DNA of 64,000 nucleotides from Rubripirellula reticaptiva (GTDB taxonomy: Bacteria > Planctomycetota > Planctomycetia > Pirellulales > Pirellulaceae). Position numbers and translations under genes: made by a program. This document shows positions 1 through 64,000 of the stretch, in pieces. Location of the stretch: contig NZ_SJPX01000005.1 in NCBI RefSeq assembly GCF_007860175.1, positions 62,001-126,000 on the forward strand, given 5' to 3'. Every line of letters starts with the position of its first letter. Position 1 is the stretch's first letter. The notes beneath the pieces were generated by a model, which saw nothing but the letters and a program-made list of their open reading frames with translations, did no database searches and had not been told where the DNA came from.

Positions 1-2
1 CT

Positions 3-347
3 TTCGCGGGTTCATCCGTCGACGCGTTCGGATCACTGAAGGACGGGAACTACCGTTTGATCATCCATGAATCGCTGATCCACGACGGAGCTGGAAACTA
101 CCTAGATGCGAACCACGACGGCGAAACCGACGGCCAAATGACCGATGATTTCTTTAGGCTGTACGGCGACCGAGACGGAAACCGTGAAGTGGGATACGTC
201 GACTTCCTCTACTTTCGGGGTTCCTACGGTTCGTCCAGCACTTCGGACGAGAACTTGTCCGCATTTGATCTCAACACTAACGGGATAGTCGACTACTACG
301 ACTACCTTTTCTTCAGAGGCAGCTATGGCAAAAAAATATTGCCGTAA
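3..347 (+). CDS. C-terminal part of a secreted protein with dockerin-like repeats (5' end outside window)
   Basis: The frame is open from the left edge and ends at TAA, giving the last 114 residues. The visible part begins with a beta-strand pattern (DGNYRLIIHESLIHDGAG) that in planctomycete surface proteins often precedes the C-terminal module. Two acidic Ca-binding-like loops follow, around DRDGNREVGYVDFLYFRGSYG and DLNTNGIVDYYDYLFFRGSYG (each about 20 residues, ending FRGSYG). This resembles the planctomycete dockerin-type/EF-hand-like tail found on large extracellular proteins. The catalytic or adhesive part lies upstream and cannot be seen. Role at the cell surface is inferred from the tail only. 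Confidence 0.75.
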   Translation, partial: FAGSSVDAFGSLKDGNYRLIIHESLIHDGAGNYLDANHDGETDGQMTDDFFRLYGDRDGNREVGYVDFLYFRGSYGSSSTSDENLSAFDLNTNGIVDYYDYLFFRGSYGKKILP

Positions 348-385
348 CTAGGCTGACACAGCTTCCCAATTTCCCGAGCAAACCT

Positions 386-1063
386 ATGTTTTTCAAATAC
401 AGACACATCGCCTTAATCCTTTGCTTTTCATTAGGATTCCCGTCGATTTCAATAGCAGATTTCGTTCTCCATTTCGTGAATAGCGATGACGAGATTGTTA
501 CCGCATTAAACGTAAATCCGGGAGAGTCTGTTTCGTTCAAGCTGATACTCACACAAACCAACTCTGAGACGCGTCTAAGCGATGAAGGGCTTAACCTTTT
601 TGACGCGTCCATTACTTCCAACAACCTGTTGTTTGGTACCCCAACTGGAATCTCGCTTGACGCGGCATTTTCTGAAAGCTTGCTTGGCGCGTCAACGTTC
701 TCAGCGGAAGACTATGAGTTTCATGGCACTGCCCCAGTCCTAAGTCCTGACTCTGCAGTGACCCCAAACTTTTTTTCAACGCCGACGTTACTAATTCATG
801 ACTCAATTCTATTGGGAACGGGCACTTATCTAGTCGATTCAATGGCCACAGGTACGGCAACGCTTACGGCTGCCGGGATCCCATTCGACATCTTCCCCTC
901 CTTTGTTCTTGCTGCCGACAATCCAGTGTTCGCCACTCAGTTCAACCCGACACCCGCAATGCTCACCCTTCAGGCCAACGCCGTTCCCGAGCCTTCGTCT
1001 GCCGTTTTGATAGGGCTAGCGATTGCGGTGGGCGGGCTTCGATTGCGTCGACGTCGGGTTTAG
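386..1063 (+). CDS. PEP-CTERM sorting-signal protein
   Basis: This 225-residue protein starts 38 bp after the preceding stop. It has an N-terminal signal peptide (hydrophobic stretch about residues 7-24) and a middle of beta-type, Thr/Ser-rich sequence with no domain I recognise. The C-terminus has the PEP-CTERM pattern: VPEPSS, a hydrophobic helix (about residues 206-219) and an Arg-rich end (LRLRRRRV). Such tails direct exosortase-dependent processing and export. The middle, with its cohesin-like beta-sandwich flavour, could be an adhesive module, but that is a guess. The neighbours are also secreted proteins on the same strand. Confidence 0.85.
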   Translation: MFFKYRHIALILCFSLGFPSISIADFVLHFVNSDDEIVTALNVNPGESVSFKLILTQTNSETRLSDEGLNLFDASITSNNLLFGTPTGISLDAAFSESLLGASTFSAEDYEFHGTAPVLSPDSAVTPNFFSTPTLLIHDSILLGTGTYLVDSMATGTATLTAAGIPFDIFPSFVLAADNPVFATQFNPTPAMLTLQANAVPEPSSAVLIGLAIAVGGLRLRRRRV

Positions 1064-1083
1064 CTTGAATGGGGCGTCGGAGA

Positions 1084-1127
1084 TTGCGGGCTGCTAGCCT
1101 GCAATTCACGACAGGCTGGCAACCTGT
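1084..1127. repeat. Double-hairpin palindromic sequence
   Basis: Two adjacent inverted repeats lie just after the PEP-CTERM gene: ttgcgggct/agcctgcaa (1084-1104, one mismatch) and acaggctggcaacctgt (1111-1127). The position fits a transcription end or a dispersed intergenic palindrome. No U-tract follows, so it is not a clear intrinsic terminator. Confidence 0.5.
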
Positions 1128-1134
1128 GTTACGG

Positions 1135-1330
1135 CGTCGGTTGTGCTTGCCACTGTCGATGCGCACAGAAGTAGAAAGACGGGCCACCGATCCATTGGTC
1201 TCTTGCGAGCCCCCGCCCGTGAATCGTTTCTTGATCGGCTTTGCCGCGTTTCTAATGCTGACTGGCCGATCAGACGCCAAACAGCCCAACATCTTGTTCG
1301 TTCTCGGATGACCATGCGCTGCAGTCTTTT
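1135..1330 (+). pseudogene. Truncated, frameshifted copy of the sulfatase 5' region
   Basis: This stretch matches the start of the intact sulfatase at 7069 and its upstream DNA (about 6985-7187). The same GTG start (here 1219) is followed by the same signal peptide with few changes (NRFLIGFAAFLMLTGRSDA versus NRFLIGFAAFLLLTGLTDA) and by KQPNILFV. Two bases are then missing relative to the intact gene (gttcgttctcggat versus gttcgtattttcggat), which shifts the frame into a TGA at 1309-1311. Similarity continues in the other frame through the Asp-Asp-His codons and fades near 1330. It is a remnant, not a working gene. Confidence 0.8.
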
Positions 1331-1475
1331 ACAGCCGAGAGTGGTCTGCCGGCATCCTATTGATTCCTGCAAACTTAATTTTGCGTTCACCGTCGACACA
1401 ACCCACCCAACTCACCCATTCGGGTACATTTGAAAATAGGTCTAGAATCAAGCTGTTAGCACGGGAACCCTATCC

Positions 1476-4400
1476 TTGCCGCACCAAAGAAAACGCACTC
1501 GTTCAGCACGCCCCCGTTCAGTTCGACCTCGTTCAGCTCGATCGCTAGGTGTCGAACAACTTGAATCGCGAAGACTGCTTGCCAGCGATTTTGGTGATGA
1601 ACCACTCTACTACGAGGGTTTTCCAAATTCTCCCCAACAGACTGACGAGTTAGTTTACGGGCCGAATTTCCCGAACGTCCAAACATATCGTGCCAACGGC
1701 CGATTTACTGCGACGGCCACCGACGGTGGCGGCTTCACATTCGGCGACCCAATTACGTTGACTTGGGGATTTGTCAACGACGGAACAACGCTCCCCGGCG
1801 GATTCGTTTCAGGAGAAGTCACGTCACCAAGCAACCTAATTTCGTTCCTTGGGGATATTTACGGGGTTAGTACAAACGACACGAACTATCAAGACGAACC
1901 TTGGTTTCCTCTGATCCAATCCGTGTTTGATCGCTGGGGAGAACTATCCAGCATCACGTATGTATACGAGCCCAACGACGACGGCGCGACATTTCCCAGC
2001 ACACCTGGCAGCCTAGGGGTTCGCGCAGATATCCGAATTGGTGGTCACACGCTCGATGGCAACTCAAACGTACTTGCCTACAACGTCAGTCCGAATTTCG
2101 GTGACATGGTAATCGACACCGACGATTCGGTTTACAACAACATTTCGACGAATTCGCGACGTTTAAGAACCATCGTTGCTCATGAACATGGACACGGGCT
2201 TGGACTCAATCACGTCGAATCGAACAATGCTGCCTTTCTGTTAGAGCCATTCCTCAACGTTGCGTTTGACGGTCCACAACTCGATGACATCTACGGCGTC
2301 CAGAGTCTTTACGGTGACGCACTCGAACCCAACGATTCGATTGCCGAGGCGACTAGTTTAGGTGTGATCGCCGTCGGATCATCTGTCAGCCTCGGCAGTG
2401 ACGCGAACGATACGGTCGTCGACATTTCGGATACTGACTTCTTAACTGTGGACAGACAAACCGACACCGACCTGTTCGCATTCACTACCGAAGCGGCCGC
2501 AGATGTCACCGTCACGTTGACTCCCGTAGGGCCGACCTACAACGAAGGCCCTCAAGGCGGAAGTCAGTCGGCCTACAACTTGCAAACTCGCGGCGACCTT
2601 ACGCTAGAACTGCTTGATGCGAGCGGCGTGGTGATCTCAACCAGTAACGTGGCCGGCCTCGGTGGCACCGAGTCGATTAACTTGGTCCTGCCGCAATCGG
2701 GTACGTATCACGCTGCGGTCACGAGCGACTCTACTTTTGCCCAGTTCTACGAACTGTCGATCAATGTTGAGGCGACCCCGGCTGTGAATATCGCTTCAAA
2801 TTTTGGTGGAACGAATCTACGCGAGGGTGGTAGCGCCGAATCCTATCAAATTTTTCTCGGCACCACTCCCGAAGGTGCTGTTGAGGTAACGGCTACGGCC
2901 GACGATCAGCTCGAGATCAGCTTAGACGCAGTCCTGTTCTCTACGTCGTTGAATTTGACGCTAGCCGATACGACGCCCGTCACGGTTTTCGTACGAGCTC
3001 TTGATGACAACGTTTCCGAAGGTGTTCATACGGGGACGATCGAGCACCAGATCACCGCCACCATGGATGGAACAGACTATCCGCTTTCCCGCACGATCGC
3101 TTCATTACAGCCGAGTATCGATGACAACGAACTTGGCAACTGGCTGTCCGCCGAGCCTCTTGCGGGTCAAGTCTTTGAGACCATTGGAAACGAGGGTTCA
3201 CTTGACGATGCGAACGACGTTCGCTACTTCAACTTCGAACTCCTGGAAGGGGAAACCTTAGCAGTACGTGCCGAACCCGATTCGAATGAAACCTTGGTCT
3301 TGGAGTGGGTGGGAGTCTCAGCCGCGGCAACAGCAGCTTCACCTGGTTCGCCCGTTATCTTGACTTCGCAAGTCGCGCCAGCGACCGGCTCATACCAGTT
3401 GAAAGTTACTGCGAGTGGCGCGACGCAGTTCACGATGGACGCTTGGCGAAACACAATTTTGGAAAAGCTGAATGGTGATACGAGTCCTCTTAGTCCGCTG
3501 CCGCTTGTAGCGGGCTTGGGGTTGATCGACGGGACCGCCAGCAACGCTTCTATCTATGGAATCATCGGGAATTCAGACGCAGTGCCGGGGACCACCATCG
3601 AACTGGTCCAGAGAAATGCCCCGACCGAATTTGTTGACCTTACACAATTGCCTGCATCGAACTCGTTCATGCTCAACAACAACTCGACTTTGAGCACGAG
3701 TATTTCAGTGGGCAACGATGTCTTCCCGGCAGGAACTTGGAAGATGCATGACAATGGCAGCTTGACTCCGACAACTGGATTCACGATTCCATTGCTACAA
3801 GACAACACATCGATCCCGAACTCTGGCATTGTGACTGCGATGATGCCGTTCTGGGACGAACTTGATGCAAGCCTGATCTACTACGACGAAATTCTGATCG
3901 ACGGTATTCCTGCGTTCGTTGCCCAGTGGCAAGACCGGCCCCATCGTAGCTTTGGAGGGGCTGTCACGTTTCAGGTTCAAGTTTTTGATGACGGACCTGT
4001 GTTAGCGAAATACGCCTACAAAGACGTATCGTTTGGCAACGTTGCAGTTGACGGGGGAGCTTCGGCGACCGTCGGTTTTCAAGCCAATGGCACGACCGCG
4101 GTGGCCCTTAGCACAAACTCGCCGTCGCTTTCTGATGGCGATGTCGTGGATGTCCAATTTGCCCTCGAGCCAGATGTGGACGTTTACTCAATCGACTGGA
4201 CAGGCAAAGCGGGCACCAAGGTCGACCTAATTCTGGATGGACTTGGCAGCGAAAGCTACGCGGCGGAAGAGTTGCAAATCATCGGTCCGGATGGATCAAC
4301 GGTGTTAGCAACGGCCGTAAACGATGCAGTGGCCTCTGGTGTTGCGACCGACCATGATTTGGCCATCTTGGGATTCGTTGTGCCGACCGACGGAGTCTAT

Positions 4401-6689
4401 TTTGTTCGGCTCAGCGCAGCCTTGCAGTCCGAATATGCAATGACTGTTGCTGAATCAACCGTCATTGATACCGAGCCAAACGAAGGACCAGCAGCACTAC
4501 GAACAATCCCCAGCGAAGGACATGTGATCGGGTCGCTCGACGCGAATTCAGACGTTCAGGATCGGTACTCAGTTTCGCTTGCCGCAGGTGAGACTCTGCT
4601 GGTTCGAACCGCAACGCCACTCGACCAGTTTGCATCGGTGAACAACACGCTGGACCCAGGATTGACGATCATTGCACCGGATCAGGTGACCGTAGTTGCC
4701 GAAGACGCCGACTCAGTCGACGGAAAGAACGCAGAAGTTGTATTCACGGCTGGCTCGGCAGGCGTGTACACCGTTGCAACGCAAGCGGCCAGCGGAGCGG
4801 GCGACTATCAGTTGGCGGTCGCGATTGTCGACGAAGTAACCGTTGACTTGCCCATCGGCACGAGCAATGACGTGACGGTCAAACTCAACGGCACCGACGT
4901 CGAGGTGCTAGACAATCATAATGGTGGAGCTGTCTTGGCAACCGCTCCGTTGTCTTCGTCCCTTTCGCTGACAATCAACGGCGGCAACTTGGACGATGTA
5001 GTGACGATCGACTATTCCGACGGCTTCTTTCGGTTCCCGAGTGGAATCAGTTTTGCGGATCCGGCCGGAACAGATCGCTTGATCATCAAGGGTACCGGCG
5101 GCTCGCTGGCCACGTACCAGTCGACCGGCAACACACTCGGCAACGCTAGCGTCTTGATACAAGAAGGATCGCTGCAAAGTACGATCACGTTCACCGGAGT
5201 CGAGCCGTTGGATGTGACCGAAATGAGTGCATTCGATGCTGACGGTACATTGAATGTTGGTATCGATACCCTAACGATTGGATCTACCACTGCGTCACTC
5301 GGGGCGATTGCGTTACTAGGCATCACCGAGAGTGCCGGCACCATTGTCGCCAGCAATGGCTTGTTGGTTGCCAACGGAGAGAGCGTCACAGGATTTGGAA
5401 CGATTGACACCCCCAACGACATCGCATTCCAGGTGTTGATCAATGGTTCGATTGACGGTGCCAGTTCAACTCGTCCCATCACTTTGCCAGGCTACATCCA
5501 GGGCGTTGGGTCGCTGAACCATGTCAGTGTCACTGGCACTTATAGCCCTGGCGCTAGTGCTGCGCAAGTCATCAATGGCAGCGTAAGCTACGCAGCGGGC
5601 TCGGACTTGGTGTTAGAAATTGGCGGAACGACGCCCGGCAGCAGCGGGTTTGACCAAATCGTTCACACCGGGACCGCCTCACTTGCCGGCAATCTAAAAG
5701 TCGAACTGATCAACAGCTTTGCACCCGCGATAGGCGACTCGTTCACAATCATCACGTCGACCGATGGGATCGGCGGCACATTTGCAGTCGAAACGCTGCC
5801 AGCCCTATCCGCAGGCCTGGGCTGGGACGTCTCGTATTCCACGAACTCAGTGCGTCTAGATGTGATCGGCATCGACGAAACTCCGCCAACGATTACGGAT
5901 GTGAAAATTGCTTCGTCGTCATGGTCGCCAACCTTCAAGTCTTTCGTTGATCCGATCGACTCCGACGGGCTGCCACTTCCCGGCGCTGATCAGCTCAAGA
6001 ATTTGACTTGGTCTAATCTGGATACGATCATCGTTGAATTCAGCGAGAACGTTCAGCAGTCTGACGGATCGGACATCAACCTCGGCAACCTTTCGCTAGC
6101 GGGTGTCAACATCCTGGACTACGAAGCTTTTCCGGGCTTAATTGCAGTCTACACCGATGGTGGCGGAGCAGGGCCGTTTAAGCTGACCCTCCAACTCGAC
6201 AGCGCTGCAGTGTTTGACGCCGAGAAGTTACTGTTGACGATTAACGATACGGTCCAGGACGCAAGCGGGAATTTGCTCGATGGCGAATGGACGAACTCGG
6301 TCAGCATGGTGTCGGGCGACGCGACTGCCGGAGGCGACTTTGCCTTTCGCATCGATGTGCTTCCGGGTGACACCACGGGCGACGACTTCTTGCTTGGAAA
6401 TGACACCGATACAGTGGCCATGGTTCAGTTCACGTTTGCGGGTGGCCCCAGCTACGACCCGTTCACTGACATCAATGGTGACGGTTTCCTGTTGGGCGAC
6501 GATACGGACACGGTAGCATCGGTACAGTTCAGCTTCCTGCCTTTCGGTAACCCGGTTGCTCCGCCGGAAGCCCCAAGCCCAAGTCCGTTGTTGGCTTCAA
6601 CTTCTTCTTCGTTACGGCTACTCAGCGAAGAAGGGTCCGATGAAAGTTGGGCCAATTCAGTAGACGCCACGCTAAATGAACTTTTTTGA
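1476..6689 (+). CDS. Giant LEPR-XLL surface protein with matrixin-like metalloprotease domain and dockerin-like tail
   Basis: A 1737-residue protein. The N-terminus is Arg/Ser-rich and carries the LEPR-XLL motif (GVEQLESRRLLA, residues 25-36), a planctomycete export-associated signature. Residues 236-246 are HEHGHGLGLNH, a complete zinc-metzincin motif (HExxHxxGxxH), preceded by an M10/matrixin-like domain from about residue 70. After it come PPC-like beta domains (near 285-435, 555-650 and 1010-1110), a Calx-beta-like stretch (about 437-545), passenger-type beta-helical sequence, and a C-terminal dockerin-like pair of Asp-rich loops (about 1626-1690; GDTTGDDFLLGNDTDT and DINGDGFLLGDDTDT). 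Probably an exported or surface-anchored protease. The start is TTG at 1476; no better start precedes LEPR-XLL in frame. Confidence 0.85.
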   Translation: MPHQRKRTRSARPRSVRPRSARSLGVEQLESRRLLASDFGDEPLYYEGFPNSPQQTDELVYGPNFPNVQTYRANGRFTATATDGGGFTFGDPITLTWGFVNDGTTLPGGFVSGEVTSPSNLISFLGDIYGVSTNDTNYQDEPWFPLIQSVFDRWGELSSITYVYEPNDDGATFPSTPGSLGVRADIRIGGHTLDGNSNVLAYNVSPNFGDMVIDTDDSVYNNISTNSRRLRTIVAHEHGHGLGLNHVESNNAAFLLEPFLNVAFDGPQLDDIYGVQSLYGDALEPNDSIAEATSLGVIAVGSSVSLGSDANDTVVDISDTDFLTVDRQTDTDLFAFTTEAAADVTVTLTPVGPTYNEGPQGGSQSAYNLQTRGDLTLELLDASGVVISTSNVAGLGGTESINLVLPQSGTYHAAVTSDSTFAQFYELSINVEATPAVNIASNFGGTNLREGGSAESYQIFLGTTPEGAVEVTATADDQLEISLDAVLFSTSLNLTLADTTPVTVFVRALDDNVSEGVHTGTIEHQITATMDGTDYPLSRTIASLQPSIDDNELGNWLSAEPLAGQVFETIGNEGSLDDANDVRYFNFELLEGETLAVRAEPDSNETLVLEWVGVSAAATAASPGSPVILTSQVAPATGSYQLKVTASGATQFTMDAWRNTILEKLNGDTSPLSPLPLVAGLGLIDGTASNASIYGIIGNSDAVPGTTIELVQRNAPTEFVDLTQLPASNSFMLNNNSTLSTSISVGNDVFPAGTWKMHDNGSLTPTTGFTIPLLQDNTSIPNSGIVTAMMPFWDELDASLIYYDEILIDGIPAFVAQWQDRPHRSFGGAVTFQVQVFDDGPVLAKYAYKDVSFGNVAVDGGASATVGFQANGTTAVALSTNSPSLSDGDVVDVQFALEPDVDVYSIDWTGKAGTKVDLILDGLGSESYAAEELQIIGPDGSTVLATAVNDAVASGVATDHDLAILGFVVPTDGVYFVRLSAALQSEYAMTVAESTVIDTEPNEGPAALRTIPSEGHVIGSLDANSDVQDRYSVSLAAGETLLVRTATPLDQFASVNNTLDPGLTIIAPDQVTVVAEDADSVDGKNAEVVFTAGSAGVYTVATQAASGAGDYQLAVAIVDEVTVDLPIGTSNDVTVKLNGTDVEVLDNHNGGAVLATAPLSSSLSLTINGGNLDDVVTIDYSDGFFRFPSGISFADPAGTDRLIIKGTGGSLATYQSTGNTLGNASVLIQEGSLQSTITFTGVEPLDVTEMSAFDADGTLNVGIDTLTIGSTTASLGAIALLGITESAGTIVASNGLLVANGESVTGFGTIDTPNDIAFQVLINGSIDGASSTRPITLPGYIQGVGSLNHVSVTGTYSPGASAAQVINGSVSYAAGSDLVLEIGGTTPGSSGFDQIVHTGTASLAGNLKVELINSFAPAIGDSFTIITSTDGIGGTFAVETLPALSAGLGWDVSYSTNSVRLDVIGIDETPPTITDVKIASSSWSPTFKSFVDPIDSDGLPLPGADQLKNLTWSNLDTIIVEFSENVQQSDGSDINLGNLSLAGVNILDYEAFPGLIAVYTDGGGAGPFKLTLQLDSAAVFDAEKLLLTINDTVQDASGNLLDGEWTNSVSMVSGDATAGGDFAFRIDVLPGDTTGDDFLLGNDTDTVAMVQFTFAGGPSYDPFTDINGDGFLLGDDTDTVASVQFSFLPFGNPVAPPEAPSPSPLLASTSSSLRLLSEEGSDESWANSVDATLNELF

Positions 6690-7068
6690 TAGTCGAATGG
6701 TTTTGAACCAGTGCCCCGAACTTTCGCTGCGCTATTCCAATTTGTGTTCAACAATTCAATTATTGATGCTTACGGAGCAGTTCGAAACGATCAAGCAAAT
6801 GCCGTTTGGACTTCCGATTGCTTGAGCCATCGGCTTCGGTGTCAAATGCAGAGCGGCGATGGGGATCCGGGCGAGGTTCTCCTAGTTTTAGGAGCAACCG
6901 GAATGTTGACGACGCTTGTTGATCAGCGACTGAAGGTTGGCGAGGTCAATTTTTCGGTGTCGAACGTGGCTGCGGAACCGAACGAAGTCGGTCGCATTCG
7001 CCACGGCATCTCACAGTTAAGTAGAATGATGGGCCACCTATCCATTGTTCTCTTGCGAGACCCCGCCC
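6690..7068. other. Intergenic stretch between metalloprotease and sulfatase genes
   Basis: About 380 bp with no convincing gene. An open frame crosses it (6711-7163) but its product resembles nothing and it runs into the sulfatase in another frame. The last 80 bp or so (from about 6985) are the part duplicated upstream of the metalloprotease gene at 1135-1218. A sulfatase promoter should lie here; I could not pick one. Confidence 0.5.
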
Positions 7069-9243
7069 GTGAATCGTTTCTTGATCGGCTTTGCCGCGTT
7101 TCTGCTGCTGACTGGCCTGACCGACGCCAAACAGCCCAATATTCTGTTCGTATTTTCGGATGATCATGCGTTACAGTCCATTGGCGCCTACGGGTCGACG
7201 ATCAATCAGACACCGAACCTAGACCGGATCGCCAAAGAAGGCGCCGTGTTTCGCAACTCGTTTTGCGCCAATTCGATCTGCGGGCCGTCGCGGGCTTGCA
7301 TCCTGACAGGTAAGCACTCGCACATCAACGGATTTCTACACAACGGAAACCGGTTCGACGGTTCGCAGATGACGTTTCCGAAATTGATGCAAGAGGTTGG
7401 TTACCAAACCGCGATCATCGGCAAATGGCATCTCAGCAGCGATCCAGTTGGCTTCGATCACTGGGAAGTTTTGCCTGGCCAAGGCAACTACTACAATCCG
7501 GACCTGCTGCAGATGGACGGCAGTCGCAAACGATTCGACGGCTACTGCACCGACATCATCACCGAGCACACATTGAAGTGGCTCAAGGAAGATCGCGACC
7601 CCGACAAGCCCTTCATCATGATGTGCCAACACAAGGCACCGCACCGCAACTGGTCACCGCCACCACGCTACTACTCGCTTTACGACGACACCACGATTCC
7701 CGAACCGGACACTCTATTCGACGATTACAGTGGGCGCAGCGACTTGCTGAAAGAGAACGAAATGACGATCGCCAATCACATGCATTGGGGACACGACATG
7801 AAGTTTCACGGTGAAAACCAGTTTCCCGACCACTTTGCCGATCTGCACAAGAACGCTGAATACGGTCGCATGACAGCGGACCAGAAAGCCGCTTGGGACG
7901 CGGCGTACGAGCCCAAGAACCAAGCCTTCATTGCCAAAATGAAAGCCGGCGGATTCACCGATCGCGAAGTCACTCAGTGGAAGTACCAGCGATACATCAA
8001 GGACTATCTGCGATGCATTCAAGCCGTTGACGATTCGATGGGCAGCCTGCTAGCGTACTTGGACGAATCTGGAATAGCCGACGATACGATCGTGATCTAC
8101 AGCAGCGACCAAGGATTCTACCTAGGTGAACATGGCTGGTACGACAAACGATGGATGTTCGAGGAATCACTACGAATGCCATTTTTGGTTCGTTGGCCTG
8201 GCGTGATCAACCCCGGCGTCGACTCGACCGCAATGATCCAAAACATTGACTATGCGCCGACGTTCTTGGAAATCGCCGGAGCCGAAGTGCCGGCCGAAAT
8301 TCAGGGCCGCAGCATGGTCGAAATGATGAAGAACCAAGGCAAACCGTCGGCCAGTTGGCGAGACGCCATCTACTATGCGTATTACGAAAACGCAGCCTCC
8401 CACAATGTGCCGATTCACGACGGAGTTCGCACGGATCGGTACAAGCTGATGTTCTTCCCGCGGACTCGACAGTGGAATTTGTTCGACTTGGAAACTGATC
8501 CGCTGGAAATGGCGAGCGTTCACGACAGCGAAGCTTATGCGGATGTCTTGGCAGGAATGCAAAAACGGTATCGCGATCTTCGCCAGTTCTATGACGTAAA
8601 CACTGCCATCATCCCGGCCACTCGCAACGAAGAGAAACGGTGGGCCGAGCGTCATCAGGAAATGAACCGTCAAGCCAAGCAGGGCGATGTCGATTTGGCC
8701 TTCATCGGGGACTCGATCACTCAGGGCTGGGAAGGCGCAGGCAAGGAAGTCTGGGAGAAATATTACGGCAATCGAAAAACGATTAATTTAGGCATCGGTG
8801 GCGACCGGACCGAGCATGTCATATGGCGACTAACGCACGGCAACCTAAGCAAAATCAAACCCCAAGTTGCCGTGCTGATGATTGGCACGAACAACACAGG
8901 ACACTTGGACCAAGACCCTGCACAAGTTGCCGCAGGCGTTCAAGAGATTCTGAACATCCTGGCTGAAAGGTTGCCGGATACGAAGGTCGTGTTGCAAGGG
9001 ATCTTCCCTCGCGGCAATGGCCCACTGGACCTGAAGCGGCTCAACAACATTGCGATCAACGAAATGATCCGCAAGATGGCCGACGGTGATCGAGTGCAGT
9101 TCCTAGAAATTGGCGATCAGTTTGTCGAGTCCGATGGGACGATCGATCCAAAGATCATGCCAGACAAACTGCACCTGTCGCCCGAAGGTTATGAGCGATG
9201 GGCAAAAGCACTTGAGCCAACGTTGATTGAACTGGGCCTTTAA
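7069..9243 (+). CDS. Secreted sulfatase fused to an SGNH/GDSL hydrolase
   Basis: A 724-residue, two-enzyme protein. The start is GTG at 7069, chosen because it begins a clean signal peptide (NRFLIGFAAFLLLTGLTDA); the TTG 24 bp upstream would put extra residues before it. Residues 22-35 (PNILFVFSDDHA) and CGPSRACILTGKH (Cys71, the residue converted to formylglycine in Cys-type sulfatases) define a type I sulfatase, which extends to about residue 515 and includes the metal-binding YSSDQGFYLGEHGWYDK region. From about residue 540 an SGNH hydrolase follows: FIGDSITQ (block I, nucleophile Ser), GGDRTEHV (Gly block), IGTNN (Asn, about 605-609), and DKLHLSPEGY (Asp699, His702). Likely desulfates and deacylates a polysaccharide outside the cytoplasm; the substrate is not shown. 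Confidence 0.9.
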   Translation: MNRFLIGFAAFLLLTGLTDAKQPNILFVFSDDHALQSIGAYGSTINQTPNLDRIAKEGAVFRNSFCANSICGPSRACILTGKHSHINGFLHNGNRFDGSQMTFPKLMQEVGYQTAIIGKWHLSSDPVGFDHWEVLPGQGNYYNPDLLQMDGSRKRFDGYCTDIITEHTLKWLKEDRDPDKPFIMMCQHKAPHRNWSPPPRYYSLYDDTTIPEPDTLFDDYSGRSDLLKENEMTIANHMHWGHDMKFHGENQFPDHFADLHKNAEYGRMTADQKAAWDAAYEPKNQAFIAKMKAGGFTDREVTQWKYQRYIKDYLRCIQAVDDSMGSLLAYLDESGIADDTIVIYSSDQGFYLGEHGWYDKRWMFEESLRMPFLVRWPGVINPGVDSTAMIQNIDYAPTFLEIAGAEVPAEIQGRSMVEMMKNQGKPSASWRDAIYYAYYENAASHNVPIHDGVRTDRYKLMFFPRTRQWNLFDLETDPLEMASVHDSEAYADVLAGMQKRYRDLRQFYDVNTAIIPATRNEEKRWAERHQEMNRQAKQGDVDLAFIGDSITQGWEGAGKEVWEKYYGNRKTINLGIGGDRTEHVIWRLTHGNLSKIKPQVAVLMIGTNNTGHLDQDPAQVAAGVQEILNILAERLPDTKVVLQGIFPRGNGPLDLKRLNNIAINEMIRKMADGDRVQFLEIGDQFVESDGTIDPKIMPDKLHLSPEGYERWAKALEPTLIELGL

Positions 9244-9258
9244 CGAACAACCCCAGAT

Positions 9259-9353
9259 GCCCCTGCGACTCTGTCGCAGGGTGTAGGGTGTAGGGTTTGG
9301 TTCCTGTCAGCTGATTTGCAGCTGACGTCCCGCGATCGGAGTCGCGGGCCCAC
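9259..9353. repeat. Palindromic REP-like element, solo copy
   Basis: Three hairpins in a row: ccctgcgactctgtcgcaggg, then tcagctgatttgcagctga, then cccgcgatcggagtcgcggg. The layout and the outer arms match the two elements that flank the RAYT relic (12277-12362 and 12873-12953); the middle loop differs. It lies between the convergent sulfatase and rimI genes, where it may also act as a transcription end. Confidence 0.75.
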
Positions 9354-9371
9354 GCGAAGGTGGCTCGCTCG

Positions 9372-9890
9372 TTAACCGGCCAGCCGCGAGATGCGGTTGT
9401 GGGGCTCGGCGAGTTCTTCGGCGCTGGCCTGATAGCGGTATTGCATCAAGTAGGCGTCTTCATCGGTGTCTTCATAGAAGTCACGCAAAACCGAGACGGC
9501 GCGGAAGCCAATCTTTTTGAAAAATAATTGTGCAACGAGGTTCGTTTCACGGACTTCCAACATGATTCGGTTGCGACGTTCTTGGGACAACTTGCCCAAC
9601 AGCTTTCCGATCATTGCGAACCCGACGCCCGAGCGACGACTGTCGGCACCGACAGCAAAGTTCAAGATATGCAAGCGGTTCTTGTGCAGCTCATAAATCA
9701 TGAAGCCGACCACCTTGTCGTCTTCTTCGGCTACCATCCCGATGCAGTTCCGTTGGCGGAGGCAGCGGATGAAATCATCCTCTGTCCATGCAAACTCGAA
9801 ACTCTTGTTTTCGATCCCCAACACTGCCGGCATATCCCGGCGGATCATCCAACGAATGTGAACACAAGTGCGTGTTTGTTCGGTTTCCAC
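9372..9890 (-). CDS. rimI: RimI-type protein N-acetyltransferase
   Basis: A 172-residue GNAT-fold protein. RimI-type enzymes acetylate the N-terminus of ribosomal protein S18 or other targets using acetyl-CoA. Seen in the sequence: the N-terminal MIRRDMPAVLGIENKSFEFAW segment (about 15-35) typical of RimI, the acetyl-CoA loop RRSGVGFAMI (about residues 85-94; consensus R/QxxGxG/A), and LEVRETNLVAQLFFKKIGF (about 112-130). The start is GTG at 9890, supported by an AAAGGAG ribosome site about 8 bases upstream. About 30 residues longer than E. coli RimI, mainly at the C-terminus. It is monocistronic here, separated from parB by a terminator. Confidence 0.85.
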   Translation of the reverse strand: METEQTRTCVHIRWMIRRDMPAVLGIENKSFEFAWTEDDFIRCLRQRNCIGMVAEEDDKVVGFMIYELHKNRLHILNFAVGADSRRSGVGFAMIGKLLGKLSQERRNRIMLEVRETNLVAQLFFKKIGFRAVSVLRDFYEDTDEDAYLMQYRYQASAEELAEPHNRISRLAG

Positions 9891-10330
9891 CCTGGGACTC
9901 CTTTCCAGCGAAACAACCTCGTCTCAGAAAACTAAATCCGTCTTCCGAGCCACTCCCGAGCCATCATGGCTGAGCGAATGGGAGATTAGCAGATGACCAA
10001 AATGGGACCAAGGTTAAAAAGCAAACTTGTTGGAAACGGAAGCATAAACCCGGGAACCCGTGAAACGAATGTGAAACGCGAGCAGGTTCGTCCTGCGGGA
10101 TTGGCGCCGCTGACGCTGTTGATTGCCTACTGGATGTGCTGACGACATGGGAATGACGACATGGGAATGGGGTGAGCCGAGGACTGAAACGATCCAAGGC
10201 GGATGCAGGCTGACCCGGCCGCAGACCCGGCCGCAGACTCGGCCGCAGACTCGGCCGCAGACCCGGCCGAAGACTCGGCCACTTGCGAGTCACGACTCAT
10301 GCGATCAATCACGACCGAGAAATCGGCGCG
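9891..10330. other. Intergenic region between rimI and the parB terminator
   Basis: About 440 bp without a gene. It should contain the rimI promoter. The only structure is the 12-bp tandem repeat at 10212-10281. Open frames over it (Arg-Pro or Ala-Ser repeats) are translations of that repeat and are not genes. Confidence 0.5.
10212..10281. repeat. 12-bp tandem repeat, about six units
   Basis: Units of gac(c/t)cggccg(c/a)a run head to tail almost six times, with C/T alternation at the fourth base. The array is GC-rich and lies 50 bp beyond the parB terminator. Copy number is likely to vary between strains. Confidence 0.85.
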
Positions 10331-10365
10331 TAAAAAAAGCCCGAGCTGCGTTGACAACTCGGGCT
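10331..10365 (-). terminator. Intrinsic terminator of parB
   Basis: Read on the minus strand: AGCCCGAG, a 12-base loop, CTCGGGCT, then TTTTTT. A perfect 8-bp stem with a U-tract, 30 bp after the parB stop codon. Confidence 0.9.
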
Positions 10366-10394
10366 CTTGAATCTTTGCTTTTTGCTGGCCTGAA

Positions 10395-11366
10395 CTAGCC
10401 AGCAATTCTTAGATTTGGTTTAGCGGCGACACAGAGGATGTCCTTCAATCGCTCGAACTCTTCAGCATCGGTGAAGTGGATCGTGATTTTGCCGCGGCTG
10501 CGAGCCGACGACTTGATCTCGATTTTGGTGCCAAAGATCATTCGCATCTCTTGCTGCATCGCTTCGATTTGCGGCGACACAGGACGACGTTTTTGACGCG
10601 ACGCGTTGACGATCACTTTGCCCGTATCTTCGTCTTCTTCGTTCTTCAGCAGCTCGGCCACATGAGTCTCGGTCGCCCGGACACTCCAGCGCTCGTCCAT
10701 GATTTTGCGAGCGATGTTGACTTGGACTTCTTCGTCGCCGATCGGCAGCAACGCCCGTGCGTGTCCCGCACTGACTTCGCCAGCGGTTAGCCAGTCGAGG
10801 ATTTGCTGGGGCAACTCGAGCAGTCGCATCAGGTTTGCGATCGTGCTGCGATCAATGCTCAAGCGGCGAGCCAGGTCATCCTGCTTGCACTTGTGCTCGG
10901 TGATGTAGCGTTTGAACGACATCGCCTTTTCGATCGGGTTCAAGTCCTTGCGTTGCAAGTTCTCGATGATCGCCAGCTCCGCGACCAATCGATCGTCGGC
11001 CTCGCGAACTTCCGCACGGATCTTGGTTAGACCTGCGTGGATGGTTGCTCGCAGGCGACGTTCGCCACTGATGAGTTGATACTTGCCGTCAACAATGCGA
11101 ACCAGGATTGGTTGCAGTTGTTGGTGGCTCTTGATGCTTTCAGCTAGCGAAGCGATTTCGTCGACGTTGAATTCGCGGCGAGGTTGGAACGGATTGTTCT
11201 CGACCTCGCTGACGTTCAGTTCGATCGACTCGATGCCGTGCGATGCACTAGCGTCACCGTCGACGTGGTCCGAACCGCGTGGTGCGTCGTCGTCCATCGA
11301 ATCACCAAGAAGAGCGGCAAGTCCTTTGCCAAGTCTTCGGTCTTTATTGGTCGTTGCACTAGTCAC
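10395..11366 (-). CDS. parB: Chromosome partitioning protein ParB
   Basis: ParB binds parS sites, uses CTP to clamp and spread along DNA, and works with ParA to segregate the origin region. The protein has 323 residues from GTG 11366. Visible: the N-terminal ParA-interaction motif LGKGLAALLG (12-21), the ParB/Srx domain with NPFQPRREF (58-66) and the CTP-binding GERRLRA (101-107), a helix-turn-helix (about 160-187), and a C-terminal dimerisation region. The GTG has a GGAGG ribosome site 8 bases upstream and overlaps the parA stop by 8 bases (GTGACTAG), so the two genes are probably translationally coupled. The longer open frame beginning at 11534 lies inside parA and is not used. Confidence 0.93.
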   Translation of the reverse strand: MTSATTNKDRRLGKGLAALLGDSMDDDAPRGSDHVDGDASASHGIESIELNVSEVENNPFQPRREFNVDEIASLAESIKSHQQLQPILVRIVDGKYQLISGERRLRATIHAGLTKIRAEVREADDRLVAELAIIENLQRKDLNPIEKAMSFKRYITEHKCKQDDLARRLSIDRSTIANLMRLLELPQQILDWLTAGEVSAGHARALLPIGDEEVQVNIARKIMDERWSVRATETHVAELLKNEEDEDTGKVIVNASRQKRRPVSPQIEAMQQEMRMIFGTKIEIKSSARSRGKITIHFTDAEEFERLKDILCVAAKPNLRIAG

Positions 11367-12105
11367 GTTGGAGCACCTCCATGCACAGCTGAGTATAGGC
11401 GAACGCGCCACGCGATCGCGGGGCGTATTGAAACACGGTTTTGCCATGGCTGGGGGCTTCGCAAAGCGAAACGTCCCTGGGCACGACATTATCAAAAACG
11501 ATGTCTCCGAAGAAATCCCGAACTTCTTCATCAACTTCGTGAGTGAGTTCTAAATGCGGATCGTACATTGTCAGTAGGATGCCGCCGAAGGTCAGTCGTC
11601 CGTCAGTCGCGACGATGACCTTTTTGATGGTTTGAATTAATTGTGTCAGGCCTTCCATGGCGAAGTACTCGCACTGGATCGGCATCAGAACTTCGGTCGA
11701 CGCGGTTAGTGCTGTCTGTGTCAACGCACCAACACTGGGCGGACAGTCAATCAGCACGAAGTCGTAGTCTTCGATGACAGCGTCGAAGTGGCGGCGGACC
11801 AGGCGGGTGTGGGCACTGTCGCTATGAGCCAGCTTGTCGACGTCGTGGAAGGTTCGGCTGCCAGGCACGACCGACAGGTTGTCTTGGCGAGAATCGACGA
11901 TGTGGCCGACCAGATCATCTTCGCTGACAAGGGCGTGCCCGTCGGTGGGTGAGATGCCTAGGGACGTAGTCGCATTGCACTGGGGGTCCATGTCGACCAA
12001 CAGCGTCCGCTGGCCGGCTAGAGCCAGCGCGGCAGAAAGATTGACGGCAGTGGTTGTTTTGCCCACGCCTCCTTTCTGATTGACCACGCAAAGTATCCTT
12101 CCCAC
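11359..12105 (-). CDS. parA: Chromosome partitioning ATPase ParA (Soj-type)
   Basis: A deviant Walker ATPase that binds DNA with ATP and is released by ParB, driving origin segregation. Residues 11-18 (KGGVGKTT) form the deviant Walker A motif; VDMDPQ (37-42) is the A' motif; VLIDCPPSVG is Walker B. From GTG 12105 it has 248 residues, the usual Soj length. The frame is open up to ATG 12195, adding 30 residues without family similarity, but that ATG lies inside a parS-like site (12186-12201), so I prefer GTG. TTG at 12141 is a third choice. First gene of a parA-parB operon. Confidence 0.92.
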   Translation of the reverse strand: MGRILCVVNQKGGVGKTTTAVNLSAALALAGQRTLLVDMDPQCNATTSLGISPTDGHALVSEDDLVGHIVDSRQDNLSVVPGSRTFHDVDKLAHSDSAHTRLVRRHFDAVIEDYDFVLIDCPPSVGALTQTALTASTEVLMPIQCEYFAMEGLTQLIQTIKKVIVATDGRLTFGGILLTMYDPHLELTHEVDEEVRDFFGDIVFDNVVPRDVSLCEAPSHGKTVFQYAPRSRGAFAYTQLCMEVLQRD

Positions 12106-12185
12106 CGGGGATGTTCTCGTCTTTGAGAATCTGACATTCAACGAAACCGAATCTGGCTCGCTCGATGGGCGGAAAGTAGGGCATA

Positions 12186-12201
12186 TGTTCCGCATGAAAC
12201 A
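12186..12201. promoter_or_regulatory. parS-like site 1
   Basis: The sequence tgttccgcatgaaaca matches the bacterial parS consensus TGTTTCACGTGAAACA at 13 of 16 positions. It is upstream of the likely parA start, where parS sites often lie. Confidence 0.6.
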
Positions 12202-12206
12202 AGACT

Positions 12207-12222
12207 GGTTTCACAAGAAACT
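12207..12222. promoter_or_regulatory. parS-like site 2
   Basis: The sequence ggtttcacaagaaact matches the parS consensus at 12 of 16 positions; both 7-base arms GTTTCAC and (A)GAAAC are kept and only the centre and the outermost bases differ. Its centre is 21 bp from that of site 1, two helical turns, on the same DNA face. Confidence 0.55.
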
Positions 12223-12276
12223 ACTCTTGACGTGGGAGGTAGATTCTGTGGTCGGCGTTTGGCGGTGAACCGGCAT

Positions 12277-12362
12277 GGCCCTGCGACTCCGTTCGCAGGG
12301 TATAGGCTGCACTCATATACTGCTTTGCAGTTTCTATCCCGCGAACGGAGTCGCGAGTCCAC
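12277..12362. repeat. Palindromic REP-like element, left flank of RAYT relic
   Basis: Same three-hairpin layout as the copy at 12873-12953: ccctgcgactccgttcgcaggg, then ctgctttgcag, then cccgcgaacggagtcgcgag. Homology with the right copy continues outward through gtccactgg..ttgcccgatt to about 12380, next to the stop codon of the relic. Confidence 0.8.
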
Positions 12363-12383
12363 TGGGGCTTGCCCGATTTTGAT

Positions 12384-12856
12384 TTAGGCTAGATCAGGGA
12401 GGTAGAGGCGGTCCTGGCCTTGATACAGGTCAGCCTTTTCGGGGTTGCTTGCGATGTAGCGGCGGAACCTTTGGAAGTGGGCGTCATCTCGCGCCAGATG
12501 GTCGAGGCTCTCTGACTGAAAGACGTGCCCTGTCCGGCTAAGCGACTGGTTGATCCGGAGTGCTTGGTAATGCTTCCATAAGAAGCACTGTTCGAGTTGT
12601 ATTCGCTGGCGATCTTGGGCCGCAGACTGCGAAGCTGGTCGCCCCAGTAAGGCTGACTCGGACCAATCCCACGAGCGAGGAGTCAGTGGTACCGCTGGGC
12701 CATGATTCGATTGCAGGCCGCCAGCGGATTCGAATCGGACAGCCGGTCGGTGATGAAGTCCGTCGCACCCGGTTGCTGCCAATGCGGAAGGTCGCCAAAG
12801 GTCACCTGGAATTCGGCGTCGGGATCAAAGAACTGGAAGTCCGAAATCCGCAACAT
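12384..12856 (-). pseudogene. Relic of a REP-associated tyrosine transposase (RAYT)
   Basis: RAYTs are single-copy HUH-type transposases of the IS200/Y1 group that mobilise REP palindromes. From ATG 12856 the first frame gives GDLPHWQQPGATDFITDRL, the RAYT N-terminal signature, then stops at TGA 12683. In another frame the C-terminal signature appears: TGHVFQSESLDHLARDDAHF and RYIASNPEKADL (about 12400-12490). The central part with the catalytic HxH (usually MPNHVH) is absent, so this copy has an internal deletion plus frame damage and cannot act. It is bracketed by two palindromic elements (12277-12362, 12873-12953), the usual RAYT arrangement. Confidence 0.85.
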
Positions 12857-12872
12857 TTCCGGTCACCCCTGT

Positions 12873-12953
12873 GGCCCTGCGACTCCGCTCGCAGGGTGTA
12901 CGAGTTTGCAAACTGCTTTGCAGCTTACATCCCGCGAGCGGAATCGCGGGTCC
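12873..12953. repeat. Palindromic REP-like element, right flank of RAYT relic
   Basis: Three hairpins: ccctgcgactccgctcgcaggg (8-bp stem), ctgctttgcag (4-bp stem), cccgcgagcggaatcgcggg (7-bp stem). About 80% identical by eye to the left copy. It lies between the start of the RAYT relic and the end of the DUF1015 gene. Confidence 0.8.
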
Positions 12954-12975
12954 AACTGGTTTGCCCGATTACCCG

Positions 12976-14328
12976 TTAGGATAGTGGGTTGAAGGTCAGG
13001 CCGCTTAGCAGCTTGGGATAGAAGTAGGTGCTCTTGGCGGGCATTCGCTCTTTGTGCAGGCTGATCCTTTCGACGTGCTCGAGCTGAGCCGGCATCACCA
13101 GAGCCGCCAGCGTGTACGGCTCGTCCGAATCGCTTTCGGCCTGACTGCCCTGCCCTTCGATCCCGTCAACCACTTCGGTGACTTCGTGAACGTAGGTTGG
13201 TTTGGGGTGGCCTTTGGCGGACAGCAGATCATCGATGACCAAGCGGTGCAGCAAACTGACACCCAGCCCACGCCAATCGGCACTTTGATCGGCGGCGATC
13301 TGGGCCATCTTGCCAGCCGATTTATCGGTCGCCCGGCACAGCAACCAGGTCTCGTCGCCGGTGGCGTACAAGCCGATCAGCCCCTGCTCGGCCGCCTGCT
13401 GCATCATGCCCCAGACTTCGGCCGCGGCGCGAGCGCCACCGGCCACCACATCGCAGTCAAAGTACTCGCCCAATGCCGTCGTGATTTCAGCTGACGAGAA
13501 TGACCGCGTCCCTCGCAGTAGCCGGTGAGTAGGCAGCACGACCATCCCCGGGTCGCTCATCCCGACCAGCATCGTCATCACGAAATTTGCGGGATGGTCG
13601 ACCGGAAGCGAACCACCCTGCTCTGCCGAATTCAGCTCGGCCGCGACTTGGTTTTTGTAGTTGCAACTGGTCTCGTAGCGATGATGCCCGTCGGCAACGA
13701 ACATCGGCCGGTCGTCCATCAGAGCATTGACCTTGGCGATCACGGTCTCGTCCGTCACGGGCCATAGCGTGTGACGAACGCCCAGGTGATCGGTCGCTTC
13801 AATCGGTTCGGTACCGACCGTGGCCGCGTCCAGCAGGTCGATGACTTCGTTGGTCGGGTCGGGATAGAGTCCGAAGATCTGGCTGTTGTTTTGCTTCGTC
13901 GCCGTCGTCAGCTTCAGCCGATCAGCCTTGGCACTGGCGTGCGTTTCTTCGTGAGGATAGATGTTGCCTTCGCCAAACGGAGTCGTACGGACGCGGCCCT
14001 GAAATCCGCGGCGAGTGACGGTGGTGCCGTCGACTTCGAAGGTTTGGTGGTAGACGTAGTAGGCGGGCTTGGCATCGCGAACCAGGACTCCCTCGCTCTG
14101 CCACTGCTGGACGAACTTTGCCGCCCGCGCGTACTTCTCCTCGCCAGTCGAGTCACCGGGTTCGGTTCGGTTCAGGATGATGCGGATGACGTTGGCCGCG
14201 TGCCGCTTGTAGAGCTCGTCTTGAAGCTTTGGATCGATGACGTCATAGGGCGGCGCGACGACATCCGAGAGCGAACCGACATGCTGAAGATTGTAGCGCA
14301 GGGCGGCGAAAGGGCGAGTTTGAGGCAT
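12976..14328 (-). CDS. DUF1015 family protein
   Basis: A 450-residue cytoplasmic protein without signal or membrane segments. The family signature is at the N-terminus (FAALRYN, then VVAPPYDVI at about residues 24-32), followed by EEKYARAAKFVQQW, EETHASAKADRL and FVADGHHRYETS (about 210-221), all typical of full-length DUF1015 proteins (usual length 400-450). The biochemical role is not settled for this bacterial family; the ADGHHRYE block suggests a catalytic or metal site. It is downstream of ahcY, but the ahcY terminator lies between them, so it is probably transcribed separately. Confidence 0.85.
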   Translation of the reverse strand: MPQTRPFAALRYNLQHVGSLSDVVAPPYDVIDPKLQDELYKRHAANVIRIILNRTEPGDSTGEEKYARAAKFVQQWQSEGVLVRDAKPAYYVYHQTFEVDGTTVTRRGFQGRVRTTPFGEGNIYPHEETHASAKADRLKLTTATKQNNSQIFGLYPDPTNEVIDLLDAATVGTEPIEATDHLGVRHTLWPVTDETVIAKVNALMDDRPMFVADGHHRYETSCNYKNQVAAELNSAEQGGSLPVDHPANFVMTMLVGMSDPGMVVLPTHRLLRGTRSFSSAEITTALGEYFDCDVVAGGARAAAEVWGMMQQAAEQGLIGLYATGDETWLLCRATDKSAGKMAQIAADQSADWRGLGVSLLHRLVIDDLLSAKGHPKPTYVHEVTEVVDGIEGQGSQAESDSDEPYTLAALVMPAQLEHVERISLHKERMPAKSTYFYPKLLSGLTFNPLS

Positions 14329-14464
14329 TTTTGCGGGCTAAGATTTTTTGTTGAAGTTGCCGTGAAACAGGCAATGTATCAGACCCCGAACGACCAATCT
14401 CAAGCAAACCCAAGCGCGCAAAACGAGCCGTAAAAATGCGAAAATGCTGAAGCGTCGGCGCACG

Positions 14465-14498
14465 AAAAAGCCCGGGCGTCGTTTCCAACGCTCGGGCC
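14465..14498 (-). terminator. Intrinsic terminator of ahcY
   Basis: On the minus strand a GC-rich hairpin (GGCCCGAGCGT ... ACGCCCGGGC, with an internal bulge) is followed by TTTTT. It begins about 30 bp after the ahcY stop. Confidence 0.8.
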
Positions 14499-14526
14499 TT
14501 CGGTTTATTCAGTTCACACAACCGGC

Positions 14527-15873
14527 TTAATAGCGGTAGTGGTTCGGCTTGTAGGGACCTTCAACGGGAACGCCCATGTAGTCAGCCTGGTCCTGAGTCA
14601 GCTTGGTGAGCTTGACGCCGCAAGCAGCCAAGTGCAGACGTGCGACTTCTTCGTCGAGCGCCTTCGGCATCAGATAGACCTGAACCTTGTACTTGTCGTT
14701 GTCGCGGTTTTCCCACAACTCCATTTGAGCCAACACCTGGTTGGTGAAGCTGGTGCTCATCACGAAGCTTGGGTGACCCGTCGCACAGCCCAGGTTCACC
14801 AAGCGGCCCTTGGCCAAAATGATGACGCTGCGGCCGGTGTCGTTGAACGTATAGCGGTCTACGGCACCAACGTCCGAAGGCTTGATCTCGCTGACCGTTG
14901 CCTTACCGGCGGCGACTTGCTTGTCGATCCAAGCAATGTCGATTTCAGTGTCGAAGTGACCAATGTTGCAAAGGATCGCGTCATTGGGCATTTCGGTGAT
15001 GTGGTTGCCCAGAATGATGTCCTTGTTGCCCGTCGTGGTGACGAACAAACGACCTTCCTTGCAGGCCTCATCCATCGTTGTGACTTCGAAACCTTCCATC
15101 GCTGCTTGCAACGCGTTGATCGGATCGATTTCAGTCACGATGACGCGACAACCGTAGCTCTTTAGGCTGTGTGCACAGCCTTTGCCGACGTCGCCGTAAC
15201 CGCAAACCACGGCAACCTTACCAGCCAACATCACGTCGGTGGCTCGCTTGACGCCGTCCGCCAACGATTCCCGGCAACCGTACAGGTTGTCGAACTTCGA
15301 CTTGGTGGCCGAGTCATTGATGTTGATCGCAGGCACTTGAAGGCGCGCGTTCTTGACCATCACGTCCAGACGGTGAACGCCGGCGGTGGTTTCTTCGCTG
15401 ATGCCGGAAATGTCGGTCAACAGTTCTGGGAACTTGTCGTGAACCATCGCGGTCAAGTCACCGCCGTCGTCCAAGATCATGTTCAGCTTCTTGCCGTCGC
15501 CGAAGTCCAGCGTTTGCTCGATGCACCAATCGAACTCTTCATTCGTCATGCCCTTCCAGGCAAAGACGGGGATTCCAGCCGCAGCAATCGCGGCAGCCGC
15601 ATGATCTTGGGTGCTGAAGATATTGCAGGACGACCAGGTCACTTCGGCACCCAATTCGACGAGCGTCTCGATCAAGACAGCCGTTTGGATCGTCATGTGC
15701 AGGCAGCCAGCGATGCGAGCACCAGCCAGTGGCTTGGACTTGCCGTACTTTTTACGCAGAGCCATCAGGCCCGGCATTTCGTTCTCAGCAAGCTGGATTT
15801 CTTTGCGACCGAATTCGGCCAGCGAGATGTCTTTGACTTTGTAAGGGAGTCGGTCCGTTTCGACTTGTGACAC
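14527..15873 (-). CDS. ahcY: S-adenosylhomocysteine hydrolase
   Basis: Splits S-adenosylhomocysteine into adenosine and homocysteine with bound NAD, relieving inhibition of methyltransferases in the activated methyl cycle. The 448-residue length fits the bacterial enzyme lacking the 40-residue insert. Seen: [13 protein letters not shown] (83-95), DDGGDLT (135-141), [20 protein letters not shown] (184-203), the NAD-binding GYGDVGKG (225-232) and the C-terminal PNHYRY. The start is GTG at 15873; the next residues [15 protein letters not shown] align with the family. It has its own terminator. I looked for an SAH riboswitch in the leader and saw none. Confidence 0.96.
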
Positions 15874-16199
15874 GCGTTTCTCTCGTTTCTTTGAGGGAAC
15901 AGGAAAATGATATTGCCTGACAGCCGCGTTCTAGATTGTTGCCAAAACGCAGCGACGTGACGGACCGAACACAGGGACTCCCGCTGATTCGCACTTCTTT
16001 GATGCCAGTAACTCAGTTACCGTCCGGCTGATCCGATCGGCAACGTTGATATTTTAACGGTAAGTCAACAAAAAAGTAGGGCCAAAACGTTCACACTCCG
16101 TCAGTTCGGCCCAGCAAACGTCGCACCCTTGCTTCATGCTAGCATTCAAGCGGGCATCCAACCGCACCACCCGAATAGCGGTCGACATCCTGCCTCTCG
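15874..16199. other. Intergenic region upstream of ahcY
   Basis: About 325 bp between the ahcY start and the end of trpF, both on the minus strand. It must hold the ahcY promoter. A gtaactcagttac palindrome lies near 16008-16020. No gene or recognisable riboswitch core was found. Confidence 0.5.
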
Positions 16200-16847
16200 C
16201 TACTGCCCGACCGAGCAGAACGCCTGGATCAGCTCGGACGACTTGGTTCCCTTTGGCGACTCAACACCGCTAGCGGTATCTACGCTGGTCGCCGAACTGG
16301 CCTGAATCGCATCCGACAAATTGTCCGGCGTCAAACCACCGGCAAGCGTCCAGGCGACTGATGGATTCAGCGACGCCCATGCAGCGATCGCATTCCAATC
16401 GAGCGTCTTGCCGCTGCCACCATGCGCGGCTCCGGCGTCAGCATCAAACAAAACGTGATAGCCAGCCTCAATCCACAGGCGGCTGGCGGCATCGATTTGC
16501 GAGACTGTTAGCGGCCCCGTCGGCAGTTTGATCGCACGTAGTTTTCGACCGGACACCTGCGAAGCCGATTCGACCGTTTCGTCGCCGTGCAGCTGAATCG
16601 CATCCAAGCCGACGACGTCAGCGATCTCGGCGATCCGCGCCGGAGCCTCGTTGACGAAAACACCAACGCGAAACAATCCCAGCCCAGCGGCAGCGGCCGA
16701 CAGCTCTTGGGTGCGCGGGTCGTCAGGATCAACGTATCGAATGCTGGGCGGAAAGAAGTTCAGACCGATCGCGTCGCCGCCCGCCGCAGCGACCGCTTCG
16801 ATGTCGCTGTGCAGTCGAACTCCGCAAATCTTGACCCGAAATATCAT
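16200..16847 (-). CDS. trpF: Phosphoribosylanthranilate isomerase
   Basis: Catalyses the Amadori rearrangement of phosphoribosylanthranilate in tryptophan synthesis. A 215-residue TIM barrel from ATG 16847: VKICGV (4-9, catalytic Cys in KICG), GLNFFPPSIRYV (phosphate/anthranilate region), VGVFVNE, IQLHGDE, the catalytic Asp in LFDAD, and LAGGLTPDN near the C-terminus (phosphate binding). The open frame extends 31 codons further upstream without family similarity. No other trp gene is nearby, which is common outside enterobacteria. Confidence 0.93.
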   Translation of the reverse strand: MIFRVKICGVRLHSDIEAVAAAGGDAIGLNFFPPSIRYVDPDDPRTQELSAAAAGLGLFRVGVFVNEAPARIAEIADVVGLDAIQLHGDETVESASQVSGRKLRAIKLPTGPLTVSQIDAASRLWIEAGYHVLFDADAGAAHGGSGKTLDWNAIAAWASLNPSVAWTLAGGLTPDNLSDAIQASSATSVDTASGVESPKGTKSSELIQAFCSVGQ

Positions 16848-16939
16848 CACCACCCTCACAACCCGGAAATTTTGACTAACCCCACCCCCGCCGGCATTCC
16901 GACAACAACTGTACAGGTAGCTTGGACTTAGGATAACCA

Positions 16940-17767
16940 ATGATGACGAACAACACTTCTTGGATGCCGCGACCCGACCTCGCGCTCGTTTTCACGACTG
17001 TCTTCGTGATCGTGCTGGCCAATCTGCCAGCACCGGTTCCGCACCAGGTTGTCGAAGTTTCCAACACCGAGGCAACTGATACGTCGCACACGTACTCCTT
17101 GGCCGTCAACGATCCGCGACTGCGACGACTGACTCGCCGCATCGACACCTACGGAAAATCCGCACCAGCCGCAGCGGTCGGAAAAGCGAAATGGATGGCG
17201 GAAACGTCATCGATCTATGCCGAGCGAACCTTGCTGGATCTGGCCAAGCTTGAAACGCAATCGGACGAAGCCACTTCGCTAGCAACGGGAAAAACACCGG
17301 CATCGTCCACCCCGATCATGATGGTTTCTTACGTCAAAACACCGGACGCAAAACCGACACCGACCAACTTAGTCGAGTACTGGTCAAACTTCAGCAAGAC
17401 CAGCGAAAAGTCGATCGAAACGATCCGTACAAACTGGCAAAAACGCATCGCATCGCTCGGCCCGCCTCCGGTCAAGCTCGCCGGCACGGTGCCGGGCGTG
17501 ATTTCGGGCGGAACGATCTACGTGGCCTCGATTCTGGCGATCTTCGCGACCCTGGTCATGGCTACATGGCGGTCGTCATACCCAACACGCCGACTGCAAC
17601 ACCCGGTTGCGATCACGACCGAAGACCACCAGTCCGTAGCGAACGATTCCGGACTCGCCATCACACTGCCGGCCGGATCGGTACGGCTACATCAACCCAT
17701 GATGGTTCACCTGCGGCGAATGGCGTACGCCGGATTGATAGTGATTGCAATTTTGCAGTGGCTCTAA
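16940..17767 (+). CDS. Predicted membrane protein, unknown function
   Basis: A 275-residue protein read divergently from trpF. Three hydrophobic segments are visible: about residues 13-30 (LALVFTTVFVIVLANLP), 190-210 (GTIYVASILAIFATLVMATW) and 261-275 at the very C-terminus. The region between the first two (about 155 residues) is hydrophilic and probably extracytoplasmic; it contains YWSNFSKTSEKSIETIRTNW, likely helical. I recognise no family. It is followed by the convergent lipoprotein gene. Confidence 0.65.
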   Translation: MMTNNTSWMPRPDLALVFTTVFVIVLANLPAPVPHQVVEVSNTEATDTSHTYSLAVNDPRLRRLTRRIDTYGKSAPAAAVGKAKWMAETSSIYAERTLLDLAKLETQSDEATSLATGKTPASSTPIMMVSYVKTPDAKPTPTNLVEYWSNFSKTSEKSIETIRTNWQKRIASLGPPPVKLAGTVPGVISGGTIYVASILAIFATLVMATWRSSYPTRRLQHPVAITTEDHQSVANDSGLAITLPAGSVRLHQPMMVHLRRMAYAGLIVIAILQWL

Positions 17768-17855
17768 GCCAAATCGGCGTGCGTGCCCGTTCGCCAAGAT
17801 TTGCAAACCAGTTCCCACACCATGCCGCCTCGCGTTTCCCAACGGACTCACAAAA

Positions 17856-18539
17856 CTATTTGTGATGCAGCAGTCGCTTTGAATCGGCTTGGGTGATGCG
17901 GCCGAAGATGTCTCGCAGGATCACCTGCTCTAGCGAAACGTCGCGGCCTAGCGGGATCCAGCCCAAGGTTTGCGGGCTGTCGTCGTAACCATCTTGCTGG
18001 CGAACGATGGTTCCATCGTGGCGAACGGCCGCCGTTGATTCAGTCGCGTATTGGCTGCGATCGGTGTCTTCAAGATCCTTCTGCACGATGACTTCGATCG
18101 TGTAGGCCGCGCCACGCGGGCGAACGGTGATGGTGGCCCGTCGCCGGATCGACTGCAATGTACTTTGCAACCGCTCGAATCCCGCCGTACTGTCTTTTCG
18201 CCACGGCTCTAGCAGCGACGCACCGATCTGGTACGACGTCTCGACGGTACCGTCCAAGATGATCCCGTCCGAGTTCTGCACGGGCTGTTCGCGGACGATA
18301 CGAAAATAGTCGTCGACTGCGTCGATTACCTGCGACCAGACGAAAACATCGTTCGCCGGCGGCAGCTCTAACGGGTTGGGCACGAACGTGTCGGGCACGT
18401 CATTCTTTAACCGATACGCCAACTGTCCGCACCCAGCCGTAATGCTGGTGGCCGCGATCGCCAGCATGGATGCCAACAACGTGCGCCGAGTGATCGGTCG
18501 TTTTGGTTTGGGCGTCAACATGCGGTCAGGAACGGGCAC
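17856..18539 (-). CDS. Predicted lipoprotein, unknown function
   Basis: 227 residues. The N-terminus has a twin-arginine-like TRRTLLASM (about 17-25), a hydrophobic stretch and a lipobox ITAGC (Cys about 36), so it is probably an envelope lipoprotein. The rest contains DVFVWSQVIDAVDDYFRI and a beta-rich domain (ATITVRPRGAAYTIEVIVQKDLED) that resembles uncharacterised planctomycete lipoproteins. It starts 12 bp after the stop of the SurA-like gene, so the two are very likely co-transcribed, which suggests a role in envelope biogenesis. Confidence 0.75.
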   Translation of the reverse strand: MPVPDRMLTPKPKRPITRRTLLASMLAIAATSITAGCGQLAYRLKNDVPDTFVPNPLELPPANDVFVWSQVIDAVDDYFRIVREQPVQNSDGIILDGTVETSYQIGASLLEPWRKDSTAGFERLQSTLQSIRRRATITVRPRGAAYTIEVIVQKDLEDTDRSQYATESTAAVRHDGTIVRQQDGYDDSPQTLGWIPLGRDVSLEQVILRDIFGRITQADSKRLLHHK

Positions 18540-18551
18540 AGGTGTTTGCGT

Positions 18552-19682
18552 TTACGGGCGGCTGGCGACACTGGTTGGTAACGGTTTTGCACCAGGCGCA
18601 TCGTCGGGGAACATCGACCAGACCGCGATCCGGTGCTGCATCGACTCCATAACTTCACGCTGCGACTTGCTGATTTTTTCGGCGCGAATCTTTGTTCGAA
18701 TCTCGTCCTGCACTTCGCTAAGCGGGACGTTTCCGGCTTCGATACGTTCGAGCACGCGGACAATGTGCAGGCCTTCTTCGTCCTCAATGATCTCGCTCAT
18801 CGCGTTAGTAGGGATCGAGAAAATTTGCTGATCAAGCTTGGCCGATGCCAGCGATCCTTTGGTCGTCCAATCGTGCAAGCCACCTTTGTTTGCAAATGGC
18901 TCTTGGCTCTTTTCACGAGCAACGGCCTGCATGTTGCCACCAAAGTAGGCTTCGCGGCCCATTTCCGCGATCGCTGCGTAGGCGTCGTCGCGAGTTGGAA
19001 AGCGGAAAAACATCACCGACATTTGCTCCCACCGGGCCCGCGTGGGGCGGTGAAACGAATCAGCGTTGATGTGATAGTACTCGTTGATTTCGGAGATCGA
19101 CACATTCGGTTCTCGATCAACCTTGCTGCGAATGTAGAGGTGACCGAGCATCTGGTCGACGAACTCGCGCTGCCGCGATGCGAGCGAACTGCCCTTTTCT
19201 CTTAGCAACTTGTCCAGTTCGGACGGGTCTTCGGTTTTGTACTGTTTCAGCAACTCCGGCAACTCGGAATCGTAGAACATCTTGCGAGCACGCGAGGTCA
19301 GCTTGTCGTCGGCTTCGCGGCGTTTATCGGCGGCTTCCGTTCCGACCTGATCGATCAGGAAAGCTTCTCGCATCATTTTGTTTTGGATGGCTTGCGCGAG
19401 CGATTGGCGCAGCAAGTTGACCTTAAAGAACTGCAACTTGTCTTCGGGAACCTGCTGGCCGGTTTTTTCAATCGCTTCGTTGATTTTCGCTTCGACCTTG
19501 GGCATCAAATCGCCCAACAAAATCGGTGTTTGGCCAACGACGGCGACAATCGCCGCAGGATCGGTCGGCAGATCGACTTCTGCACCTCCCCCGGCTCCGG
19601 GTGCTCGCGCACCGGTTCCCTGGGCAATCGCCGTTGAAGCGACCAAGACAAGAGCAACAAAGGAGAGATGGCGCGGCAACAT
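18552..19682 (-). CDS. SurA/PpiC-like periplasmic peptidyl-prolyl isomerase
   Basis: A 376-residue exported protein with signal peptide (about 1-20, cleavage after AIA). An N-terminal SurA-like helical chaperone region (VAVVGQTPILLGDLMPKVEAKI, about 46-70) is followed by a parvulin-type domain near residues 215-340: RWEQMSVMFFRF, ANKGGLHDW and FSIPTNAMSEIIEDEEGLHI. The last corresponds to the PpiC motif in which loss of Gly/substrate-site residues often yields chaperone-only proteins, so isomerase activity is uncertain. It is the first gene of a unit with the lipoprotein at 17856. Probably helps fold outer-envelope proteins. Confidence 0.85.
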   Translation of the reverse strand: MLPRHLSFVALVLVASTAIAQGTGARAPGAGGGAEVDLPTDPAAIVAVVGQTPILLGDLMPKVEAKINEAIEKTGQQVPEDKLQFFKVNLLRQSLAQAIQNKMMREAFLIDQVGTEAADKRREADDKLTSRARKMFYDSELPELLKQYKTEDPSELDKLLREKGSSLASRQREFVDQMLGHLYIRSKVDREPNVSISEINEYYHINADSFHRPTRARWEQMSVMFFRFPTRDDAYAAIAEMGREAYFGGNMQAVAREKSQEPFANKGGLHDWTTKGSLASAKLDQQIFSIPTNAMSEIIEDEEGLHIVRVLERIEAGNVPLSEVQDEIRTKIRAEKISKSQREVMESMQHRIAVWSMFPDDAPGAKPLPTSVASRP

Positions 19683-20015
19683 TCCGTATCCTGCAAGAAG
19701 ACAACGGGGAAAAACGATCAGGTTGCTTCGGCTTGTAGAACGCCGGCGGTTGCCAAGGCAATAGGAAAAACAGGGCTGGCATAGAGCTGGTGATCAACCG
19801 AGGGCAAGAATCACGGCATGCAGGAGAAAAACGAGCGGTTCGGAGAGTCGACCAAATCGTGAAGGTTGATATCCCCACAACGGTGGCCCGTGATGTAGAA
19901 TAATGGCCTGCCCTACCGGACTGTCGATTGGTCCTCCTACCCCGCCCTCTAGCGGACACCTGCCGCGTGTCTTGCTGAAAACGCTTGCCTCGCCGAAAGG
20001 CTGAAAGGTCGTTCC
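19683..20015. other. Divergent intergenic region
   Basis: About 330 bp between the divergent SurA-like and DUF1552 genes. Promoters for both should lie here. I saw no gene, repeat or hairpin worth naming. Confidence 0.4.
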
Positions 20016-21329
20016 ATGCTCAACCGCAGACAGCTACTTCAAGGATTGGCAGCCGGTGCCGCAATTGGCCCCACGCTGAACCCCGATCGCGTGCTGGGTT
20101 CGCCCGCCAGCAACACGAACGCGAAACGCATCGTTTTCTTCATGCAGAACCAAGGCTTCGATCCGAAGACGTGCGTTCCCGATGGCATGAGCAGCAGCGG
20201 ATCGCTGGCCAAAGCCAAGCTGCCCGAACCGATCAGCGCTTTGGAACCTTACAAAGATCGGCTGCACATCATCAACGGCCTGCACGGCCGGCACACCAGT
20301 CCATCGCACAGCGCATTTTTCGGCGCCCTGGGCGGCTATCGCGGCAGCGACGGGGTGCCGCCAAGTGCACCGACGATCGACTATGAGCTCAGCAAGGTTC
20401 TGCCACAAACGCTGTTGCCGCATTTGTGCATTGGCATGGATTCGATCGAGAACATGTCGACCAAGCCAACGATTGCAACGCTGTCGGCCAGTGGTGCGGG
20501 GCAACCAATCTTCATGCATTCGAACCCGAACCATCTGTACCAGATGCTGTACGGCGGCATCTCGACCGGCGACATTCGCCTGCAACATGAAGCACGATCG
20601 AATGTGCTTAGCCAGATCGAAAAGATGGCGGTCAACAAGGGCATGTCTTTGCCGGCGTCCGATCAAAATCGTTACGGTCAGTTTGTCGAAGGCTTCAAAG
20701 AAATCAACGGCCTGCGAGACCGGCTGGACACAGTTGCCGATCACTTGCGGAAGTTCGCACCCGTGGTGGACGAGCGATACACGAAACCTGAATTCGAAAC
20801 CGACTGGCACGACGTGCTGTTGGACCTTGGCATCTCGGCGCTGACATCGGGCATCACCAACACGCTGACGATCGGTTCAGGACGCGGCGAGATCTTTGGT
20901 GCGTGGAAGGGACTTGGCATCGATCAACAGGGCCACAACCTGGGACACATGGACCAGCCAGACAATCCGATCTGGATCAAGATTCGCCAGTACAACAGTC
21001 GCATGTTGGTGCGGATCATGGAAGCCTTGGAAAGCATCCCCGAAGGCAGTGGCACGATGATGGACCACACGCTAATCGTCTACACCAGCAACAACGCGGA
21101 CAAGCAACACACCAACGGCGCGAACTGGCCGGTGATGTTGCTGGGCAACTTGGACGGTGCTTTCAAGACAGGCTGCTTCACCCAACTGGACGGCAATCGA
21201 CCAATCAATGCGTTGTATGCATCGTTGTTGCAGGCGGCCGGCCAAAACTGCGATCGCTTCAATATGGACGACAAAATCGCAGGCAAGTTCGACAATGGAG
21301 TTGGACCGCTGAAGGAAGTGCTCGCATGA
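20016..21329 (+). CDS. DUF1552 family secreted protein
   Basis: A 437-residue protein with a Tat-type start ([17 protein letters not shown], twin Arg at 4-5), so it is probably exported folded. The body is typical of DUF1552: [11 protein letters not shown] (about 38-48), [17 protein letters not shown] (about 87-103), and GHMDQ. The overall layout recalls DUF1501/sulfatase-like alkaline-phosphatase folds. The function is unknown, but in planctomycetes and myxobacteria the gene travels with a DUF1592 cytochrome-type partner, as here, where the stop overlaps the next start (ATGA). Confidence 0.88.
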
Positions 21330-23860
21330 TCAAGGCTAGGTCCGCTTGGGTGCTGGGGCAGACATTGGTTTGGATGTCGTTTTTTTCAGCATCGACAGCA
21401 AATGCCGAAACCTACACGCCTGGTCAGAAGTTCGATAAAGACTTTGAAACGTATGCACAGTCTTTTCTTGGCGATCACTGCGTCGACTGTCACGGCGACT
21501 CGGATCCCGAAGGCAATCTATCGCTTCATGATCTGGGACCAATCGACGAAGTCAACGCGGCGACGTGGCGAAGCGTCTGGGCGCAAGTCACGCTGCGTGA
21601 AATGCCGCCCAAAGACATGACACAACCCGAGGTGATCGAGCGATTGCAGTTCACGGACGGGATCGTCAGCGAGATGACTCGCGTCATGCAGGACAAAGGC
21701 GGTTTCTTCGACCACCTTGATCCGAACAAAGGAAACTTTTTGGATCACGACCTGCTGTTCGGCCCGCTGCCGGACGGCATCAAGTTGGCACCGACATCAT
21801 CGCCCGCTCGCATTTGGCGACTCACGCCGCAAGAACACATCACGCGTCTGAACGAACTGATCAATCACGAACCGGCGTTCGATCCGTCCAAGCCAGGACT
21901 ACGCAGCCATGGTGACGTCGTCCCGACCAATCACGGTGGCGAACTGAAGCTCTACTTCGGCGTCGATCGAATCATCAAGTGGCAAGGCGGAACCGTGGCG
22001 TACGCCACCGCAGTCAAGAGCGTGCCCGCCGTTCTGTCATCCGCTCGTGACCATGGACTCGAAAACTATCCCAACTTCTATTCGGTCAACAGCGCCGAGG
22101 CGACTCAGATTCTTGGCGTTGCCAACGACATCATTCGCTACATGGCCGAAGGTCCACTCAGCATCGCCGAGCCGTATCAGATCACGGACGACCCAAATTC
22201 CATCGCCGACAAAATGAAAGGCGACCTGCGCGGCTTGCCTACTAGTCTTGTGTACGGCACAAAGATCGAACGTCCGCTGACGCCGGTCTACGACCTGATG
22301 AAAGACGACGGTGTCACTGACGAGCGTTTACGAGCGGCGGTGGACTTTCTGTTCGAATCGCTGACGTTCCGTCCACCGACCAACAAGGAATCGAACCAGT
22401 ATTTGACGATCGTCAAACGTTCGATCGAAAAACTGGGCAAACAAGATGGCGCAGTCCTAGGACTGTCGGCGATCTTCCTCGATCGGGATGCGTTATTCCG
22501 ACCCGAACTAGCCAGCACTGGCAAAGCCGACCGCAACGGTCGCGTCATGCTAAGGGACTGGGAACTTGGCTTGGCTGTCAATCACGCCCTGCGGTACATC
22601 AAACCCGACGATGAACTCCGCGGCGCGATCCTGGATGGCCGCATGCGAACGCGGTCGGATGTCGAGCGTGAAGTCGAGCGGATGCTGGCGGATGACAGCA
22701 TTCGCAAGCCTCGTGTGCTGCGGTTCTTTCGCGAATTCTTTGATTACGACCTCGGTGGCTACATCTGCAAAGATAACAAAGCGCTAGCCGAGACCGGCGT
22801 TAGCACGCGAGGCACGGCGCACTACAGCAGCATGTTCGACGCCACCGCCAGCACGGATCGTTTGATCGAAATGATCCTGCAAGACGACAAAGATGTGCTG
22901 AAGCAGTTACTGACGACGGATAAAGTCGTCGCCACCGAAACGGACAAAGTTTACTTTGGCCGAAAACGAACGGAAAAGGAAATTGCCGACTCGGTCGCCG
23001 CAGCCAAAAAAGCAGCAGCCGACGCCGCAAAGTTAGAAGCAGCCGAACTGGAAGCTTGGAAGCTGGCCAACCCTGGCAAGAAACCACCGAAGCCAGCTAA
23101 AGAGGCAGCCAAGGCGAGGCGAGATAACATCAATCACGAAGTCGAAGAAGCGGACCTTTCCGGTCCGAACATCTACGCTCGTGTTGGTCGGCGCAGCTTT
23201 GGCGCCGGCTCGATGAAACCAGAACGAATCTTGGCGACCGCCCCCGAGGGCCAGCGTTTGGGACTGCTGACGCATCCGAGTTGGTTAGTGTCGCATTCCG
23301 ACGCGATGGACAATCACGCCATCCGACGTGGCCGATGGGTTCGCGAACGCTTGCTGGGTGGCGGCATTCCCGATGTGCCGATCACCGTCGACGCGATGCT
23401 GCCGGACGAGCCCAAAAACACGCTACGCCAGCGGATGCGAGTCACCACCGAAACGTACTGCTGGACCTGTCACGAAAAAATGGATCCGCTTGGATTGCCG
23501 TTTGAAATGTTCAACCACGCCGGCCTGTACCGCGAAACCGAACTCAACAAACCCGTCGACTCGACCGGCGAGATCATCGATTCGGGCGACCCGGGCCTCG
23601 ATGGCAAAGTCGACAACGCCATTGAAATGATCCAGCGACTGGCTGATAGCGAGCGAGTGGAACAAGTTTTTGTTCGCCACGCTTTCCGTTTCTGGATGGG
23701 CCGCAACGAAACGATCAACGACGCACCCGTTCTGCAAGCAGCTCATCGGGCTTACAAAGACGACGGTGGCAGCATGAAAGCGATGCTGGTTTCGCTGCTG
23801 ACGTCAGACGCGTTCCTCTATCGCACGCGATCCGAAACGACGCTCGCCGCCGCGAACTGA
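21326..23860 (+). CDS. DUF1592/DUF1588/DUF1585 planctomycete cytochrome-type protein
   Basis: 844 residues from ATG 21326, overlapping the DUF1552 stop by four bases. A signal peptide (1-22) is followed by a heme-type motif CVDCH (52-56) in a planctomycete cytochrome-like domain with PPKDM, then the central DUF1592 region, and near the C-terminus DUF1588 with a second CWTCH (712-716, [16 protein letters not shown]) and DUF1585. Residues about 552-605 are an Ala/Lys-rich, probably coiled-coil insert ([19 protein letters not shown]) that I do not expect in the family. Likely periplasmic, perhaps oxidative; the substrate is unknown. The open frame extends upstream inside DUF1552 in another frame, which is a shadow. 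Confidence 0.9.
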
Positions 23861-23903
23861 ATCGGCAATTTTTATCTCGTACTCAAACTCTACGTCCGTC
23901 GAA

Positions 23904-25475
23904 ATGGTGTCGCCAATCCGAGTCGCATTTGTTGGCCTCATCGTTACGGCTGCATCGTTCTCGCTTGATTCCGCGACGTTGGCACAAGATCGCTGGCCCG
24001 ACGTCCGAGGGCCCGAGCGGAATTACCACCTGACTTCGTCGTCGGCGTATCCGACGAAGTGGAGCGTCGCCACCGATAAAAACATTCGCTGGCGAATGCC
24101 CTTGCCGGAAACCGGCCACAGCGGCATCGCTGCCTGGGGCGACCGGCTGTTTCTGACTTGTTTCCGAAAGCTAGACGAAGCCGACAACGGCCCTCAAGGC
24201 ACGTGGGTTTCGCAGACACGCGGGTATTGCTTGGATTCAAATACCGGCAAAATTCTCTGGTTCTGTGACTTACCAGGCCAGCGGCCGAACCAAGTCAACG
24301 GCACGTTCACGGATTCAACGACGCCGACGCCAATCACCGATGGCAAGCATGTCTGGTTCGTCAGCGCTGGCGGATTCATGGCCTGTCACACCGTGGACGG
24401 CCAAAGAGTGTGGGCAAATGGATTCGAAGTTCGCACGAAACATTCCGCTAAACAATTCCAGCCGTTCCTGCACGACGGGAATCTGTACTACACGATGATG
24501 CGAGACGCGGACGATCCGCTCAGGCGCCCGCAAACGGCCACCGACTATGACAAGAACAGCAAGTCCGGCTGGCCCTGGATGCACGTTCGACGATTCGATG
24601 CGCTCACCGGCGATCCCACCGGAATCATTCCGGATGGAATCAGTGTTCACAGCAAAGGTGCGCTCGGATTGCTGCGGGGCGAAACCGTCTTGCTGCACGC
24701 CAAAGGTGGCAGCCACAGCCCGCCCGAAAAACCCTACGGCATCAGCCTCACTCGGCTCGACGACCAACAAACCCTGCTCTGGGAACAACCAGGACTGTCG
24801 TTCGAAGGCACCCACTTCATCGACGCGAAACACGCTTACTGTTTCGACAAAGATGACTTCGTCGTGCTGGACCTTGCCACAGGCGAGACCGTCAAACGGA
24901 TCCGCGTTCGCGGCGCTGGACGCCTGACTGCGTATGATGAAACCGCCGGCCGCTACCAATCGGCCGTCGATGCTTCGAACCTAAAACCAAAGAATCTGCA
25001 AACTCACCGCACCAACATCGGCGTCGGCCGATACCATTTTTTCATGAGCGGCCAGCCCGGCATCCTCGGCCGCATCGATTTGCAAACCGACGAGGTGAGT
25101 TACCTGCAAGTACCGATCCAAGTCGTCGTTGAAAACGGCACCCGCAAATTCTCGTGGACTGACTTCCAGGCCGGTGACGACACGGGTTCTGGCTTCAAAG
25201 TCGAAGGCGACCGGCGACGTCTTGGCCACGGCTTCGGACACATTTCGGCCGCGACACCAATCGTCGTCAACAACCACATCTACTTTTCAACGGTACTAGG
25301 AACGACCTACGTTATCGACGCCAGCCACGAAGAGTTTGACGAACACTCACTCGTCGCTGTCAACGACTTAGGCCCGCCCGGCGAAACTTGGACCCTCGCC
25401 CCCTTCTCTGCCGCCGGCGGACACCTTTACCAACGCACCGCCAAAGAAATCATCTGCATCGGCGATCGACCTTAA
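23904..25475 (+). CDS. Secreted PQQ-type beta-propeller protein
   Basis: 523 residues with a signal peptide (about 1-26, ending TLAQ). Propeller blades are visible: GIAAWGDRLFLTC, YCLDSNTGKILW, HVWFVSAGGFMACHTVDGQRVW, HAYCFDKDDFVVLDLATGE and ATPIVVNNHIYFSTVLGTTYVID. These are the W-motif-like repeats of PQQ_2/BamB-type propellers. Starts with DRWPDVRGPERN, the WPxxRGP lead common in planctomycete family members. It follows the DUF1592 gene by 43 bp, so it belongs to the same unit. No catalytic residues of a quinoprotein dehydrogenase are evident; a binding role is as likely. Confidence 0.85.
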   Translation: MVSPIRVAFVGLIVTAASFSLDSATLAQDRWPDVRGPERNYHLTSSSAYPTKWSVATDKNIRWRMPLPETGHSGIAAWGDRLFLTCFRKLDEADNGPQGTWVSQTRGYCLDSNTGKILWFCDLPGQRPNQVNGTFTDSTTPTPITDGKHVWFVSAGGFMACHTVDGQRVWANGFEVRTKHSAKQFQPFLHDGNLYYTMMRDADDPLRRPQTATDYDKNSKSGWPWMHVRRFDALTGDPTGIIPDGISVHSKGALGLLRGETVLLHAKGGSHSPPEKPYGISLTRLDDQQTLLWEQPGLSFEGTHFIDAKHAYCFDKDDFVVLDLATGETVKRIRVRGAGRLTAYDETAGRYQSAVDASNLKPKNLQTHRTNIGVGRYHFFMSGQPGILGRIDLQTDEVSYLQVPIQVVVENGTRKFSWTDFQAGDDTGSGFKVEGDRRRLGHGFGHISAATPIVVNNHIYFSTVLGTTYVIDASHEEFDEHSLVAVNDLGPPGETWTLAPFSAAGGHLYQRTAKEIICIGDRP

Positions 25476-25633
25476 ATTCGAGCTTAGTATTTTTTCGAGA
25501 TTCGAAGTAGCCAACGACCCCCTGCCACTTGCGGAGCACCATTCCCCCGGCACAAAATTATTACTAGCAGCTGTTAGCCCGGACACCCCTGAGTGTTTGT
25601 CCCACCTACCCCTAGCCAGTACTGAGATCATTA

Positions 25634-28600
25634 ATGACGCGATCTTCCTTTTTTGCTGGACAGTCTCACAGTTCTCGATCTCGCCGCTTGCGACTAGCAG
25701 CGATTGCCCTGGGCATCAGCGTCGGAACACTCATTGCAATTGATTCGGCATCGGCACAAACGACTTGGGCTTTCCCAACTTCGGGAACTTGGTCTGACAG
25801 TACGAAGTGGAGCACGAACGTCGTTCCCGACAACGTGGCCGAAAACGTATTGATCGATCAAACAGGCACTTACACCGTCACGCTTGACGACAACAGGTCG
25901 ATCAACAATCTCACGCTCAACGCGGCCGACGCAACCCTCAGCCACACCTCTGGCACCTTGTCGCTAAATGGCGCCATCAGCGTTACGGCTGGGCGATACG
26001 AATTAAGCAACGGCACGATTGAGGGAGGAATGGTTGTTGGTAGCGAACTTGCCTATCTAGGCGGCACGCTCAAGGGCGTTTCGGTTACCGGTGATTTGAA
26101 CTTGTCTGAATCAGGCAGCTCGGTTGGACTCGCAGGCGGTACCACGATCGCCGGTGATGTAACGGTCGATAACTACTCAACCTTGTCTCTTGAACAAGTC
26201 CATGCCTTTAGCAACCAAACGATGACGCTAGGTGAAGCGGGTGGTGCGTCGTCGGGGACACTCTATGTTGCCACGGGTGGCGGCATGAATGTCGATAACA
26301 CTGCGACAGTCAACTTGAAGTCAGGCAATCTGTATCTGCAAGGTGCACTGGTCAACGATGGAACCATCCTGGCCGACGAAGCGACTTCCGTGAGTATTGA
26401 CGACTTCGGCGGCGGCGTCTTTACTAACACCGGCACCGTGACGTCAACCAACGGAGCCAACCTGAGCATCAATTCAGCGAACACCACCAACACCGGCACG
26501 ATGTCCGCAACAGTGGGATCGACACTGGATTTGGGCGGTACGTGGTCCAATGTCGGTGGCACGCTGGCGGTTGACGACACGTCCACGCTAAATCTCGATG
26601 GCTCATTCAACACTGCCGATTTGGGAACCATCAATCTCACGCCCGGTGGCACCGTCAACATCACTGGAAACCAGAACAACACCGGCAGCACATTCGTCGG
26701 CGTTTCCGGTTGGAAACTAAACGGTGGAACGATCACCGGTGGATCGCTTGATGGCACAAGCTTGCCATTCGTAGGTGGCACCTTAAATGGTGTCGCGGTC
26801 ACCAGTGATTTGAATTTGACGGACCCGTCGGGCTACCTCTCGCTCGCCGGCGGTACCACGATTGCCGGTGACGTCGCGATCAACAACAACTCGACCTTGT
26901 ATCTCGAACAAGTTCACAACTTCAGCAACCAAACAGTCACCGTGGGTGAAGCCGGTGGTGCGTCGTCGGGGACACTTTATGTTGCCACGGGTGGCGGCAT
27001 GAATGTCGACAACACTGCGACCGCCAACTTGAAGTCAGGCAATCTGTATCTGCAAGGTGCGCTGGTCAACGATGGAACCATCCTGGCCGACGAAGCGACG
27101 TTCGTGAGTGTTGACGATTTTGGCGGCGGCGCCATTACCAACACCGGCACCGTGACGTCGACCAACGGAGCCAACCTGAGCATCAATTCAGCGAACACCA
27201 CCAACACCGGCACGATGTCCGCAACAGTGGGATCGACACTAGATTTGGGCGGTACGTGGTCCAACGTCGGTGGCACGCTGGCGGTTGACGACACGTCCAC
27301 GCTAAATCTCGGTGGCTCCTTCAACACTGCCGATTTGGGGACCATCAATCTCACGCCCGGTGGCACCATCAACATCACCGGAACCCAGAACAACACCGGC
27401 AGCACGTTCGCCGGCGCTGCTGGATGGAAACTAAACGGTGGAACCATCACCGGTGGATCACTTGACGGCACGAGCTTGCCAGTCATTGGTGGGACGCTGA
27501 GTGGCGTTGCAGTCACCGGTGATTTGAATTTGACGGAATCAGGCGGCTACCTCTCGGTCGCCGGCGGCACCACGATTGCTGGTGACATTGACGTCAACAA
27601 CTACTCGACCTTGTATCTCGAACAAGTTCAAACCTTCAGCAACCAAACGGTCACCGTGGGTGATGCCGGTGGTGCGTCGTCGGGGACAGTTTATGTCCTT
27701 CCAGGTGGCAGCATGAATGTCGACAACACTGCGACCGTCAACTTGAAGGCTGGCAGTCTGTATCTGCAAGGTGCACTGGTCAACGATGGAACGATCCTGG
27801 CCGATGAGGCAACTTCCGTGAGTGTTGACGATTTTGGCGGCGGCGTTTTCACCAACACCGCCACGGTGACGTCGACCAACGGAGCCAACCTGAGCATCAA
27901 CTCAGCGAACACCACCAACACCGGCACGATGTCCGCGACACTGGGATCGACACTACAGTTGGGCGGTACGTGGTCTAACCTCGGCGGTACGCTGGCGGTT
28001 GACGACACGTCCACGCTGAATCTCGGTGGCTCCTTCAACACTACCGGTTTGGGGACCATCAATCTCACGCCCGGTGGCACCGTCAACATCACCGGAAGCC
28101 AGAACAATGCCGGCAGCACGTTCGTCGGCGCCACCGGTTGGAAGCTAAACGGTGGAACGATCACCGGCGGAACGCTTGATGGAACGAGCTTGCCATTCGT
28201 AGGAGGAACACTCAATGGTGTTGCGGTCAACGGTGATTTGAATTTGACGGAATCTGGCGGCTACCTCTCGCTCGCCGGCGGCACCACGATCGCCGGCGAT
28301 ATTGACGTCAACAACTACTCGACCTTGTATCTCGAACAAGGCCACACCTTCAGCAACCAAACGGTCACGCTCGGTGAAGCGGGTGGTGCGTCGGCGGGGA
28401 CACTTTACGCCACTGCGGACGGGAACGACTTGAGGTTTGCGTCGGATTCAATCCTTGACGGCAATGGAACGTTGACGTCCTATACCGAACCCGTTTATCT
28501 CGACGGAGCGATCAGCCCAGGGTTCAGCGCTGGCAGTCTTCAATTCGACGGGGACAGCGAGTTCATCCTCGGCAGTACCGCGATGCTAAACATCGAACTC

Positions 28601-28963
28601 GGCGGTGTAAACTCAGGTGAACTTGACACCATCACGGCCAATAAATTGACGCTCGGTGGTGGGCTGAACGTTTCACTAATCAATGGTTTCACACTGGCCG
28701 ACGGAATGGAGTTCAACTTCTTGTTCGTCAGCGATCCGCTCAGCGGCACCGGCATGTTCAGTGGTTTAAATGACATGGATCGAGTAGCAACCTTCGGCGG
28801 ATTCGACCTGAACATTGCTTACAATGTTGGCGACGGCAACGACGTTCGGTTGTTCAGCACAGTTACCGCCATACCTGAACCGTCTTCCATCATGGTGCTG
28901 GCCTTGGGCAGCATTGCGGGTCTGGGATACAGGAAGCGACGTAAAACGCGAGCCCAGGAATGA
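25634..28963 (+). CDS. Repeat-built surface protein with PEP-CTERM tail
   Basis: 1109 residues. A signal peptide (about residues 17-41, ending SASAQ) is followed by a TWAFPTSGTWSDSTKWS block usual for planctomycete beta-helix proteins, then tandem repeats of 238 residues (714 bp). Their edges fall near 25994, 26708, 27422 and 28136: one divergent, two very similar and one partial copy. Each contains short beta-helix rungs such as GGTTIAGDV, NLYLQGALVNDG and TGTMSATVGSTLDLGGTW. The end has IPEPSS, a hydrophobic helix and YRKRRKTR, a PEP-CTERM sorting tail. Probably an exported beta-helical adhesin. A TPR gene overlaps its stop. Confidence 0.88.
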   Translation: MTRSSFFAGQSHSSRSRRLRLAAIALGISVGTLIAIDSASAQTTWAFPTSGTWSDSTKWSTNVVPDNVAENVLIDQTGTYTVTLDDNRSINNLTLNAADATLSHTSGTLSLNGAISVTAGRYELSNGTIEGGMVVGSELAYLGGTLKGVSVTGDLNLSESGSSVGLAGGTTIAGDVTVDNYSTLSLEQVHAFSNQTMTLGEAGGASSGTLYVATGGGMNVDNTATVNLKSGNLYLQGALVNDGTILADEATSVSIDDFGGGVFTNTGTVTSTNGANLSINSANTTNTGTMSATVGSTLDLGGTWSNVGGTLAVDDTSTLNLDGSFNTADLGTINLTPGGTVNITGNQNNTGSTFVGVSGWKLNGGTITGGSLDGTSLPFVGGTLNGVAVTSDLNLTDPSGYLSLAGGTTIAGDVAINNNSTLYLEQVHNFSNQTVTVGEAGGASSGTLYVATGGGMNVDNTATANLKSGNLYLQGALVNDGTILADEATFVSVDDFGGGAITNTGTVTSTNGANLSINSANTTNTGTMSATVGSTLDLGGTWSNVGGTLAVDDTSTLNLGGSFNTADLGTINLTPGGTINITGTQNNTGSTFAGAAGWKLNGGTITGGSLDGTSLPVIGGTLSGVAVTGDLNLTESGGYLSVAGGTTIAGDIDVNNYSTLYLEQVQTFSNQTVTVGDAGGASSGTVYVLPGGSMNVDNTATVNLKAGSLYLQGALVNDGTILADEATSVSVDDFGGGVFTNTATVTSTNGANLSINSANTTNTGTMSATLGSTLQLGGTWSNLGGTLAVDDTSTLNLGGSFNTTGLGTINLTPGGTVNITGSQNNAGSTFVGATGWKLNGGTITGGTLDGTSLPFVGGTLNGVAVNGDLNLTESGGYLSLAGGTTIAGDIDVNNYSTLYLEQGHTFSNQTVTLGEAGGASAGTLYATADGNDLRFASDSILDGNGTLTSYTEPVYLDGAISPGFSAGSLQFDGDSEFILGSTAMLNIELGGVNSGELDTITANKLTLGGGLNVSLINGFTLADGMEFNFLFVSDPLSGTGMFSGLNDMDRVATFGGFDLNIAYNVGDGNDVRLFSTVTAIPEPSSIMVLALGSIAGLGYRKRRKTRAQE
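25994..28410 (+). repeat. 714-bp tandem repeats inside the PEP-CTERM gene
   Basis: Copies begin near 25994, 26708, 27422 and 28136 (the last about 275 bp long). The spacing is exactly 714 bp and keeps the frame. Long identical runs occur between copies 1-3 (for example the segments at 26449, 27163 and 27877), so the array arose recently or is kept uniform by recombination. Confidence 0.9.
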
Positions 28964-30315
28964 ATCAGATCCGACTACTTCTGCTAACAGTCTTAGCAGT
29001 TGGATTTCCTTGCGGCTTGCCTACAGGTTTCGCAGATGTGACGGCCTACATTGATGGCGTAGGCGACCTTTCCGAGCAAGCTGCTTCACCCGATGCCCAG
29101 CTCGGTAAGTTGCTTGGTCAGGCCAAAAGTCTGATCGAATCGGGAAACGTGGCCGGCGCTCACGATCTGTTGGCGACATTGGAAACAAACCCCGACGTTT
29201 CCGACGTCGATGTGGTAATCGCAGATTTGATGTTCTCGCTTGGCCGTGTCGCCGAGGGCCAGCAGTGGCTCGAAAGAGCTTCTGCAAAGAAGCCCCAGAG
29301 TTTGGCAGTTTACTTAGCTTTTAGCGAACTGGCGGTGCGGCAACGCCGTTGGTTCGATGGTTGGGTGCTTACGCGATTGGCCGAGCGACTTGACCCACCC
29401 GCCCACTGGTCAGCGACGCTGAAAGACAGTGTTGCAACACGGCTGACGCTGCTGAACGCCGTTTGCTGCGAAGGGCGAACCGAATGGAAGCAAGCCAGAA
29501 AAGGCTACGAAGATCTGGTCAACTTGTCCGAAAAGATAGGCGAGGGCATTGTTCGCGACGCAAATCTGGGACTCGCCCGATCTTGTTTTCGACTGCAGGA
29601 CTACGACGCAGCGCTTGCCGCACTGACAACGATCACGAGCGAGGACAACTCCATCGGAACACCCAACCAGTTACTAGCTCAGTTCTATGAGCAAAGCGAT
29701 ATGCTTTCCGAAGCGGATGCGGCTTACGCAAAGAGCATCGCCGAAGCAAAGCCGGACCAACAACCATCAGCCCACTTGGCGTATGCTCGTTTCTTACTGC
29801 ACACCAATGCACCGGAGATGGCGAAAAGGCATCTCCAATTTACGCTTCCCGAAAGCCCAAACACCAAAGAACAAGAATCCGAACTGCAGTTCCTGCAGGC
29901 GGTACTGGCGCGAATGGAAGGCGACGTGACCGATGCCCAAACACGACTATCGAAACTGCACCAAACACGGCCCAGTGCAGTTGCAGTTTCAAGTCACCTG
30001 GCCTCGATTTTGGTTGACCGCCAAGACGAAGCGATGCGGGCCAGAGCACTGCAAATCGCTGAATCGGCTGTCCGCAATTCTCCAAATTCAGCAGACGCCT
30101 GGGCAACGCTTGGCTGGGTCCGACTACGTTTAGGCGACTACGAAGCCGCTGACAAAAGTTTGATGCAATCACTGAAGCTTGGAAAACCATCACGCGACAC
30201 ATTGCACTATCTAGCAGAAATCAATCGAGCCGCCGGAAAGACGCAAGAAGCCGAAACGCTGGACAGACTTTACGAGACGGCGAAGGGCCCGAAATTCTTT
30301 GCCACACGCAAGTAG
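28960..30315 (+). CDS. Secreted TPR-repeat protein
   Basis: 451 residues, starting at ATG 28960, four bases overlapping the PEP-CTERM gene stop (ATGA), so the two are translated together. A signal peptide (about 1-24) is followed by TPR-like helical pairs over the whole length: LGKLLGQAKSLIESGNVAGA, IADLMFSLGRVAEGQQWLERA, LGLARSCFRLQDYDAALAAL, and WATLGWVRLRLGDYEAADKS near the C-terminus. It lacks any enzymatic domain. The overlap suggests it helps export, assembly or anchoring of the repeat protein, but this is inference from context. Confidence 0.82.
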   Translation: MNQIRLLLLTVLAVGFPCGLPTGFADVTAYIDGVGDLSEQAASPDAQLGKLLGQAKSLIESGNVAGAHDLLATLETNPDVSDVDVVIADLMFSLGRVAEGQQWLERASAKKPQSLAVYLAFSELAVRQRRWFDGWVLTRLAERLDPPAHWSATLKDSVATRLTLLNAVCCEGRTEWKQARKGYEDLVNLSEKIGEGIVRDANLGLARSCFRLQDYDAALAALTTITSEDNSIGTPNQLLAQFYEQSDMLSEADAAYAKSIAEAKPDQQPSAHLAYARFLLHTNAPEMAKRHLQFTLPESPNTKEQESELQFLQAVLARMEGDVTDAQTRLSKLHQTRPSAVAVSSHLASILVDRQDEAMRARALQIAESAVRNSPNSADAWATLGWVRLRLGDYEAADKSLMQSLKLGKPSRDTLHYLAEINRAAGKTQEAETLDRLYETAKGPKFFATRK

Positions 30316-30368
30316 AATTGCCCCAGAACTTGCGGAGGCCACTCCATTCATGTCTGGCTACCATTCGG

Positions 30369-31571
30369 TTAAGTTGCATCTTTGAACGGATTTCGTTCGG
30401 GCGGTTCGTCGTGGCTGACTGTTTTTAGGATTTGCTGTACGAACGCGTTCAGTAGTGGAACTCGGTGCCGCACCCAAACGTGAGCGGCTTCGGGTTTGCA
30501 GCCTAGCCGCGATTTGGCATCCAGCGCCGTGCGGCCAAAGGAAATTCGCCGGCATCGCCAGCGGATCGCTTGCTCGATGACAGCCAACAGCAATCGATGG
30601 TAGACCGGCAGCGTCGCGTTCGACTCGTAGTCCATTCCAAGATAGAAACCGACCGCGGTATCACCGTCACGGATCACCGTCACAAAACCGATCAGCTTTC
30701 CGTCCTGACGAATACCAATATTGACGAAGTCCTCGGCAAGCGAATCCGACATCCTCGGCAGCGTACTCTGCTGCAGAGAGAACAAGCAAACGTCGGCTCG
30801 CTGGGCAACCGATTGGTACAGTCGGTACAAGTCGTCCGCCTCGGCATGAGCGTCGTCGATCGCCGCGACTTCGAACGATTCGTTCTCGAATGGTTTGAAT
30901 ACCTTTCTCGCCGCCGCCCGATATCGTTTCGTCAGACTAGCCGCATAGTCATCGAACGTTCGCCAGTCCGGGTCGATCGCTAGGACCATGTTGGGTTCCG
31001 TTTCCAACGGACTGTACCGAAAAGCAGCCAGCTCGGACGCTGGTTCTCGATCCCCTTCGAATAGATCTTTGACGATCACGTAATCGGTTTGCCCATGCAA
31101 TCGATTGGCCCGCCGGATTCGATACAGACACTCGGCGACACCCGGCCACACTTTCGCCCGATCACAGCCTGGCGCGAACGCGACTCCGTCCGGTCCCCAA
31201 GTGTGCACGTTTCCGCACATCGTGATGCGTCGTTTGACGAGCGCGAGCGATTTGCGTTTCAACTCTGGCGACAAGGTCCAGCGCTGCTGAGATTTCTGAT
31301 CAAACAATTGCTCACCACTGACGTTGAACGACTGAGTCGCAACCGCGGCAACCGGCAGTCCTGCGTCATAGACGATCGCAAAGTCGCGTACGATCTCGCC
31401 GACAAAGTCATCTTGTGCCCCGCTTAGAAACCGCCGGCTCATGAAGACTGACGCGGCACGAGTGACATTGTCCCAGTGACCAGCGTCAAGAAACTCGATC
31501 CTGCTCGCGACCGCGAATTGGAAATTACTCGGTCGCCTGGTACAGGTTTCTGATTGGGACTCTGCAGCCAT
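30369..31571 (-). CDS. GNAT/FemAB-like acyltransferase (BioF2-type domain)
   Basis: 400 residues from ATG 31571, preceded by a CGAGG ribosome site; the frame is open 23 codons further. The C-terminal half (about 215-375) shows the FemAB/GNAT pattern: ASLTKRYRAAARKVFKPF, LYRLYQSVAQRAD, GKLIGFVTVIRDGDTAVGFY, then YHRLLLAVIEQAIRWRCRRI. Family members transfer amino-acyl or acyl groups, often in cell-wall or exopolysaccharide work. The N-terminal 150 residues are less clear. Codon use is like the surroundings. The adjacent genes give no pathway. Confidence 0.75.
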   Translation of the reverse strand: MAAESQSETCTRRPSNFQFAVASRIEFLDAGHWDNVTRAASVFMSRRFLSGAQDDFVGEIVRDFAIVYDAGLPVAAVATQSFNVSGEQLFDQKSQQRWTLSPELKRKSLALVKRRITMCGNVHTWGPDGVAFAPGCDRAKVWPGVAECLYRIRRANRLHGQTDYVIVKDLFEGDREPASELAAFRYSPLETEPNMVLAIDPDWRTFDDYAASLTKRYRAAARKVFKPFENESFEVAAIDDAHAEADDLYRLYQSVAQRADVCLFSLQQSTLPRMSDSLAEDFVNIGIRQDGKLIGFVTVIRDGDTAVGFYLGMDYESNATLPVYHRLLLAVIEQAIRWRCRRISFGRTALDAKSRLGCKPEAAHVWVRHRVPLLNAFVQQILKTVSHDEPPERNPFKDAT

Positions 31572-31806
31572 GACAGCAGCCTCGGGTTTGGAGAGTTGTT
31601 TTGCAGCTACTTTCCCCGCAGGGAAAGCCACACACAGCAATTGCGAATCAGTACGAATCGGAAACAGACTCGCCTACGTGGTTAGCCGTGCACGCTTACA
31701 TGGTCCGCTCAAGCTGCCTCGCGGTTGGATCCGCCGAATTTCCAAGCTTGGATTCACTGTAATCGCGAGAATCAACAACGTTGCCAGCAAGATCGACTTT
31801 GATTCG

Positions 31807-32301
31807 TCACTTTTGCTTGAAACGCAACGCATGCTCCGGCAATCGGATCGACGAATTTGCGGCAGCCAATGCAGCGTAGAGCTTGCCTAGGTCGTAGCGA
31901 TAGTTTTTTGAGATTTGGATTTTCTCGCCGGACCTCATGTACATCATGATTGTGCTAAAATCGACGTGATTTTGATAAGTTTGCTTGATCTCGACGATTT
32001 CGCTTACCAGCACCGAGAACGAAGCTGTTTCAAAAATGGGATCGGCCATTTCAAAGCGGTCTGAGTCTACTGCTATTTTGAAAGTTCGATTGCGAATCCA
32101 GAAGAAAAGGGCAGCAAAAAACAAACAGAGCTCGACCAATGGAAAGGCAATATTTATCCAATAGAATAGCTGTTCGCGAGCCGCGGACGGCTCAATGTAC
32201 ATGCGAGCTGACACGTACATCAAGAATAGTGCGCCCATGTTAAACAGCAGCGTCATGGCCATTCGCCGCTGCTTTCGTTCGTAAAGATAGATATGACTCA
32301 T
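31807..32301 (-). CDS. Small membrane protein with PH-like C-terminal domain
   Basis: 164 residues. Two hydrophobic helices (about residues 14-33 and 45-70) are followed by a cytoplasmic domain of about 90 residues (FKIAVDSDRFEMADPIFETA, SVLVSEIVEIKQTYQ, MYMRSGEKIQISKNY) with the beta pattern of bacterial PH/YdbT-like membrane domains. I do not recognise the exact family. The region is AT-richer than its neighbours. It is transcribed divergently from the next gene, about 80 bp apart. Confidence 0.65.
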   Translation of the reverse strand: MSHIYLYERKQRRMAMTLLFNMGALFLMYVSARMYIEPSAAREQLFYWINIAFPLVELCLFFAALFFWIRNRTFKIAVDSDRFEMADPIFETASFSVLVSEIVEIKQTYQNHVDFSTIMMYMRSGEKIQISKNYRYDLGKLYAALAAANSSIRLPEHALRFKQK

Positions 32302-32379
32302 GGACGTTTAAGTTTTAAAAATGGCGACGCGGTTATCCTGTTTTCTCTTCGCTTCAAGTTAGTATCGGCCGTTCAAAAA

Positions 32380-32910
32380 ATGTTTCGACGACTCGCCGCG
32401 ACGTGCTGTGTATCGATGATCGCCTTATTGGTCGCATCCGCGGCGACTGCTAGCGCGCAGACGAAGCAGGAAATCGCGAAGCAAAATTCTCTGCAACCTG
32501 CACCGTTCGTCTTGGCCGTCCTAAAGAAAGGCGAAACAAAGGAGATACAGCTCTGCTGGGATGCTGGCACAGGACGTGCGCCGGTCACATTTTTGGGCCA
32601 CCAACGAGTGCTCACCGATGGAATTGTAACGGACAACCCCGGCGGTGTGATTCGCTACCAACAAAACGGCGTAACCGCGGAATTCGACAAAGCGAAGTCT
32701 ACCGCGGTCCAATCGGCGCTCTACAAGACCGGTCAGTACACGGGACGACAAGATGATGGTTCGTACAAGCATGTAACGATCACTGTTGTTCGCGTAACCG
32801 CTAACCCGAACGCCAACGTCGGTGCTCACTCGGTGTTCGTCCACGTTGTCTCGGGCACAGGCCGCAGTATGCAATCGTCGGGCGAGATCCGAGTCTTAGT
32901 CGGCGAATAG
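32380..32910 (+). CDS. Small secreted protein, unknown function
   Basis: 176 residues from ATG 32380, chosen because it gives a typical signal peptide (FRRLAATCC, then hydrophobic to TASAQ). The frame is open to 32293, but that would bury the signal and overlap the divergent gene. The mature part looks like one beta-sandwich (LKKGETKEIQLCWDAGTG, ALYKTGQYTGRQDDGS, KHVTITVVRVTANPN). No family recognised. It does not look like an enzyme. Confidence 0.65.
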   Translation: MFRRLAATCCVSMIALLVASAATASAQTKQEIAKQNSLQPAPFVLAVLKKGETKEIQLCWDAGTGRAPVTFLGHQRVLTDGIVTDNPGGVIRYQQNGVTAEFDKAKSTAVQSALYKTGQYTGRQDDGSYKHVTITVVRVTANPNANVGAHSVFVHVVSGTGRSMQSSGEIRVLVGE

Positions 32911-33242
32911 CAAGCGGACGACCCGAGAAACATCGGCGATGAAAGCCAACGTTGCTGCCCGCTTGTTGAGCGCATCGAACGCACGCAAATGAAAAAAATC
33001 TCGCGACTGTCTGATTGACGCCGCTCCAAGCGAGCAAGTGTGGAATTGCGTCTTTCACTGCGAACGTTACCGCGACAAAAACCACCCAGTCGTCCCACTC
33101 GCCATCCTCAGGTTGAGGCCAGTATGCGGCGGCAAGTTTTCTGGCAAAAAATCAACTTGTACAGAAACTAAATGTTTAAAAATTAGTTAAACACTGGAAG
33201 ACGTTCTCTCCGATCCCCCAGTTCCAGTAGTTAAGCCTGAGC
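32911..33242. other. Intergenic region with an AT-rich inverted repeat
   Basis: About 330 bp without a gene. Near the methyltransferase start an AT-rich nested inverted repeat (gtttaaaaattagttaaac, about 33172-33190, inside aactaa...ttagtt) stands out against GC-rich surroundings; it could be a promoter or binding site. Confidence 0.4.
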
Positions 33243-34208
33243 ATGCAATCCACTGCGAAAGTCAACTTGGAATGTCCCGTTTGCGGGGTGACCCAGTTTC
33301 GGCATCGTTTCAAGAAGAAAAACAGAGCGTTTTGGCAATGCCAGTCGTGTGACATGGAACTGCAGTATCCGTTGCCCACCGCGGACGAGTTGCGTGACTA
33401 CTATGACAATAGCTACTCCGAAGGGATGTACAACGAGTTTGCGTCAGCCCAGACGATGAAGCGGATGACTGCGGGCCGTCGACTGCTAGAGATACGGCGA
33501 CATCTTCCCATTGGTGGGCAGTGGCTTGACGTCGGATGCGCCGACGGAATGTTTATCGACGTGGCGAACGCAAACGGCGTCAACGTCGAAGGGGTTGAGC
33601 TATCGCAAGTCGCGGTCGACCTGGCTCGAAATTCTGGTTTAAAGGTTCACTGCGGCACGATCGATTCGTTGCCGGAAGACCGGATGTTTGACACCATCAC
33701 CGCGTTTGATGTGCTGGAACATGTCCTCGATCCCGTCTAGTTTATCCAGGGACTTCGTCGCCGAGTTCGCGATGACGGGCACATCGTTTTGACATTGCCC
33801 GACTTGAATTCGATGGCACGCCGTCTGATGGGAAGCCGCTGGTACTTTTACATTCCCGAAGAACACTTGCACTACTTCAACCGCAAGAATCTTAGCCGGC
33901 TGCTTGAGCAAGAAGGCTTCACCGTCAAAGCCGCAAAACGAACGTACAAGCCGCTGACGTTTGACTACTCGTTGATTCAGTTCCAAGAGTACAACCCTCT
34001 GATTCACCGCACGCTCAGCACAGTCGGCAAATTGGTGCCTCAAGGCTTGCGATCTAAGATTGTTCCGCTGCCGATCGGCGAAATGATGCTGATCGCTCAG
34101 AAGAACCCTGCTTGGACTGGCACCCGCAAGGCGAAGCAGCCGGAAACACCGACTCGGACACGCGGATCCCGCCCCGCGAGTTCCGAATCGAAATCTCACC
34201 GCAGCTAG
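33243..34208 (+). pseudogene. Class I SAM-dependent methyltransferase interrupted by an amber codon
   Basis: One reading frame of 322 codons with a single in-frame TAG at 33738-33740. Upstream: a zinc-ribbon-like CPVCG...CQSCDMEL (about residues 11-40), YYDNSYSEG, and the SAM site LDVGCADGMF (about 96-105), then DVLEHVLDPV just before the TAG. Downstream, in the same frame: FIQGLRRRVRDDGHIVLTLPD, HYFNRKNLSRLLEQEGF, typical of the methyltransferase C-terminal half (Methyltransf_23 style, seen in glycan and lipid modification loci). Without the stop it would be a full-length 321-residue enzyme. It is either a young pseudogene, a sequencing error, or (least likely) a read-through gene. Confidence 0.85.
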
Positions 34209-34575
34209 GTGCCTCGGTGCTAAGCGAGTGACTGCAATGCCAGAAAACTCGACATGCTCGAGTTTCAATAATGGCGTTTGACTGGCGTTACACCGGCGGA
34301 AATACAGATTCTCGCCCTCGTTCGCGCTGAAGTCGTAACCGTGCAGAATCGGTTTGCTGGTCAGTTGATCGGATTGATCACAGAAAACCTGTCATTGACC
34401 GTAGCGATCATGACTACAGTGCGCTCGATTTGCGGTATTTTTTGGTTTCCTCGGCGAGCCTGGGGGCCGATCACCACCTCTGCAAGTCCTTGCGTGTGAT
34501 ACGCTTAGCACTCGAGCAGAGACACTAGCCCTGCCTGTCTTTTACTATCCCCCTTATCACGCGGAGACACACCCA
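34209..34575. other. Intergenic region upstream of the DUF937 gene
   Basis: About 370 bp. A 73-codon open frame (34278-34499) has no signal, no ribosome site and no resemblance, and I do not call it. The rest probably holds the promoter of the DUF937 gene. Confidence 0.4.
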
Positions 34576-35730
34576 ATGTCCATCAACATTCTCGACATGG
34601 TCAAGAGCCAAATTGGCGGCCAGATCGCTGGCCAAATTGCAGGCAAGTTTGGGGTGAACGAGCAAACGGCGAAGGCTGGGATTGATGCATTGTTGCCAAC
34701 GATTCTGGGTGGGCTGGTCAGCAAAGTATCGTCGCCTGGCGGGACCGAAACGCTTGACAGAACACTCGACGAGGGCGATTACGACGGTGGGATGCTGGAC
34801 AACCTTGGCGACATTTTCTCGGGCAACAGCGGCGACGAGTTGGCCAACAAAGGCGGCGGCGTGGTATCGATGATCTTCGGCGACAAGGCAGCCGTATTGG
34901 GGCCGATCATCGCAAAGCTCACGGGTATGAAGTCAGATTCCGTAATGTCGATGCTGGCGATGTTGGCACCACTGGTGATGAGCTACCTTGGTAAGGCCAA
35001 GAGCAGTGCTGGAATGGATGCCAACGGCTTGGCCAGCATGTTGATGTCGCAGAAGGACTCGATCGCATCCGCGATGCCTCCGGGCGTTTCCGATGCAATG
35101 GGATTGGGATTGCTTCCTCAAAGCAAACCAGCTGCAACTCCTGCACCCGCGCCCGCACCTCAGGCTGCAGAAGGCGGTGGCGGTGGTCTGGCCAAGATCT
35201 TGATCCCGCTCGTGATCTTGGGCGCGGTTGGCTACGGTTGCTACAAGTATATCTTCGCTGGAATTCGCCCGCCGGGCGAACAAGGCAACCTTATCATCGA
35301 GCAAGATCCGAATGGCGCCAACGATGGTGGCTACGGCCCAGAAGAAGGCAGCGCTCCTGCCGCGGCCACGCCAGCCGAAGCGACTCCGGCGACGACCGCG
35401 GCTACGCCAGAGTTTGACGTTACTAAAATGCCAGCCATGTTCAAATCGCTTGGTAGCACCTTCGAAGAAATCACTGACGTCGAATCGGCCAAAGCAGCAA
35501 TGCCAAAACTTGAAACGATGGACAAGCAACTCGATGCCGCTTCGTCTAGCCTTGCCGCAGTCCCAGAGCTCGTTCGCGGACCAATCATCAAAACGCTTCA
35601 AGACAATATGCCTGCCGTCGAATCTGCGATCGAAAAAGCTCTGGCCATTCCCGGCGTGGGCGACGTGCTGAAGCCGATCGTTGACAGCATGATGTCGAAG
35701 ATCAAACCGCTGCTCGGTGATGCCAGCTAA
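34576..35730 (+). CDS. DUF937 domain protein with central membrane segment
   Basis: 384 residues. The N-terminal 180 residues are a DUF937-type helical repeat (MVKSQIGGQIAGQIAGKFGV, AGIDALLPTILGGL, MSMLAMLAPLVMSYLG). This is followed by a Pro/Ala linker, a Gly-rich stretch and one transmembrane helix (about 205-228, LAKILIPLVILGAVGYG), then a Thr/Ala-rich linker and a helical C-terminal domain (about 285-384) seen in no family I know. DUF937 itself has no settled role. The architecture suggests an anchored protein with soluble domains on both sides of the membrane. Confidence 0.8.
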   Translation: MSINILDMVKSQIGGQIAGQIAGKFGVNEQTAKAGIDALLPTILGGLVSKVSSPGGTETLDRTLDEGDYDGGMLDNLGDIFSGNSGDELANKGGGVVSMIFGDKAAVLGPIIAKLTGMKSDSVMSMLAMLAPLVMSYLGKAKSSAGMDANGLASMLMSQKDSIASAMPPGVSDAMGLGLLPQSKPAATPAPAPAPQAAEGGGGGLAKILIPLVILGAVGYGCYKYIFAGIRPPGEQGNLIIEQDPNGANDGGYGPEEGSAPAAATPAEATPATTAATPEFDVTKMPAMFKSLGSTFEEITDVESAKAAMPKLETMDKQLDAASSSLAAVPELVRGPIIKTLQDNMPAVESAIEKALAIPGVGDVLKPIVDSMMSKIKPLLGDAS

Positions 35731-35825
35731 TACGCTCGCCAGCTTGCTTCGAACTCGCCTGTATGCGTCGATGACGTAGCGGAACGACAGATGATCCAGT
35801 AGCACCACTGCGGTTGCTAGCAACG

Positions 35826-36812
35826 ATGCGGTTTACCTTGACTCGGTATGGCGATAGAGCCTACCAAGCGTTCATGGTTCTGTATCGATTTCTAGTCGCC
35901 GCGATTGTGCTGGGCGCATCCGGTTGCCGGATGGGTGCTCACGTTGCTGTTTGGCAACCGCCGCAACTGGAATCCACTGTCGGCAAACGAGTTGCGGTAT
36001 CGACGGTGACTGGTCCGAAAGAAGTCGCTGGGCCACTGCGCGAAAAGATGTTGGCGATGGCCCCCGCGGACTCGGGCCGCGATATGGCCACCATTGATCC
36101 CGAACAGATGGCTAGCACTGAATCGATTCGGTTGGTTTCAGGCACGGACGACGTCAACGACATCGCGCTCGCATCAGTAGCCAAGAAAGAAAACATCGAC
36201 TACGTGCTTCGCGGCCAAGTGATTTCGCGAACGCAATCACCCGACACCAAATTCGATCCGACCGCACCGCTGGCGATCTCGTGGCGATTGATGTCGATTG
36301 GCGACAACCGTCACGTCGGCGGCCGCCCGGTGGTCGTGGATCTTGAATCCGCCCGAGAAACGTATCCAGATTTGGCGTTAGTCGCTGATCCCACCGAAGC
36401 CTTAACCACGGCGGCGGTACGCCAATCCTATCGTTTAGTTTCGCCCTGGATCGATCGCGAACGCATCCAGCTTGCCATTCCCTACGGGATGCCGGGCAGC
36501 AAAGAAGTCCGGCGCGGCAACATGCTAGCGCTCAACGGTCGCTGGGGCGAAGCCGAAACGGTCTGGCAAGAAACTCTAACCAAACACCCCACTCAAACGG
36601 CCGCAGTACACAACTTGGCGATCGCGGCCGCCGCGGGTCAAGACTTTTCAAAAGCAAAAGAACTGGCTCGCCGCGCAATCCGTCGCCAACCGACCGGGTT
36701 GCACAAACAGTCGTTAGTTTGGATCGAACAGAAACAACGTCTGTATCACCAAGCATTCAATTTGCCGGAACCGCCCGAAGGATGGTTCGTGACGCACAGC
36801 GACGACGAGTAA
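35826..36812 (+). CDS. Predicted lipoprotein with TPR-like C-terminus
   Basis: 328 residues from ATG 35826. The signal region ends in a lipobox (VLGASGC, Cys about 34). ATG 35874 is an alternative start with a shorter signal. The middle (KRVAVSTVTGPKEVAG, IDYVLRGQVISR, ISWRLMSIGD) looks like the CsgG/curli-assembly-like or TolB N-terminal fold used by several envelope lipoproteins, but I cannot prove it. Residues about 235-300 form two TPR-like helix pairs (GRWGEAETVWQETLTKHPTQ, AVHNLAIAAAAGQDFSKAKEL). Function unknown, location probably the envelope. Confidence 0.72.
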   Translation: MRFTLTRYGDRAYQAFMVLYRFLVAAIVLGASGCRMGAHVAVWQPPQLESTVGKRVAVSTVTGPKEVAGPLREKMLAMAPADSGRDMATIDPEQMASTESIRLVSGTDDVNDIALASVAKKENIDYVLRGQVISRTQSPDTKFDPTAPLAISWRLMSIGDNRHVGGRPVVVDLESARETYPDLALVADPTEALTTAAVRQSYRLVSPWIDRERIQLAIPYGMPGSKEVRRGNMLALNGRWGEAETVWQETLTKHPTQTAAVHNLAIAAAAGQDFSKAKELARRAIRRQPTGLHKQSLVWIEQKQRLYHQAFNLPEPPEGWFVTHSDDE

Positions 36813-36825
36813 CGAATCATTCGGC

Positions 36826-38016
36826 TCACTCTTGCGCCGCAGCTTCCTGCAACATGGATTGTACCCGCCGTTCGACTTCGGATGTGATCTCGGTCGTTTG
36901 GCCTTTGATCTTTTTGTCGCCGATGACTTCGACGCCCTCGCCGAACATCACCGTCGCACTTCGCCGTGCCTTGATCGACGCAGTGAACTTCCGCAATACG
37001 TCCTCTTCGAACTTGTCGATCGTTTCCGCCATTCGCTCGATCGACGGACGGTCCACGACGTAGTCGCCGGGGTAACTGAACGACTGAACGACCAAGAACA
37101 AGTCTTCCAAGTCATCATCAAGCGTGCGTTTGGCTTCTTCGGATAACGAATTTTCCGATCGCTTTCCAATGATCGTTTTCCGCGCTGCTTTGACCCGTTC
37201 AGGAATCGACTTGTCGCCGCCGCTCAATTCATGTCGCGCCTCGACTGCATCCAAAATGAAGTCACCAAGATTGCGGATCCGCTGCGGCAATCGTCCGATG
37301 CGAGTCTCGCCAAGGTATTCAAGTTCCTTGACCACCAACAACGCTTCAGCGAACCGATAAATCCGTTCGTCGAGCGGACGCCCAGTCTGACGTCGCCAAA
37401 AGATTGCCTCTTCCAGTTCTCCCATCGTTTCAACTAGCGATTCCGTCGGGTCATCTTCGTAGCGATACGAGATTGCACAGGGAACACAAACGATCCGGCG
37501 AGTTGCCTTGCGCGCCGCAGCCACCGCGATCGCTGCGGCTCCTTCGCGAAACGGAGTGACTCGGTCGCTGCAGTGATAGATCTCGCCTTCGGGAAAAATC
37601 ACGAGCGGTTCGGGCTTGTCTTGCATCAATGACGACGCCAACTTGAAAGCGCCGATATCATTGGCTTCGCGATCAACACTGAAACAGCCATGCTTGCGTA
37701 GCAACCACTGAACCAAACGCGACTTGTCGTGAAAGACATGCCACGTTGCCATCAGGTACAGCGGCGTTCCAATCCGATCGGCAGCCGAATAGATCACGTA
37801 GGGATCGGCATGCGAAGAATGGTTCGGCATGATCATCACGCCATCACCACGATCCAAATGCGACCTCACAATGTCGTCGCCCGTCACGTCAATCTGCGAT
37901 ATTCGAACTTCGCGGTCACACTGCCGTGTGCGCATGCCGCGAAGCCAATTGACAATCGACGGTGACAGGGCAGGCGTCCAGACTTGCGGAGCAAACCGCA
38001 TTCGGTATCGATTCAT
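36826..38016 (-). CDS. PlsC-type 1-acylglycerol-phosphate acyltransferase family protein
   Basis: 396 residues from ATG 38016, overlapping the preceding gene's stop (ATGA). Seen: [13 protein letters not shown] (the HX4D acyltransferase motif, about residue 60), [14 protein letters not shown], and the substrate motif FPEGEIYH (about 138). The frame upstream of 38016 is a shadow of the dehydrogenase. The C-terminal 150 residues are a helical extension ([22 protein letters not shown]) beyond the usual 240-residue domain; its role is not known. Probably a membrane-associated glycerolipid acyltransferase. Confidence 0.85.
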
Positions 38017-38936
38017 TGGGATTCGGTCCCGTTGAGTTTCTTGAGCGCCAACAACAATGCTTGTGTGCCCTTCTTGCGGTTCCCTTGTGCCGCGACGGCT
38101 TGATACAGTTGGTGGGCCAGCGCCAACCCAGGCAAACACAGGTTCACTCGCGCCGCTTCGTCTAGCGCGATGCCCATATCCTTGATAAAGTGTTCGACAT
38201 AAAAACCAGGCTCGAAATCGCCGGCCACCATGCGTGGTGCCAAGTTGGATAACGACCAACTTCCCGCCGCGCCGCTGCTGACACTCTGCAGCACCGTTTC
38301 GACATTCAGCCCGACTTTCTCGGCGTACAGCATCCCCTCGCAAACCGCGATCATGCCGGCTGCGATCAACGTCTGGTTCACCATCTTGGTGTGCTGGCCC
38401 GATCCGGCCGGTCCTTGATGAACAATCGTCTTGCCCATCAATCGCAGCAACGGATCAATCGCGTCGACCACGACCGCATCGCCACCGATCATGATGGAAA
38501 GCGCCGCGTTGCGAGCCCCCAAGTCACCGCCGCTGACCGGTGCGTCGACCGAATGCACGCCGACCTGACGAGCTCGCCGATCGATTTCAACGGCAAGTGA
38601 TGGCTTGCTGGTCGTCATGTCCACGACAACGCACCCCGGCGATGCGCCAGCGAGGACTCCGTCTGCGCCTAAGATCACGGACTCTACGTCCGACGGAAAA
38701 CCCACAATTGTGAATACCACGTCACTGGATCTCGCAACGTCCGCAGGCGACGCCACCCGCGTCGCGCCGCAAGCCACCAGTTCGTCTGACTTTTCCGGCG
38801 AACGGTTGTAGACGGTCGTCTGGTAACCTGCCTCGATCAGATGACCGCACATGCTGCGTCCCATCACACCCGTTCCGATCCAGCCGATACGCGTGGACTT
38901 CGAGACCTTCAAAGTTGGGGTTTGATTCGCAGTCAT
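38013..38936 (-). CDS. 3-hydroxyisobutyrate dehydrogenase family oxidoreductase
   Basis: 307 residues; NAD(P)-dependent beta-hydroxyacid dehydrogenases. Seen: the Rossmann start [17 protein letters not shown] (about 17-33), the substrate motif [14 protein letters not shown] (about 129-142) and the catalytic Lys region [11 protein letters not shown] (about 178-188). The family includes 2-hydroxy-3-oxopropionate reductase, hydroxyisobutyrate dehydrogenase and cytokinin-like GLYR enzymes; the exact substrate cannot be read from sequence. It is translated with the downstream acyltransferase (ATGA overlap). Confidence 0.9.
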
Positions 38937-38972
38937 AGTTGAGCAAAAGCAAGCGAGTTCGATTCGATAAAA

Positions 38973-39425
38973 TCAAGGACTCTCGCCAAGCGGAATGGCG
39001 GTGGCCCATGTCGGCAGTATTTCGCCAGTATGGCATAAACCAATCACGATCGGCGTCTGGTGCGATTCACCGACCGCCGTTTTACCTTTCTGTTTCTTGC
39101 CACTGTCGGACTGTCCCTGCAAAGGACGACCAATCGACGAACTCAGCTCGACCGAATGCTTTGTCGACGTGTTTCGTCGCAGCAATCGAGTGATCTTAGC
39201 GGCTTCACGTTTCGCCATCACGTCGGAAATCACCGACGCGATCCCCTGCCCCGTTCGCAGCCAGTCGACTCGAACCGGTCGATCCGTCTGCCGTGACACC
39301 GCCTCGACAAAGTGACGAAAAAACATTGGACGAAACGACAGGTAAGTCGGCGTCACCAGAACCGGCGTCGTCCGGCCGAGCGTGGACAGACGAACGATTT
39401 CACCAGCGAGTACGTCGAGCGACAT
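38973..39425 (-). CDS. Small hypothetical protein, doubtful
   Basis: A 150-residue frame from ATG 39425 (the longer frame starts at 39497). The first 90 residues (LAGEIVRLSTLGRTTPVLVT, FRHFVEAVSRQTDRPVRVDW) read like a folded protein with alternating strands and helices; the last 60 are basic and then low in pattern. A faint resemblance of TPVLVTPTYLSFRP to FlhA C-termini is too weak to use. It sits between the dehydrogenase and the AAA ATPase, on the same strand. Confidence 0.4.
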   Translation of the reverse strand: MSLDVLAGEIVRLSTLGRTTPVLVTPTYLSFRPMFFRHFVEAVSRQTDRPVRVDWLRTGQGIASVISDVMAKREAAKITRLLRRNTSTKHSVELSSSIGRPLQGQSDSGKKQKGKTAVGESHQTPIVIGLCHTGEILPTWATAIPLGESP

Positions 39426-39546
39426 AGAACACGACAACTTGGGTTGCAGAGAAAAGGAAACGACCGCGAAAAATCGATCCGTCATTGACACGTTCAAATC
39501 ACCCTCCTGCCCCGCGGGAGGGTCGGACTCAATCCCGTACGATCGC

Positions 39547-41214
39547 TTAGGTACCAGTCCTCATGCGTGCCAACATTGACTGGAAGTCGATCGTCACGCT
39601 GCGCGGAGCATTCTCGGAGGCATCGGGCGAATCGGTTCGCGTCAGCTCTAGCTCGTCTTCGATCACCAAGATGTCACTGTCGTCATGTGCCAAACGAATG
39701 TGATCGCTCCACTGGTCTTCGTTTTCATAGTTATCAGATTCGTATTCACTGGCAGCCATGTCGTCGGCAGCCTTCATTTCTAGATCATTGCTGCTGTCGC
39801 AGTCAGTGCTGCAATCGTCATCGCAACTGTTATGAGGTTCGAAACTCGATCCGATGTCCATCATGTTTTGGTGCACATCGCTTGAGTCCGAATACACTTC
39901 GACGGTCGGATCGACGCTTGTCATACCTACGATTTCTTGATGCAACATTGATTCCAAACTCATGCGAGCCGGTACCTTTGGTGCCACCGGTGCCTTTGAT
40001 GCCGCCGGCGCCGATTCGCGAACAGGAATCGAGGGCTCTTTCGATGGCGAAGAATCCTTTGAAACGCTGGCGGAAATCTCTTCTTCGATTTCAAATTCGC
40101 CGAACAGAGCGGATGGCAGCGGTGCGACAGCTTTGTATTCTTCGTCGCTGTCATCGACCCACATTGCGGTCGACTGTTCCAAATCGATGCTCTCGTCGGC
40201 CAACTGCCACTCGTCTTCGTCCGCGAACCCGAGCGATTCCGAATCATCAAGTTCAGCGACTTCGCGACCGGACATGTCATCATCCGCAGCGGCAGGCTGC
40301 ATCGACTTCTTTTCAAGCGGTTTCATCGGAGCCAATTCCAACTCACCAAATTCAATGGGTGATCCACCCGTCGCTTTTAACGCTGGCTCATCAACCATCG
40401 GGCATGGCAACTGCTGTAGCGCAGCCCAAGCCCGATCAACCACTGCTTCGGTGATCAGCGACTCGCCCGCTTCTTCAGCGGTATCGATAGCCTGGGTCAT
40501 CATCTGGTTGACCAACCGAGGCACACCGCTGGACGCGTGATGAATGGCACTGACGGCCTCGTCAACGATCACGTCCTTTGGATCGGCGCCGCATCCGCGA
40601 ATGATCTCGTGGATGTAGTACCGTGTTTCATGACCATTCATCGGATGCAGATAACAGCGAGTCGCGATTCGCTGCGTGAACGCCTCCAAGCTTGTATCGA
40701 TAAGCACTTCGTCTAGCTTCATTGCGCCACAAACGACCGCCGAAACTCGTGGCTTACCACCTTTCATGATGTTGGTCACCATTCGCACCGCCTCCAAGAC
40801 CTCCGGTGCAATCGATTGCGCTTCGTCGATCACGATCAACAGCCCACCGCTTGCGGAAGACGGTCCACAGACCCGGTCGACGAGCGCCAACTGCAAGTCA
40901 TTCTCGGGGGCTTGGGAAAAGTTCATGCCCAAGTGGTGCAGCAGGTGCCGAAGAAACGACGCCCGATCGTCAATCGGTGTTTCACCGAGCACCACGACTT
41001 CGTGAGTTTCTTTGTATTGTTCGACCAATAGGCCACAGATCAGGCTCTTGCCCGTACCGGGAGGTCCGATCACCAGCGAAACGGCTTCCTGAGCATCGAC
41101 GCTGCGACAGACTCGTGCGAACGCTTCTTCGACGCTTCCGAGTGCCACGTAGCGAGTGACGGCCGGGAAAGAAGGAAAGGCAGGAACGTGATAGTCTTGT
41201 TCAGTCGATTGCAT
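39547..41214 (-). CDS. ExeA/GspA-like AAA ATPase with long acidic C-terminal tail
   Basis: 555 residues from ATG 41214. The N-terminal 280 residues form an AAA ATPase of the ExeA/MshM group: Walker A GPPGTGKS (50-57), Walker B LLIVIDEAQ (125-133), then a sensor-like SGVPRLVNQMM. Members of this group are linked to type II secretion and type IV pilus machines. The other 270 residues are acidic and low complexity (runs of Asp/Glu/Ser, a CDDDCSTDCDSSND cluster) and end in a short conserved-looking SVTIDFQSMLARM. No membrane segment or peptidoglycan-binding domain is visible, unlike ExeA. The partner is unknown. Confidence 0.82.
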   Translation of the reverse strand: MQSTEQDYHVPAFPSFPAVTRYVALGSVEEAFARVCRSVDAQEAVSLVIGPPGTGKSLICGLLVEQYKETHEVVVLGETPIDDRASFLRHLLHHLGMNFSQAPENDLQLALVDRVCGPSSASGGLLIVIDEAQSIAPEVLEAVRMVTNIMKGGKPRVSAVVCGAMKLDEVLIDTSLEAFTQRIATRCYLHPMNGHETRYYIHEIIRGCGADPKDVIVDEAVSAIHHASSGVPRLVNQMMTQAIDTAEEAGESLITEAVVDRAWAALQQLPCPMVDEPALKATGGSPIEFGELELAPMKPLEKKSMQPAAADDDMSGREVAELDDSESLGFADEDEWQLADESIDLEQSTAMWVDDSDEEYKAVAPLPSALFGEFEIEEEISASVSKDSSPSKEPSIPVRESAPAASKAPVAPKVPARMSLESMLHQEIVGMTSVDPTVEVYSDSSDVHQNMMDIGSSFEPHNSCDDDCSTDCDSSNDLEMKAADDMAASEYESDNYENEDQWSDHIRLAHDDSDILVIEDELELTRTDSPDASENAPRSVTIDFQSMLARMRTGT

Positions 41215-41641
41215 CGTATGGCCCGCGTGCTTCGGTTGGGGGAGGTCAGTTTGCACTACAATCGGAATAATCGACACATCTTGCCGCCACCTTGAGTGGA
41301 ATCAGAATTGACCGGACATTTGGGTGATGAAGGGACTCGCTAATCACACGCCAACTGTTTCCCAACCCCAAAATGAGCGGGCTGAGTCCCTCGCTCGCCA
41401 ATCCAACGCGTGAAACACACGCTGGCTGCCGTGCCGATCCACGCGAATGAAACTTTCAATGGACGGCCAAGCGGCACAATCGGCATCGCTTACCGCCTGT
41501 TCCGGCTGGCGAGCTTCACTCTTTTTTCAGAGCTAACGTCGGCGCACCGCGGCGCCGATACGGACCACTGCCCAAGGGTCGCCGGTGGAGGCGACGCACC
41601 AGAATTGGGCCATTCACTCTCTTACGCCCCCAAGGAAATGT
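41215..41641. other. Intergenic region between the AAA ATPase and a small gene
   Basis: About 425 bp with no supported gene. An inverted repeat (gggactc ... gagtccc, near 41334-41391) lies in it. Promoters for the divergent genes should be here. Confidence 0.4.
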
Positions 41642-41935
41642 ATGATCGGTTTATCACCTCGTAAGATCGACTTCTCGACTCTTTGCGAGACTATCGAAAA
41701 ACGATTGTGCGAGCTCGGCCACCTTGTGCCGAACCAATTCCAGATGACTCAGCGCGAAGTCGTCCGAGGCGGAAAGTCCGTCGGCGTCTACTTTTGCGTT
41801 CACGGCCCAAGAAGCGTGAAGTTGACCGCGATTTGCGATTTCAATAAGAAACAAGTCATCTTTTACGGCAGCGACGGTATCCGGCGCGAAAGCATGCCTG
41901 TCGCTGTCCAACCACCGTCCGCAATCGCCTGCTAA
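41642..41935 (+). CDS. Small conserved-looking protein, unknown function
   Basis: A 97-residue protein starting at ATG 41642 with an AAGGAA ribosome site about 6 bases upstream; this is one of the best ribosome sites in the window. The sequence is compact and soluble: IDFSTLCETIEKRLCELGHL, then VGVYFCVHGPRSVKLTAICDF and KKQVIFYGSDGIRRES. It has the balance of hydrophobic beta-strands expected of a small folded domain. No family recognised. Confidence 0.7.
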   Translation: MIGLSPRKIDFSTLCETIEKRLCELGHLVPNQFQMTQREVVRGGKSVGVYFCVHGPRSVKLTAICDFNKKQVIFYGSDGIRRESMPVAVQPPSAIAC

Positions 41936-42073
41936 CGATCGACGGCCCCGGTCGCTCAGGTAAACGACGGGCTTTGCTCCACCCTCCATTCCAAGCAGGG
42001 GCGAGCCCAAGCGAGGAGAGGTTTCGAGCAGCCGGTCGCTCCATGACGTGTCACGGCTCAGGCAAAAGTCGAG

Positions 42074-43525
42074 CTATCGCAACACCGGACAGACATCGAA
42101 CCATTCGCGATGCTGTTCGGCCATCCACGGCGTTGCCTCGGACGGTCCCCACAATCCGGTCGGATACGGGAACAGGGACGGCGCCGCAGGACTCTTCCAA
42201 GCCGCGATGATCGGATCGATGATTCCCCACGCCAATTCGACTTCGTCGCTACGTGCGAACAGGCTAGCGTCGCCGTTCATCGCGTCGAGCAATAAACGCT
42301 GGTACGCGTCGGGTAATTCGGCTCCGCCGGCCTGTTGAAAACTGAAATCCATCGTGCTGGTCCGTGTCTTCATTTCAGAATCTGGCACCTTGGTTTCAAA
42401 GTGCAGTTGAATTCCTTCGGCCGGCTGGACTTGGATCACCAAACGATTGCCGACCGGGGTGCGAGTCTTTTCGCCGAACAAAATGTGAGGCACATTCTTG
42501 AACTGGACCACGATCTGAGTCGTGCGACACGACATGCCTTTACCACTGCGCAAGAAGAACGGCACGCCCTTCCATCGCCAATTGTCGCAGTACAGTTTCA
42601 GCACCGCAAACGTTTCCGTTTGACTATTTTTCGGAACACCTTCTTCACGAAGATAGCCCTCGTATTGGCCGCGCATGGTGTTGTTGGCAAAATCGCTGCC
42701 AAGCATTTTGCGAACGCTGTGCAGCACCTTCACTTTTTCATCACGCACGAGCGCCGCGTCGTAACGCGCCGGAGGCTCCATCGCCGTGATCATCATCAAC
42801 TGCAAAAGGTGATTCTGAAACATGTCGCGCAGAATGCCCGACGTGTCGTAATACCCAGCCCGACGTCCGATCACGACTTCTTCGGCAACGGTGATCTGAA
42901 CGTGATCGACATAATTGCGATTCCAGATGGGTTCAAAAATGCTGTTGGCGAACCGCAACGCAAAGATATTCTGGACCGTTTCTTTGCCCAGATAATGATC
43001 GATTCGATAGATCTGGTCTTCGCGAAAGACACTATGAATCGAACAGTTCAGCGCCTGGGCGGTGGCCAAGTCCGTGCCGAACGGTTTCTCGATAATGACG
43101 CGGCGATAGCCATTGGTGTCGTCGGCGAGCCCGGCTTTCCCGAGCTGCTGGATGGCTTCCTCGTACAACTGCGGCATCGTTGACAAGTAATAAACGCGGC
43201 CAGCCGATGCGTCACTCTCGACAGTTTTCAAGAATTCAGCGAGAGCTTTGAAATCATCTTGGTTTTTGATGTCGCCCGCTTGATAGAAAATGTTCTCAGC
43301 GAACTTGTCCCAAGCTTCGGCCGTGAAGTGCTCGCCGCCGAACTTTTCCGTCATCGTTCTTAACGAATCACGCCACTCTTCGTGCTTGAATTCGCTGCGA
43401 GACACACCGACGATGCGAGAACCTTCGGGCCAACGTCCTTTGACAAACAAGCGAAACAACGCGGGAACCAGTTTGCGACTCGTCAGGTCTCCCGACGCAC
43501 CGAAAATTACGATCGTGTCTGCCAT
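42074..43525 (-). CDS. zwf: Glucose-6-phosphate dehydrogenase
   Basis: Oxidises glucose 6-phosphate to 6-phosphogluconolactone with NADP, the entry to the pentose phosphate pathway. 483 residues from ATG 43525, the normal length. Seen: the nucleotide-binding IFGASGDLTSRK (7-18), the conserved EKPFGTDL, and the active-site RIDHYLGKETVQN, plus the C-terminal barrel (FFLRSGKGM). The open frame 41 codons longer upstream lacks similarity. It stands alone; gnd and pgl are not next to it. Confidence 0.96.
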   Translation of the reverse strand: MADTIVIFGASGDLTSRKLVPALFRLFVKGRWPEGSRIVGVSRSEFKHEEWRDSLRTMTEKFGGEHFTAEAWDKFAENIFYQAGDIKNQDDFKALAEFLKTVESDASAGRVYYLSTMPQLYEEAIQQLGKAGLADDTNGYRRVIIEKPFGTDLATAQALNCSIHSVFREDQIYRIDHYLGKETVQNIFALRFANSIFEPIWNRNYVDHVQITVAEEVVIGRRAGYYDTSGILRDMFQNHLLQLMMITAMEPPARYDAALVRDEKVKVLHSVRKMLGSDFANNTMRGQYEGYLREEGVPKNSQTETFAVLKLYCDNWRWKGVPFFLRSGKGMSCRTTQIVVQFKNVPHILFGEKTRTPVGNRLVIQVQPAEGIQLHFETKVPDSEMKTRTSTMDFSFQQAGGAELPDAYQRLLLDAMNGDASLFARSDEVELAWGIIDPIIAAWKSPAAPSLFPYPTGLWGPSEATPWMAEQHREWFDVCPVLR

Positions 43526-43659
43526 AGCTGCTTTCCCAATGAAATCTAATCGCGTAATCGCGGCCCCTATTCGACTTGCACAGACACACAGCTTACGAAA
43601 GCTAGCCACTTGGGGCGAGGGCGATACAAATGCGGCCCAATTCGCCAAGCGAACGGATA

Positions 43660-43760
43660 GAAAGCAGGTCCAAACATCACTCTCTCTCAGGGAGAGTCGG
43701 ACGCAGCAGCGGCCGAAGAGGGTTACGTCCGCCCCTCCCGCACGCAGGAGGTTGATTTTG
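43660..43760. repeat. Degenerate intergenic palindrome
   Basis: An imperfect palindrome (tctctctcagggagag followed by an arm cccctcccgcacgcaggagg) lies between zwf and the rluD-type gene. A related GC-rich sequence (accctcctgccccgcgggagggt, near 39502) follows the small gene at 38973. They look like copies of one dispersed intergenic repeat. Confidence 0.4.
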
Positions 43761-43796
43761 AGCGTGTGAACGCTGGCGGAAGTTTCGAACGTTTCG

Positions 43797-44897
43797 CTAC
43801 GGCAGCAGGTCGATGACGCGCTGCAAATCTTCGGGAATCGGCGCTTCGAATGTCATCCGCTTTCCGGTTTGCGGATTCGTGATGGTCAGCTTTCGGGCAT
43901 GCAGCGCCTGCCGATCCAGCACCACACTGGTGTCAGACTCGTCACGCTTGCCGCTGGTCAACGATGAAATGCTGACGACGCTGTGACCGCCGTACAGTTT
44001 GTCGCACAAAATGGGACAACGAATATGAGCTAAATGGACTCGCAATTGGTGTGTCCGACCCGTTTTCGGCAACAAGCGAACTTGCGTGAATCGACCGTGT
44101 CGCGAAATCACTTCGTAAAACGTTGACGCAGGCTTACTGGTCATATGATTGGCCCGGACCGCCATTTTGTCGCGCTGGTACGGGTGCCGGCCAATCGGCG
44201 CATCAATCACGTCGCGATCCCGATCCAATGGTGCATTGGTGATCGCGAAATATTCTTTTTCAGTCGATCGGTCAGCGAACTGATCGGACAAATGCACGTG
44301 AACCGCATTGGTTTTCGCGATCACGATCACGCCCGATGTGTCTCGGTCGAGACGGTGAACGATGCCGGGACGAGTTGGCCCGCCGACGTCGGATAGCGAC
44401 TGGAACCGATACGCCAGAGCGCTCGTCAGCGTACCGCTCCAGTGTCCGCGAGCCGGATGGCAGACCATACCGGGTGGCTTGTTGACGACGACCATGCCGT
44501 CGTCTTCGTACAGCACATCCAGCGGGATATTCTCGGGCACGGTATCGTCGGTCGCCAATGGCGGAACCCGAAAACGAATCTGTTGCCCGTGTTTCAATTT
44601 CAAGCTAGGCCGACAAATCTTGCCGTCCACTTCGGCGCCATCGTCTTGAACCGCCGCACGAATTTGAGTCCGGCTATATCCGTCGCAGCTTTGCGACAGG
44701 AACAAGTCAACGCGATCGCCATCGGAAGATTCCGGCACCACAAAGTCACGATACACCGCTTCGGCGATCATCACCTCGCCGTCGATGTCGTCCCCTGATT
44801 CATCATCAGCAGGAACGTCGGGCGCATCGTGTTTCAGTTCGGCTTCCGTGCGATCATGGTTTCGCGGCGAGTCATCGCCGCGTCGGTTACTCGGCAC
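43797..44897 (-). CDS. rluD: RluD-type rRNA pseudouridine synthase
   Basis: Converts uridines to pseudouridine in 23S rRNA. 366 residues from GTG 44897, which overlaps the upstream TPR gene stop (11-base overlap); ATG 44771 would give a more usual 324 residues, so the start is not settled. An S4-like RNA-binding domain (RVDLFLSQ, YSRTQIRAAV, about 65-130) is followed by the catalytic domain: DDGMVVVNKPPGMVCHPARGH, then IVHRLDRDTSGVIVIAKT (catalytic Asp in HRLD), LLPKTGRTHQLRVHLAHI and DKLYGG. In planctomycetes it often sits near membrane TPR genes, as here. Confidence 0.9.
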   Translation of the reverse strand: MPSNRRGDDSPRNHDRTEAELKHDAPDVPADDESGDDIDGEVMIAEAVYRDFVVPESSDGDRVDLFLSQSCDGYSRTQIRAAVQDDGAEVDGKICRPSLKLKHGQQIRFRVPPLATDDTVPENIPLDVLYEDDGMVVVNKPPGMVCHPARGHWSGTLTSALAYRFQSLSDVGGPTRPGIVHRLDRDTSGVIVIAKTNAVHVHLSDQFADRSTEKEYFAITNAPLDRDRDVIDAPIGRHPYQRDKMAVRANHMTSKPASTFYEVISRHGRFTQVRLLPKTGRTHQLRVHLAHIRCPILCDKLYGGHSVVSISSLTSGKRDESDTSVVLDRQALHARKLTITNPQTGKRMTFEAPIPEDLQRVIDLLP

Positions 44898-45750
44898 TAG
44901 CTGTTTCAGCCTTCGAATCTTCTTTGACTTCTTCGCCCTTGGCTTCATCAGCCGTTTCGCTAGCTTCTTCCTTGACACCCGTTTCGGCGCCGTCGTCGGC
45001 TGGCAATTCCAGGCCTTCATCCGATTCCATGACGGTTGAGTTTTCTCCACCGGGCAGATTCAGATCGGGCAAATCCAAGTCCGGCAGATCGGGTAGCGAC
45101 GCACTGCCGGGAAGCGACGGCGGCAAAGAGGGATCGGACGGCGAGAAATCTTGATCGGCAAACCAAGCCAGGAAACTCTTTGTCCCTGGCTTTCCGAGAG
45201 CCGCGATGCGTTCTTCGGCCTTTTCGGTCATTTCATCGGATTCACCGACGGCGATGGTTTCTTTGTACTGTGCGATTGCTTCATCCAGTTCGCCAAGCGA
45301 TTCGTGTGCACGCGCCAAACCGAAGTGACCACGCGAAATCAACAATGGGTCCGTAGCGCCGACCAACGCGTTTTCGTACGCTTTCTTGGCGTCGCCCAGC
45401 AACGTGACTGCGTTGTCACGGTCGGCGAACAACGCGTCCACGCCTTCGGTCAAAAACTGGTTGGCTTGATAGAGCTTCGCCCATTCGGAAGCCAACGTGC
45501 CAGGGAACTTCTCACTGACGCCGGCCAGGATTTCTGTATCGTTGCTGTTCATCGCTTCGATCAATTCGAACGTCGAATAGCTGCGTTTGCTGGTTTGTTC
45601 CCCGTTGTAAAGCATCCAGGCCAATCCAGCTACAATCAGCCCGCCGATCACGACGGCAATCACCTTGGAATGCGGCTCGATGACTTTGTTGATGCGATCT
45701 AGGTAAATCGCCAAGTCGTTTTGTTGCAGTTCGTGACGTCGATCGTTCAT
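44887..45750 (-). CDS. Membrane-anchored TPR protein (YfgM-like)
   Basis: 287 residues from ATG 45750. Single membrane helix at about residues 28-48 (VIAVVIGGLIVAGLAWML), then helix pairs of TPR type (YSTFELIEAMNSNDTEI, DAKKAYENALVGATD, HFGLARAHESLGELDEAIAQYKETI), then a Pro/Asp/Leu stretch and an acidic low-complexity tail (DEAKGEEVKEDSKAE). The layout matches YfgM/tol-associated proteins next to BamB in other bacteria. The gene precedes and overlaps the rluD-type gene. No enzyme site is visible. Confidence 0.78.
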   Translation of the reverse strand: MNDRRHELQQNDLAIYLDRINKVIEPHSKVIAVVIGGLIVAGLAWMLYNGEQTSKRSYSTFELIEAMNSNDTEILAGVSEKFPGTLASEWAKLYQANQFLTEGVDALFADRDNAVTLLGDAKKAYENALVGATDPLLISRGHFGLARAHESLGELDEAIAQYKETIAVGESDEMTEKAEERIAALGKPGTKSFLAWFADQDFSPSDPSLPPSLPGSASLPDLPDLDLPDLNLPGGENSTVMESDEGLELPADDGAETGVKEEASETADEAKGEEVKEDSKAETASAE

Positions 45751-45928
45751 GATCTTCCGTGGACTTCGATCAGATGGGCAAACGGGTGTTTCAAGCCCGG
45801 AAGTATAGAAATGCCATGAGTTTAGCGTCAAGACGGAAGACGCTGATGTAGCGTCACGAATTGAGTTTTTAGGCGTTAAGAATGACGTTTTGGTAAAGCT
45901 TGCCATTTTTTCCCGCAAGCCACCGTCG

Positions 45929-46291
45929 CTATTTCTCGACTGCCTTTTCCTGCAACTCTTCCAAACTGGCCCATTCGAGGGTCGATATGTGACAAGCCTC
46001 GAGCACCACTTGGGGCGCCGCATCAGCGTCGTAGGCTTCACGCCAGCGGGCCGCACACAAACACCATCGATCGCCTGGTTTCAGGCCAGGAAATCGATAG
46101 ACCGGCATCGGTGTGCTCAGATCATTGCCTCGCGATTTGCTGAATTCCAAAAACTCGGCCGTCACCTGGCAGCAAACCGTGTGCAACCCAGCGTCGTCGC
46201 CGCCGGTATTACAACAACCATCGCGATAAAACCCAGTCATCGGATCAGTGCTACATGACTCGAGTTCGGTGCCCAATACGTTTTTTGCCAT
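45929..46291 (-). CDS. DUF2237 family protein
   Basis: A 120-residue protein from ATG 46291. The N-terminal AKNVLGTELESCSTDPMTGFYRDGCC and the CxxA/WCLCA block with conserved Cys and His (VTAEFLEFSKSRGNDLSTP, DRWCLCAARW, VVLEACHISTLEW) are typical of DUF2237. Cys-rich, probably metal binding or redox-sensitive; the reaction is not known. Length equals the family average. No operon partner is obvious. Confidence 0.88.
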   Translation of the reverse strand: MAKNVLGTELESCSTDPMTGFYRDGCCNTGGDDAGLHTVCCQVTAEFLEFSKSRGNDLSTPMPVYRFPGLKPGDRWCLCAARWREAYDADAAPQVVLEACHISTLEWASLEELQEKAVEK

Positions 46292-46468
46292 GGTGATCGC
46301 GTGCAACTCGGTGAGGACATTGGAAAGCGATGATTGTAGCAAATCAAACGTCGGCCTACCAAAACGGCAAGAATAGCCATGCGGAAGTCGAACTCGCTGA
46401 GCGGTTCGACGGCGATTCAACAACTCTTTCCCGCAGGATCTCTTCACGCGGAATCGTAGCGGCGTCTT

Positions 46469-46696
46469 TCACTTTCCGCCGGCAGCCTTCGGATTGATCG
46501 GATCCACTGGTTCCGCGTCTTCACCGCCAGATTCCTCCATCGACGATTGCGAACTCTCGAGATTTGCCATGGCCGCTTCGTAGGCTTTGATCGCGTCCAT
46601 ATCCGCGTCACCTGTGACCGTTTTGTTAGCGGGCTCGCTGCATCCGGCAATTGCCAACACGCCGCAGAATAGGGAAAGGCGAGTCAAATTTTTCAT
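46469..46696 (-). CDS. Small lipoprotein, copy A
   Basis: 75 residues. Signal with lipobox LAIAGC (Cys 19), then EPANKTVTGDADMDAIKAYEAA and an acidic Gly/Glu tail. It is a close paralogue of the protein at 48720-48950 (same SEPANKTVTG/GEPANKTVTG start after the Cys and the same DMDAIKAYEA). It lies 200 bp after the stop of the DUF1559 gene at 46897; the pair is repeated downstream. It is probably co-transcribed with it. Function unknown. Confidence 0.82.
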   Translation of the reverse strand: MKNLTRLSLFCGVLAIAGCSEPANKTVTGDADMDAIKAYEAAMANLESSQSSMEESGGEDAEPVDPINPKAAGGK

Positions 46697-46896
46697 ATCT
46701 AGAATTTCTTTATTTGTGCAGTTTCACTGCGGGAACGGTAAAAATCTTTGACCGGTATTATCGAGTCGAAATCCGAGGTCAATTTAAGAATTTGTTAAAG
46801 AGGCACGCGGACCACTTCGATTGGACTCGCACAACCATCCCAGCCTGACCTTCTTTCCGAAGATCAGACCGTCATTTTTTCAGCTCGACTGACGCC

Positions 46897-48120
46897 CTAG
46901 AACTCTTCGATCGTTTCCGAACTTGCTCGAGTTCCCAAAGCGCCCCAAAGACCATACGGACTCGCACTGCCTGGTGACGCTGCGCCGTTACCATTAAGCC
47001 ACACGTTCGAAGCGGTCTGATCGCCAGCTTCGATCGAATCGGTGATGAACTTGACGGCACCGTCACCCATCAAGACGTGGCATCCGCCTTGGTGATGGCT
47101 GGACATGGTCGCGATCAATGTGGTGCCCAATGTATTGTAAGGACCACAGATCTCGCGGTTCGGAGGCAGAATGTTTGTGACTCCACTGAAGAACGGACCA
47201 TTGTCGGCCCAGCGGTAACCTCGCCCAAATGAGGCACGCGATTGCATCTTGTACTGCGCTTGCCAAAAACGAGGGCGTAACGGATCAACCAGGGGCTGGC
47301 ATCGCGATGGGTTGTTGCGAATGTTGCCCAGCGAGATACCAGGGGCACTGGAGTTCGGTGCAGACTCAGTAACCTGACCTCGAATGCTGTTGTCGCCTAG
47401 ATCGGTGACGATTTCACCCATTGCAACCGTGTTCGATAAACCATCCAGGCAATCGCGAAACTTCGCATCTTGTTGTGGCATGAAGAACCCACGGTGAGCC
47501 GCTCTGGCTTGATTGCTGGTGCCAGTTGTCACGACACGTCGGTTATTGGCGTTGCCCCAATACAAACTCCAACACGAATCCCCGAGTCCGGCGGCATAGT
47601 TGGTTCTTCCCAAGGCAGGCAGGCCAAAACCGGGATCGCTTGGGCATCGAAAAGCGGTAACATCAGTGGTCCAGGGAATGTACTGGATCTGGTCAGGGGT
47701 TGGCCCCATCGCTGGCCAAGGGTTGGTAGTCGTACCGACAGCCGCACCAGTGTTGCCGTCTGTTCGAACTGAGCTAGGATTCGAAATTTGCTCCCAAAGT
47801 GCTTGCTGTTCTAGATACGGCAGCGTCGGCACCAACATGCTCAATCGAATGCGATTGCCAGCGGAAGACGCCTGAAACCACAGACCATTATCGCCGGGAT
47901 TGGTTCCAGTTCCGTGTGTCGGAAGCTGCTTGAACGCCGAGTGATAGTTGTGAATTGCCAAGCCGATCTGCTTGAAATTATTGCTGCAGCTCATGCGTCG
48001 AGCCGCTTCGCGGGCTGCTTGAACGGCCGGCAACAACAGCCCGACCAATACTCCGATGATCGCGATCACCACCAGAAGCTCAACAAGCGTGAACCCCCGC
48101 TTACTCTTGTGAATCTTCAT
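46897..48120 (-). CDS. DUF1559 protein with pilin-like N-terminus, copy A
   Basis: 407 residues. The N-terminal [18 protein letters not shown] (8-25) is a type IV prepilin/pseudopilin sequence (cleavage before Phe, Glu at +5). The next residues ([20 protein letters not shown]) and the beta-rich C-terminal domain with [12 protein letters not shown] and [17 protein letters not shown] are the planctomycete DUF1559 pattern, the largest protein family of the group. Copy B at 49217 is about 85-90% identical by eye. Possibly a pilus-like or surface-layer subunit. Cys residues in a CHVLMGDG block may form a disulfide. Confidence 0.9.
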
Positions 48121-48719
48121 CCATCTGTCTCCATTAGAACGAGAAAATCAATACATCTCCCAAGACACCCCCGCCGCAAATAACGGCGACCGAGAACCCC
48201 TTGCGTGACAACGATGGCGATTGTTACGCCTAAGAGCGGGGGATACAAGAACGATTCGCGACACCAGGCAAACGATTTGCGACGCCATTGCAAATCCAAG
48301 CCGGGCTTCCATCCATAAGCCTAACGGTTCGGCGGCATAGATGCGAAAAGATAATCCGGCGCTGGCCGAAGCACGCAGAGAATGTTCAGTGCAACGACAC
48401 CTTAGCGGAATGGTTCGTGAACCGATCAACGCCCAGCTTTTATGAAAAGCGCAGGCTGCAGAAACAAGCCTACGCTCATTGAACCTGCTGAAACATGAAT
48501 CGCAAGTTTCTCCGGTCGCAAGCTCCCCTAAACCTACTCCACGAATGCTAGCCCCCAAACCCTACCGCGTTAAAAAGATCAAACGAATTTTTTGGAACGC
48601 GAAGGAAATGCTTAGAGAAGACGAGTCGGCGTGCTGGCCCGCATCACGATGCGGAATCAACACGCCGGCCCATCGGAAGATTTCTTCGCCAAGAACAGAG
48701 TCGTTTCACCAAGAGACGC
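48121..48719. other. Leader region of DUF1559 copy A and tail of copy-B lipoprotein
   Basis: About 600 bp without a gene. The 150 bp next to the DUF1559 start (about 48121-48260) resemble the region before copy B (about 50441-50600), for example shared gacacccc..cggcgac and atacaagaa, so the leader was duplicated with the genes. The remaining part holds nothing I can name. Confidence 0.5.
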
Positions 48720-48950
48720 TTACTTTGCGTCTTTGCCAGTATTTGGTTTGATCGGATCGACCGCCTCTTTATCCTCGCCACCTGGCTTCTCCATCGAGGA
48801 TTGTGAGTTCGAAAGCGCCGCCATGCTGGCTTCGTACGCTTTGATCGCGTCCATGTCCGCGTTACCGGTAACGGTCTTGTTAGCAGGTTCGCCGCAACCA
48901 GCCATCGTTAACGCAAAACAAAACAGTGAAAGGCAAGTCATGTTTTTCAT
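48720..48950 (-). CDS. Small lipoprotein, copy B
   Basis: 76 residues from ATG 48950 (an in-frame start 15 codons upstream lacks the signal). Lipobox TMAGC (Cys 19), then GEPANKTVTGNADMDAIKAYEA, as in copy A, and an acidic end. It lies 266 bp after the copy-B DUF1559 stop; in copy A the gap is 200 bp, and most of the difference is the palindrome at 49095-49214. Confidence 0.82.
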   Translation of the reverse strand: MKNMTCLSLFCFALTMAGCGEPANKTVTGNADMDAIKAYEASMAALSNSQSSMEKPGGEDKEAVDPIKPNTGKDAK

Positions 48951-49094
48951 CTTCGGAATCTCTTTTTCGGGGAGGTGCCGTAACATTTGAAGCAACGCAT
49001 CGCAGGCCTAGCGGGCTAGACCTGCGCAACCATTTCCGCGTGACAAAATGAGAGTCAGACGGATTCTTTTTTCAGCTCGCCTGAAAACCTGATA

Positions 49095-49214
49095 GTCCGA
49101 GTCAGCTTGGTTTTCGGGTAGGGCCAGTTCCCAACGGCCGAGCGAATCAACGGATTGGCCGGTGGGAACCGGCCCTACTTTGATCCGCCTACCTGAACTT
49201 GAGTTGACTCGGAC
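49095..49214. mobile_element. MITE-like palindromic element between DUF1559 copy B and its lipoprotein
   Basis: A 120-bp element with 10-bp terminal inverted repeats (GTCCGAGTCA at 49095-49104, TGACTCGGAC at 49205-49214) and a nested 22-bp inverted repeat (49118-49139 and 49157-49178; 20 of 22 match) around a short loop. It lies two bases from the DUF1559 stop codon. The copy-A interval has no such sequence; there ttttttcagctcgactgacgcc runs directly into the stop-codon context. A tall hairpin would form in the mRNA. No clear target duplication is visible and no transposase is inside. Confidence 0.6.
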
Positions 49215-49216
49215 CG

Positions 49217-50440
49217 CTAGAACTCTTCACTAATCGTTTCTTTGTTGGCTCGAGTCCCCAGAGCTCCCCAAAGTCCGTAGGGGCTCGCGCTGCCCGGTGA
49301 CGCTGCACCTGTGCCGTTGACCCACACGCTTGGAGCGGTCTGATTGCCAGCTTCGATCGAGTCGGTGACGAACTTGACAGCACCATCTCCCATCAAGACA
49401 TGGCATCCGCCTTGGTGGTGGCTAGACATGGTCGCGATCAATGTGGTGCCCAACGTATTGTACGGACCACAGATCTCGCGGTTCGGAGGAAGAATGTTTG
49501 TGACTCCACTGAAGAACGGACCATTGTCGGCCCAGCGAAAACCTCTTGCGAATGCGGCGCGTGACTGCATCTTGTATTGGGCTTGCCAAAAACGAGGACG
49601 CAACGGATCAATCAACGGCAGACATCGCGATGGATTGTTGCGAATGTTGCCGAGTGAAATACCAGGGGCACTCGAATTCGGTGCAGACTCTGTGACCTGA
49701 GTTCGGCTGCTGTTGTCGCCAAGGTCGGTCAAGATTTCACCCATTGCAATCGTGTTGGACAAGCCGTCCAAGACGTCGCGAAATTTCGCGTTTTGCTGAG
49801 GCTGAAAGAAGCCGCGGTGAGTGGCTCGGGCCATCGCGGAGGTGGCCGCAGTTACAACTCGCACGTTGTTGGCATTGCCAAAGTACAGTTGCCAACACGA
49901 ATCGCCGAGCCCGGCCGCGTAGTTGGTTCGCCCGAGTGCAGGCAGACCAAAACCGGGATCGCTTGGGCAGCGGAACGCAGTAATATCCGTGGTCCAAGGA
50001 ATGTACTGGATCTGATCAGGTGTCGGTCCCATCGCTGGCCAGGGATTGGCTACCGTACCAACGGCCGCGGCAGTGTCACCGTCCGTACGCACCGAGCTAG
50101 GATTCGAAATCTGTTCCCAAAGCGCTTGCTGTTCTAGGAACGGCAGCGCCGGCACCAACATGCTCAAACGGACTCGGTTGGCGGTATCGGACGGATTAAA
50201 GTAGACACCCACGTTGGGATTGGTACCTGTACCGTGAGCCGGCAGCTGCTTGAAGCCCGAGTGATAGTTGTGAATTGCCAAGCCAATTTGCTTGAAATTA
50301 TTACTACAACTCATCCGACGAGCCGCTTCGCGGGCTGCTTGAACGGCGGGCAACAATAGCCCAACTAACACTCCGATGATTGCAATCACTACTAAAAGTT
50401 CAACAAGCGTGAACCCTCGCTGTATACCACGATTCCGCAT
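49217..50440 (-). CDS. DUF1559 protein with pilin-like N-terminus, copy B
   Basis: 407 residues, the same length as copy A. N-terminal [19 protein letters not shown] (8-26), then the same [18 protein letters not shown] block and the same C-terminal [17 protein letters not shown]. Differences cluster in the middle (for example [21 protein letters not shown]) and at the end ([10 protein letters not shown]). It and its lipoprotein are a tandem duplicate of copy A on the same strand. Probably exported and assembled by a type IV pilin-like machine. Confidence 0.9.
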
Positions 50441-50818
50441 CTATCCATCTCCGTGGAAACGAGACCAATAAAAACTTGCCTACAGGACACCCCGCCGAAG
50501 ACAACGGCGACGAAAAAATCCCTGCGGACAATCGATAATTTTGGAGCTGCGAGTTACGGCATACAAGAATAATTTGCGTCGTCAAGACTCATTTTCGCGA
50601 CAATTTCGCAAGCGAGAAACGACCGAAAAAACAGCACAAAGACCCTACCGCAGGCGTGTACACGCTGCAACGCCACCCGCCGTGCCCCTACCCCTTAGGC
50701 CGGCAAACGCAACCCGACCACGAGAGCCCCCTCGAATGAGATTCCACCCTCAAAAAGCAACCCAAATCACCCTCAAATTTCCGAATGCCGTGCACAAAGA
50801 AGGCCGAATCCCCTTGCC
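50441..50818. other. Leader region of DUF1559 copy B and tail of GxxExxY gene
   Basis: About 380 bp. The part next to the DUF1559 start is the duplicate of the copy-A leader. No gene was found in the rest. Confidence 0.45.
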
Positions 50819-51166
50819 TTATTCAGTTACTTTGGGGCCTTGGTACTTGTTAACGATTCGGTGGAAGCCGTCGACTAGTCTTGCTTCGTGGAAGCTTGAA
50901 AGCAGTCCGACGCTTAGTTTCATAAGTCGGAGACGAGAAAGAGCTTCAGCTTTGTCGATCGCGTGAATGGCTGCTTTGGCTTTCGGCTCGACAACAACAA
51001 GTTCGTTGACCAGCAAATCGGCTCGAAAGGCACAGGGATCATGCAAGTCGTAGTCGAGTGCAACGGGCTTTTTTTCAACCAACTTGAACCCTCGCTTACG
51101 AAGCTCATATGCAAGGCAACAACGATAGACCGTTTCCAAAAGTCCTGGCCCGAGTCGCCGATACAC
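50819..51166 (-). CDS. GxxExxY family protein, start codon lost
   Basis: A 115-residue reading from GTG 51166 (YRRLGPGLLETVYR; the GxxExxY motif GLLETVY is near residue 8). The end is VDGFHRIVNK. The family normally begins about 15 residues earlier. That sequence is present in frame (ISENELTQAIIGAAIEV, to about 51220) but has no ATG, GTG or TTG before a TAG, so either the true start mutated or a rare start is used. Function: an uncharacterised small family, suggested to relate to nucleases or mobile DNA. Standing next to pseudouridine synthase genes tells nothing. Confidence 0.7.
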   Translation of the reverse strand: MYRRLGPGLLETVYRCCLAYELRKRGFKLVEKKPVALDYDLHDPCAFRADLLVNELVVVEPKAKAAIHAIDKAEALSRLRLMKLSVGLLSSFHEARLVDGFHRIVNKYQGPKVTE

Positions 51167-51363
51167 CTCGATCGCCGCACCTATGATCGCCTGTGTCAGT
51201 TCATTTTCACTGATCGCTTTCGCCTACCTCTTGTCGTTTGCTCTTCGCGATTCAGCGGCATGCACACGTTGCGCTAAAAAAACTCCTGTCTGTTTATTAA
51301 AACGCGAAGGGCGGAGGAGCGAAGAATCGCGGAGACAGAGAAAGAAGAAGAACAAAATGGCGC

Positions 51364-52215
51364 CTAGAGTTCCATGCCGTCTGGTAGCGGGGCGGTGAAA
51401 GTGACGCGTTGGTTGGTGGTGGGATGCGTCAGGGTTAGGCTTGATGCGTGCAGGCACAGGCGACTGATCGGGTTGGTCGTCGCGCCGTATTTGGCGTCGC
51501 CTGCGATCGGGTGACCGATGGCCGACATCTGTGCGCGGATTTGGTTCTTCTTGCCAGTTTTCAATTTGACGCGAACCAGCGTGTGAGCTTCGCGGCGCTC
51601 GAGCGATTGATACGATAGTGACGCTTTCACGCCGCCCCGATCGGGCGAATCTGACGCGTGGACAAGCAAGCGCTCGTCTTCGGATAAAAAGTGAGTGAGG
51701 TCCGCGTGGTCCGGGTCCGGCGTGCCTTCGACGAGGGCGTGATAGAACTTCTCGGACTTGCCCCAGTTGTCTTTGATCTTCTTTTGCACAAGCTCGCTCT
51801 TGGCCAGCAACAGAACACCCGACGTGTATAGATCCAAACGCTGGACAATGAAGCAGCGTTGGCGTTGTTCGGCCAAAGCTTGATTGACAATCGACTCGAC
51901 CGTCAACTTACGCTCGTGCTTGTTACCAACCGTCAACAGTCCGTTGGGCTTGTTGAGTACAAAGATACTGTCGTCTTCGAACAGAACATCAAAGGGCAGC
52001 GACCGCGCGACCGGCGCTCGCTCTTTGCGAATCTCAACCAAGTCGTTTGGGGCAACCGGGGCGTCATGCTGAGTCGACGAGACACCGTTGATGTGAACCA
52101 AACCACTACGCAAAATCTCTTTCACGCGAGTTCGCTTCGTGTCACTGAGCGAGGCAACTAGATGAGCCAGCAAACCGGTCGGCTGCTTGGGACTGGGCAA
52201 CCGTCGAATGGACAT
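51364..52215 (-). CDS. RluA-family pseudouridine synthase
   Basis: 283 residues from ATG 52215. An S4-like start (LLAHLVASLSDTKRTRVKEIL, VHINGV) precedes the catalytic domain: NKPNGLLTVG, then FIVQRLDLYTSGVLLLAKS, where Gln replaces the usual His of HRLD but the catalytic Asp and the TSG remain; later GKKNQIRAQMSAIGHPIAGD and LCLHASSLTLTHP complete it. Target uridine unknown. The longer open frame adds 13 residues upstream (MIHPFVCSLHEKT). Distinct from the RluD-type gene at 43797. Confidence 0.85.
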   Translation of the reverse strand: MSIRRLPSPKQPTGLLAHLVASLSDTKRTRVKEILRSGLVHINGVSSTQHDAPVAPNDLVEIRKERAPVARSLPFDVLFEDDSIFVLNKPNGLLTVGNKHERKLTVESIVNQALAEQRQRCFIVQRLDLYTSGVLLLAKSELVQKKIKDNWGKSEKFYHALVEGTPDPDHADLTHFLSEDERLLVHASDSPDRGGVKASLSYQSLERREAHTLVRVKLKTGKKNQIRAQMSAIGHPIAGDAKYGATTNPISRLCLHASSLTLTHPTTNQRVTFTAPLPDGMEL

Positions 52216-52356
52216 GGTTTTCTCGTGGAGCGAACAAACGAACGGATGAATCAAGTCGGTAAGAGCGAGATTCGAAGAGGCGAGTCAGGATTGTACTTGC
52301 CTGCGGGACTTTCACGAGAGCGGCCGTGTCGTTAGGTTCTCGCCATTCGATAACAA

Positions 52357-53589
52357 CTAGACCACGACTCGTTTCCCAGTCCACTTGCCGGGTCCTTTCT
52401 TGCCGTCCCACGCTGCGTGGGGGGCGAAGGTTCGTTGGTCTAGCTCGTCGCGATTTTTACGGAACCATGATGCGACTAGCGACAGAGTATGGGGATGCGC
52501 GCCGTGGCCTCGATCGAGTTGGCTGGCTGTCATTGATGCCCACGACTTCATCTTGTCTTGAATCGCGTCGTATTCGGACGCGTTTCTTGGCGCAGCGATG
52601 CAGTCGGCGATTTCGCCGCTGTGGATCAAGTACCACGTGCCGCAGCCGTCGTGGCCGGGCACGGCATAGATGAACGTGAATCGGCGACGGGCTTGGCTGA
52701 GCAATTTCAGTTTGCGATCGATGTACTCGAGCGACTTGATCGTCTCGCGAGCCCGACCGGCCAGTTCGTACTGGTGATTCGCGGCGGCCGTTTCCATTTG
52801 CTGCTGGACGATGTCGAGCGGTTCGTGATTAAACCCATCCAGAAAACTCTCGGCCGCGCTGACGCGTTGGTCGTACGCCGCTCGTGAACAGGCCGCAGCA
52901 CATGGTCCCAAGCACGTACCTATTTCGAGTCGTAGACAACCGGGACGATGATCCAAATCGAACAACTGCAATTGATCGGCGAACTGAAACGTTTGCTTCT
53001 GGCCACAGTCGCGGAGCTTGAAGACTTTGTTTAGCGTTTCCACGACCGCGTTCATTCGTGCGGCGCCGTAGAACGGGCCTTCGACGGCAATACAGTCCTC
53101 GGACGTTAATTGTTTCAGCGTCTTCGCTTTTGACGGACGCGAGATCGTGAAGAACGTCGCCGGATTCTTGCCCAGACAAAGGTAAACCGGCCGTTGACGC
53201 TTCGGCACTCCTTGAACGTTCCAGCGAGGCTCGAAACGGCGGATCAGTTGTTGCTCGCGAACTAGCGCCGCAAACTCACTCGGCTGCGACTCCCACTGGA
53301 TCGCCCGCGCACTCTCGATGATCCGGCCGCCCTTTTCCTGCGAATTCGAGGCGGCAAAATAACTGAGCAATCGCGATCGCAGCGACTTGCTTTTGCCGAC
53401 GTAGATCAGGTTGCCTTTGCGGTCCAGCATCCCGTAGACACCGGGCACACGAGGACACGACTGGATCACCTTCGCTTTCAATCCATCGATGCTGGCGTCG
53501 CCAACGGCGTCAACGGAGCGTGGCGGATGAGGGCTAAGCGGATCCGGACCAAAGCCGAAAATTGGCTGATCGCCAAAGAGTGCATCCAT
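52357..53589 (-). CDS. UvrC-like protein without the C-terminal nuclease domain
   Basis: 410 residues. GIY-YIG nuclease domain at about 45-120 (PGVYGMLD with G50-V-Y, NLIYVGKSKSLRSRL with Y63-V-G and Arg71). A Cys-rich CLRLEIGTCLGPC segment follows (about 225-240) and a UVR-type helical pair near 255-290 (QQQMETAAANHQYELAGRARE). The RNase H-like endonuclease and helix-hairpin-helix parts of UvrC (about 610 residues) are missing. This resembles Cho/UvrC-homologue proteins that make only the 3' incision. It follows phhB by 41 bp on the same strand. Confidence 0.85.
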   Translation of the reverse strand: MDALFGDQPIFGFGPDPLSPHPPRSVDAVGDASIDGLKAKVIQSCPRVPGVYGMLDRKGNLIYVGKSKSLRSRLLSYFAASNSQEKGGRIIESARAIQWESQPSEFAALVREQQLIRRFEPRWNVQGVPKRQRPVYLCLGKNPATFFTISRPSKAKTLKQLTSEDCIAVEGPFYGAARMNAVVETLNKVFKLRDCGQKQTFQFADQLQLFDLDHRPGCLRLEIGTCLGPCAAACSRAAYDQRVSAAESFLDGFNHEPLDIVQQQMETAAANHQYELAGRARETIKSLEYIDRKLKLLSQARRRFTFIYAVPGHDGCGTWYLIHSGEIADCIAAPRNASEYDAIQDKMKSWASMTASQLDRGHGAHPHTLSLVASWFRKNRDELDQRTFAPHAAWDGKKGPGKWTGKRVVV

Positions 53590-53630
53590 GCGAATTTTCG
53601 TCCTGTGATATTGTTAGGCCGCCGACCAGC

Positions 53631-53999
53631 CTAGGCCGTTGTACTCGAATCGCCGAGCAATTGGTTGATCTTCGCGGCGACAATGAAATCATTCTCGCTC
53701 AATCCGCCAATCGCGTGAGTCGTCATGTCGATGCGAACGTGACGGTATCCGGTCAGATGCAGATCCGGATGATGCTGTTCCGCTTCGGCCACGTCAGCGA
53801 TGCTTTGCAACAACTTCATCGCTTTAACGAAGTTGCCACAGTTGACTTTACGAAAGATCGCCTTGCCTTCGTCGTCGAGCGTCCAGCCCGGCGTCGCCGC
53901 CAAGAACCCGACCGCTGAATCGCGATCGATCTTAGGCACGCCGCCTTCGCAAGGGACGCATCTTTTTTGGACCAGCGAATCAGTGGTGGGGTTTGTCAT
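53631..53999 (-). CDS. phhB: Pterin-4a-carbinolamine dehydratase
   Basis: 122 residues from ATG 53999. Dehydrates 4a-hydroxytetrahydrobiopterin (or a related pterin), recycling the cofactor. The active-site pattern AEAEQHHPDLHLTGYRHVRI (His-His-Pro, conserved Tyr) and TTHAIGGLSENDF is intact. Family members lie between 90 and 120 residues. It starts 13 bp after the S46 peptidase stop, so the genes are probably in one transcript, though no phenylalanine hydroxylase is nearby. The role with a UvrC-like protein is unclear. Confidence 0.9.
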   Translation of the reverse strand: MTNPTTDSLVQKRCVPCEGGVPKIDRDSAVGFLAATPGWTLDDEGKAIFRKVNCGNFVKAMKLLQSIADVAEAEQHHPDLHLTGYRHVRIDMTTHAIGGLSENDFIVAAKINQLLGDSSTTA

Positions 54000-54012
54000 C
54001 GGGTTTCCTTTT

Positions 54013-56067
54013 CTACTTTCCGATTTGATCGGCAAGTTCCTTGGCGTTGTAGATCGATCTTAGCGCTTCCAAGATTCCAATGCCGGAAACGCTGACCGCC
54101 CTACCCTGCTTGTCGCTGTAGACATAGTCGCTGGTCAGGCTTTGGATGTTACCGTCAAAGATCAATCCCACCAACTCGCCAGCGCGATTGACGACCGGCG
54201 AACCGCTGTTCCCACCAATGATGTCGGCGGTACAAACGAAGTTCAATTGAGTGTCCAAATCAACGGAGTCCTTGGCCTTCATCCACGACGGCGGCAAGTC
54301 CATGTCGGCTTGTCCTTCGTGATCGGCCGCATGTTGATACGCACCGGCGAAGTTCGTGAACGGATCAATTTGCTTGCCGTCTTCTTCATATCCTTTGACC
54401 GTTCCGAACGCCAAACGCAGCGTAAACGTCGCGTCGGGGTATCCGCCGGTACCTTCGATCGCCGAGGTTGCACGAGTGATCTTCGCATAAGCTTGTCGTT
54501 CGCGTTCTTCGACTTCTTCGTTTCGTTTGCGAATGCGGCGGTACTCGTCTTCTAGTTTTCTGGCCAACACGATCATGGCATCGTCGCTGACCAAGACACG
54601 GTCGAGTCCGCCGTCGATCAATTCTTGGCGAACGTCGACATCAAACAGCTTCGTTTCGCTGACCAAAGCCGCCGCTCGTTCACGCGGCCCCAGCCCCGCC
54701 AATATTTCGACGACCAGACGATCGTCGGCACCGCGATGTTCGATCATCCGCGCTAGCTCGTCCGCCAATTTGACTTGTTCCAAGTCTGCGTAGATCGGCG
54801 CTGTGCTGAGCAGTTCTTGCAGCAACGATTCGCGTGACGAGTCCGTGTATCCTCGCAGCCGTTCTTCGTTCGGCTTGCGATCTTCGGCCGCCAGCAACGT
54901 GATCTGTTGTGCCAGATCGAACAGCGTGCTACGCAGCGACGCCGACTCGGTCAGCAGCTCTTTCTTTTCGGCCTGGATCGCTTCGATTGCCTTCCATGCA
55001 GAGGCGAGTTCCTGCAGTTCGGGGTTCTCCGAAATCTGTTGCAGAATTCGGTCCTCGCGGCCGCGTTTGGTCGCCATCGTTGCCGGATCTTGCAAACCCG
55101 CCAACATGCCGGTGTAAGCCTTGCGAGCGTTCTGGATTCCGAACAACTCGTCGCGAGCACGCCGGGTGGCTTCTTTGCCCTCGAGCCCAAACTGCTGCAT
55201 CAAGATTTCTTTGCGGCGCAAGTAATCCAACACATACGGAATTCGGCTGTCACGCAGAAACTCGAGCGCCGCGACCGTGAAGATTCGCTGTGTCCGGCCC
55301 GGGTTACCGCTGACGAACACAAGCTCGCCATCGGAAAGCGGCTCGCGATTCCAGCTTAGAAAGTGTTCCAGTTTGGCCGGCTTGCCGTCTTCGTAGACGC
55401 GCATGATCGTCGCGTCGACGTTGTAGCGAGGGTATTCAAAGTTGTCCGCGTCGCCGCCAAAGAAAGCAGCCGCGGTTTCCGGTGCCCAAACCAAACGGAC
55501 GTCGGTGTACTTTTTGTAACGATACAAGTGATAGCGAGCTCCGCCGAACAACGTGATCACGTCGCTGCGCAAGCCCGTCTTTTCAGTCGATTCGCTTTCG
55601 ACCTTTGCGATCGCTGCACGGCGCTGGGCCGCAGAGTCTTCGGCCGATGCGTTTTCTTTGACTTCGGCATTGATGCGATCGGTGACGTCTTCGATCGAAA
55701 CCAATTGGTTCAATTCCAGATCGGGCGTTTTCAGTTCGTCGGCTTGGGTCGCGGCCAAAAATCCGTCATCGATCAAGTTGCGATCGGCTGACGACAACTT
55801 ATGCAGCGTATCACTGGCGACGTGATGGTTGGTCAGAACCAACCCGTCGGACGAAATAAACGATCCGCTGCCACCGCTGTTGAAGCGAACCGAACTGAGC
55901 CGCAGGTGGTCGGCCCACTCGGCCGTCGGCTCGAAACCGTGACGTTCCTTTAGCGTTTTGGTGGGCAGATCGTTGAACAAGTACATCCCCTCGTCACCCG
56001 AAAGATCCGGCGACAAGGACGCAAACGCGAGATTGAACATAAGCAAACAGGCAAAGATGCGAGACAT
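54013..56067 (-). CDS. S46 family dipeptidyl-peptidase (DPP7/DPP11-like)
   Basis: Serine peptidase of 684 residues, secreted (signal 1-17). It removes dipeptides from the N-terminus of peptides. Seen: the chymotrypsin-fold His region GLVLTNHHVAS (about 75-85), GGDADNFEYPRYN (catalytic Asp region) and the nucleophile GGNSGSPV (Ser621). In the family the residue 18 positions after the Ser decides P1 choice; here it is Gly (FDGN), as in the DPP7 type with hydrophobic preference rather than the acidic DPP11 type. The central helical insert is normal. First gene of a likely three-gene run. Confidence 0.92.
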   Translation of the reverse strand: MSRIFACLLMFNLAFASLSPDLSGDEGMYLFNDLPTKTLKERHGFEPTAEWADHLRLSSVRFNSGGSGSFISSDGLVLTNHHVASDTLHKLSSADRNLIDDGFLAATQADELKTPDLELNQLVSIEDVTDRINAEVKENASAEDSAAQRRAAIAKVESESTEKTGLRSDVITLFGGARYHLYRYKKYTDVRLVWAPETAAAFFGGDADNFEYPRYNVDATIMRVYEDGKPAKLEHFLSWNREPLSDGELVFVSGNPGRTQRIFTVAALEFLRDSRIPYVLDYLRRKEILMQQFGLEGKEATRRARDELFGIQNARKAYTGMLAGLQDPATMATKRGREDRILQQISENPELQELASAWKAIEAIQAEKKELLTESASLRSTLFDLAQQITLLAAEDRKPNEERLRGYTDSSRESLLQELLSTAPIYADLEQVKLADELARMIEHRGADDRLVVEILAGLGPRERAAALVSETKLFDVDVRQELIDGGLDRVLVSDDAMIVLARKLEDEYRRIRKRNEEVEERERQAYAKITRATSAIEGTGGYPDATFTLRLAFGTVKGYEEDGKQIDPFTNFAGAYQHAADHEGQADMDLPPSWMKAKDSVDLDTQLNFVCTADIIGGNSGSPVVNRAGELVGLIFDGNIQSLTSDYVYSDKQGRAVSVSGIGILEALRSIYNAKELADQIGK

Positions 56068-56382
56068 GAGAAACGGCGGGGTTGGCGGGAGTGCGGCTTT
56101 GACAATCGGAATTAGCGACCGTGAAATCGCATGAGACCAGAGGTTAGACGACTAGTTTAGAGAACTCTGGGCGACCGCGCGGACAAGCGTATTTTGCCCC
56201 GCTGGGCTAATCATGCCAAGCGAGAAACCCAGACCCCGCAAACTGCCTATTCCTCCCGTCGGCTAAGGAGCGAAGTTCTAGGTTCGTGTACGACCAAAGC
56301 CATATTCTCTCTTTCCTACGGTCCGGATTTGTTCGTACAGTCGCAGCCAGAAACACATTTTCAGCCGCGAAGGATCGCAGTG

Positions 56383-57414
56383 ATGGAAACGACAGGCGCA
56401 CCACGGATTCTGATTTCACGCATGAGCGCAATCGGAGACTCGATTTTGACTTTGCCGGTCGCCTGTGCGATCCGCGAGAACTTTCCGGACGCCTTCATCG
56501 GCTGGGTGATCGAAAAGAAAGCGGCGCCGATGGTTCGCGGTCACCAAGCGCTTGACGCTGTGATCGAACTGGAACGCGGTTGGTTCACTTCGCCCAAACG
56601 GATGAGAGAAACTCGATCGACGCTTCGGCCCTATAACTTTGAGATTTCGATCGACTGCCAAGGACTGACAAAATCAGCGCTGGCCGGATACTTGTCGGGC
56701 GCAAAACGCCGCATCGGCTTTGCCGGCAAACATGGGGGCGAAATCAGCCGGGTGCTCAACAACATCAAGATCCCTCCGGTGTTTTCGCACATCACCGACC
56801 GATCGCTCGAGCTGCTGATTCCGCTGGATATTCATTCGCCCAAGGTACAATGGAAACTGCCGCTGTCGCCAGCGTCGCGAACCTGGGCGGCACGTTGGCG
56901 CCGAACGATTCCAGCCACTCGGCTGGCCGTGCTGAATCCCGGTGCGACCTGGGCATCAAAAGCCTGGGAACCCGACCGGTTCGGACAAACTGCAAAATAC
57001 GCAGCTGATAAGTTTGGCTACCGCAGCGTGGTCGTTTGGGGCACGTTCGAAGAACGCTTGATGGCCGAACAAATCGTTGCCCACTCGGGCGGCGCCGCGA
57101 CGCTTGCACCCGATACGGACCTGCATCACTTGGGTGCGCTAATCGAGCAAGCGGACTTGTTTATCAGCGGCGACACCGGCCCGCTGCACATTGCGGTCGC
57201 GGTTGGGACCGACACGATTGGTTTGTACGGCGCCACTCGGCCGGGCGATTCTGGCCCGTATGGCCAGTTTGCGTTGCAAAATGCCTACGAGAGCGGCTCG
57301 CGAACCCATCGCCGAGCGGCTGACAACACGGCCATGCGAGCAATCAGCACAGCGGACGTCTGCGAGGCGATCGATCAAATCGAAGCCAAGCGAGCGATCA
57401 TGACGGCGGCCTGA
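56383..57414 (+). CDS. Glycosyltransferase family 9 (heptosyltransferase-like)
   Basis: 343 residues from ATG 56383, preceded by an AAGGA ribosome site. The GT-B layout of heptosyltransferases is clear: RILISRMSAIGDSILTLPVA (7-26), then IDCQGLTKSALAGYLSGAKRRIGF, the sugar-nucleotide site LNPGATWASKAWEPDRF (about 182-198) and GDTGPLHIAVAVGT (about 264-277). These enzymes add heptose or other sugars to lipopolysaccharide cores. The long open frame upstream of 56383 is not supported. No other LPS gene lies next to it. Confidence 0.88.
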   Translation: METTGAPRILISRMSAIGDSILTLPVACAIRENFPDAFIGWVIEKKAAPMVRGHQALDAVIELERGWFTSPKRMRETRSTLRPYNFEISIDCQGLTKSALAGYLSGAKRRIGFAGKHGGEISRVLNNIKIPPVFSHITDRSLELLIPLDIHSPKVQWKLPLSPASRTWAARWRRTIPATRLAVLNPGATWASKAWEPDRFGQTAKYAADKFGYRSVVVWGTFEERLMAEQIVAHSGGAATLAPDTDLHHLGALIEQADLFISGDTGPLHIAVAVGTDTIGLYGATRPGDSGPYGQFALQNAYESGSRTHRRAADNTAMRAISTADVCEAIDQIEAKRAIMTAA

Positions 57415-57525
57415 CCGACTCGCACTGAACGGGACACTCTGCCCTCGCCGCCCATCGAGCTTGCGAATCGGTGTATCTTTGAACCGACAGGGGAAATTTG
57501 CACTGATCCATCCCGAGTACTCGAC

Positions 57526-58089
57526 GTGCCCAGACTCAACCACAACGATGCCATTGGCGATCGATATGACGGCGAGCTATTCAGTGATCCACCACTGAGT
57601 GATCCAGACGGGCAGAAAGTCGATTCGCCGTTCCGTCCTGACCGGATTGTTTCGGGTGGCCAAACAGGGATCGATCGCGCGGGACTGGACGTTGCCATCG
57701 ACCTGGGGATTGAACACGGCGGTTGGTGCCCCAAGGGACGCTTGGCCGAAGACGGCACCGTGCCGGCAAAGTACCAACTGACCGAGTACTCGTCGCCGAA
57801 GTACTCCGCTCGGACGGCGCAAAACGTGATCGACAGCGACGCGACACTGATTCTGTATGAACGCAAACTGATCGGCGGCACATTGCTGACCGCTCGACTT
57901 TGCAAGCGGCACAAGCGACCGTGTTTCTTGATCCAAATGGATGCCGAAGGTCCGCAGGAAGCGATCGTTTGGCTTTCCGAACTGCGACCGGCAACGCTAA
58001 ACATCGCTGGCCCACGCGAATCGACGTCGCCTGGGATTGCTGGTCGGGCGCGACCGCTGTTGTTGGAAATGCTCTCACAGCCTGTGTAA
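57526..58089 (+). CDS. Putative molybdenum-carrier / Rossmann-fold nucleotide-binding protein
   Basis: 187 residues starting at GTG 57526. The block IVSGGQTGIDRAGLDVAIDL (about 41-60) followed by GGWCPKGRLAEDGT, NVIDSDATLILY and GGTLLTARLCKRHKRP is the MoCo_carrier family pattern, a Rossmann-like fold related to LOG/YpsA proteins. Binding of molybdopterin is reported for only a few members, so the name is tentative. No molybdenum-enzyme genes are near. Confidence 0.82.
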   Translation: MPRLNHNDAIGDRYDGELFSDPPLSDPDGQKVDSPFRPDRIVSGGQTGIDRAGLDVAIDLGIEHGGWCPKGRLAEDGTVPAKYQLTEYSSPKYSARTAQNVIDSDATLILYERKLIGGTLLTARLCKRHKRPCFLIQMDAEGPQEAIVWLSELRPATLNIAGPRESTSPGIAGRARPLLLEMLSQPV

Positions 58090-58365
58090 CCGAACCGTTC
58101 ATTGGCTTTCGGCACACCTTTCCAACGCAGAAGAGCAAGCCTGGGCAGTAAAGTCGCCGATAGCTTTTCTGTCCCCGCAGCCCAAACAAGTAGCCTGAAC
58201 GGAATAGGCCACCCCATGCTTATTTGGTGCGTCGTTGTCATCGCGACCGCCGTGGGAACTCCCGCCAACAAACCTCAATCGCCGGCGTCGGATCCACGAA
58301 TCCGGCGCCGGCCCTCATCGCGGCCACGGACGTTCCGCGCTTGACCAACCAGGATTTCACGGACC

Positions 58366-59616
58366 ATGATTCACCAAATTTGTCGACGGCTTCGCCGAGT
58401 CGCTCTGGCCGCGTTGTTAACTGCAACCGCATCGGCTGCCTCCAACGACCATGCCGATGCTGGTGTTTTCACCTTTGCCCATGACTTTGGTGACCCGGGC
58501 GAAATTGGACAGGTCGAGGACCTCGTGCAGGTTCCTGCGTTGATCGAGACCGCCAAGTCGGTTGTGCTGAGTTCACAAGCGAGCGTGCCGATACAATCGC
58601 TGGCGTCACAATCACTGGCGTCACAATCACTGGCGTCACAGCAGCCGATCGAGGAAGAAGAGGAACTGTGCGGGTGGGCCGATTCGGATGACATGCACGT
58701 CGGGGTAGCGACGCACGACTCCTGTCCGATGCCGCCTCGATCCGAGGTGGCGGCATCACGTCACACGCCATCGCCAGCGATCACGACATCGGCGCTAGCG
58801 GCGACGGCAATCGCAGCGACAGGAGTCCAGGTGCAACAGTTTGTCGAGCCCTTCGCGATGGTTGAGCCGTACTTGGAAGACTCGCTAGCCAGTGTCGAGA
58901 GACTGCAGTCCTGGTACAGCGGTCTGGTCGCCAAAGCCGAGGCTCAAGCCCAAGCCCAGCAGGCTCGCGAGCGAGATGCGGCCGTCCGATCGGCGATCGC
59001 CGAAATCGCCCGCGCTGAACCGATTGACGTCAAGGGATTCGAACCGCCAGCGATCAATAGCACCGCAGTCGCTTCCATCGAAGTCACACGACTGGATCCG
59101 TTGGTCGGCGGCTCAGCTTTCATCGCCACGATCGAAGAAGAGTACATGGCGTACGATTGGTCGAAGCGTGACATGAAGTTGTGGTCCGCACTGCCGACCG
59201 TGACCCGGCCGTTCTGCATTCGTTCGCAAAGCGATCTGACGGTCAACGCGATGATGGAAAAGGCGTTCCAAGATGAATCCGCCCGAACGTCGCTCGCTTC
59301 GACGATCAAGTCGTCGCCCGAATGCCTGCTGGGCGAAGTGACGGACCGTGTCGACTCGCTAGTCAGTGCATGGTCGATTCAACAGCTCGCAAAGCCTACG
59401 TCGATCGGCAAAGCGATTGCCGTGGCCTTCACGTCAACCAAACAGGCGACCCAAGCAACGATCCAAGCGATCGCACTGCGGTTGCCAAAGACCGACGAAG
59501 GCCCCAGCGAAACAGGCAATAAGCTGCTGGCCCGAGCTGGTTTGGATGCACCAAGCGAAGAACCAGCCGACGAATCGATCGCGACGGCTCCGGAATCCGC
59601 TAAGCCGCTTCGCTAG
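58366..59616 (+). CDS. Secreted protein, unknown function
   Basis: 416 residues. Probable signal peptide (about 1-30: ICRRLRRVALAALLTATASA). The early part carries a Ser/Ala/Leu tandem repeat SLASQSLASQSLASQ (58599-58643). Ala-rich helical segments and an AEAQAQAQQARERDAAVRSAI coiled-coil-like segment follow near residues 195-215, then a soluble domain (about 230-350) with YDWSKRDMKLWSALPTVTRPF. No family is recognised. It precedes a terminator shared with rpmA. Confidence 0.65.
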   Translation: MIHQICRRLRRVALAALLTATASAASNDHADAGVFTFAHDFGDPGEIGQVEDLVQVPALIETAKSVVLSSQASVPIQSLASQSLASQSLASQQPIEEEEELCGWADSDDMHVGVATHDSCPMPPRSEVAASRHTPSPAITTSALAATAIAATGVQVQQFVEPFAMVEPYLEDSLASVERLQSWYSGLVAKAEAQAQAQQARERDAAVRSAIAEIARAEPIDVKGFEPPAINSTAVASIEVTRLDPLVGGSAFIATIEEEYMAYDWSKRDMKLWSALPTVTRPFCIRSQSDLTVNAMMEKAFQDESARTSLASTIKSSPECLLGEVTDRVDSLVSAWSIQQLAKPTSIGKAIAVAFTSTKQATQATIQAIALRLPKTDEGPSETGNKLLARAGLDAPSEEPADESIATAPESAKPLR

Positions 59617-59655
59617 CACGGGCGACTGCGAATCGCCGCAGCCCGACTGCAGCAA

Positions 59656-59693
59656 CAAAAAAAAACGCCTCGTGGATTCACGAGGCGTTTTTC
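59656..59693. terminator. Bidirectional intrinsic terminator
   Basis: AAACGCCTCGTG, a 4-base loop, CACGAGGCGTTTT, with A-tract on the left and T-tract on the right, lies between the convergent genes at 58366 (+) and rpmA (-). It can end both transcripts. Confidence 0.9.
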
Positions 59694-59719
59694 GTTGGAT
59701 TGGGTTCGCAGAGCGAAGA

Positions 59720-59986
59720 CTACACCGCAGCAGCGGCTTCTTCTTTGGCAACCACGTTAATGCGACGACCTTTTTGATCGAACATCACGTTTCCGTCGAT
59801 CAACGCATAAAGCGTGTAATCGTTGCCTTGGCCGACACCCTTTCCAGGGTGCCACTTGGTGCCAACCTGGCGGATCAGAATGTTACCAGCAATAACGGAT
59901 TGACCGCCGAACTTCTTGACTCCGCGACGTTGTGCGTTCGAATCGCGACCGTTACGGCTAGAGCCCTGTCCCTTTTTGTGTGCCAT
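59720..59986 (-). CDS. rpmA: 50S ribosomal protein L27
   Basis: 88 residues. The full family pattern is present: [28 protein letters not shown], then [20 protein letters not shown] and [19 protein letters not shown]27 reaches the peptidyl-transferase centre. In most bacteria rplU (L21) lies just upstream, but here the upstream gene is the cytochrome/WD40 gene, so the pair has been split or moved. The terminator at 59656-59693 follows. Confidence 0.97.
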
Positions 59987-60117
59987 GGTGGCGTCCTGTA
60001 TCGAAAGATTCGTTTGTTTTTGGATCTGAGTCGCGAAGAATAGCGGAGCGGCGGATAATTCTCAAGGGGTTTGGCCAACTGCCCACACACGAAGCCCACG
60101 GGTCTCTTGATCCTTCT

Positions 60118-62880
60118 TTACTCGACCACCTCCACCACGATGGGGTGGGTCGTTACACCACCATCAACGCCGGCGGTCAAGAAAAACTGGCGTTTCCCCA
60201 ATTTCGCGATCGGATCGGCGGTCACAAAGAAATCTTGCTGCGTCATTCCTGCCGGAACCAGCAGCCCGTTGAGTCCGATGTTGTCGACATAAACGCCGTG
60301 GGTCGAGTTCCGCCCGGCCTCTTCTTTGCCAAAGCTGACTTCATTTTTAAAGCCGTCTTTTCGATCCAGGATCACGCGAGCGGGCACGGTTTCGCCTCTT
60401 CGCACGGTCAGTGTCCAAGCCGAGTCGGCTATTTCGGTTCGGCCGATCGGCTGGATCGTCGAAATCACTTCCGCTCGGTTGGCAACCTTCAATTTGCCGA
60501 TTGATCCCACCCGTCGCTCGACGTTTCGCCCGAGCACCTTGGCCGTTGCAACCAAAGTCGGCTCGACCTCGCCGTCCCAACCCTTCGCGGACTCGGGAAT
60601 CCAAACCATCGCCACCGCTGACTGCTGGCCCTTTTCGATCGTGACAGGAAAGTTCGATACAACTTCCTCCGGCAAACCCTGAATATCGAACTTCACCGGA
60701 CCATCAAACCCATCGGTGCGGTCGACGTTGATCTGAATTTCACGACCTCCGCCCCGCCGCAGACTCTTGGTGACCGGTTTCACATGAGGCACAAACGCTG
60801 GCTGTGCCGCTCTCACTGCCAAGGTGTATCCGTAATCGTCACCGCCTTCCCCGCGAGTGTCGGTGACTTGCACGGTGTATCGCCCATCGGCCGGAGCGGT
60901 GAACAGTAACCGACTGCCCGTACCCGCCATCCGCATCGGATCGTCATCGTTTTCGTAGTAGATGTCAAACACGGGCAACCCGTTCGCCAAAGGCTGGTCA
61001 CCCGGCGCAAGCGGGCGAACGACATAGGCGGGTTCGCCTAACGCATGAGTCGAGTGCGTGGTACCAAAGAATGTCCAGCGATTGCCGCTGTTCGGATAAA
61101 CATTGAACCCCGAATCGGGACCACGCGGACGCATGAACAAGCGAGTCACTTCTCCGCTGGCGTACAAAAAATCGTTCAAGTTCAGCTCTTCGAAATTGAA
61201 CATCCGAAAGTCATTGACCTGCGTGCTGTTCTTTCCGCGAAACGTAAAGTACGTGTCGCGAATCGCTTGCAACCGAACTCGCGGAACCCGTTGACCATCG
61301 TCGTCAACGATTGCAATAAAGGGATCAATCTTGCCAGCCTTGCCAGTGGCATCCGCATCAATCGCCCAAACTTCGCCCGCCCGAGCATGCCAGCGAAAAC
61401 GGTCGACTTGACCTGGCAGAGAAATCACGCCGCTGATGCGGGCTCCGCGATCAACGTCGACCACACCCGACTGCGATTTCAATTCGGATTTCGCATCGGA
61501 CTCGGACACACTGACCAGCTCGCCCAAGTCCATGTACTTTGGCGGAACAGCATGCGGTCCCTCGATCGGCTTCCCATTCGACTTGCCGCTCATTGCTGGC
61601 AATTCACGTCGTTCGACAGTGCCGTTCATCATCGAGACAAGGATCGATTTTCCGCCCAAGTCAATCGCCAAATCGCTAGCACCGCTGCCAACCGAATCGA
61701 TCACTCCCGACGGTGTCCAATCCGACGTGCGGATGCGTTTCAAGTTGCCTGCTTCACTCATCACGACCAGTTCTTTGCCGTCACCGGTCAACGCAAAATT
61801 CACAAGCGGTGACTCGTCCACGAAACGAGTTGCGACGATTGGATTGATACGAGGTTTATCGACGGACTTCAATCGCCAAACTCGCAACCGGTTGTCGGCA
61901 CTGCCTGCCAAGACGTACTTTCCATCGGCAGTAATCTCGACGGTAAAGACTTCACCTTCGGGCTGGCTAAGCGTGTCGAATCGTTGCCCCGTTTTAACGT
62001 CCCAGATCTTTACCGTTTCATCCGCACAGGCACTGACCAGCAGATTGCCGTCAGGCGAAAAGACCAAGTCAAAGATGGCACCGTTATGTCCGCTGAACGT
62101 TCGGATCGGATCGCCCGTCGCTGCGTTCCACAACACGATCTGGCGGTCATAGCCAGCGGTCGCCACCAGCGTTTCATCAGGCGAAAACACAGCTGCATAC
62201 AGCACGTCGCTGTGACCGACCATCTCGACCAATCGCTCACCCGTGGCGACCGAATAAATAGCTGCGTCCCCATACGCTCCGGTAACACCCGACGCGATCA
62301 AAATCCGTTCGCCATCGCGGCTGAACTCAATCGCATTGACCTTGCCAAAATCGCCGCGGATCGTGTTAACCACTTTGTCGCCGTCGACCAACTCGACCGA
62401 TCCAAATCGGGCGAGCGCGTGAAGCTTGCTTTTGCCTGACGCCGCGATCGCCGTGATTGGCTTCGCCGCATTTTTATTCGTCGCGATCTTTGGTGTTCGC
62501 AAGACTGTTTTGATCGGCATGTCGCCGTCCGGCCCAATCGCACCTTGTTCGATCCAAGCCTCGATCGTCGCCAGTTCGGCTTCGCTGGGCCCCTGTTCGC
62601 CATCGGGCGGCATGACTGGTTCCAACTTGCCCGCCGCCATCAAGAACAACCGACTACTCGACGGCACGCCGGCGGTGATCACCGCCCCATTTTCGCCACC
62701 CTTCATCATCGCAGCATGCGAATCCATCACCAAGTCACCTTCCGAATCGCCGTCTGCGTGGCAACTGATGCAGTATGTCTGGAAGATTGGTAAGACGTCG
62801 CGAACATAATCAACCGGCTCGGCCGCCGAAGTGGCAGCAAGCGAGCAAATGACAAGACAAAGAGATAGAAGATTTCGCAT
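60118..62880 (-). CDS. Planctomycete cytochrome domain + WD40 propeller protein
   Basis: 920 residues, secreted (signal 1-20). A c-type heme domain starts at about 22: YCISCH (C37, C40, H41), VMPPDGEQGPSEAELATIEAWI (PSCyt1 type). WD40-like blades follow from about 150 to 350 (FSRDGERILIASG, AVFSPDETLVATAGYDRQIVLWN, FSPDGNLLVSACADETVKIWD, ITADGKYVLAGSADNRLRVWR), then a long C-terminal region with PPC-like beta domains (GRYTVQVTDTRGEGGDDYGYT). Common in planctomycete sulfatase and degradation loci. It follows the DUF1553 gene by 67 bp, so the two are one unit. Electron transfer or binding in the periplasm is inferred. Confidence 0.88.
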   Translation of the reverse strand: MRNLLSLCLVICSLAATSAAEPVDYVRDVLPIFQTYCISCHADGDSEGDLVMDSHAAMMKGGENGAVITAGVPSSSRLFLMAAGKLEPVMPPDGEQGPSEAELATIEAWIEQGAIGPDGDMPIKTVLRTPKIATNKNAAKPITAIAASGKSKLHALARFGSVELVDGDKVVNTIRGDFGKVNAIEFSRDGERILIASGVTGAYGDAAIYSVATGERLVEMVGHSDVLYAAVFSPDETLVATAGYDRQIVLWNAATGDPIRTFSGHNGAIFDLVFSPDGNLLVSACADETVKIWDVKTGQRFDTLSQPEGEVFTVEITADGKYVLAGSADNRLRVWRLKSVDKPRINPIVATRFVDESPLVNFALTGDGKELVVMSEAGNLKRIRTSDWTPSGVIDSVGSGASDLAIDLGGKSILVSMMNGTVERRELPAMSGKSNGKPIEGPHAVPPKYMDLGELVSVSESDAKSELKSQSGVVDVDRGARISGVISLPGQVDRFRWHARAGEVWAIDADATGKAGKIDPFIAIVDDDGQRVPRVRLQAIRDTYFTFRGKNSTQVNDFRMFNFEELNLNDFLYASGEVTRLFMRPRGPDSGFNVYPNSGNRWTFFGTTHSTHALGEPAYVVRPLAPGDQPLANGLPVFDIYYENDDDPMRMAGTGSRLLFTAPADGRYTVQVTDTRGEGGDDYGYTLAVRAAQPAFVPHVKPVTKSLRRGGGREIQINVDRTDGFDGPVKFDIQGLPEEVVSNFPVTIEKGQQSAVAMVWIPESAKGWDGEVEPTLVATAKVLGRNVERRVGSIGKLKVANRAEVISTIQPIGRTEIADSAWTLTVRRGETVPARVILDRKDGFKNEVSFGKEEAGRNSTHGVYVDNIGLNGLLVPAGMTQQDFFVTADPIAKLGKRQFFLTAGVDGGVTTHPIVVEVVE

Positions 62881-62947
62881 GGTGTTGTCGAATCAGTGGA
62901 ATCGTGTGACTGGCTGATTGGTGGCTGCCTGATTGGCGAATAGCCAA

Positions 62948-64000
62948 TTAGTGATTGAACGTGAACTCGGTGCTCGTCAGGATGCTCCAGGCAACGTCCT
63001 GCAGCGCCGTCGCTCGGTCGTCGCCGTATTCCCTCGTCACTTCCAACAGAGTCACTCGCTCGTCATCAGTCGGCTGCCGGACAAGAGCGCGAGTGAACAA
63101 CGCGTTAATGATCGCGGCGTCGTCGGCACCGTCCTTGATCTGCTTAGCGATGAAACTGTCGTCGCTGGACAGTTTTTCGTTTATCGTGTTGCCGTTGGAC
63201 AAGTGCAGCACCTGAACCATGCTGGGCTCGCTGCTGCGTTCACATTCGCACGTGATCTCGCGAGGGTTCCGCCCAAAGGTTTGCAGAAAGTACGAATCGA
63301 CCGACGAATCGTACAGCTCAATCGCACGCGTTCCCTTGGGATAGAAATCCGTGTCCTGAAAATCGCCACCAGGAAATGCCAAACGCGTGAATGAAGTCAC
63401 CGTCCCGAGCGTTTGATCGATCGAATCCAGCAGCACCTCGGCAATCATTCGCCGCGGATAATAGCGACTCAAGTACTTTTGTTCGTCGCGGTTTTCGTCC
63501 GTCGGCAGGCTGCTGCGTTGGTAAGTCTCGCTCGCCAAGATCGACCGCATCAATTCCTTCAAATCGAAATCTGCTTCGGCCAGATGCTTCGCCGCCGCCG
63601 CCAACAGGGACTCGTTCGACGCCGGATTGCTGGCGCGAAGATCGTCGACTTGTTCCACTAGACCGCGACCAAAAAAGTTCGCCCAAATTCGATTGGTGAT
63701 CGAACGCGCGAAGTACGGATTGTCAGGATCCGTCATCCAAGCAGCCAAAGCTTCTCGCCGGTCGCTAGGATCATCGATCGCCAGAACATCAGCATCCAGC
63801 GGCGCAGGCGGTTGCGGTTTCCCCGTTTTGGGTTGAATCAAATCGCCCACGGTTGAAACGTACAACGTGCGAACGCCATCGCCATTGCGACCGTCGCCGC
63901 CCCAACCTTTCGCGTGGACGCGGGCGAACAGGTTCGCCATCGCGTAGTACTGATCGTTGGTCCATTTTTCGAGTGGGTGATTGTGACACTTAGCACAACC
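62948..64000 (-). CDS. DUF1549/DUF1553-type planctomycete protein (5' end outside window)
   Basis: The frame is open to the right edge; the last 350 residues are seen. It begins with CAKCHNHPLEKW at the edge, the heme-like motif CxxCHNHP that closes DUF1549 in this family, then LAAWMTDPDNPYFARSITNRIW and FGRGLVEQVDDLRASNPASN, the DUF1553 core, and ends with LQDVAWSILTSTEFTFNH, the usual C-terminus. The full protein would be roughly 800-1000 residues with an N-terminal PSCyt domain. It lies upstream of the cytochrome/WD40 gene in the same transcript. Enzymatic role unknown. Confidence 0.9.
   Translation of the reverse strand, partial: GCAKCHNHPLEKWTNDQYYAMANLFARVHAKGWGGDGRNGDGVRTLYVSTVGDLIQPKTGKPQPPAPLDADVLAIDDPSDRREALAAWMTDPDNPYFARSITNRIWANFFGRGLVEQVDDLRASNPASNESLLAAAAKHLAEADFDLKELMRSILASETYQRSSLPTDENRDEQKYLSRYYPRRMIAEVLLDSIDQTLGTVTSFTRLAFPGGDFQDTDFYPKGTRAIELYDSSVDSYFLQTFGRNPREITCECERSSEPSMVQVLHLSNGNTINEKLSSDDSFIAKQIKDGADDAAIINALFTRALVRQPTDDERVTLLEVTREYGDDRATALQDVAWSILTSTEFTFNH

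Follow-up and report, generated by a model that had tools for sequence, protein, structure and literature searches.

A decayed RAYT gene flanked by REPINs in Rubripirellula reticaptiva

Results

A broken RAYT gene between two genes of the window

We analyzed a 64,000-nucleotide stretch of the genome of Rubripirellula reticaptiva ("the window"; positions without a contig name refer to it). The genome as a whole (G000) has 7.85 Mb in 13 contigs. On the minus strand of the window, from 12856 down to 12387, the ORF list and tblastn identified the remnant of a RAYT gene in two out-of-frame pieces. As the tblastn query for the cognate RAYT, we used the intact 224-amino-acid RAYT of the congener G012 (L015:1039-1713). 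The N-terminal piece (12611-12856, minus strand) corresponds to amino acids 1-82 of this protein, at 52% identity, and includes one TGA; the C-terminal piece (12387-12599, minus strand), in another frame, corresponds to amino acids 152-222, at 61% identity. The original prediction was that the N- and C-terminal RAYT signatures lie in different frames and that the catalytic HxH region is missing, and both parts were borne out: GDLPHWQQPGATDFIT is in the ORF at 12683-12856 and RYIASNPEKADL is in the ORF at 12384-12782 (both on the minus strand, in different frames), and tblastn found no match in the relic to amino acids 83-151 of the G012 protein, which include NHVH. The motif with the catalytic tyrosine (Y-I-x-x-N-P) is still present, as YIASNP. 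Since the HUH motif is gone (it is NHVH in G012 and NDAH in another congener, G001), the window gene is a relic and not a working RAYT.

Similarity searches also agree with the prediction that the relic is related to RAYTs, both with the G012 RAYT and with the NCBIfam model NF047646 (REP-associated tyrosine transposase). The relic's C-terminal piece matches this model with E = 1.4e-5, below the model's curated cut-off of 80 bits, and the intact G012 RAYT is likewise below the cut-off, with E = 9.2e-17; the N-terminal piece alone did not match. The G012 RAYT, which has NHVH, passes the cut-off for Pfam's Y1_Tnp (PF01797; 29.3 bits vs. 23), while a Pfam search of the relic's ORFs in the window gave no match. 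We also looked for a relative in the PDB by sequence, but the sole hit was to a cellulase (E = 0.92), which we took to be due to chance.

The relic is the only one in the genome, and it lies between two other minus-strand genes, which we take, from their sequences, to be ParA-like (11359-12195) and DUF1015-like (12976-14328). (The ahcY-like gene discussed below was named in the same way.)

Three asymmetric REPINs

The relic is bracketed by two palindromic elements, E2 on its 3' side (12275-12362) and E3 on its 5' side (12871-12956). E2 begins 80 bp upstream of the longest start of the ParA-like gene. A third element, E1 (9257-9353), is 3 kb away between convergent ORFs that end at 9243 (plus strand) and 9372 (minus strand), as predicted. 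We list all three as minus-strand features. Each is an asymmetric REPIN, with two inverted REPs whose GTGG-type feet point outward and a hairpin in the middle, and in each of them, as in other copies, the two REPs can form one hairpin. The first REP has a 7-bp stem (CCCGCGA/TCGCGGG) and a 6-nt loop, next to a GTGG-type foot; the central hairpin is ACTGC-AAA-GCAGT; and the stem of the second, inverted REP is CCCTGCGA/TCGCAGGG, and its foot, too, lies on the outside. The REP consensus is a GTGG foot, which is a tag of the GTRG type, then one unpaired base, the 7-bp stem, and the 6-nt loop.

In E1, the left hairpin is at 9260-9281, with a loop that is shorter than 6 nt, and the right REP (GTGGGCCCGCGACTCCGATCGCGGGA) is at 9328-9353 (minus strand). 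E2 has its left REP at 12275-12300 (plus strand, foot ATGG) and its right REP at 12337-12362 (minus strand). In E3, these are at 12871-12896 (plus strand) and 12930-12956 (minus strand), and the foot of the right REP is G-TTGG, with one extra base. The foot is exactly GTGG in three of the six arms (E1 right, E2 right, and E3 left) and is worn in the other three (ATGC, ATGG, and TTGG). As single-stranded DNA, all three elements fold far more stably than their shuffled sequences (z = -6.2 for E1, -7.7 for E2, and -6.5 for E3; for each, 0 of 200 shuffles were as stable), so the predicted palindromes are real. (Two single-arm copies from elsewhere fold with z = -2.6 and -4.1.) The elements had been located correctly, but they are slightly wider than first proposed, with worn feet at their ends.

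Few and diverged copies in this genome

Whether the elements are dispersed across the genome, and only in intergenic spaces, had been posed as a check; they are dispersed and, by crude gene calls, mostly intergenic. We searched with a 26-nt REP pattern, allowing up to 3 mismatches, and used the same pattern read backwards as the control. There were 11 matches in R. reticaptiva and none for the control. We also built a covariance model, using nine right arms from this genome and one from G001. It gave 15 hits with E up to 0.022, at 11 sites; nine of these hits are members of the model. (One gene-internal match, L185, was weak, with 6 mismatches, and was left out of the count of sites.) Three of the 11 sites are in the window. 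According to a crude gene caller based on codon usage, 10 of the 11 sites are intergenic; outside the window, seven of eight lie between called genes, and the other (C2:998604) reaches about 28 bp into one.

The copies are not much alike. For the five two-armed copies that our script compared (it missed E1), the median identity to the nearest neighbor was 0.77, which is also the identity of the best pair. Judging by these sequences, the small number of diverged copies points to a fossil family in R. reticaptiva.

The same sites in a congener

G001 has a RAYT relic at the corresponding place, between its ParA-like and DUF1015-like genes. There, roughly amino acids 21-110 are missing, NDAH replaces NHVH, there is a TAA, and the N-terminus is in another frame. 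At the E1 site, G001 has the left half only; at the E2 site, it has a remnant; and at the E3 site, it has the right half. Because the relic and the elements are at the same places in G001 but the lesions in the RAYT are different, the relic and E1-E3 appear to have been inherited vertically, and the RAYTs of the two genomes appear to have decayed independently. The proposed RAYT-REP arrangement in decay was thus upheld: the RAYT is broken, there are REPINs on both sides of it, and its lesions are not those of the G001 copy.

A fourth REPIN of R. reticaptiva (C1:162428) is also present in G001, as the right arm and the central hairpin. (This site is empty in G012 and has other sequence in G003.) So, of the 11 sites, all four that were compared are at least partly occupied in G001, which implies that these sites are old.

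Conversely, we compared REPs from positions 383-475k of G001's C1 with the window. This stretch has ten matches to the REP when up to 5 mismatches are allowed. Five places were compared, and another aligned too poorly to be judged; the remaining matches, at 390.8k (two), 396.9k, and 440.7k, are beyond the aligned parts. The window lacks the REPINs at 413.5k and 428.9k in the corresponding positions, so they were either gained in G001 or lost in R. reticaptiva. When we compared the flanks of ten R. reticaptiva loci to those of 40 REP loci from G001, we found no 140-bp flank match, but this set of 40 lacked the counterparts of E1-E3 and the shared C5:637545, so the null result is no evidence for unshared sites.

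A large population in G001

The REP pattern has 112 matches in G001, vs. 11 in R. reticaptiva, and the covariance model has at least 130 hits. (Covariance-model counts are lower bounds, as 150 candidates were scored per genome.) The pattern is matched exactly by 34 of the 112 REPs and by 1 of the 11, which we do not take as a difference in decay.

Just outside the GTGG foot, G001 has a conserved box, CGGGCAACCC. We looked at 61 right-type REPs (at most 2 mismatches) in 43 stretches, and each of the ten columns of the box was kept in 41-59 of them (one REP was counted twice, as two stretches overlap, and members of arrays are not independent). The ACCC part of the box is within the insert at 428.9k and is lacking in the window, and this indicates that the box belongs to the unit. 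Boxes that are partly similar to it are found at several copies in R. reticaptiva, and none was found at the REP copies around the G012 RAYT.

At C1:891335-891851, C1:1141335-1141787, C1:1309906-1310302, and C3:32539-32868, G001 also has 3-5 REPIN units in tandem, spaced at 117-122 bp. Among its two-armed copies (n = 40), the median identity to the nearest copy at another locus is 0.90, and the best is 0.945. The comparison with the 0.77 in R. reticaptiva only suggests that the copies there are older, and a larger set favors near neighbors.

We aligned 52 distinct right arms from G001 (one of 53 was dropped for its odd spacing). Paired positions could pair in 93.1% of cells, vs. 30-38% if the sides were slid against each other. 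There were 54 cells with changes on both sides of a pair, vs. 19.6 in shuffled alignments (0 of 500 shuffles were as high), and all of these were in the 9-bp central hairpin, none in the REP stem itself. The number of pairs with such changes was ordinary (5 vs. 4.3 in shuffles; 205 of 500 were as high), and in the alignment of ten arms, mostly from R. reticaptiva, covariation was not above that of shuffles. These shuffles ignore relatedness.

Relatives beyond this pair

In G012, the intact RAYT is between the ahcY-like gene and the DUF1015-like gene, that is, on the other side of the DUF1015-like gene and displaced by one gene from where the relic lies. It has REPs on both sides (8 copies). 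G001 carries a REPIN at this ahcY-like/DUF1015-like junction. It is possible that the RAYT unit moved by recombination between REPs, as one might infer from these positions.

G012 has 25 matches to the REP pattern and G003 has 2; the backwards control had none in either of these or in G001. The covariance model had hits with E up to 0.1 in 5 of 40 genomes, counting R. reticaptiva, and these included 3 of 21 congeners. One of the five, from another family, had a single hit (E = 0.085).

We also scanned 84,980 species genomes for the exact pattern (the scan may leave out records of the window's own genome or very near ones). One further genome had it, the MAG Planctomycetaceae SP200 (G060), on 12 contigs. 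SP200 has 78 REPs (and none for the backwards control), many of them in asymmetric REPINs that are compact, at 54 bp (L134-L145). No RAYT or Y1 transposase was matched in SP200, but an empty search result of this kind shows little, and a MAG may lack the gene.

Is there an intact cognate RAYT?

It had been suggested that an intact RAYT elsewhere in the genome might still move the elements. A search for Y1 transposases had four hits in R. reticaptiva, of which three were free of stops and one contained a stop, and none had this REP within about 1.5 kb. More broadly, among 27 Y1/RAYT loci from eight genomes (with about 1.5 kb of flanking sequence and at most 4 substitutions), the cognate from G012 was the sole one with the REP. 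Besides the relic, tblastn with the G012 RAYT matched only two distant genes in R. reticaptiva, at 32% and 27% identity and in the C-terminal part. So neither the Y1 search nor tblastn found an intact cognate RAYT in this genome, and continued movement of the REPINs is not supported. Copy number had been proposed as the check on mobility; it did turn up further copies, at 11 sites, but these are few and diverged, and the full-length cognate RAYT was not among the results.

We also scanned about 0.8 kb around 11 other loci from R. reticaptiva and G001 for hairpins with a GTRG tag and found no such REP. Two other hairpins did come up: a GTAG hairpin, unlike this REP, next to a G001 Y1 gene (L113), and a weak GTGG hairpin at L010. 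The scan recovered both positive controls, one of them the relic region of G001, with one REP. The other Y1 transposases were rejected as movers of the REPINs because they are without matching flanking repeats.

Discussion

A probable REPtron in decay

We think that an ancestral RAYT and its REPINs form a REPtron that is dead in R. reticaptiva and in decay, with 11 sites that are probably immobile and eroding. We put the probability of this reading at roughly 0.88. It builds on the relic, its missing HUH motif, the sites shared with G001, the different lesions, and the copy numbers. The ancestor of R. reticaptiva and G001 would have had a RAYT, a Y1/HUH single-strand DNA transposase, flanked by REPINs. 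This RAYT presumably recognized REP hairpins that carry a GTGG foot, in single-stranded form (here we extrapolate from the known family), and would have copied REPINs to other sites, mostly intergenic. (That REPINs are duplicated by their RAYT is presumed.) In the lineage of R. reticaptiva, the RAYT lost the HUH region and its frame, which would leave the remaining REPIN/REP sites without movement. In G001, the RAYT was lost by different lesions, and this would have come after or during the build-up of a larger REPIN population. G001 has tenfold more REPs despite its dead cognate RAYT, so the state of the RAYT alone cannot explain copy number. As a counterpoint to decay, G012 has an intact RAYT and 25 REPs, and SP200, which is a MAG, has 78 with no Y1 transposase detected.

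Could the hairpins be due to chance, next to an unrelated gene fragment? Hairpins rich in GC are frequent in DNA of this kind, but this idea is refuted: the backwards patterns had no matches in five genomes, the folds have z of -6 to -8, the covariance model had 15 hits (nine being its own members), and a like arrangement surrounds the intact RAYT of G012. It is also very improbable that the REPINs are still mobile in R. reticaptiva, moved in trans by another of its Y1 transposases. Three of the four Y1 hits do lack stops, and the REPIN population of G001 is still large even though the searches of that genome turned up no intact cognate gene. However, none of the four is flanked by this REP or by a similar GTRG hairpin, the copies are unlike each other even in the best two-armed pair, and the four compared sites, being common to G001, are old.

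Another explanation is that the elements are maintained because they serve the host, in mRNA 3' ends, termination, or DNA structure, and that the link to a RAYT is now incidental. The intergenic location of nearly all of the sites (as far as the crude gene caller can tell) and the excess of two-sided changes in the central hairpin of G001 fit this idea. But the excess disappears if pairs are counted instead of cells, the REP stem shows no such changes, and the ten-arm alignment has no excess at all. Covariation would also be expected if the structure served mobilization, and the shuffles do not account for relatedness. Furthermore, the model has hits in few of the congeners, and the one site that was tested, C1:162428, is empty in G012. 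We consider a host function unlikely. Also rather unlikely is the idea that an extended REPIN unit of about 118 bp, with the CGGGCAACCC box, two types of arm, and the covarying hairpin, has outlived its transposase or uses another enzyme. This unit would have been amplified and kept as tandem arrays in G001, with its dead RAYT; its core is also present in the SP200 MAG, where no Y1 transposase was detected.

If the preferred reading, a REPtron in decay, is correct, then what was apparently one ancestral RAYT died differently in two congeners, which have 11 and 112 REPs, while a third congener with an intact RAYT has 25. This is a small natural comparison of the fate of REPINs after RAYT loss, in a thinly covered phylum. 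To us, the most interesting part is the large population in G001 without a detected working cognate RAYT.

Comparison to known systems

REP-RAYT pairs, GTGG feet, and the REPs of R. baltica have already been published, so this is a known type of system. Our literature search, whose scope excluded subscription papers and preprints, recognized no paper on this relic or unit.

Di Nocera 2013 (PMC3733652) places both super-families of tagged REPs in Planctomycetes. For R. baltica, it describes several families of REPs and many tyrosine transposases with flanking repeats; it also describes heterodimers, structured spacers, and a GTGG variant of the tag in O. terrae. As in the REPtrons described there, the locus has an HUH/Y1 gene between tagged palindromes, inverted dimers, structured spacers, heterodimers, and the GTGG variant. 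Unlike those, the gene here is broken, and there is a conserved 10-bp box outside the tag in G001 copies (less kept in some R. reticaptiva copies). The comparison to the R. baltica families is by description, not by repeat sequence.

The model of REPINs is from Bertels and Rainey 2011 (PMC3116915) and PMC8049555. The elements resemble the REPINs of PMC3116915 in having doublets of REPs that form hairpins, singlets as remnants, and clusters, but here each unit has three hairpins, including a central palindrome, and two types of arm. PMC8049555 describes RAYTs as domesticated transposases that are present in single copy and inherited vertically, and it leaves what happens to REPIN populations when the RAYT is lost to an elementary model.

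Quentin 2018 (PMC6006769) describes subclasses of RAYTs with GT[AG]G REPs, including 2.4 and 2.7, whose median lengths are 194 and 213 amino acids. The cognate RAYT resembles these two TnpAREP subclasses in its NHVH, its long REPs with 5' GT[AG]G, and its length, which is near those medians. The G012 RAYT has FQ (not WQ) and YIEKNP, and neither subclass's signature fits exactly. Finally, compared to the TnpAREP of E. coli and its BIMEs of y and z REPs (PMC8266576), the units are alike in being mosaics of differing REP types; they are unlike in the GTGG foot, the bulge-free stem, and, by motif, the group of the RAYT.

Other repeats in this genome

Some other Y1 or RAYT-like genes of R. reticaptiva are near repeats of other types. 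At C1:1730300-1734700 (L189), an IS200-like Y1 gene, which is interrupted by a stop, has direct copies of a different palindromic repeat on its two sides (CAACCCCGTTGGGGTTG and GGGTGCGCTTCGCGACCC, with 0-1 mismatches; at 1828-1887 and 2542-2601 of the locus). At C6:203000-207400 (L192), a Y1 gene with an open frame (L013:1456-2067) lies between copies of CCGGAGGGCTYGCGCCCTKCCGCTA (at 1930-1954 and 2579-2603), and these could be a second repeat-transposase pair of this genome. We looked for both types of repeat in the window and they are absent. Directly upstream of another RAYT-like gene (L012, around 1940-2075, or roughly 451.9-452.0k of C5), there is a tandem repeat of the 15-bp unit ccccttttgtgatga. 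In the window itself, around 10215-10290, a short unit of roughly 12 bp (cggccgcagact, with variants) recurs in tandem between an acetyltransferase-like gene and the end of a ParB-like gene.
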